A stretch of 25,778 nucleotides of DNA from a virus: positions 1 through 25,778 of the IMG/VR virus record IMGVR_UViG_3300046656_000023; one strand, written 5' to 3'. The notes beneath the pieces were generated by a model, which did no database searches, had not been told where the DNA came from, and was given only the letters and a program-made list of their open reading frames with translations. This document shows, piece by piece, positions 1-25,778 of the stretch; position 1 is the first letter of the stretch, and the number at the start of each line of letters is the position of its first letter. Made by a program: the position numbers and the translations under genes.

Positions 1-2071
1 ATGGGAATACCTTACCGCCGATCATCGCTAGTGGTCCGGTAACGCCACGTTGGTAGAAGCGTCGCAACGCCGATATTGATGCATGTGTCATCGTCGGATT
101 ACGGTCGAATAGGTCAGCGAAGTCCTTGTTATGAACGTGATATGTCTCTTTACCTCCCGGTCGATATACGTCCCACGTTGCGGTGTCTAATGGTGCGCCT
201 ACATCTTTGCCTGTGTAGTCAGTCTTACGGCTGAATAGCGATGCACGCTTCGGGTCCATTATCGAGGCATGTGTATCGGCGTCTATGATACGGCGCTTTA
301 GGGCGTTATTCTCGAATAACTTATATAGCTCTGAGTTATGCTGAGATGCGGCATCCCACGGCGTCGTATTAGGTATCTCGTTACCTAGATATGGTTCTGT
401 CTCGCGTCGTGCAAATGTGTGCGCTATGTTACCTTCTGAGTCTACAGATGGAACATAGTTCGGGTTGATGCGGCGTATTTTAGCGAGTTCGGAACGCGAG
501 AAGCCCATCTTCTCGGCTATGTCGAGATTGCCTAACATGGTAGCACGATAACGATCGGCTATCTCGTTTAGGTGTGGCGTATTCTCCATAGCTGCTACGT
601 TTGCACGTAAATCAGCGTCGGATATATTGTAGAGGCCGGTGCGTGTAGCGCGTGGATCGGGCACCTTACCCTGTTGCATGGATTTGTTGAATAGATCGGT
701 GCGATTATCGAGTGCGCTACGTGACCATAGACCACTATGTAGAACTTGTTGTTCGTCTGGCGATAGTCTACCTATATCACGAGATAACTTGCCCCATGAC
801 GGTAGACTGATACCTGTAGCCTCATGCACACCAGTCTCGAACATATTGCCGACACGTGCATTCTGTGACGCTGGATTATTTACGATACCTAGAGATTGTG
901 CTAAATCCTTGTCGGTCTGTGATACGCCTTTCAAGTGTTCTGCGACGACGGCATTACGATCCTGAACGCTAGCCTGGAACCTGCGTAGTGCTTCTTTCTC
1001 TGGCGTAATACCAAGTGGTGCAGGCGGTTGATCGCCCATCTTGAATGTCTGCGCCGGATCACCAGCCTCACGTAATGCTTGCGCATCTTTGAATGCTTGT
1101 GCATCGCGAACATAGCCAGGACGCTCAACGGCACGAGCTAGTCCAGGTATACGTGTATGGTATTTGGCAGCAAGTCCCGCTGCAATGAGTGCCGCTAATC
1201 CACCTAATACGTGACCACCAGTTATCGAACTCTCGCCACCCTCTACCTCACCTTGCGTCGTGGTGCCTTGGGTTGGTTGCGCTTGCGTCGGTGTTGGTCG
1301 CATAAATAGCGGTAATTGATCGCTGCTAGTGGTGCCGCTGGGTTGCGTCGGTCGCATGAACGCTGGTAGTTGCGGCGGAGTTGGTGAAACAGCGGCGGTT
1401 GATACACTGGGTTGCTCACTTTGTCGTGAGGTTTGGCTGTCAGGCGTCGTTTGCATAAACTTGACGCCCTCCTCTATGGCTAACGGCGCCACGGCCCCAA
1501 TTCCCAGAGGCACGGCTTTCGATGCAATGCCGCCACCCGTTGCTAATGGTGCAACAAAGCTAGCAGGAACTTGCAATACTCTAGGTAATGCTGTGAGAGC
1601 GCGAGATGGTAGAGGAACGCCTAACATACCGCCGACTGCATTACCGCCACGAACTACTGCTTCTTCTGCGGCGTTCTGTGGATCGGGTTGCATAAATTGC
1701 GGCATTACAGCGGTAGCGCGGTCTATCGAACCCTCGTATGCCTTACTCCAATCATCTATAAATTGTGGCTTAGGCGCAGATGGTTGTGGAGCTATCCCTA
1801 GTTTACCGCGAACATAATTCGTGGCAGCGTCGAATGGCTTATTAGCTAGATCGAGTAGATTGCCGATACCACTGACGTTGCCCGTTATAAAGCCCGGTAA
1901 CGAGGATGTTTGCGCAGCTACATCGGGTGGCGGTGCAAGGAAATTAGCTAGAGCGCCAGGAGCTAGGCTTTTGGCTAATAGACCGGGATAACGCACTATC
2001 GACGCGAGAGAGTAGGGGTCGGTAGGTGGCGGTATTACAGGTGGATCGAGTGGCGTCGTTATGTCGGCCAT
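1..2071 (-). CDS. Very large virion/ejection protein, N-terminal 690 residues (runs off left edge)
   Basis: The frame is open from an ATG at 2071 to the window edge, so the C-terminus is missing. Residues 1-285 are Pro/Gln/Thr-rich and look disordered. They hold four related short motifs of PxFM(R/Q)P type: PQFMQP near 124, VKFMQTTP near 203, and two near-identical copies, QLPAFMRPT near 234 and QLPLFMRPT near 252. A hydrophobic Gly/Ala stretch at about 287-303 could be a membrane-interacting helix. Residues about 345-690 are a folded, charged alpha-helical region with an NPNYVPSV motif, followed by a segment ending RRFYQRGVTGPLAMIGGKVFP-like sequence. This resembles the helical regions of phage 'large polyvalent protein' types (LPD38-like); that match is my inference from memory. 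As the last visible gene of the virion operon, after three internal-virion candidates, a role in the ejected core or DNA delivery is plausible. It starts directly after the upstream TAA (TAATATG). Confidence 0.7.
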   Translation of the reverse strand, partial: MADITTPLDPPVIPPPTDPYSLASIVRYPGLLAKSLAPGALANFLAPPPDVAAQTSSLPGFITGNVSGIGNLLDLANKPFDAATNYVRGKLGIAPQPSAPKPQFIDDWSKAYEGSIDRATAVMPQFMQPDPQNAAEEAVVRGGNAVGGMLGVPLPSRALTALPRVLQVPASFVAPLATGGGIASKAVPLGIGAVAPLAIEEGVKFMQTTPDSQTSRQSEQPSVSTAAVSPTPPQLPAFMRPTQPSGTTSSDQLPLFMRPTPTQAQPTQGTTTQGEVEGGESSITGGHVLGGLAALIAAGLAAKYHTRIPGLARAVERPGYVRDAQAFKDAQALREAGDPAQTFKMGDQPPAPLGITPEKEALRRFQASVQDRNAVVAEHLKGVSQTDKDLAQSLGIVNNPASQNARVGNMFETGVHEATGISLPSWGKLSRDIGRLSPDEQQVLHSGLWSRSALDNRTDLFNKSMQQGKVPDPRATRTGLYNISDADLRANVAAMENTPHLNEIADRYRATMLGNLDIAEKMGFSRSELAKIRRINPNYVPSVDSEGNIAHTFARRETEPYLGNEIPNTTPWDAASQHNSELYKLFENNALKRRIIDADTHASIMDPKRASLFSRKTDYTGKDVGAPLDTATWDVYRPGGKETYHVHNKDFADLFDRNPTMTHASISALRRFYQRGVTGPLAMIGGKVFP

Positions 2072-2072
2072 A

Positions 2073-3101
2073 TTAGTTCACGGGATATGCCTGACCAGTC
2101 TTACCAACTACCCATATCTTACCTGTTTTCGGATCGTGGCGAACATCGAGGTTGCCCTTAGCCTTAATATCGGCGATTTTCTGTCGCACTTCTGGGGACG
2201 CAGTTGAAGCACCGCTCGTTATCGCATCTGATACTTGTTTGCGGACAGAGTTACCTTGTTCAGTGTTAGGTAACGGAACACCAGCACTACTCGGTGCACT
2301 AGCGGGAGTATCGCGTTGCGCCATCGGTAGATCAGGCACCGCTCCTCTAGTTTGCGTTGACGTATCTCCGCCGCCTACATGACCCGGCTGTGTTCCGTCG
2401 CCACCACCGGCGCCCGGTTTACGATCTTTATATCGTTGTAGAATATCATAGGCTTCTTTCTCAGATTGCCGCTTGAACTTAATATCGGCGTTTGCATCAT
2501 GAATAGTTATTTCGCCGCCGCCACCGCCACTAGCCGCAGCCCGTGCATTAGAGCCGGCTTCCTTAATCTTGGCAGCTTGCACCATCGGCGGATCACCGTA
2601 TTGTAGAGCCGGACCACCGGGCAATACCTTGCTGAAATAGTCAGTCGGCATCTGTATTCCGCCAGCCAATGCGCCTTGTGCTCCCTTACCCAATAAGTCT
2701 ACCATCTTAGCCGTATTCATTCTAGACGACCAATCGTTGAATGGTCCCGCTGCATTAGGGTCCATACCTGCAAACGATCCAGCGGTTGCCGGATTATTCG
2801 CCGCGAAACCTATAGCACCTGGATTGTCGTTACCGAGACGCATAACGTCTATAGCGTTCTTGGCGTTATTTTCGGCTATCTTCGCGGCTACCTGATGATA
2901 GGCAAACATACGTTGCTGGCCGAGTTGGTCAGCATAATTGGAGTTGTCGATAGAGTGTTGCGCCTGAGCACCGATCAGTGTCGGTAGCGCCATATATGAT
3001 TTACGTTCGGGGTTGGCTAAGTCAGCCGCCGCCTGAACTTCGGTAGCGTATGGCTGGTCTGCCTTAACGTTCCAGCCGATAGGTGAATTAGTCTCTGCCA
3101 T
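2073..3101 (-). CDS. Putative internal virion (ejection) protein, 342 aa
   Basis: I do not recognise a named family. Residues 1-100 are Ala/Gln/Asn-rich and helical in character (AQAQHSIDNSNYADQLGQQ, HQVAAKIAENNAKNA). The middle (about 85-175) is Gly/Pro-rich, with a poly-Gly run near 195 and a second low-complexity Gly run near 233. The C-terminal ~60 residues (VRKQVSDAITSG...IADIKAKGNLDVRHDPKTGKIWVVGKTGQAYPVN) look like a small folded beta-rich domain. The start ATG has a strong Shine-Dalgarno GAGGT about 6 nt upstream. Composition and position between another Ala-rich protein and the very large terminal gene fit the internal core/ejection proteins found at the end of podovirus structural operons. 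A minor structural role elsewhere is also possible. Confidence 0.65.
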   Translation of the reverse strand: MAETNSPIGWNVKADQPYATEVQAAADLANPERKSYMALPTLIGAQAQHSIDNSNYADQLGQQRMFAYHQVAAKIAENNAKNAIDVMRLGNDNPGAIGFAANNPATAGSFAGMDPNAAGPFNDWSSRMNTAKMVDLLGKGAQGALAGGIQMPTDYFSKVLPGGPALQYGDPPMVQAAKIKEAGSNARAAASGGGGGEITIHDANADIKFKRQSEKEAYDILQRYKDRKPGAGGGDGTQPGHVGGGDTSTQTRGAVPDLPMAQRDTPASAPSSAGVPLPNTEQGNSVRKQVSDAITSGASTASPEVRQKIADIKAKGNLDVRHDPKTGKIWVVGKTGQAYPVN

Positions 3102-3107
3102 GTTACC

Positions 3108-4163
3108 TCACGACGGCCACAACTTACCAGCGCCGAAACCTATATCTTGTTTCGAGTAGTCGGTGCTAGATTTGCCGCTGCTGCCGAAACCTAATGACTT
3201 ATACAAATCAGTGCCACTCTTGACTAGGTTCTCGAAGCCCTTGCCTGCATTGGCTATTTGATTAGATTGGAAGTTGCTATCTACGACATTCTTCGCAGCC
3301 TGTCCCGATGCCAACGTATTTGCATTAACCATACCCGGCACGTTACCCGCAGCGTCACTCGCCGCCTTGCCACCTTGCGCCGCTCTATATGCCGCTAGAT
3401 TAGCGAGTGTTTTGTTGGTGTCGTCTGTAGCAACGCCAGGATAGTTGAACGACGGTGTAGCGTTGGCATTCAGCGTCGAATATTTGCCCAACAAGCTCGC
3501 CATATTATCGCGGTTGATTGATCCTGCGTTAGTGTAACCTGCGATCGTGCTATCTATGATCGACTTGCGTAGGCCGTCTGCGCTCTCACGTTGTAGTTGC
3601 GACAACACGGGACCAGCGGAAGTTCCCATGCGTGCATATTGTCGTAGCGTGTCAGCTACGAGAGGGTCTTGCACCGCTCGATTAGCGTTTGTAGTTCGCT
3701 CAATTAGCGCACCCGTTAATCCGCCCGGTGTCATGGGATTATAGGCGCGGATAGCACGCATTGCGGTATCAGATGCATCACTCGCAGTCAGTGAGCGTGA
3801 GAGTGCATCTTGGTTCGCAGTTTGCGCCGTCCGCATGTCGGTCGTATTACGCGATATATCAGCGAGCGCCTGTGAGGTAGCTTGTTGCTGCGGTAATGCG
3901 CCGAGTGTCGTAGTCCACTGATTAGTGTAGGGATCGTATTTCTGTGTCGTGCCTAGTGAGTCGCCGTAACCAGCCGTCGAACGCTGCAACGCGATTGCAT
4001 TGAGCATTGCTTGATATTGTTGCTGATCTCTGGCATTCTGTAGATTAGCGCCCGTGTAGTCAGCCGCTTGTTGCGCGCTACGTGTATTAGTATTGAGTGC
4101 GCTATATACGCCAGCGCCAGCACTCGCGACGGCAGCAGCGGCGGCAATTGCTGAGAAGGCCAT
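3108..4163 (-). CDS. Putative internal virion protein, 351 aa, Ala/Gln/Asn-rich
   Basis: The N-terminus (about residues 3-22) is a hydrophobic Ala-rich helix (FSAIAAAAAVASAGAGVY), typical of phage internal proteins that touch or cross a membrane during DNA delivery. A long alpha-helical, Gln/Ala/Asn-rich body follows, with segments such as QQAADYTGANLQNARDQQQY and TTDMRTAQTANQDALSRSL, and a Ser/Gly-rich tail. No catalytic motif is visible. The ATG overlaps the stop of the upstream acetyltransferase gene (TAATG), so translation is probably coupled. Ejectosome/core component is an inference from composition and place in the operon. Confidence 0.65.
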   Translation of the reverse strand: MAFSAIAAAAAVASAGAGVYSALNTNTRSAQQAADYTGANLQNARDQQQYQAMLNAIALQRSTAGYGDSLGTTQKYDPYTNQWTTTLGALPQQQATSQALADISRNTTDMRTAQTANQDALSRSLTASDASDTAMRAIRAYNPMTPGGLTGALIERTTNANRAVQDPLVADTLRQYARMGTSAGPVLSQLQRESADGLRKSIIDSTIAGYTNAGSINRDNMASLLGKYSTLNANATPSFNYPGVATDDTNKTLANLAAYRAAQGGKAASDAAGNVPGMVNANTLASGQAAKNVVDSNFQSNQIANAGKGFENLVKSGTDLYKSLGFGSSGKSSTDYSKQDIGFGAGKLWPS

Positions 4164-4627
4164 TAGACGTTACCTTCTTTACATTTCTTTACGTATATGC
4201 GTTCCATCAACTCGAAACCCAATGTCTCGAATATCGGTTTCGTATGATAGACTTCGCGATACGAATTATGTATCTCTTTTATTCCTAATGCTATCAACTG
4301 AGGCTCTACCGCAGCGAACAACTGTCGGCCTAGACCCTGCCCTCGATAATCTCGTGATACGGCAAACGTGTCACAATGCGCTGTCATTAGGCCACGATGT
4401 TTTATATTGTTGGTCAATAGATAGAGCGCCGCTGCCACCATCTTACCATCATCGCGGCCAACAGTTAGATGGAGGACGCTATTAATATCAAGCCGAGTAT
4501 AAGCATCCCAATTGAAATCCAGAGGAATGTGGCCGCTATTCTCTGGCGAATTATCCCAGTATTCGTAGACGAATTTGCCGTATTCCGTTTGTATTTCTCG
4601 GAATGACTCACGAGCAAACGTAATCAT
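4163..4627 (-). CDS. GNAT-family N-acetyltransferase (second of two in the late operon)
   Basis: This is a 154-aa protein, the normal size of a single GNAT domain. It shows the acetyl-CoA-binding motif A, RGQGLGRQLF at about residues 95-104, preceded by the beta4 strand (CDTFAVSRDYRG). The C-terminal motif-B region is KPIFETLGFELMERIYVKK. The fold and acetyl-CoA use are firm; the acceptor is unknown. The gene sits between two putative internal virion proteins and overlaps both neighbours by one base (TAATG at each end). It is therefore made with the virion proteins late in infection, which suggests a virion protein or a host protein met at that stage as substrate. It is not closely similar to the other GNAT gene upstream. 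Confidence 0.85.
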   Translation of the reverse strand: MITFARESFREIQTEYGKFVYEYWDNSPENSGHIPLDFNWDAYTRLDINSVLHLTVGRDDGKMVAAALYLLTNNIKHRGLMTAHCDTFAVSRDYRGQGLGRQLFAAVEPQLIALGIKEIHNSYREVYHTKPIFETLGFELMERIYVKKCKEGNV

Positions 4628-5757
4628 TAGAATGCGCCTACGGTGCCTAGACCACGCTTCTCATTCTGGTTTTGCGCTAGTGTAGGATCAAGTGGTGCGT
4701 CGCCTACACCACCCGGCGTTGTTGGTCCGCCTGAGTTAGCGCCTTGCACGCTACCACCCTGATTAAGCAATGTCTGCAAGTCGGCGAACTTCGTGTTGCC
4801 GAGCGAGCTACGTATGTCGCCGCCTAGTGTTCCTATCTGACGGCTGGCTAGATCATGCGCTCCACTTACATATGTATTGGGATCGAAGCCCTCTAGAGCG
4901 CCAGGGTTCATATTCCCGACTGTGGTATGAGCACGCGAGATATAATCGCTTAGTGCTTGCCTATCTTTGTCTACGATACCCGAGCCTATGCTACGGACCT
5001 GACTTTCGGCGGCTGTCTTGCTGCCTGATAGTGCATCGAGCGCTGCCTTATAACCAAATTCGTTAAGGGTTCCGCGCTTGTTGGCGTTCTGTAGCTGCGA
5101 CGATAGCGGGTCGAATTGTGAGCCGAGGATTTCACCTACATATGGGTCTATATTGCTATAATTAATGGCAGTGTCGGCATACGTCGAAGGTAGCAGCGAT
5201 GTAAGGGAGTTGTCGGCGCGTGTTCTGGCACCTGTCGATATGTTATTGAGAATAGATTGACCTAACGTTGGCGAGAATGCTGCCATTGGATTTGGATCGA
5301 GGTCTTGCACACCTTGGCGAGCGGTATTGAGCGCCGGTATAATGTCCGATTGCATATACTTATTGGGATCGAGACCCTGTTGGGTAAAATAATTAGTGAT
5401 ATTGCTGAGGCCTGTATCGTAGGCACCTTGTAGTCGTGTATCGAATGTTGACTTAGCCGATGCCTTGTCTGCTGCGGCTTGAGCTACGGCGGCGTCACTC
5501 GTTGCTTTCTCGCCAGCTTGACGTTGCGATATTTCGGCATTGAGTTCGTCTTGTGCATTCGTATAATCTATCTGCCCAGTGTTATAGTTCATCGTGCCAC
5601 CGGGTTGCTGCACGAAAGTCTTACCACTCACCGGATCAGTGAGCACAATTGGCGGCACTATCTGTGGCGCTGCTCCACCACCTCCGCCACCCTTACCACC
5701 ACCACCACACAATCCACGAAACTCTAAGTGCGAAATAGCGCCCGGTGTCAACATCAC
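4627..5757 (-). CDS. Putative internal virion protein with Gly-rich N-terminus, ~376 aa
   Basis: I do not recognise a named family. After the first 15 residues comes a low-complexity tract CGGGGKGGGGGGAAP, then Pro/Val-rich sequence and a long helical Ala/Gln/Asp body (GEKATSDAAVAQAAADKASAKS, then NITNYFTQQGLDPNKYMQSD). The start is uncertain. The frame can begin at GTG 5757, at ATG 5754 (TGATG overlap with the previous stop, favouring re-initiation) or at TTG 5712. The TTG would give MCGGGGKG, an N-terminus I associate with podovirus internal proteins. It lies between the two GNAT genes. It shares composition and general helical character with the 351-aa protein downstream but has no obvious alignable identity. 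Ejection protein is an inference. Confidence 0.6.
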   Translation of the reverse strand: MMLTPGAISHLEFRGLCGGGGKGGGGGGAAPQIVPPIVLTDPVSGKTFVQQPGGTMNYNTGQIDYTNAQDELNAEISQRQAGEKATSDAAVAQAAADKASAKSTFDTRLQGAYDTGLSNITNYFTQQGLDPNKYMQSDIIPALNTARQGVQDLDPNPMAAFSPTLGQSILNNISTGARTRADNSLTSLLPSTYADTAINYSNIDPYVGEILGSQFDPLSSQLQNANKRGTLNEFGYKAALDALSGSKTAAESQVRSIGSGIVDKDRQALSDYISRAHTTVGNMNPGALEGFDPNTYVSGAHDLASRQIGTLGGDIRSSLGNTKFADLQTLLNQGGSVQGANSGGPTTPGGVGDAPLDPTLAQNQNEKRGLGTVGAF

Positions 5758-6230
5758 ACAACGCCCCCAGGTCGAGAATACTTGTATATTACGCCAAACC
5801 GCTCAAATCCTAGTCGGCGGTAGAGTGCATCTACGCCCACCGAGTTTATGCTAGCAACGTCGCCAGTCTGCACATGCGTTACGTTATGCACATCATATGC
5901 CCACTTGATGAAGGCTCGAACCAACATGCTAGCGAGTTTAGCACGTGACGGTGTTCCTTCACGCACATACAATGCATACTCGTTAGCTAGTAGACGTGGG
6001 CTGAAAAAGAATGAGTCCACCTGACCTATCATCACGCCGCAATACGTCTCGTTGTCATCCATTGCCATATACTTGAACCATGTTGGTGCGGCTATCATAT
6101 GCAACGTAGACCGCTTTATATGTTCATAGTCGAATGGTATATCGCGGAATGAGCCGAGAGTGTGTAGCTCTTTAGCCAGCGCTATAGCGTATCCCATATT
6201 CGATTGGTCAATGGGCACTATTCTAGACAT
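5754..6230 (-). CDS. GNAT-like N-acetyltransferase (first of two in the late operon)
   Basis: This 158-aa protein has a GNAT layout: N-terminal helix pair, a central strand followed by a helix, and a clear C-terminal motif B (DALYRRLGFERFGVIYKYSR at about 132-151). Motif A is degenerate: where the canonical R/QxxGxG/A is expected there is only GTPSRAKLASMLV (about 93-105), so acetyl-CoA binding needs a test. Proteins of this type, annotated as acetyltransferases, occur in structural modules of other podoviruses. The ATG follows the previous TGA directly, with no gap. The end overlaps the start of the next gene. Substrate unknown; it may be a diverged, even inactive, family member. Confidence 0.65.
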   Translation of the reverse strand: MSRIVPIDQSNMGYAIALAKELHTLGSFRDIPFDYEHIKRSTLHMIAAPTWFKYMAMDDNETYCGVMIGQVDSFFFSPRLLANEYALYVREGTPSRAKLASMLVRAFIKWAYDVHNVTHVQTGDVASINSVGVDALYRRLGFERFGVIYKYSRPGGVV

Positions 6231-6566
6231 TCATTTAAGTTGTCGTTCTACGGCAATCATGCGTGCTTCGATTGCTTCCATACGTTCGGTTAACGGCACT
6301 ACTTCCGCTTTCGACTTAAGGATTTCAGCGTCTACGTAACCTTTCGGTGCCGCATGATTTGGGTCCGTCGGCATAACAGGCGGTAGATCAACTGGTGTTG
6401 GTTCCGGTGGTTCGGGTGGAAGTGGCGCAGGATCAGGTATGTTACCGTCATCTAGCCACGCTAAATATTCCTGATAGTCGCGGTTAGCGGGATCATCAGG
6501 AATGTGCGCGTTGTCAGCCACACGCAGGATTGTGTGTTCGTTCGCTGTGAGTTGGTATTCTGCCAT
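6231..6566 (-). CDS. Small tail-fibre-associated protein (chaperone-like), 111 aa
   Basis: The start chosen is the ATG at 6566, preceded by AGAGGTAAAC, a good Shine-Dalgarno. The frame extends upstream to 6668, but the extra 34 residues (Cys/Arg/His-rich) overlap the end of the tail fibre gene and have no ribosome site. Residues 1-45 include a segment DYQEYLAWLDDGNIPDP. This short motif (xYxxYLAWLxxGNxP) recurs in small proteins next to phage tail fibres and in fibre assembly chaperones. A Pro-rich linker (about 46-65) follows, then AAPKGYVDAEIL and a C-terminal coiled coil (LTERMEAIEARMIAVERQL). Fibre assembly or fibre attachment is inferred from that motif and its place directly after two fibres. 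Confidence 0.6.
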   Translation of the reverse strand: MAEYQLTANEHTILRVADNAHIPDDPANRDYQEYLAWLDDGNIPDPAPLPPEPPEPTPVDLPPVMPTDPNHAAPKGYVDAEILKSKAEVVPLTERMEAIEARMIAVERQLK

Positions 6567-6574
6567 GTTTACCT

Positions 6575-7735
6575 CTAGAGGTCGGCGCTGACTGTATATG
6601 AGAAATTCAATATGGTGCTCGTCGTCGCAACAGCGGCCCCTTGTGCATAGCCATCTCTGGGTGTCCACATTGTTAGTGTCGCACCGGTGAGGTTGCTGCT
6701 GGATGCGGTGTTAGTAATGACCGCCGTTGGAATAGCACGCATCATCACTGGTAGACTAAACGGCACAGCGTAGTTATAGCCAGCTTGATGATAAGTTACC
6801 CCAATTACCGTTCCCGTGGCAAAGAACCTTTGCGCTTTCGCTAAGTCCTGCTGCGGATCGGGCTTCTCCAGCGGCGTCATTATGCTGCTAACTTCGAGTT
6901 GCACACCCCATAGTTGGATGGTGCCAGACTGCACACCAACGTTACCGGCGCGTGCAGCATTGGTAGTGCCAGATGAATACCAGAGGTTCAGCGTTGTTGA
7001 ATGATCTCCAGCAGTGCCAAGTGTCTTACCGGCAAGACTAGCTAGTGTGAATGTGAGAGTGTAGCGTGCCCACGTCGTCGTCACCGCAACCGATTGACCG
7101 TTGTTGAGCACTGCGGCGGATGGCGAACCACCCGTGCCGAATATCTGATCTATCGAAACACCAAGGCTTCGCGGTGCAGGTGCTTGCGCATAGAAACTAA
7201 CGGTAACCGTCTTACCTGCCAGTCGTCGCACATCTTCGATTGGGTGCAAGAATTGCGTTCGTGCCGCTGCACCTGCCGTGCCGGTGAAAGCATTTGCACA
7301 TGAATAATTAGCTGCCTCATCACCGATCTGGGTGCGGTCGGCGTCTGCGAGTTGCTGCCGTGTAACCGACGCCGTATCAGTCGAGAGGAACAGAGTCCAC
7401 CTATCGAGCGTGTATCCGTTAGCAGTAAATGGCCCATTACCACGTTGCGCTATGTTAAACAGCGGGTTCATTACGAGATTGCGCCCGACGTTATTCAGCG
7501 CCGTCCCGGTCGCCGCTTGCACAAAACTCGTTGTCGAAAGTGACGTATCGTTATCTCCGACTACGGGATTTGGGGCTGTCGGATTACCGATGAAATTAGG
7601 CGAATTTAGTGGAGCATACGCTGTGCTCGTGCCAACTGTTCCATTGATCCACTTCGCTCCATCCCACGACCACACGACGCCATTGGGTCCGAGATAAGTA
7701 GTGCCGAGTGTCGGTGAGTTGGGGAAATCGAGCAT
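6575..7735 (-). CDS. Tail fibre / receptor-binding protein 2 (386 aa, paralogous C-terminus)
   Basis: The N-terminus has a Trp-rich segment (GVVWSWDGAKWINGT, about 19-33) followed by a fibre repeat (APLNSPNFIGNPTAPNPVVGD). From about residue 80 to the end it is homologous to the C-terminal ~310 residues of fibre 1. Shared blocks include LNNVGRN, FN(I/V)AQRG, ADADRTQ(I/L)GDE, VRRLAGKT, GKTLGTAGD, QLWGVQLE, TPLEKPDP, and the final SADL. Such domains are beta-sandwich, carbohydrate-binding-like tips of phage fibres (inferred; family known mainly from annotation). The variable parts lie between the conserved blocks and at the distal ~60 residues, as expected for receptor specificity. The ATG lies one base after the TAA of fibre 1. 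Confidence 0.8.
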   Translation of the reverse strand: MLDFPNSPTLGTTYLGPNGVVWSWDGAKWINGTVGTSTAYAPLNSPNFIGNPTAPNPVVGDNDTSLSTTSFVQAATGTALNNVGRNLVMNPLFNIAQRGNGPFTANGYTLDRWTLFLSTDTASVTRQQLADADRTQIGDEAANYSCANAFTGTAGAAARTQFLHPIEDVRRLAGKTVTVSFYAQAPAPRSLGVSIDQIFGTGGSPSAAVLNNGQSVAVTTTWARYTLTFTLASLAGKTLGTAGDHSTTLNLWYSSGTTNAARAGNVGVQSGTIQLWGVQLEVSSIMTPLEKPDPQQDLAKAQRFFATGTVIGVTYHQAGYNYAVPFSLPVMMRAIPTAVITNTASSSNLTGATLTMWTPRDGYAQGAAVATTSTILNFSYTVSADL

Positions 7736-7736
7736 G

Positions 7737-9794
7737 TTATAGGTCCGCCGATGCGGTGTAGACTGACGTGAAATTAGCCGGTCCCGCTGCGGTTGCTGTT
7801 ACATAGACACCAAAGCTGTGTGCATCTCCACCTCCACCGACAGCAATAGCGGAAGCGTTGGTATAAGTAGTCCCGGTAAATGCTATTGATGGGTAAGCAC
7901 GCATCGTTGTGTTAAAGCTGACAGTGCAGCCTATAAATGCACCGGCTCCTGGTGTTCCGATACAATAACAGAAGCCAGTGGTGTAAAATCGCTGGCATTG
8001 CTGCAACTGCTGCACCGGATCGGGCTTCTCCAATGGCGTTGGTTGCGTCTGACCGGGTTGCGCTATTTCAAGCTGGACGCCCCAGAGTTGGAAGGTGCCG
8101 GATTGCACACCGATATTGCCAGCGCGGTTAGCTTGTGTAGTGCCAGAGGAAAACCAGAACTCAATCGCGGTGCTATCGTCTCCGGCTGTTCCTAAAGTCT
8201 TGCCAACAGCTGACGGCACGGCGAACGTCACACTATAGCGCGCCCACGTGCCGATAATCGTAACCGGCTGACCCGTCATAAATACATTTGCTGACGGTGA
8301 GCCTCCAGTGCCGAAGTTCTGCCACAACCCAATACCGATTTTCGGTGTGCCCGCAGTATATCGCCCATAGAATGACAATATAACCGTCTTGCCTGCTAGT
8401 CGGCGCACACCTTCGATGCGTTGTGTCAGTTCTGAGTATGCTGCCGCTCCTGCATTTCCGGTAACAGCAACGTTCATACAGTAGGTAAACTGCTCGTCTC
8501 CCAACTGCGTCCGGTCGGCATCGGCCACCGCCAATTGTGCAGCAGTCGTAGTGTCGAGATTGAGCGCCAGCGACCAACGATCGACAGTGAATGCGAGCGT
8601 CGTCCACGGACCAGCACCACGTTGCGCCACATTGAACATCGAGTTGTGCAGCTTATTCCGCCCGACGTTATTCAGCGTCCCTGCAACCGCGTTATCCGTA
8701 TATAACTGCGACGTGCTCTCGTTATGCGTCGTTACCCACTGCACACTGTTGGTATCATTATAGCGAACATACATCTGTCCGCCGAGACTATCCCACCATA
8801 GCGCACCGGGAACCGCAGTCGGCGCCGTGTCACTAATTAGTGCACCACCCGGAACACCGCTCACTGCGCTATCTACATACGCCTTATTAGCGACATCACT
8901 CGCAACTTGCGGCGCGTTTACGATGCCATGAATAGGGAAACCGCCCATGTCGATTGGGCCGTGCATCGTATCGCCGACTGTCGGTAGATATGGACCACCT
9001 GCGCTATCTACGTCAGCTTTAGTTAGTGTAACGATACCGATACGTGTATTGAACGACGCAACGCCACCCGTGCTACTGATGATCTTATTATCGACATATT
9101 GCCGAGTAGCAGCCTGCAAGTTAGTCGTGGGATCAGCGGCTAGCGTAATGGGACCGAACATCGTGCCGCCGGTAAACGGCAGATAGCGATCCATATAGTT
9201 ATATGTTAAATCCTGCCAACCGTTAGACGTAAATTCCTGCATCCTATTCATAGACGTAGAGAAATAGAGATCGCCGAGTGTAGCTGGTTGTCCTAATGGA
9301 TCGAGTGTTGGCGCCGACGCTAGTGGACCATAATATGTGCCACGAAAATTATCCCACCACGTCTTAGAATTGAGTGCGCTAGTAGCCGAATAACCTGCCT
9401 GCGTGGTAGCCGTATTAGCCGACGCTAGTGCATTTGCCTCGCTAATATCGGCAGCATCGGCACTCGCTTTCGCCTGCAATGCATAGTCAGCCGGAACATT
9501 AGTTGCATTGGTCCAATATGTCGGATTGTTAGTTCTATCCTGTGCAAACGTCGTAGGATATGCTGCACTCGTATGCGATACCATACATTGCCGCATACTA
9601 GAGTCCGTAGGGTCGAGCAACACCTGACCAACGGTATATGTCGTAGCGTTAGTCCACGCTCCTGCGAAATTCGGTATCGCGAGGAACTGCGCCATTGCGC
9701 CGTCGATAATGTCCATGTCACCATTGATAGCTTGGTCCCACGGTATGCTATCGAATGGTGGCTTGCTCAATCTGAGGAACGGAGTAAGGGCCAC
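7737..9794 (-). CDS. Tail fibre protein 1 (685 aa)
   Basis: It begins at a GTG (GGAGAT Shine-Dalgarno about 8 nt upstream). Residues 1-35 (LTPFLRLSKPPFDSIPWDQAINGDMDIIDG) look like a virion-attachment N-terminus of podovirus fibres. A helical Ala-rich rod region spans about 105-145. Two tail-fibre repeats follow: LPFTGGTMFGPITLAADP...AATRQYVDN (about 205-240) and LPTVGDTMHGPIDM...ANKAYVDS (about 270-310). A Trp-containing segment PGALWWDSLGGQMYVRYND (about 330-348) precedes the C-terminal ~310-residue domain. That domain is shared with fibre 2 and carries the presumed receptor-binding tip. It follows the nozzle gene, so it probably attaches near the tail tip or collar. Confidence 0.85.
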   Translation of the reverse strand: MALTPFLRLSKPPFDSIPWDQAINGDMDIIDGAMAQFLAIPNFAGAWTNATTYTVGQVLLDPTDSSMRQCMVSHTSAAYPTTFAQDRTNNPTYWTNATNVPADYALQAKASADAADISEANALASANTATTQAGYSATSALNSKTWWDNFRGTYYGPLASAPTLDPLGQPATLGDLYFSTSMNRMQEFTSNGWQDLTYNYMDRYLPFTGGTMFGPITLAADPTTNLQAATRQYVDNKIISSTGGVASFNTRIGIVTLTKADVDSAGGPYLPTVGDTMHGPIDMGGFPIHGIVNAPQVASDVANKAYVDSAVSGVPGGALISDTAPTAVPGALWWDSLGGQMYVRYNDTNSVQWVTTHNESTSQLYTDNAVAGTLNNVGRNKLHNSMFNVAQRGAGPWTTLAFTVDRWSLALNLDTTTAAQLAVADADRTQLGDEQFTYCMNVAVTGNAGAAAYSELTQRIEGVRRLAGKTVILSFYGRYTAGTPKIGIGLWQNFGTGGSPSANVFMTGQPVTIIGTWARYSVTFAVPSAVGKTLGTAGDDSTAIEFWFSSGTTQANRAGNIGVQSGTFQLWGVQLEIAQPGQTQPTPLEKPDPVQQLQQCQRFYTTGFCYCIGTPGAGAFIGCTVSFNTTMRAYPSIAFTGTTYTNASAIAVGGGGDAHSFGVYVTATAAGPANFTSVYTASADL

Positions 9795-9798
9795 TATG

Positions 9799-11517
9799 CT
9801 ATCTCCGAATAGTGCCGCGTAGATATGCGAGTGATATACTAACGAACTTCAGCGGCTTCTTCACACTGCCGCTAAACCGTAGTTTCATGAGCTTGAATTT
9901 CAGCGGCCATGCATACACTCTCTCATCACTAGTCCGTCGGCCACCGCCATACGGGAAGTTACCATACGGCACGTTACCGTAACCTGCACCGTCGCCACCT
10001 ACGAAATTGGCGTCTAGCATCGGCGTATCGGCGCCCGTCTGCTTATCCATATACAAATTATCGGCATATGCACGCGCTCGAAATTCAGCACTACCTTGTG
10101 TATCTATCGCCATATACCGCGTTGCCTTGGTATCCATACGCTTATTGAAGTCAGCCCACGGTAGTTCCCAATCGAAGTTGACTGCTACTCCGCTGCCATC
10201 TGCGTTATGGTCTACATCGTTAACGTAGTCGGCGATACTTGTGTCATCATCGAATGCATATGAATAGAGCTTGTTCTTGTTAGCAAATATAATGTTCTGT
10301 AGCGCAGTCCTGCATCCCGCTTGCCATACCCATCCACGTAATCTAGCCCACGCATGAACCTTCAATTCACTGATCGCGGTATATGAGAAACCCACCGTTT
10401 CCGTAATGTTGCCGCCGCTATCAAATACCGGCACGAACAACATATAACGGAAATGCCGCATATCGTAGACGGCAAACACATATTGCTGTATCTGCGCTGC
10501 ACTTAGGGGCTGTATGAGCGGCGTCAATATAGGGTCAATAAGCTGCGAGGCTCGCGTCGGTCGTAGCGTATTGAACAACGTAATCCGCTGTATGCTATTG
10601 ACGCCTATATTATCTGTGAAGAATGTATCGTCACCTACGCTAATTAGCGAGCGGTGCGTGAGACAGCCAAATTCCTCAATGAAGCCGTCATCGGTGGGTG
10701 TATGGACCGACGGCGAGCCTGTGTAGACGCCGAGATTGACTGGTAATACTCCGCGTTCGAAGGTAACGACCAACTTATCTCGATATGCGACAAGTCCGGT
10801 GATCGTGGCACTACCAAGGCTAACTCGTGGTCCGAGGTCGAGCGCAATCGAGTCATTGGGGGCTGTGTCTCCCGGCCATGTGCCACTCGTGTCTTTGGCA
10901 CTTACATATATAGACGTAGGAGCCGCTGGAATACCGGCCATAATCATGTATTCGCCATGTGTGCAACATAGCGAACCAATTGGCGTATTGATGTTCGTCA
11001 ACGTGCCCAAGTCTTGCAGATATTCCAACAACATATATTGTGGGTTTGTCGGCTTACCTGCAATGATTAGCGGCTTATGCACGCCATCGCACATAATGAG
11101 GTCGCTATTGAATATAGCGAATGTGCAGAAGGTGACATTAGACCACGGAACAACTGTCCCGATCTTCATAGCGGTCACGACACCAGCGCCATCTGACTTC
11201 GTAATCAGGCCACTCTTTTGCACTGCTATAATAAACTGATTGAAGTATACACAGTTCACTATATCGCTAACGTCGCCGCCTACCTGCAACCGTGCCCGTA
11301 AACGTGTTCCGTGTCGCACACTCAAGGCGCCATCTAGACCACGCTCGATATTATCTAATATCTTGGCATATGTAGGCTTCATATTGAGGTCGGTATCGGC
11401 GACGTTCAGACCACCCTCGAAGCTCCGCACCGTCGTCGTCACCAAATTAGACTGCGGCTGTTTACCGCGTGGATCAGCCGATGCGTGTTTGCGATACACT
11501 AGGGCACCATCCACCAT
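9799..11517 (-). CDS. Tail nozzle / stabilisation protein (P22 gp10-like), 572 aa
   Basis: Near the N-terminus is RSFEGGLNVADTDLNMKPTYAKILDNIERGLDGALSVRHGTRLRARL-type sequence (about 31-78), the usual opening of podovirus tail hub/nozzle beta-propeller proteins. Further in, GFIEEFGCLTHRSLISVGDDTFFTDNIGVNSI (about 278-309) resembles a propeller blade with the 'genuine gene sees G-x-hits' pattern of the gp10 family. Family assignment is by remembered similarity plus synteny (adaptor, then this, then fibres). It would close the tail channel below the adaptor. The ATG lies inside the end of the adaptor gene (19-bp overlap), which suggests coupled expression. Alternative: another tail-tube or collar component. 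Confidence 0.7.
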   Translation of the reverse strand: MVDGALVYRKHASADPRGKQPQSNLVTTTVRSFEGGLNVADTDLNMKPTYAKILDNIERGLDGALSVRHGTRLRARLQVGGDVSDIVNCVYFNQFIIAVQKSGLITKSDGAGVVTAMKIGTVVPWSNVTFCTFAIFNSDLIMCDGVHKPLIIAGKPTNPQYMLLEYLQDLGTLTNINTPIGSLCCTHGEYMIMAGIPAAPTSIYVSAKDTSGTWPGDTAPNDSIALDLGPRVSLGSATITGLVAYRDKLVVTFERGVLPVNLGVYTGSPSVHTPTDDGFIEEFGCLTHRSLISVGDDTFFTDNIGVNSIQRITLFNTLRPTRASQLIDPILTPLIQPLSAAQIQQYVFAVYDMRHFRYMLFVPVFDSGGNITETVGFSYTAISELKVHAWARLRGWVWQAGCRTALQNIIFANKNKLYSYAFDDDTSIADYVNDVDHNADGSGVAVNFDWELPWADFNKRMDTKATRYMAIDTQGSAEFRARAYADNLYMDKQTGADTPMLDANFVGGDGAGYGNVPYGNFPYGGGRRTSDERVYAWPLKFKLMKLRFSGSVKKPLKFVSISLAYLRGTIRR

Positions 11518-12167
11518 TCGCCCGGTATCTGCGACTGTCGAGCATCGAGCGGCAACGGTTGCTGAGCATAGCGAGACTTAACCTGCACCCTTCTCTTTAC
11601 GGCTAGCATCTCATACTTAGTCACCTGTGCGGGAACGGTGCCGTCATCGACGCAATACATCCACGCTGCGCCATACGTTAGCAGCAGCCTATCTAGATTA
11701 ACGGTGTCAGCCTCAGCTAATGGCAACTTCGGTCGCTGCCGTGCCCATATGACTATGTTACCGGCTGACTCACTAGGCCACGCTCGCAACGGTCGATTAG
11801 CCGTCGTGTAATCTGGCGAAATGAACCTCAATCCACCGCCAGTTAACGTTGTCGGATTGATGCCCGGTGGCAATTCCTGTAACCGTCGATTATCTCCCTC
11901 GGGCCACACAAACGCTATGTCACCATACTCACTAATAGGTCCAAGTGGTCCTATCAAATCGCTCGATATGCGTCCCGTAGTGCCGTCTAACGCGACCGTG
12001 AAATAGGTCATGTAGTCGGGCCACCACATATCCTCAAATTCCATCAGGAAAGCGTCCTGCACGAATTGACGGATGATGCCCGCACTATATAGCTGTGTCG
12101 CTACGCCAGGAACCTGCGACAACTCGGTAATTACGTCAGATACAATATCTTGAACGGTCGTTTGCAT
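11499..12167 (-). CDS. Head-to-tail adaptor protein, 222 aa
   Basis: N-terminal helices (TVQDIVSDVITELSQVPGV...IRQFVQDAFLMEFEDMWWPDYMTYFTVALDG, about 3-54) are followed by a beta-rich insertion. A C-terminal helical part (LDRLLLTYGAAWMYCVDDGTVPAQVTKYEMLAVKRRVQVKSR, about 158-200) completes it. This pattern matches the podovirus adaptor proteins that dock on the portal dodecamer (SU10 adaptor-like, by memory). Trp-rich ends (MWWPDY and EWWMVP) are typical of contact surfaces. It follows the capsid block and precedes the nozzle gene, which is the expected order. A 10-bp-stem inverted repeat lies immediately upstream. The Shine-Dalgarno is weak (AGAG at about -12). Confidence 0.65.
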   Translation of the reverse strand: MQTTVQDIVSDVITELSQVPGVATQLYSAGIIRQFVQDAFLMEFEDMWWPDYMTYFTVALDGTTGRISSDLIGPLGPISEYGDIAFVWPEGDNRRLQELPPGINPTTLTGGGLRFISPDYTTANRPLRAWPSESAGNIVIWARQRPKLPLAEADTVNLDRLLLTYGAAWMYCVDDGTVPAQVTKYEMLAVKRRVQVKSRYAQQPLPLDARQSQIPGEWWMVP

Positions 12168-12187
12168 TGCTATACTCTGAGAAAGTA

Positions 12188-12234
12188 GGCACCGCTACCA
12201 TCGGGAGGGAGGAAACGACCTCAATAGCGGTGCC
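12188..12234. repeat. Inverted repeat between decoration and adaptor genes (10-bp perfect stem)
   Basis: GGCACCGCTA (12188-12197) and TAGCGGTGCC (12225-12234) are exact complements around a 27-nt loop. In the minus-strand mRNA the structure begins 8 nt after the stop of the upstream gene and ends about 20 nt before the adaptor start. The transcript loop contains CCUCCCUCC. No clear U-tract follows on the minus strand (UACUUUCU), so it is more likely a processing or stabilising stem, or an attenuator, than a strong terminator. Confidence 0.7.
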
Positions 12235-12241
12235 CATAGAG

Positions 12242-12922
12242 TTAGCTCGCGAAGTGTGGGAGTCCCATCAGCCCACCGCGACCTGCTGCATTAACATCGT
12301 TAATGAAATCGAATGTAGCATCAATGGCAGTCGTGCCGTTTGGCGTTGTCGTTGGCGTATACATACCACGAGGGTCGGTCGTTACAGCGGTTGCTGGATC
12401 AACCAAACTAGCAGCTTGCAATGTTCCAGCCGCAGCAAGAACACCATTCGCTACCTCGAACTGACACCTGATAGCTCTATATGGTAGACCGAATTTCGCA
12501 CCGCTACCGACGTTAACAGTAGTTGCAGCTGTCGTTGTGGTAACGACCATATTTCTGATCGTCTTGAATGCCTTGTTACCAGCGACGGCAACTGCACCAG
12601 CTAGCGTAAACGACTCGCTGATAGGCTGACCGAGATAGTCCCATCCATTGATGACGACTGGCGACGTAGCGGCACCACTCGCAATGACCGAGATATTGCG
12701 ACCATACGTCTCGGGAAACTGCGCTACATTAGTCAAGTCGAATGTCGCCGCTGCTGCTACACTGAGCGCCGTAGCAATCAACGTAGCATTAGCGACAACC
12801 GGCGTGCCGAATGAAATGCGAGTTGCGCCATTGTAGTTTACGTCACTGCTATATTGCATAGCAGGCACATACTCGTTTACACGAATAGGAAAGAATGATG
12901 GATTGGTCATTACGTTAGGCAT
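12242..12922 (-). CDS. Probable capsid decoration/head structural protein, 226 aa
   Basis: This is a low-Cys, low-Lys, beta-rich protein, high in Ala/Thr/Val/Gly (ATLIATALSVAAAATFDL, VAVAGNKAFKTIRNMVVTTTTAATTVNVGSGAKFGLP). It includes a segment VINGWDYLGQPISESFTLAGAVAV (about 90-113) that I associate with phage head/virion proteins; I cannot name the family with certainty. It stands two genes after the major capsid protein and just before the adaptor, where decoration (cement) or head-fibre proteins are common. The first ATG is preceded by GAAGGATAA. An in-frame ATG five codons later is an alternative. Confidence 0.55.
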   Translation of the reverse strand: MPNVMTNPSFFPIRVNEYVPAMQYSSDVNYNGATRISFGTPVVANATLIATALSVAAAATFDLTNVAQFPETYGRNISVIASGAATSPVVINGWDYLGQPISESFTLAGAVAVAGNKAFKTIRNMVVTTTTAATTVNVGSGAKFGLPYRAIRCQFEVANGVLAAAGTLQAASLVDPATAVTTDPRGMYTPTTTPNGTTAIDATFDFINDVNAAGRGGLMGLPHFAS

Positions 12923-12928
12923 GACGTG

Positions 12929-13324
12929 TTATCCTTCTAGAGCTTCGGCAATTCCGCCTGTCATCGGACGGGGCCGGTTACGTGTTTTGCGCTCGACTAT
13001 CTCTTTCGGACTTAGTGAATAATGGTCTGGTATGACTTCGCCAGTCTCCATATCCACTAGACGCGGCTCTTGTAGAACGCCGATACGTTGTAGCTGTTCT
13101 GTGTCGTCAGCCGCAACGAATATCGAGTGTCCTTGTGGGAAGTAGACAAAGTATCCGTCGTCGAATTCCTCCCACCGCTGTGCCATCTTCCGAGTGATAA
13201 TCTTACGCTCGCCATTCGCACCGTTGACGATCTTCACGTCCTCGGTGATATCGGTGACTTGGCGACGGAATTTACCCGTTACTTTCTCTGCCTGAAATTC
13301 AGGCTTGGGATCGAGTGGCATCAC
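12929..13324 (-). CDS. Conserved-looking hypothetical protein in capsid block, ~131 aa
   Basis: I do not recognise a family. It is a charged soluble protein: basic N-terminal third (VTGKFRRQVTDITEDVKIVNGANGERKIITRKMAQRWEEF), an aromatic strand DGYFVYFPQGHSIFVAADD (about 57-75), then an acidic/basic tail ending RNRPRPMTGGIAEALEG. It can start at GTG 13324 or at ATG 13321; the latter gives TGATG with the upstream stop and seems better. It lies between two short/structural genes in the head module, so a minor head or assembly role is possible, but nothing in the sequence proves it. Confidence 0.6.
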   Translation of the reverse strand: MMPLDPKPEFQAEKVTGKFRRQVTDITEDVKIVNGANGERKIITRKMAQRWEEFDDGYFVYFPQGHSIFVAADDTEQLQRIGVLQEPRLVDMETGEVIPDHYSLSPKEIVERKTRNRPRPMTGGIAEALEG

Positions 13325-13509
13325 AGTTTCTCTATAATTATAGTAGCGGAAGCACCCTCTACCGAGTTCAGCAAGCGAGTTACATGTGGCTTCTGACCCA
13401 ATGCAACCAGTCGCCCGATTTCGGATTGCGTATCGGGATCATCGGTGATGGCGCTCTCTAGGAAATCAGCCGTTGCTGACAAGATTTCTTCTACGTCATT
13501 CTTTGGCAT
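13321..13509 (-). CDS. Small hypothetical protein after major capsid gene, 62 aa
   Basis: This is a short, acidic, largely helical protein (MPKNDVEEILSATADFLESAITDD, then SEIGRLVALGQKPHVTRLLNSVEG). It has one of the strongest ribosome sites in the window, AGGGAGGT placed 4-5 nt before the ATG, which implies high expression like the capsid gene upstream. The end overlaps the start of the next gene. Function unknown; possibilities include a small head-assembly factor. Confidence 0.65.
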   Translation of the reverse strand: MPKNDVEEILSATADFLESAITDDPDTQSEIGRLVALGQKPHVTRLLNSVEGASATIIIEKL

Positions 13510-13519
13510 CGTTACCTCC

Positions 13520-14485
13520 CTAATTCGTAACTACGCCATGTGTACGGAACGCTCTCCACAAACACCACTGACCTTGCCATACCACTCGGCTACCTACCGC
13601 GTCGGTATTCCACGGCGCCACTAGCTCTTTCACTTTCATATTGACGCTACGGAGCATGTGCAGACGCAGATATGTATCGTTGATAAAATAGGCGTAGTTA
13701 ACGGGACAATCTTCGTCATACATGATGGGGATGCCGTTGTGATAGCAACCTTCGAAGCCCAAGTCGAACATACGTTTGCCAGACTTACCCTCAGACAACG
13801 GAATTGTCAGCTTGTCTCTCACAGCCTGACGATATGTGCGATAGATATTACGGCCAACGAGAATAATCGTCGGCCTGTCTCCCTTGAGCGTAAGGTCCAT
13901 GAGCACGTCATCGAATACTTCCTCGATATTCGTGCTATCTATCGCTCCGTTAAATACGTAGGCAGATGTGCGCCACTGTGTCTGTGTGGCTCGATTGATG
14001 CCGCCGAGAGTTCCAGTTGTAGGATTAGTAGGTATAAGACTACCCAAACCAAGAGGGTCAGTCCCACCACCGACAGCATATAGATACTGACTAAACTTCT
14101 CCTTGATGCTTTCCTCCAAGACATTCATCTTCTCTTTCATGAGTTTGAATATCTGAGCGGCGCCCATATTCTCGTCTTGCTCCTGGTCACTGATAATCAC
14201 AGTGCCAGCAACACGTGAATAGCCGTATTCTACGGTGTCGAACTCGTCCGTTTGGTTAACGGGCAACGACTGGTAGTAACGATAGCTAGCCACGTTCGGA
14301 TTGCGGCCAACTGTCAATGGATTGGTGATGTTGTAACCACCATCCTCATACTCTACTCTGTCGTTGCTAAACACCCACGCCATGAGTGCATTAGACTTGA
14401 TGCTCGCCATAACGAGCTTCTTGCGTGATTTCGTCAACGTGCTATTCAGCACGGTGTTAATAGGAACTATTGTGCCGACTGGCAT
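13520..14485 (-). CDS. Major capsid protein, 321 aa
   Basis: The protein follows the scaffold gene directly, as HK97-fold coat proteins do. Characteristic stretches are GRNPNVASYRYYQSLPVNQTDEFDTVEYGYSRVAGTVIISDQEQDENMG (about 76-124) and a long spine-helix-like segment AQIFKLMKEKMNVLEESIKEKFSQYLYAVG (about 126-155). It ends in a beta-rich domain (VNMKVKELVAPWNTDAVGSRVVWQGQWCLWRAFRTHGVVTN) that resembles known podoviral/siphoviral coats. The ATG has GGAG about 10 nt upstream. Fold assignment is from memory of the family, without alignment; synteny makes the role strong. Confidence 0.85.
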   Translation of the reverse strand: MPVGTIVPINTVLNSTLTKSRKKLVMASIKSNALMAWVFSNDRVEYEDGGYNITNPLTVGRNPNVASYRYYQSLPVNQTDEFDTVEYGYSRVAGTVIISDQEQDENMGAAQIFKLMKEKMNVLEESIKEKFSQYLYAVGGGTDPLGLGSLIPTNPTTGTLGGINRATQTQWRTSAYVFNGAIDSTNIEEVFDDVLMDLTLKGDRPTIILVGRNIYRTYRQAVRDKLTIPLSEGKSGKRMFDLGFEGCYHNGIPIMYDEDCPVNYAYFINDTYLRLHMLRSVNMKVKELVAPWNTDAVGSRVVWQGQWCLWRAFRTHGVVTN

Positions 14486-14509
14486 TTCCTTGTTCTCCGC
14501 AACATAATG

Positions 14510-15565
14510 TTATCTCAGGGTTAAACCACTTTCCTCCATAGAATGACGGATTATGTCACTCCATGAAGTATTTTCGTTGAACTGCCTAGTTGCATCGACG
14601 CCTTGCGTGCCGTTACCTTGAGCACTTCTACCATTCGGTAGCGGACGGCGATTAACTGGCGGCATCACTTGGTTAGTCTGCTGAGACTGCTGCGGATTAT
14701 CTTGTAATGCTTGTATTTGAGCTTCGAGTGGCTGCGTATGATCGAGGCCGTTACTTACACTCCATGTAGCCATCTTCACATAAGCGTCGTGGATACTCAA
14801 TCCAGGCTGAGCTTGCATCATCTGTGCAAGTGTTCCTAGATTAATCTCTGCCTCGGGATGTGTCGAGAGGAAACCGTCGAGAATACGTTGGGCGTTGGCA
14901 CGTTCCTGTTGCTGTTGTTGCTCCAACTGCGCCCTCTGTGTAATTGGCGCCATCTTCGCGTCAATCATCCTTTGGATCGCGTTCAAATCCATTCCCGGAG
15001 TTACGCCTTGCTCAAGGAACGGTATCTGATAGCCCTTACTCTTTACCTCGGCTACCAACATCTCCAATGTCTTGACTGGATCACGCATGAAGTCAGCCAT
15101 GACACGCATAGCGACAACTTGCGACTCAGCCGGCAATGCCAACTCGGTAGCAACACGTGAAACTTCGCTATGTCCCTGTAGCTGCTGCGTCGCTGCCTGC
15201 AACTGTTGTCGCAGTGTTTGATTTTCTCTACTATGTCGTTGACCTTCCTCAAATACTCGACGCTCGATACCACCCTTTGCAACTATTCTACCAGTTACCG
15301 GGTCAACGAGGTCTCGGGTATTAGGATTTTCTGGATTTGGCCTTTCTTCGAGGCCGTCATGTCTACGTCTAATAACCGGCTGCGTTTGGTCGCCAGTATT
15401 GCCGCCGCCACTTCTTCCATCCACTGATTGCGACGGTGCCGCACTACTATGTCCACCGCCATCCGACGTTTGCGACCCTTGCGAGCCAACATCGCTACCT
15501 CCGCCGCCACTATCGCTATCTAGATCAGGGATATTGCTGAGTATGCTGTCTTCTGTTCCGCTCAT
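14510..15565 (-). CDS. Scaffolding protein, 351 aa
   Basis: It is located between portal and coat genes, the standard scaffold position. Residues 1-60 are Asp/Ser/Gly-rich and disordered. A coiled coil follows (QRHSRENQTLRQQLQAATQQLQGH, about 108-131), then a helical body with a Gln-rich stretch (TQRAQLEQQQQQERANAQRIL, about 209-229). The short C-terminal helix (TSWSDIIRHSMEESGLTLR) is a likely coat-binding end. The mostly alpha-helical, Gln-rich, low-aromatic composition is that of scaffolds that guide procapsid assembly and then leave. Its ATG overlaps the portal stop (ATGA). Confidence 0.8.
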   Translation of the reverse strand: MSGTEDSILSNIPDLDSDSGGGGSDVGSQGSQTSDGGGHSSAAPSQSVDGRSGGGNTGDQTQPVIRRRHDGLEERPNPENPNTRDLVDPVTGRIVAKGGIERRVFEEGQRHSRENQTLRQQLQAATQQLQGHSEVSRVATELALPAESQVVAMRVMADFMRDPVKTLEMLVAEVKSKGYQIPFLEQGVTPGMDLNAIQRMIDAKMAPITQRAQLEQQQQQERANAQRILDGFLSTHPEAEINLGTLAQMMQAQPGLSIHDAYVKMATWSVSNGLDHTQPLEAQIQALQDNPQQSQQTNQVMPPVNRRPLPNGRSAQGNGTQGVDATRQFNENTSWSDIIRHSMEESGLTLR

Positions 15566-17913
15566 TGTATCATTCCCGGTGGGCGCATCACTGGTGCTTG
15601 TGGTCCTTGCGGCGGTGGAGCACCCTGCCCTCCGCCACCTACTGCTTGCATCATTTGCTGTAATATAGCTTGCGGCGGAGCACCTTGCGCTAACGCCACA
15701 CCAATTGCCCTAAGCACTTGTGGCGGTAGTTGCTCTAATACATTGGTAACTAGCGATGCCATTTGCATAGGATTTGGTCCGCCGCCAGGACCACCGGGGG
15801 GAATACCGGGTTGTCCTGGCGGCGGTGCAGGCGGTTGCCCTGGTTGTCCGCCACCCGGCTGCATACCCGGAGCACCACCTTGCCCGGCTAACAATGTTTT
15901 CTCTATCTCGGCGTCAATACCCGCCCAGTCCTCTTTCGTTATGTTCATATTATCGAATGCATTACTGAACATGCGTAACGTTACTTTGAGTGTCGTAGCG
16001 GGCGCTGCCTTAACATACTGACTCAATATCTGACCGACTTGCACTGCCTCTTGCTTCTTCGCCTGACTGCTAACCTTCTGCGTGCTACCACCAACTACCG
16101 TTACACTCAGCTTGGCGAAATCATGCAACGAGTTGAGCGGATGCCAGAACTGCGATACATCTATGCCAATCAATTGTTGCACCGTCTGCGCGTCCATGAA
16201 CCTCAAACAAAGCTGCGCCACTTTCCAACCAACGTCGGCAATTGCATCTTCGATAGCATCCAAGCGCATGTCCATACGCATGTTGCCCATAGTGCTATAG
16301 TAGTCGATAGCCTTATTAGTCGTATTGGTCTTGAACTCTCCGCCGCGCTCTACTTCATTAGTGCTAGCAACTCTATCTATGCTCGCATACAAGTCCTTCT
16401 TGTCAAACAAGCTAGCGAAATTCGCACTCGGCGGCACTATAGAGAAAATAAGCTCGTTTGGTTTCTTACCTTCTGGAACCTTAATCGGTGTTGCCGTAGC
16501 ATCAGGCCCCTTGAGAATACGATCTGCGATCTCTTGCGTAACACCTGTCTCGGGATCGAAGAATATATTGCGCCTAGCCCATAGCAGTGAACGCCGCTTC
16601 TCGTCATTAATCTCGTTAATTTGGTCCTGCTGATCCAAATAGTAACTGACTTCGCCTTTCGCGTAAGAGGCCACGGGATTATCATGGAACCATAGGGGCG
16701 TGAGCGGAAAGAAGTTCTGTAATTGGTATGGATCGTCCCAAACCCATATAGGCCACTTCCAGTCGTTATCAGCATACATCTCCAGCCGGCGAGTGGTCTT
16801 ATCCCAGACATACCAGACCTTTGTTCGCTTCGCCTTATCGTAGCTTTCCTTATTGTCGAAACCATACGCCGAATAACTATTGTTATCCTTCTGGAATAGT
16901 GAGAAGTTATCGTCGTTCGAGCTATCTCCTGCATCGAGTATATGCGTCGGCTCGAATATGGACCTGACTTCCTCGCTGCCCTCTTTGCCATCCTCATCTT
17001 CATCACCGACACCATACACTGCATTTATGTATTCTGTCGGTAGCATATCTTCGATCATGACCCAAGCGGCATCCGTCAAATAAGGATCGCTATAATCGGG
17101 GTCGATAATCACCTGATGCGGCAATCTTACTCGAACAAATGGACCACTAGGCTGTAGGAACTCTATCTTTTCCTCAAGCGCCCTAATTCTCTGTTCGGTT
17201 TCCTCTATATCCTCCTGATCTTCCGCTTCCTGCAACTGCATACTTAAAGTTTGGAGATCGCCTAACGCTTGCTCGCTACTCTGATCCTTATTTACGTAAC
17301 CGACCTCGAACCACGCCATATTCGTCAGTAGCGCAATCAGCACATTGCGTTTGGCTTTCGGCTTGAGGTTAATTCCCGGCGCACCCTTCATACCGAATAG
17401 CGTATTCACCAACTTCTCTACGCCACGTGCGAACTCGCTGCCCTGTTGCCTATATTCATCCTCGTTACCCGGACTACTGGTAACGGTAATGATGGGGTTC
17501 TTGGCATACAACTCGGGCACCTGAGCATTCGTGTTGGCAAACACGACATTCTCGGTGCTACTATGCATTTCGTTAAGTCTACGAGCTACAAACCTATTGC
17601 CACTGACATTAGGCGAGCTACTACCATCGCGATGGTCGCTCTGATCGTGGTTATAGTAGCGAATTGCCTCATCCCATGCATCTATTAGATCGCCCATCGC
17701 TTTCTGGCCGGTATCCTTCCTACTCTGCCATACTTTGCCACGCTTACTCGACACAGGAATACGGCTACCCGGCAATACTTTATACACGGGTAAGTTCTGC
17801 GGAACATCGTCCGCTGGCATTCCATCTTGCGCTAGTGAATTAGCGAGTGGGTCTACGTTAGAGTCCGGCTCGAAGTCCGGCGATGGTTCGTCAGGCGGGA
17901 ATGTGCCGCTCAT
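15562..17913 (-). CDS. Portal protein, 783 aa
   Basis: It is a large portal of the podovirus type, expected to form the dodecameric ring at the head vertex through which DNA enters and leaves. Residues 1-60 are acidic/disordered. The core includes EAIRYYNHDQSDHRDGSSSPNVSGNRFVARRLNEMHSSTENVVFANTNAQVPELYAKNPIITV (about 86-145), a coiled coil LQTLSMQLQEAEDQEDIEETEQRIRALEEKIEFLQ (about 217-252), and a stem-like region around WDDPYQLQNFFPLTPLWFHDNPVASYAKGEVSYYLDQQDQINEIND. The C-terminal ~110 residues are strongly Gly/Pro/Gln-rich (collagen-like PGQPPAPPPGQPGIPPGGPGGG) around one short helical stretch (SLVTNVLEQLPPQVLRAIGVAL), unusual for a portal. It lies upstream of scaffold and coat. Confidence 0.85.
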   Translation of the reverse strand: MSGTFPPDEPSPDFEPDSNVDPLANSLAQDGMPADDVPQNLPVYKVLPGSRIPVSSKRGKVWQSRKDTGQKAMGDLIDAWDEAIRYYNHDQSDHRDGSSSPNVSGNRFVARRLNEMHSSTENVVFANTNAQVPELYAKNPIITVTSSPGNEDEYRQQGSEFARGVEKLVNTLFGMKGAPGINLKPKAKRNVLIALLTNMAWFEVGYVNKDQSSEQALGDLQTLSMQLQEAEDQEDIEETEQRIRALEEKIEFLQPSGPFVRVRLPHQVIIDPDYSDPYLTDAAWVMIEDMLPTEYINAVYGVGDEDEDGKEGSEEVRSIFEPTHILDAGDSSNDDNFSLFQKDNNSYSAYGFDNKESYDKAKRTKVWYVWDKTTRRLEMYADNDWKWPIWVWDDPYQLQNFFPLTPLWFHDNPVASYAKGEVSYYLDQQDQINEINDEKRRSLLWARRNIFFDPETGVTQEIADRILKGPDATATPIKVPEGKKPNELIFSIVPPSANFASLFDKKDLYASIDRVASTNEVERGGEFKTNTTNKAIDYYSTMGNMRMDMRLDAIEDAIADVGWKVAQLCLRFMDAQTVQQLIGIDVSQFWHPLNSLHDFAKLSVTVVGGSTQKVSSQAKKQEAVQVGQILSQYVKAAPATTLKVTLRMFSNAFDNMNITKEDWAGIDAEIEKTLLAGQGGAPGMQPGGGQPGQPPAPPPGQPGIPPGGPGGGPNPMQMASLVTNVLEQLPPQVLRAIGVALAQGAPPQAILQQMMQAVGGGGQGAPPPQGPQAPVMRPPGMIQ

Positions 17914-17919
17914 AATATC

Positions 17920-18165
17920 TCAATCATTTGCTGGCATCTTGATAATTGAATTGAGTTTCTGCGTATTGCTTCTTGGTTCCCACTGCGACCCAGGCCATCC
18001 ATCATTCGACCACAGAGGAAGATACAATTCGCTAGGTGACGGCAATGTATTGACGCTAGGACGACCACCAGCGAACGGTAATACGTCACCCGCCAATTGA
18101 ATTTCAGGCGTGGGTTTTTGCATACCCAACACTTCGCGAATTATGTCGTCAAAGTTAGTTCTCAT
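17920..18165 (-). CDS. Hypothetical protein between membrane peptide and portal, 81 aa
   Basis: No recognised family. The N-terminus MRTNFDDIIREVLGMQKP is an amphipathic helix. The rest is Pro/Gly/Ser/Trp-containing (LPLWSNDGWPGSQWEPRSNTQKLNSIIK) and may be a small beta structure. It is coupled to the upstream membrane peptide by an ATGA overlap and lies 6 bp before the portal start. No codon or composition difference from its neighbours is apparent. It might be a minor packaging or portal accessory protein, but this is only position-based. Confidence 0.6.
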   Translation of the reverse strand: MRTNFDDIIREVLGMQKPTPEIQLAGDVLPFAGGRPSVNTLPSPSELYLPLWSNDGWPGSQWEPRSNTQKLNSIIKMPAND

Positions 18166-18356
18166 CGAAGCAACGGTCCATTATGCAACGGGAACACTCC
18201 CGTCAACATGCTGAGCAATACAAGTAGCAAGATTAGCGCAACGATCACTTGAGCTATTACAGCAAACGGTGGAGGTAGCGGAATTAGCGTTATGATATAC
18301 CAGATAACGCCGAAGATCAGTAGCAGTATGAGTATTTGGATAAGTAGTGTAATCAT
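18162..18356 (-). CDS. Small integral membrane protein, 64 aa
   Basis: Two hydrophobic helices are clear: about residues 4-25 (LLIQILILLLIFGVIWYIITLI), a short PLPPPF turn, then about 33-53 (AVIAQVIVALILLLVLLSML). The layout resembles the small 'Thivi_2564-type' membrane proteins of proteobacteria (remembered similarity, weak). It is inserted between the large terminase and portal genes, with ATGA overlaps on both sides. The role is unknown. Holin-like activity is conceivable from the two-TM form and size, but no lysis gene is near. Confidence 0.65.
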   Translation of the reverse strand: MITLLIQILILLLIFGVIWYIITLIPLPPPFAVIAQVIVALILLLVLLSMLTGVFPLHNGPLLR

Positions 18357-19900
18357 TTGTGCCTCGGTAATGTGCCCTCACGCTGACTACGCTCTATCTC
18401 GTGCCACGCTAACCAAGCTGGCGGTTGATTAGGCTTACCCGTATATCTCGCTAATCGTGGCCGCTGCGACATTGCGTATTTCCACATATCCATCGCGTGA
18501 TCGTTCCTATCAGTAGGTCGATCGGTCACGTCGTCACTCGTGTCTCGCCTAAAGTAATATTCCGTAATTTCGTCAATGAACCACTGACATTTGTCAGTGA
18601 CGTGGAAATAACTCGACGGACTTTGTCCACTGATCGGATGCTCGTGATTAGGCAGCAGCGTAAGATATTGCCAGTTCTTCGCAATACCCGCATTAATATC
18701 ATTATTGCCACGCTGCATACTGATACCCTCATCAGCGAACAACGCTGCGACCGTTTGGCCTACTGTCCTAGCGTCACCAGTCTTGCGCTTAAAACAGTCA
18801 GGGTCAGCATACATAGAATGAAGCTCGTCAGAGTCCACCATATACAATTCGCGTATTGCCTTGATGTGAGCCGCTGATACCGCAATCGTCTGTTCAGCTT
18901 GCCTAAAACCATCAAGGAGAATGACATTACTATCATCGTCAACAAAAAATAGGCCGTAGCAAGAATGTTGCGCAAGGCCATGATCGTAGCCCTCGATAAA
19001 CGTAGGCTCGAAACCACTCATCCTCAGTTGGCGTAGATACTCCACTGCCGTATTATGTTCGATGACGTGACGCTGTTCTTCGAACTGTGGATAGATCAAC
19101 CCACTCAGCGCACCCCACATCCCGAACACATACCGATCACGCATAGTGCCAGTGTAAGTAGCAAGCATACCCTGAATATAATCGTCGCCAAGATTGCTTG
19201 CATTCTCATACGTCGATCCCTCGAACAGATCGACAATGGGGCGCGGTCTACCGTTGTCCAGTATGGGTTTCGCGTTCGCATCAACCTCGCATAGCAATTT
19301 GGGATTAATGATACCATTTCTGTAATCATGTATCGGCTTGATTATCTCACGATAGCACCAATTGCGCGTCGGATTGAGAGTTGCAATGAACCAACGAGGG
19401 CCGCTACGAGGCATATCAGGATCATCACCAGCGTAAGAGGCATTACCGCGTAACCGACCCATGAGGTCCATGAAGTCCTTATGGCTAAATTCGGGGTCTT
19501 CCAACTGGTCAACGACTATCCAATCATATGTAGCCGACAACAAATTCGATTTGCTATCCTCTTGCTCCTTGCCTCTCTGCGCTACGTAACGGAAGTTGAC
19601 CGTAGTTCCGTTATGCATAATTAGTGTATTGTCGTCCTTCGTAGGATTACGCTTGATCCAGTGCGTAGGGCACCACGACAAGAACTCTCTACGTATCGTG
19701 TCATTCAGCTTGGGATACGTGCTACGTGCTATCAATCCATTACAGCCTGGATACTTTATACACAACTGCAATGCTTTGATACAGCTAGCCGCAGTCTTAC
19801 CGTTACCGAACCCACCACCAATGAATTGTATCTTCGACTTAGACGCATGAAACCGATCATGCATCCCACCTTCTACAATCCTGTAGCGTTTATCGGCCAC
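18353..19900 (-). CDS. terL: Terminase large subunit (DNA packaging ATPase/nuclease), 515 aa
   Basis: The ATPase domain is clear: Walker A GGGFGNGKT (residues 28-36), and Walker B YDWIVVDQLED (125-135) with D131 and E134 as likely catalytic acids. A coupling-type segment GPRWFIATLNPTRNWCYR follows. The nuclease domain starts with an RNase-H-like strand FIEGYDHGLAQHSCYGLFFVDDD (about 288-310), followed by SMYADPDCFKR and the C-terminal TDRNDHAMDMWKYAMS with likely metal-binding Asp residues. It pumps DNA into the procapsid through the portal. The start codon is GTG, overlapping the upstream stop (TAGTG). Length is typical for phage TerL. Confidence 0.95.
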   Translation of the reverse strand: MADKRYRIVEGGMHDRFHASKSKIQFIGGGFGNGKTAASCIKALQLCIKYPGCNGLIARSTYPKLNDTIRREFLSWCPTHWIKRNPTKDDNTLIMHNGTTVNFRYVAQRGKEQEDSKSNLLSATYDWIVVDQLEDPEFSHKDFMDLMGRLRGNASYAGDDPDMPRSGPRWFIATLNPTRNWCYREIIKPIHDYRNGIINPKLLCEVDANAKPILDNGRPRPIVDLFEGSTYENASNLGDDYIQGMLATYTGTMRDRYVFGMWGALSGLIYPQFEEQRHVIEHNTAVEYLRQLRMSGFEPTFIEGYDHGLAQHSCYGLFFVDDDSNVILLDGFRQAEQTIAVSAAHIKAIRELYMVDSDELHSMYADPDCFKRKTGDARTVGQTVAALFADEGISMQRGNNDINAGIAKNWQYLTLLPNHEHPISGQSPSSYFHVTDKCQWFIDEITEYYFRRDTSDDVTDRPTDRNDHAMDMWKYAMSQRPRLARYTGKPNQPPAWLAWHEIERSQREGTLPRHK

Positions 19901-20199
19901 TATGTAGCTCGACCATACTGAATAGCGAGCAATCCACCCGTGCCCATATTAATGGCAACCATCTGTGCTGCGGCTGGAATAGCGAGAATATCGCCTACCG
20001 TTGTGCTACTCAGTGTTCGTGAAGTTCCACCGTCGAATGCCACGGTGCATGGTAACGACGGCGCCAGAATACGTATATGCGAATACAGGTTGCCTGAGTA
20101 TGGCGCATTGCCGCTAGTGTCTACTACTCTAGGCAATGTAAATACATTATTGCCCGTCGATCCAGTTGGCGAGATACCAGTTGACGCAACAAAGCTCAT
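19900..20199 (-). CDS. Small beta-rich protein between terminase subunits, 99 aa
   Basis: No family recognised. It is a compact, Ser/Thr/Gly/Ala-rich protein with alternating hydrophobic strands (SHIRILAPSLPCTVAFDGG, TVGDILAIPAAAQMVAINM, LLAIQYGR), very few charged residues and one Cys. Similar short beta-sandwich-like sequences occur as phage virion or decoration proteins; that is a loose resemblance. It is embedded between the small- and large-terminase genes by one-base overlaps (TAATG and TAGTG). This is an uncommon place for a virion protein; a packaging or capsid accessory role are alternatives. Confidence 0.65.
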   Translation of the reverse strand: MSFVASTGISPTGSTGNNVFTLPRVVDTSGNAPYSGNLYSHIRILAPSLPCTVAFDGGTSRTLSSTTVGDILAIPAAAQMVAINMGTGGLLAIQYGRAT

Positions 20200-20816
20200 T
20201 ACTCGATCTCCATATCTATCGTCGGCGGCTGGTCACTCGCATCCTTCCTAACGATCTCTATAGTAAGTCCACCATCAATTCGATGGCGATGTTCCACGAT
20301 ATCAGAAGGACGATGACCTGCACGGTCCAGAAAATCCTTCGCAGCGAATAGACGTTCACCCCGTTGACCGTTGTGTAGACTATCAACCAACACGTTAGCG
20401 GCAGTGCGAGAATGCTGCTTAAATATATCGCGAACAACGTCGGTCTCCGCATCTAGTATTGAGCGTAGGACGTTCTCGTGCATCGTCTTGTAGGCGCTAC
20501 TTTCCTTAATCTTGCCTACTTGTATCTCTGTGCTACCAATTGCCAACGCAATATCCATGTTGTCGAGGCCGAATAGCGAATAGCTCAATACCACTGAGAT
20601 AGCATTCATAGTCTTGGGCACGTCGGGCAAATCAGCGAGCTTACGCCGTGCATTAATGACTAGTTCTTGCGCTTCCCTATTCGTAGGAATTTCAACCATA
20701 CGATCGTTAGGCGAAGGCTTAGATGGCGGAGCCACTTCTTCAACGACTCGACCACCTGGGTAAACCAGTCTACCATCTGCTAACTTTAGGGGTTGTGCAT
20801 CATCTGCGAGCATCAT
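20199..20816 (-). CDS. Putative terminase small subunit, 205 aa
   Basis: The central part has a helix-turn-helix look: LSYSLFGLDNMDIALAIGSTEIQVGKIKESSAYKTMHENVL (about residues 92-132), typical of DNA-recognition domains of small terminases. A helical oligomerisation-type segment follows (DVVRDIFKQHSRTAANVLVDSLHNGQRGERLFAAKDFLDRAG). The C-terminus GLTIEIVRKDASDQPPTIDMEIE is a short acidic tail. It would recognise the packaging site and hand DNA to the large subunit. Assignment rests on this motif pattern and its place just before the terminase large gene, with one small gene between. TAATG coupling occurs at both ends; the start at 20816 reads ATGATG, so either ATG is possible. Confidence 0.65.
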   Translation of the reverse strand: MMLADDAQPLKLADGRLVYPGGRVVEEVAPPSKPSPNDRMVEIPTNREAQELVINARRKLADLPDVPKTMNAISVVLSYSLFGLDNMDIALAIGSTEIQVGKIKESSAYKTMHENVLRSILDAETDVVRDIFKQHSRTAANVLVDSLHNGQRGERLFAAKDFLDRAGHRPSDIVEHRHRIDGGLTIEIVRKDASDQPPTIDMEIE

Positions 20817-21787
20817 TAACTGCCCGGAGGCTGACCTTGTTGACGCCGTAATTCGTGATACCAGTCAAGTAGACCAGCGGCACCTGCACCTAATCCTGCT
20901 ATTCCAGGCGCACCACGCATTCCGCCACCACGCGGACCACCGGCGCCAGGGATAGCACCACGAACACCGCCAGTTTCCTTCAACCCGCGCAATATACGTT
21001 CGCCTAATGATGGTTCAGGAGCAGGCAAACGTGGGGCGCCGGTATTCTCAGGAGCCGGTAACGCTAATCTAGGTGGCGGTCCACCGACTTGCGGCACAGG
21101 TGGCGGTGCTGCGATACGGGGCATCGTTGGAGCATTAGGCGCAGGTAATGCTAATGGAGGTGTAGGCGCCGGTAATGCTGGTGGTGCTGGTGGCACTGCT
21201 CTATTTAGCGCAGTCTCCAATGGATTAGGTATTGGTGGAGGAACGGGAGCTTGCATCGCTGCGGGAGGCGGTGGCGCTGGCGGAACATTAGGCGCAGGAA
21301 CAACGCCACGACCACCACCACCACCGGGAAGTATGGGAGGCGGTATTTGCGGTAACGGTAACGTAGTTGGCGGCGGCACTGCCTGAAACGGAAGATTACC
21401 GACATTAGGTATCGGTGGCGTTGTCGGCATCTGGAAATCCGCTTCATTAGTCATCGGAGCCGCACCGAGATTAACGGCTGGCGGATTAACATATGGCGGC
21501 GGCGCACTACTACGCGGTGATCCATTACCACGCGCTCGCATTGCTGCCTGATCCTCAGCCTCGGTAGCTGGAATATCACTACGCAAACCGGGAACTGGTC
21601 CATCACCAGCGCCACCGCTATTGAAATTAGCATTAGACGCAAGTAGCCTACTCATATTCTCGGCAGTGAGCGGTAGACCCATCGACTGCAATCTCTTTTG
21701 CAGCATAACGGTCGGTGACATTGCATCAGGTGACGCATCTGGATCACCGCCCGGTGGTGGTATCGGTGGCGTCGGCATACGTGCCAT
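20816..21787 (-). CDS. Proline/glycine-rich low-complexity protein, 323 aa
   Basis: This is a natively disordered-looking protein: Pro-rich throughout (residues about 1-20 and 95-265, with PPP runs and repeated LPAP units), poly-Gly near 158-162. Small helical islands lie near the N-terminus (VMLQKRLQSMGLPLTAENMSRLLAS, about 28-52) and C-terminus (LGERILRGLKETGG; LDWYHELRRQQ). No enzymatic motif. It is translated just before the small terminase gene (TAATG). A linker, spacer or assembly-recruitment role would fit, but no function is demonstrable. A short stem-loop precedes it. Confidence 0.6.
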   Translation of the reverse strand: MARMPTPPIPPPGGDPDASPDAMSPTVMLQKRLQSMGLPLTAENMSRLLASNANFNSGGAGDGPVPGLRSDIPATEAEDQAAMRARGNGSPRSSAPPPYVNPPAVNLGAAPMTNEADFQMPTTPPIPNVGNLPFQAVPPPTTLPLPQIPPPILPGGGGGRGVVPAPNVPPAPPPPAAMQAPVPPPIPNPLETALNRAVPPAPPALPAPTPPLALPAPNAPTMPRIAAPPPVPQVGGPPPRLALPAPENTGAPRLPAPEPSLGERILRGLKETGGVRGAIPGAGGPRGGGMRGAPGIAGLGAGAAGLLDWYHELRRQQGQPPGS

Positions 21788-21807
21788 AATGCTACCTCAA
21801 ATAGCTA

Positions 21808-21831
21808 ATCGGGCACCTTTCGATGCCCGAT
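21808..21831. repeat. Short hairpin between repeat protein and Pro-rich protein genes
   Basis: ATCGGGCA (21808-21815) and TGCCCGAT (21824-21831) pair exactly around an 8-nt loop. In the minus-strand transcript it follows the stop of the repeat-protein gene and lies about 20 nt before the next ATG. The next bases (UAGCUAUUUGAGG) contain the Shine-Dalgarno, not a U-tract, so an attenuator, RNase III site or mRNA-stability element is more likely than a full terminator. Confidence 0.7.
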
Positions 21832-21842
21832 GTTACGCTAAA

Positions 21843-22328
21843 CTACTTAGGCGTTGCAGGAGGCGACGGCCATACTAGCGAAGGATCAACGACGACATAG
21901 CGCTCGCCCCATATACCCATTGTGCATTTCATGATTGCAGTAACACTAGCACCTGTGCCTTGACTAGCATAAGGCAACGGCGGCCAAACTGCACCAAGCG
22001 GTGGCGTTTCTACGCCCGGTGGCACTGGATAAATAGGATGCATTGGAATAAGCGGCAATGAATTGTCAGGATGACCGACGATCGGCGGCAAACTATTATC
22101 AGGATAATTAGGCGGTAGTGGAAGGTCTTGATTTGGACCAACAGGCAAACCAGGGAGCGTATTATCTACATGCGGCGGATCACCCGGCAAACTATGATCG
22201 GGTCGGTGTCCGACATCAATACCATAATCAGGGTCAACGGGACCATCAATTCCGGGTAGTCCTTGGTCAGGATGATTACCGCTACCAGTCGTAGCGACAC
22301 CCTGAATAGTTACAGGAAACCTTGCCAT
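21843..22328 (-). CDS. 11-residue-repeat protein (PDxSLP-type), 161 aa
   Basis: Residues 19-104 contain about eight copies of a short unit of the form (H/Y)PD(N/H/Q)(S/G/T)LP, for example HPDQGLPG, RPDHSLPG, HVDNTLPG, YPDNSLPP and HPDNSLPL. From copy three on, the spacing is an exact 11 residues (units at P43, 54, P65, P76, P87, P98). A non-repetitive C-terminal domain follows (TGASVTAIMKCTMGIWGERYVVVDP), which could be a folded anchor. Good ribosome site GCGGAG. The repeat suggests an extended, rod-like or ligand-binding module. I do not know a characterised member. It is not coupled by overlap to its neighbours. Confidence 0.7.
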   Translation of the reverse strand: MARFPVTIQGVATTGSGNHPDQGLPGIDGPVDPDYGIDVGHRPDHSLPGDPPHVDNTLPGLPVGPNQDLPLPPNYPDNSLPPIVGHPDNSLPLIPMHPIYPVPPGVETPPLGAVWPPLPYASQGTGASVTAIMKCTMGIWGERYVVVDPSLVWPSPPATPK

Positions 22329-22344
22329 ACATAAACTCCGCTAA

Positions 22345-22596
22345 TTACATTCTACCATGCTGTAGAATAGCGTGAGCAATCGCCGCCGCATGGGATACGG
22401 GATCACTGGCGGGATTAGGAATACGCATCTGTCCCGCAGCCGGTCGTATCAACTGTGGTGTTTTAGAAGAAGTGGCAGGTGGCACCGACTTAGGTTGCGA
22501 TTGAGCCGACTTCCCTTTCGGCTGTGGAGGACCTGCATCTCCACCGTCGGGAGTCATAGCCTGCCGAATTTCGCCGTCAAACGTTCCGCGAGCCAT
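22345..22596 (-). CDS. Small Pro/Gln-rich hypothetical protein, 83 aa
   Basis: It is low-complexity: Gly/Pro/Lys/Gln-rich from about residue 14 to 60 (GGDAGPPQPKGKSAQSQPKSVPPATSSK), with a helical C-terminal end (PVSHAAAIAHAILQHGRM). Strong Shine-Dalgarno AAGGAG about 8 nt before the ATG. There is a short GCTCC...GGAGC inverted repeat in the 33-nt gap upstream that could fold the ribosome site. No family recognised. It lies among low-complexity genes ahead of the terminase, with no evidence for a defined function. Confidence 0.6.
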   Translation of the reverse strand: MARGTFDGEIRQAMTPDGGDAGPPQPKGKSAQSQPKSVPPATSSKTPQLIRPAAGQMRIPNPASDPVSHAAAIAHAILQHGRM

Positions 22597-22629
22597 CTCA
22601 TGTGCTCCTTGCTATTATATATAGAGGAG

Positions 22630-23091
22630 CTACCAGAGAACTTTGCTAGCGGGACCTCCGATACCTGCACTGCCACCATTCATTGACAAATCAATGGGAT
22701 AGGTAGCCGGGCCATTGGTTCGATTGAGTAGAGCCTGCAATGCGCTAACGTCGAACGCCGTCGTCACTCTGTTGATATAATTAGTGGCTTCGATCGGCAC
22801 CAATCCACCCAGCGCACTTGGGTCATTCATCGCTACCTGCGCCTTGATCCGCGTATATGGCGCCGTCGCAGTTTGACCTGTGAGAAAGCCCATTACCGAC
22901 AACAGAAGTTGACGGATATCGCGATTAGGCTGGCGATTGAAGTAGCTCGCTAGCTGATCGTCGGATTGCGTCAACCCATTGAACTGAACATTACCGCTAG
23001 TGGAACCCTGATTAGCGGCACCTACACCGAGGGTAGGCGACCAACCCGTAAACGGAACCGTGCCAGTGCCGGAGATACCGTAGGTTGCCAT
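22630..23091 (-). CDS. First gene of late operon, hypothetical protein, 153 aa
   Basis: No family recognised. The N-terminus is Gly/Thr/Ser-rich (ISGTGTVPFTGWSPTLGVGAANQGSTSGNVQFNG). A helical segment follows (SDDQLASYFNRQPNRDIRQLLLSVMGFLTGQ, about 43-73), then IKAQVAMNDPSALGG and a C-terminal Gly/Ser part. It is the first gene read from the divergent intergenic region, with a GAGG about 13 nt before the ATG and a 12-bp palindrome and TATAGT upstream. The look is that of a virion/structural protein rather than an enzyme. Confidence 0.6.
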   Translation of the reverse strand: MATYGISGTGTVPFTGWSPTLGVGAANQGSTSGNVQFNGLTQSDDQLASYFNRQPNRDIRQLLLSVMGFLTGQTATAPYTRIKAQVAMNDPSALGGLVPIEATNYINRVTTAFDVSALQALLNRTNGPATYPIDLSMNGGSAGIGGPASKVLW

Positions 23092-23108
23092 GACCGTTAA
23101 TACCTCGT

Positions 23109-23124
23109 GTAGTTAACTACTATA
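23109..23124 (-). promoter_or_regulatory. Candidate late promoter -10 and overlapping palindrome
   Basis: GTAGTTAACTAC (23109-23120) is a perfect 12-bp palindrome. On the minus strand it overlaps TATAGT (23119-23124), a one-mismatch -10 box, about 20-30 nt before the first late ATG. No good -35 is found 16-19 bp further upstream, so an activator or phage-specified polymerase/sigma factor would be needed, or the match is chance. The palindrome is a possible operator. Confidence 0.35.
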
Positions 23125-23370
23125 TGCAGTGAATTACACGTGAGCCTAAGAGGATCGGTGTCGGAATACAACCTGCTATAATACTTCTGAGTCTGGCAAC
23201 GATCTTCGCGGTGTCCTGCTCCCATAACAGAACGAATACCAGATATGGTAGCATTGTGTATGTATCGCTACTACATACTGTGCCCACGCTAAATTTAGTA
23301 AATGTGTCAGATGTCGATTGACGGCCCATCGCGACTGTGCTGCGATCTGCGTCCGGCCCTCTGTAAGTAA

Positions 23371-23394
23371 TGAGGGTGCAGGCGACGGCCCTCA
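23371..23394. repeat. Inverted repeat, 6-bp stem
   Basis: TGAGGG (23371-23376) pairs with CCCTCA (23389-23394) across a 12-nt loop. It is the first of four adjacent inverted repeats in the intergenic region. Confidence 0.5.
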
Positions 23395-23400
23395 CCATCA

Positions 23401-23415
23401 TCCGCGTAATGCGGA
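23401..23415. repeat. Small hairpin, 5-bp stem
   Basis: TCCGC-GTAAT-GCGGA, a compact GC-rich hairpin six bases after the previous inverted repeat. Confidence 0.5.
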
Positions 23416-23424
23416 CCGAATGCA

Positions 23425-23440
23425 AGTCGTAGCTACGACT
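23425..23440. repeat. Perfect 16-bp palindrome
   Basis: AGTCGTAGCTACGACT reads the same on both strands with no central loop. It could be a dimeric protein's operator or a resolution/nicking site. It lies nine bases after the small hairpin. Confidence 0.7.
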
Positions 23441-23491
23441 CGTATATGTCGAAGTGTGTCGTCCCGTTACTACTCGGCGCCGTGCCGTCGT

Positions 23492-23516
23492 CTACAACAC
23501 CTGCAATGAGTTGTAG
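23492..23516. repeat. Inverted repeat, 7-bp stem
   Basis: CTACAAC (23492-23498) and GTTGTAG (23510-23516) are exact complements with an 11-nt loop. Together with the three preceding elements it makes a structured stretch of about 145 bp before the DnaA boxes. Confidence 0.6.
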
Positions 23517-23613
23517 CTAGCGAAGAAACAGACGGGAAACTCTACTAATGATGCGTGTTAACGGTAGATTAACGCCAGTTGCGTGTCGAGCATGTTTCCG
23601 CGATCGACAGAAG

Positions 23614-23743
23614 TTATCCACCGCTTTCTGGTGCTTATTTCGAGTTTCGGCGTCTATACTACTGAAATCATTCACTATCTTACATTTCATTACGCGAAAT
23701 ACTCTATCAGTGTTGTGGATAAGTCTACGTGACGTGTGGATAA
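23614..23743. other. Candidate replication origin with three DnaA boxes
   Basis: TTATCCACC (23614-23622, plus strand) has one mismatch to the DnaA consensus. TGTGGATAA at 23714-23722 and at 23735-23743 are perfect TTATCCACA boxes on the minus strand, exactly 21 bp apart (about two helical turns). Between the first box and the pair lies an A/T-rich stretch (about 23645-23712) that could be the unwinding element. The pair is surrounded by ACGTG repeats. This arrangement is that of a DnaA-dependent origin. Origin function is inferred, not shown. Confidence 0.6.
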
Positions 23744-23839
23744 CGTGGAAGCGTATACACATACGTATTTCGTCGATCCCCAGCATGTTTGATGTCCGCA
23801 CGCTACGGGGCGACTTCCTTTCTACCCCTTTTTGGAATT

Positions 23840-23866
23840 GGCCGGGGGAGTGGGGGGCACCAGGCC
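23840..23866. other. G-rich tract in GGCC-flanked segment
   Basis: The stretch carries GGGGG (23844-23848) and GGGGGG (23852-23857) on the plus strand, bounded by GGCC at 23840 and 23863. It is the longest run of a single base type in the window and stands out from the 50% GC background. Possibilities are a packaging/cos-like site, a strand-asymmetric origin element or a G-quadruplex half; none can be decided here. Confidence 0.4.
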
Positions 23867-24062
23867 GTCGTATATACACAGCAGCGTCGTTGCGGCAGCC
23901 GGCCAAATTTCGTTCGCATCCTGCAACGATGGGTGACGGGACGCACCGCATAACAGGTAGTGCGCGAGGCTGGTCAGTAGTGAGTCGCCGACACCGCGAG
24001 TAACGAACTCCGCCCCACCACTAGTATACACAATCACACTTACACGCATAAATCCACTACCC

Positions 24063-24092
24063 CTAGTTATCGCTATTTATCCCTATTTACCG
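24063..24092 (+). repeat. Three tandem 10-bp repeats abutting early promoter
   Basis: CTAGTTATCG, CTATTTATCC and CTATTTACCG stand head to tail, ending one base before the -35 hexamer. The period (about one helical turn) puts all copies on one face of the DNA. A related decamer, CTAATTACCG, occurs just downstream of the -10 (24124-24133). The repeats look like binding sites for a repressor or activator, or an UP-like element. Confidence 0.6.
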
Positions 24093-24093
24093 C

Positions 24094-24122
24094 TTGACAA
24101 TGGAACACCATCACGCTATATT
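24094..24122 (+). promoter_or_regulatory. Strong sigma70-type early promoter
   Basis: TTGACA at 24094-24099 (consensus -35), a 17-bp spacer, and TATATT at 24117-24122 (one mismatch to -10). Predicted start of transcription is near 24129, giving a leader of about 25 nt to the first early ATG. The reading frame that opens with the TTG of the -35 box is therefore not the true start of the first gene. Confidence 0.85.
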
Positions 24123-24123
24123 C

Positions 24124-24146
24124 CTAATTACCGTAACAGATGGAAA
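24124..24146 (+). repeat. Early leader repeat, copy 1
   Basis: This copy reads CTAATTACCGTAACAGAT followed by GGAAATAC, directly after the -10 box and just before the first early gene. The same sequence, with two substitutions, occurs 221 bp downstream before the second gene. It likely forms the initially transcribed leader and ribosome-site region. Confidence 0.7.
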
Positions 24147-24153
24147 TACCGCT

Positions 24154-24348
24154 ATGACCGCTTGTCTCCCTACCGCTATATTCACGCCGGCTGAAATCGC
24201 TATATACGCCGATGCCAACACCGCTGCGCTTGTTACCGCCGCTATGTCATCGCGACGTATCGCGGCCCATGCACGCAATGTCAGTGCCCGCAAGTTCGCT
24301 ATGCGGCGTGCTATCGCTCTAGAGACGCTAGCGAAGTCACGCTCCTAA
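24154..24348 (+). CDS. Early small hypothetical protein 1, 64 aa
   Basis: The start chosen is the ATG at 24154, about 25 nt after the predicted transcription start. Upstream in-frame TTG/ATG codons lie inside the promoter itself. The protein is Ala-rich and basic toward the end (ANTAALVTAAMSSRRIAAHARNVSARKFAMRRAIALETLAKSRS), probably helical; a nucleic-acid or host-protein-binding early factor is conceivable but unproven. The stop codon lies within the second copy of the leader repeat. The ribosome site is weak (GATGGA). Confidence 0.55.
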   Translation: MTACLPTAIFTPAEIAIYADANTAALVTAAMSSRRIAAHARNVSARKFAMRRAIALETLAKSRS

Positions 24349-24370
24349 TTACCGTAACAGATAGAGATAC
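24345..24370 (+). repeat. Early leader repeat, copy 2
   Basis: CTAATTACCGTAACAGAT followed by AGAGATAC, 2 differences from copy 1. Homology extends left through TCACGCT, but five bases (ATATT, the -10 core) are missing. The leader was therefore duplicated without an intact promoter; it overlaps the end of gene 1 and precedes gene 2. Confidence 0.7.
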
Positions 24371-24374
24371 ACAG

Positions 24375-24587
24375 ATGACTATCGCAATATCCACACCACT
24401 ACTCGCCGTTACCTGCACATTCATTCATGAGAACGGTGAGGAATACGTATCATATGAGCGAACATACTGCGCTGATCGCACACTAGACGAAATGGTCTAT
24501 CGTGCATGGTGCGCACTATGGGATGACAACCCCACCACACAAGGCGAGTGGACACTAGTTCACGTAACAGAGAATGAGGATATCTAG
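24375..24587 (+). CDS. Early small hypothetical protein 2, 70 aa
   Basis: An acidic, aromatic small protein (TCTFIHENGEEYVSYERTYCADRTLDEMVYRAWCALWDDNPTTQGEWTLVHVTENEDI), probably alpha/beta, with three Cys. The ATG is preceded by the second leader repeat (AGAGATACACAG). No family recognised. Acidic early phage proteins often act on host enzymes, but no specific evidence exists here. Confidence 0.6.
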   Translation: MTIAISTPLLAVTCTFIHENGEEYVSYERTYCADRTLDEMVYRAWCALWDDNPTTQGEWTLVHVTENEDI

Positions 24588-24590
24588 ACT

Positions 24591-24722
24591 ATGACCGAAT
24601 ACACTAACGCCCAAGCCGCACTCTACAAGGCATTGCTCGCACGTTTGGCAGATATGAATTGCGTCATACGCCGAGCAGACTTTCACGCTGCACTAAATAC
24701 CCTTGCTCGCTTGGACCGATAG
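24591..24722 (+). CDS. Early small hypothetical protein 3, 43 aa
   Basis: A short frame with ATG three bases after the previous stop and GAGGAT about 9 nt before it (inside the end of gene 2). The product (MTEYTNAQAALYKALLARLADMNC...DFHAALNTLARLDR) is an amphipathic helix-rich peptide. The GTAACAGA element of the leader repeat occurs again upstream (24563). Coding status rests on spacing and ribosome site only. Confidence 0.45.
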   Translation: MTEYTNAQAALYKALLARLADMNCVIRRADFHAALNTLARLDR

Positions 24723-24732
24723 CAACGCTAGA

Positions 24733-24778
24733 CTAGACTATGTTACCATAGCTCGATTGCATTGGTAACGTAGCCTAG
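24733..24778 (+). repeat. Long hairpin after early gene 3 (possible terminator/attenuator)
   Basis: CTAGACTATGTTACCA (24733-24748) pairs with TGGTAACGTAGCCTAG (24763-24778): 16 positions with one A-C mismatch and one G-U pair, loop of 14 nt. It lies 10 nt after the stop of gene 3 and 70 nt before the next ATG. There is no U-tract on the plus strand, so a rho-independent terminator is not certain; an RNase site or attenuator also fits. Confidence 0.6.
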
Positions 24779-24847
24779 CCTCGCTAGGACACCGACTACG
24801 GCAAAACTGCCACACGACTTGTCTGCTAACTGCCAATAACGCCAAAC

Positions 24848-25778
24848 ATGAAAGTTCACACAATGTCTCTCACTACCACACTACAGAACTCGACCACTCT
24901 CTCGGCGCCTATTATGCCCGATCAAATATCTGCACTCGTCAACAAAGCATTGAAAGATGCTGACAAGGCGGACGGTGTAAAGGGCAAAGCACAACAGATG
25001 CTAGCCGCGTGTATCAACGCTCAATTTGAGTTGGACCGCGAAACGCCGCCGACACTACCAGCCGATAAGGATGGCGTGACATATGTCGTCACTATGCCAG
25101 CGTTCTCTGACCTTACGGCTAGCAAGCTGTCTGACAACGCCAAGGTATATCGTAAGCTACTCATTGGCCGCTTTATCACTGCGCCCCCGGTTATCGACAA
25201 GAACACCAAGGACAAGGATACCGCCAAGCGTGCAAAGCAGAACTACGCCAAACAATACCGCATGTTGATTGACGCTATCACGCTCACAAACGCATTGCTT
25301 ATGGCTGGCGGAGGTCAAGTATCGTTTGACGTTACCGCCTCACTGTTCTCATTCCCTGCTGCAATGCTACTGCCAGCGGACCATCAGGCTATCGGTCAAC
25401 TCGACAAGGCTATAAAGACTGGCAGCTACATACCGCTAGACGGTAAGCTATGGCGCGCAGAGGATAGCGAGAATAGTGAAATCAGCTTGAACGCTAGCAT
25501 TGCGCAAGTGGTCAAGTCCCACAATTCGCGTCACGGTATCGTCCCTCGCACACGCTCCAATGGTTCGCAGTCGAATAGCAAGGGTGGCGAACAATCAACC
25601 GAGGCAGTGAAGCTTGACCTAGAGGGTCAGCTAAAGAGCCTCAGTCTACAGATATGCGCCGATAAGGAAGCGGAATACGAAACAACGTGGATTGAAGAGG
25701 TAGCTACCCACCTCCGCAATATTCAGACGTTCGTGCATGAATGCCTATATAAGATTGACCCGCACAATCCAATTAACC
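24848..25778 (+). CDS. Early protein of unknown function, N-terminal 310 residues (runs off right edge)
   Basis: The frame is open from ATG 24848 to the window end. An in-frame ATG at 24863 is an alternative start; neither has a clear Shine-Dalgarno. Residues 1-25 are Thr/Ser-rich. The body has Lys/Asp-rich helices (ALVNKALKDADKADGVKGKAQQMLAAC) and a segment YVVTMPAFSDLTASKLSDNAKVYRKLLIGRFITAPP (about 78-113). A basic KNTKDKDTAKRAKQNYAKQYRMLIDAI stretch follows (about 118-143), then a Ser/Asn-rich linker (about 233-252) and an acidic helical end. No family recognised. Charge pattern and early position fit a DNA-associated or host-interacting protein, but that is speculation. Confidence 0.7.
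   Translation, partial: MKVHTMSLTTTLQNSTTLSAPIMPDQISALVNKALKDADKADGVKGKAQQMLAACINAQFELDRETPPTLPADKDGVTYVVTMPAFSDLTASKLSDNAKVYRKLLIGRFITAPPVIDKNTKDKDTAKRAKQNYAKQYRMLIDAITLTNALLMAGGGQVSFDVTASLFSFPAAMLLPADHQAIGQLDKAIKTGSYIPLDGKLWRAEDSENSEISLNASIAQVVKSHNSRHGIVPRTRSNGSQSNSKGGEQSTEAVKLDLEGQLKSLSLQICADKEAEYETTWIEEVATHLRNIQTFVHECLYKIDPHNPIN

Follow-up and report, generated by a model that had tools for sequence, protein, structure and literature searches.

Early transcription in this phage may be governed from repeats upstream of two of its promoters. An array of TAYCS pentamers at 10-bp intervals lies directly before the predicted promoter P1, a second array stands in the same way before another promoter, P2, and the upstream repeats are probably a regulatory platform, a putative landing site for a protein. 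A similar decamer on the other side of P1 is most simply accounted for as the 5' end of a duplicated translation leader that overlaps the P1 transcription start by chance.

The window, the whole stretch of DNA analysed here (25,778 nucleotides, a virus record), is part of the genome of a tailed phage that is unclassified. Two overlapping or longer viral contigs are identical to it across the overlap; the longest, IMGVR_UViG_3300047090_000036 (G001), has 45,666 bases, and window positions equal its positions minus 9101. Genes for capsid, portal, and terminase are on the minus strand. On the plus strand, genes for a DUF932 protein, a PD-(D/E)XK nuclease, and a Sak4-like protein come after small genes without an assigned family. 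P1 heads the plus-strand side, and about 1 kb separates it from the first structural gene on the minus strand. Neither the DNA of 23100-25778 nor a 310-aa early protein found a match among phage records, and an Rfam search returned none. A portal-alignment search of genome contigs found no relative, and hence pointed to no host. An intergenic cluster of DnaA boxes (TTATCCACC and, on the other strand, two exact copies of TTATCCACA; 23614-23622, 23714-23722, and 23735-23743) is a possible replication origin (23614-23743). The features around P1 are as follows.

24058..24092, plus strand: array of four TAYCS units, period 10 bp (TACCC, TATCG, TATCC, TACCG)
24094..24122, plus strand: promoter P1, -35 TTGACA at 24094-24099, -10 TATATT at 24117-24122, spacer 17
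24122..24158, plus strand: leader repeat copy 1, from the end of the -10 to the gene 1 start codon, containing the 24124-24133 decamer
24154..24348, plus strand: gene 1, 64 aa, no match in family search
24343..24379, plus strand: leader repeat copy 2, 84% identical, reaching the gene 2 start codon
24375..24587, plus strand: gene 2, 70 aa, no match in family search
24555..24571, plus strand: partial leader repeat copy 3, CTAGTTCACGTAACAGA, before gene 3
24591..24722, plus strand: gene 3, 43 aa, no match in family search

An earlier note on this DNA had recognized a near-consensus sigma70 promoter, and P1 bears this out, scoring 11/12 to the consensus as TTGACA-N17-TATATT. Transcription is expected to start near 24129. 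P1 also fits exactly the pattern CTTGAC-N17-CTATAT, the S. meliloti sigma70 query (PMC2573895), a fit that hints at an alphaproteobacterial host. The repeats before it had been described as three in-phase CTAWTTACCG decamers. Three tandem decamers, CTAGTTATCG, CTATTTATCC, and CTATTTACCG, do occupy 24063-24092 with a period of exactly 10, the last of them stopping one base short of the -35, but only the third matches CTAWTTACCG. Four copies of TAYCS-N5, consecutive units being separated by five bases, describe the array better; their starts precede the -35 by 36, 26, 16, and 6 bases. This is the best period-10 array in the 35.8 kb scanned. Its score, 16/20, was reached in none of 100 dinucleotide shuffles of the 35.8 kb; when the 61 bases before the P1 -35 were shuffled 5000 times, it was reached once.

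The second array, at contig 35373-35404, is directly upstream of P2, a sigma70-type promoter (TTGACT-N17-TATGAT at 35411) located 2.2 kb beyond P1 and outside the window, with transcription expected to start near contig 35446. It consists of three TATCG units with exact N5 spacing, starting 35, 25, and 15 bases before the -35, and has the second-highest period-10 score. The two arrays agree within 1 bp in their phase to the -35, and both precede the -35 of predicted promoters that face early genes. Each comprises at least three adjacent direct repeats about one helix turn apart, four units at P1 and three at P2. In the whole 45,666-base contig only two period-10 arrays score at least 14/20, each of them no more than 60 bp before a -35. 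Of 200 shuffles, 1 produced two or more such arrays anywhere, and the chance of both falling upstream of promoters is about 1e-4. The triple TAYCS-N5 motif is confined to the P1 and P2 loci (a scan of the contig for a further triple found none) and appeared in 0 of 100 shuffles. Promoter-like sites at contig 38853 (12/12) and 40838 are without an array. The common unit, phase, and position at P1 and P2 argue for a function of the arrays. Thus the proposal that proteins bind at this promoter is supported for the upstream array, given two arrays at sigma70-type promoters in a common phase, but not for the downstream site.

That site is present as the earlier note had it, a near-identical decamer just after the -10 (CTAATTACCG at 24124-24133). 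It opens a 37-bp direct repeat (TCCTAATTACCGTAACAGAT...ATGAC), whose second copy contains a third exact decamer (24345); a search for a promoter at this copy (24343-24379) found none. Both this third decamer and the second array with its promoter, the latter lying outside the window, were missing from the earlier picture. Because the duplicated gene leader explains the downstream decamer, the proposed framing of the promoter by flanking sites is not supported: an operator on both flanks would need a downstream site free of any other repeat, and this one belongs to the leader. We propose that the duplicated leader carries a ribosome-binding segment and that the downstream decamer lies outside the operator. 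The decamer may weakly bind the putative protein of the upstream array, although nothing requires it. Folding of the leader RNA was no better than that of shuffles.

The promoter and the array differ in their conservation. Our sample comprised the 14 related contigs that extend into this region, with portal identity of about 63-70%; kin at about 90% (L008, L009, and L042) cover other parts and end before the early region. In 10 of the 14 relatives the plus strand has a promoter scoring at least 10/12 at 400-1100 bp from the structural gene. With the window included, 11 of 15 carry such a promoter versus 0.86 expected from shuffles, so a promoter at this place is conserved across the group. The decamer is absent from the corresponding interval in all 14 relatives, and among 80 related loci the only period-10 array at a promoter scoring 10/12 or more is that of L007, the same phage. 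Absence from relatives, which had been named beforehand as evidence against the proposed layout, counts against deep conservation. Its absence at about 70% identity makes the array an addition, by this phage or its near kin, to a conserved promoter.

What might bind the arrays is suggested by gene content. We identified a protein, encoded at contig 4305-4628, that matches phrog_66 (E 3e-6; "excisionase and transcriptional regulator") and weakly matches HTH_17 (below the Pfam cut-off). Its gene comes just before that of a tyrosine integrase (PF00589, E 1e-18, contig 4501-5556); an excisionase-regulator-like protein and a tyrosine integrase are thus both encoded, as in Apl/Cox-type systems. Excisionase-regulator proteins bind direct repeats one turn apart. 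In the mechanism that we propose, the upstream array would be an operator in which each TAYCS-N5 unit takes one monomer of a small DNA-binding protein, the monomers assembling cooperatively, head-to-tail, on one helix face. The bound protein would adjoin RNA polymerase at P1 and P2 and set their output via repression or contact activation. The best candidate for the binder would be the phage's own excisionase/regulator-like protein, acting like 186 Apl at early promoters. An upstream operator is likely; that it is bound head-to-tail, and most plausibly by this protein, is a reading we favor tentatively. Protein binding, the identity of the binder, and the sign of the effect are what we infer; the arrays, promoter sequences, phase, and genes are present in the DNA. 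No triple TAYCS array was found near the integrase, where an excisionase would be expected to bind too.

Several known systems resemble this arrangement in part. Apl of phage 186 recognizes loosely conserved direct repeats spaced 10-11 bp; three adjacent sites are required in vitro, and the protein acts as a repressor of early promoters (PMC7498355). As at 186 pR-pL, several adjacent direct repeats one helix turn apart stand at early phage promoters, and Apl, like the candidate here, is phage-encoded. Unlike in 186, where seven repeats lie between face-to-face promoters and more occur at attP, the arrays are upstream of two same-strand promoters and the contig has no further TAYCS triple. BldC, which reads tandem AATTXXXX(C) and oligomerizes on DNA (PMC5859096), and RdfS, which governs promoters as well as excision and also oligomerizes on DNA (PMC11963761), are HTH_17-type winged-helix proteins that bind DNA head-to-tail. 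The BldC motif resembles AGTTATCGC, ATTTATCCC, and ATTTACCGC of the P1 array; its repeats are spaced 9 bp versus a period of 10 here, and RdfS has no consensus. At promoters, ArcA-type sites comprise tandem direct repeats, two to five in number and often three to five (PMC3798270), but with 11-bp spacing and a host regulator. Early promoters of T4 use upstream elements (PMC2988021); they are strong sigma70 promoters with an upstream contribution that are used at infection, as proposed for P1. Unlike in T4, the P1 and P2 arrays do not match the UP-element consensus. The UP element (alpha-CTD site) was rejected as a candidate: matches to NNAAAWWTWTTTTNNNAAANNN were 7/14 at P1 and 6/14 at P2, which is ordinary for this genome.

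A host factor that is present when infection begins, such as an OmpR/PhoB-type response regulator or the C-terminal domains of the polymerase alpha subunit, could instead read the array and boost the early promoters immediately. Tandem repeats directly upstream of a -35 suit an activator, the repeat numbers of ArcA-type sites and the upstream elements of T4 offer precedents, and in unrelated genomes the gaps between array and -35 fall one helix turn apart (see below). On the other hand, 15% and 34% of background positions match the UP element at least as well as P1 and P2, respectively, the A+T content of the 40 upstream bases is no higher than at array-free promoters, and spacing at known response-regulator sites is 11 bp; we consider host activation somewhat unlikely. 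The layout first suggested for P1, with an early phage protein binding the array and CTAATTACCG and so closing the promoter, draws on two sites that are 41 bp (about four helix turns) apart and differ by one base. We think it very doubtful, as the downstream site forms the 5' end of a 37-bp repeat, the other copy of which is at no promoter, and no CTAWTTAYCG was found just downstream of P2.

The arrays may also have no function and have arisen by chance or repeat slippage, which can create short tandem repeats; their absence from relatives fits such an origin. Two arrays of common unit and phase at two promoters, with the shuffle and placement frequencies given above, make this improbable. Chance being a poor account of both, the upstream half is the part of the layout that we retain as a probable platform. 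Finally, the array could be a set of weak host DnaA sites, tied to the DnaA-box cluster 0.35-0.45 kb upstream and coupling early transcription to replication. The exact boxes in that cluster are the only ones in the 45.7-kb contig, and TTATCS begins the array units. However, units match the DnaA box at 7/9 positions at best (by eye) and the boxes are not kept in relatives, so we regard a replication signal as highly unlikely.

Returning to the operator reading, we scanned genomes for a run of three units preceding a sigma70-like promoter, allowing array-to-TTGAC gaps of 1-13. The scan returned this phage, L117, L118, the L111 family, and four cellular contigs, the cellular count being near chance expectation by our estimate. 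HTH_17-like genes adjoin an array plus promoter in L117 and L122, which are unrelated DNA. Over 74 viral records with TTATCS-N4 arrays, proximity to HTH_17 was not significant (P ~0.5 to 0.7, with three near-identical records counted once). Because this test gave no general link to HTH_17, the candidate binder rests on gene content and analogy. In noncoding DNA the gap from the last unit to TTGAC is 1 and 10 in this phage, 2 in L118 and L174, 1 in L122, 10 in L117, 9 in L120, 12 in L121, and 11 in the L111 family; all are 1-2 or 9-12, and the gap in L119, in a long open frame, is 7. This grouping, drawn from a small set and recognized post hoc, is a lead only. Several matches were set aside: L088-L091, exact two-unit CTATTTAYC matches at which no promoter was seen; L111-L116, one marine family with the array and no clear promoter; and L119, where the match is inside a 249-aa open frame. 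A broader generalization, which strikes us as a long shot, is that TAYCS-N5 arrays in fixed phase to a -35 make up a promoter module that recurs across unrelated phages and bacteria (this phage, L118/L174, L117, L120, L121, and L122), read by polymerase-touching head-to-tail oligomers, and that here an excisionase-like protein couples excision to early transcription.

If the operator reading is correct, phased pentamers beside a -35 would be a sequence-only cue to an early control operator in an uncultured phage family, and would also name a candidate regulator. An excisionase-like protein acting at early promoters would be an added case outside the P2/186 group. More broadly, the comparison shows that an early promoter may be retained among relatives while the control attached to it changes.

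Some further features were observed in these and other loci. TTATCC-type phased repeats lie two bases before TTGACA at L118 6324-6378 and near L174 5249, and in L118 a DUF932 gene comes after the array and promoter. In our phage, the near-palindrome ATTTACACGTGTAAAT occurs beside P1 (24038-24053, 3 mismatches), downstream of P2 (contig 35474-35489, 1 mismatch), and before the DUF932 gene (contig 39612-39627, 2 mismatches), three sites versus 0.2 in shuffles; it is a possible repressor operator. A two-block leader repeat, CGACTTGYC...TAACTGCCAA, has three copies (contig 33919, which is window 24818, 34954, and 35494), two of them shortly before start codons. Pairing of CTTGCC..CTGCCAA leaders with a short RNA predicted at contig 40838 was rejected, the duplex energies not being exceptional. 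In this region (contig 40838-40950), TTGACT-N17-TAATAT precedes the short RNA, which carries a T run and a strong hairpin resembling a terminator and is possibly a small RNA or an attenuator. The 40838 site and P2 have TTGACTTTGGCGTA in common.
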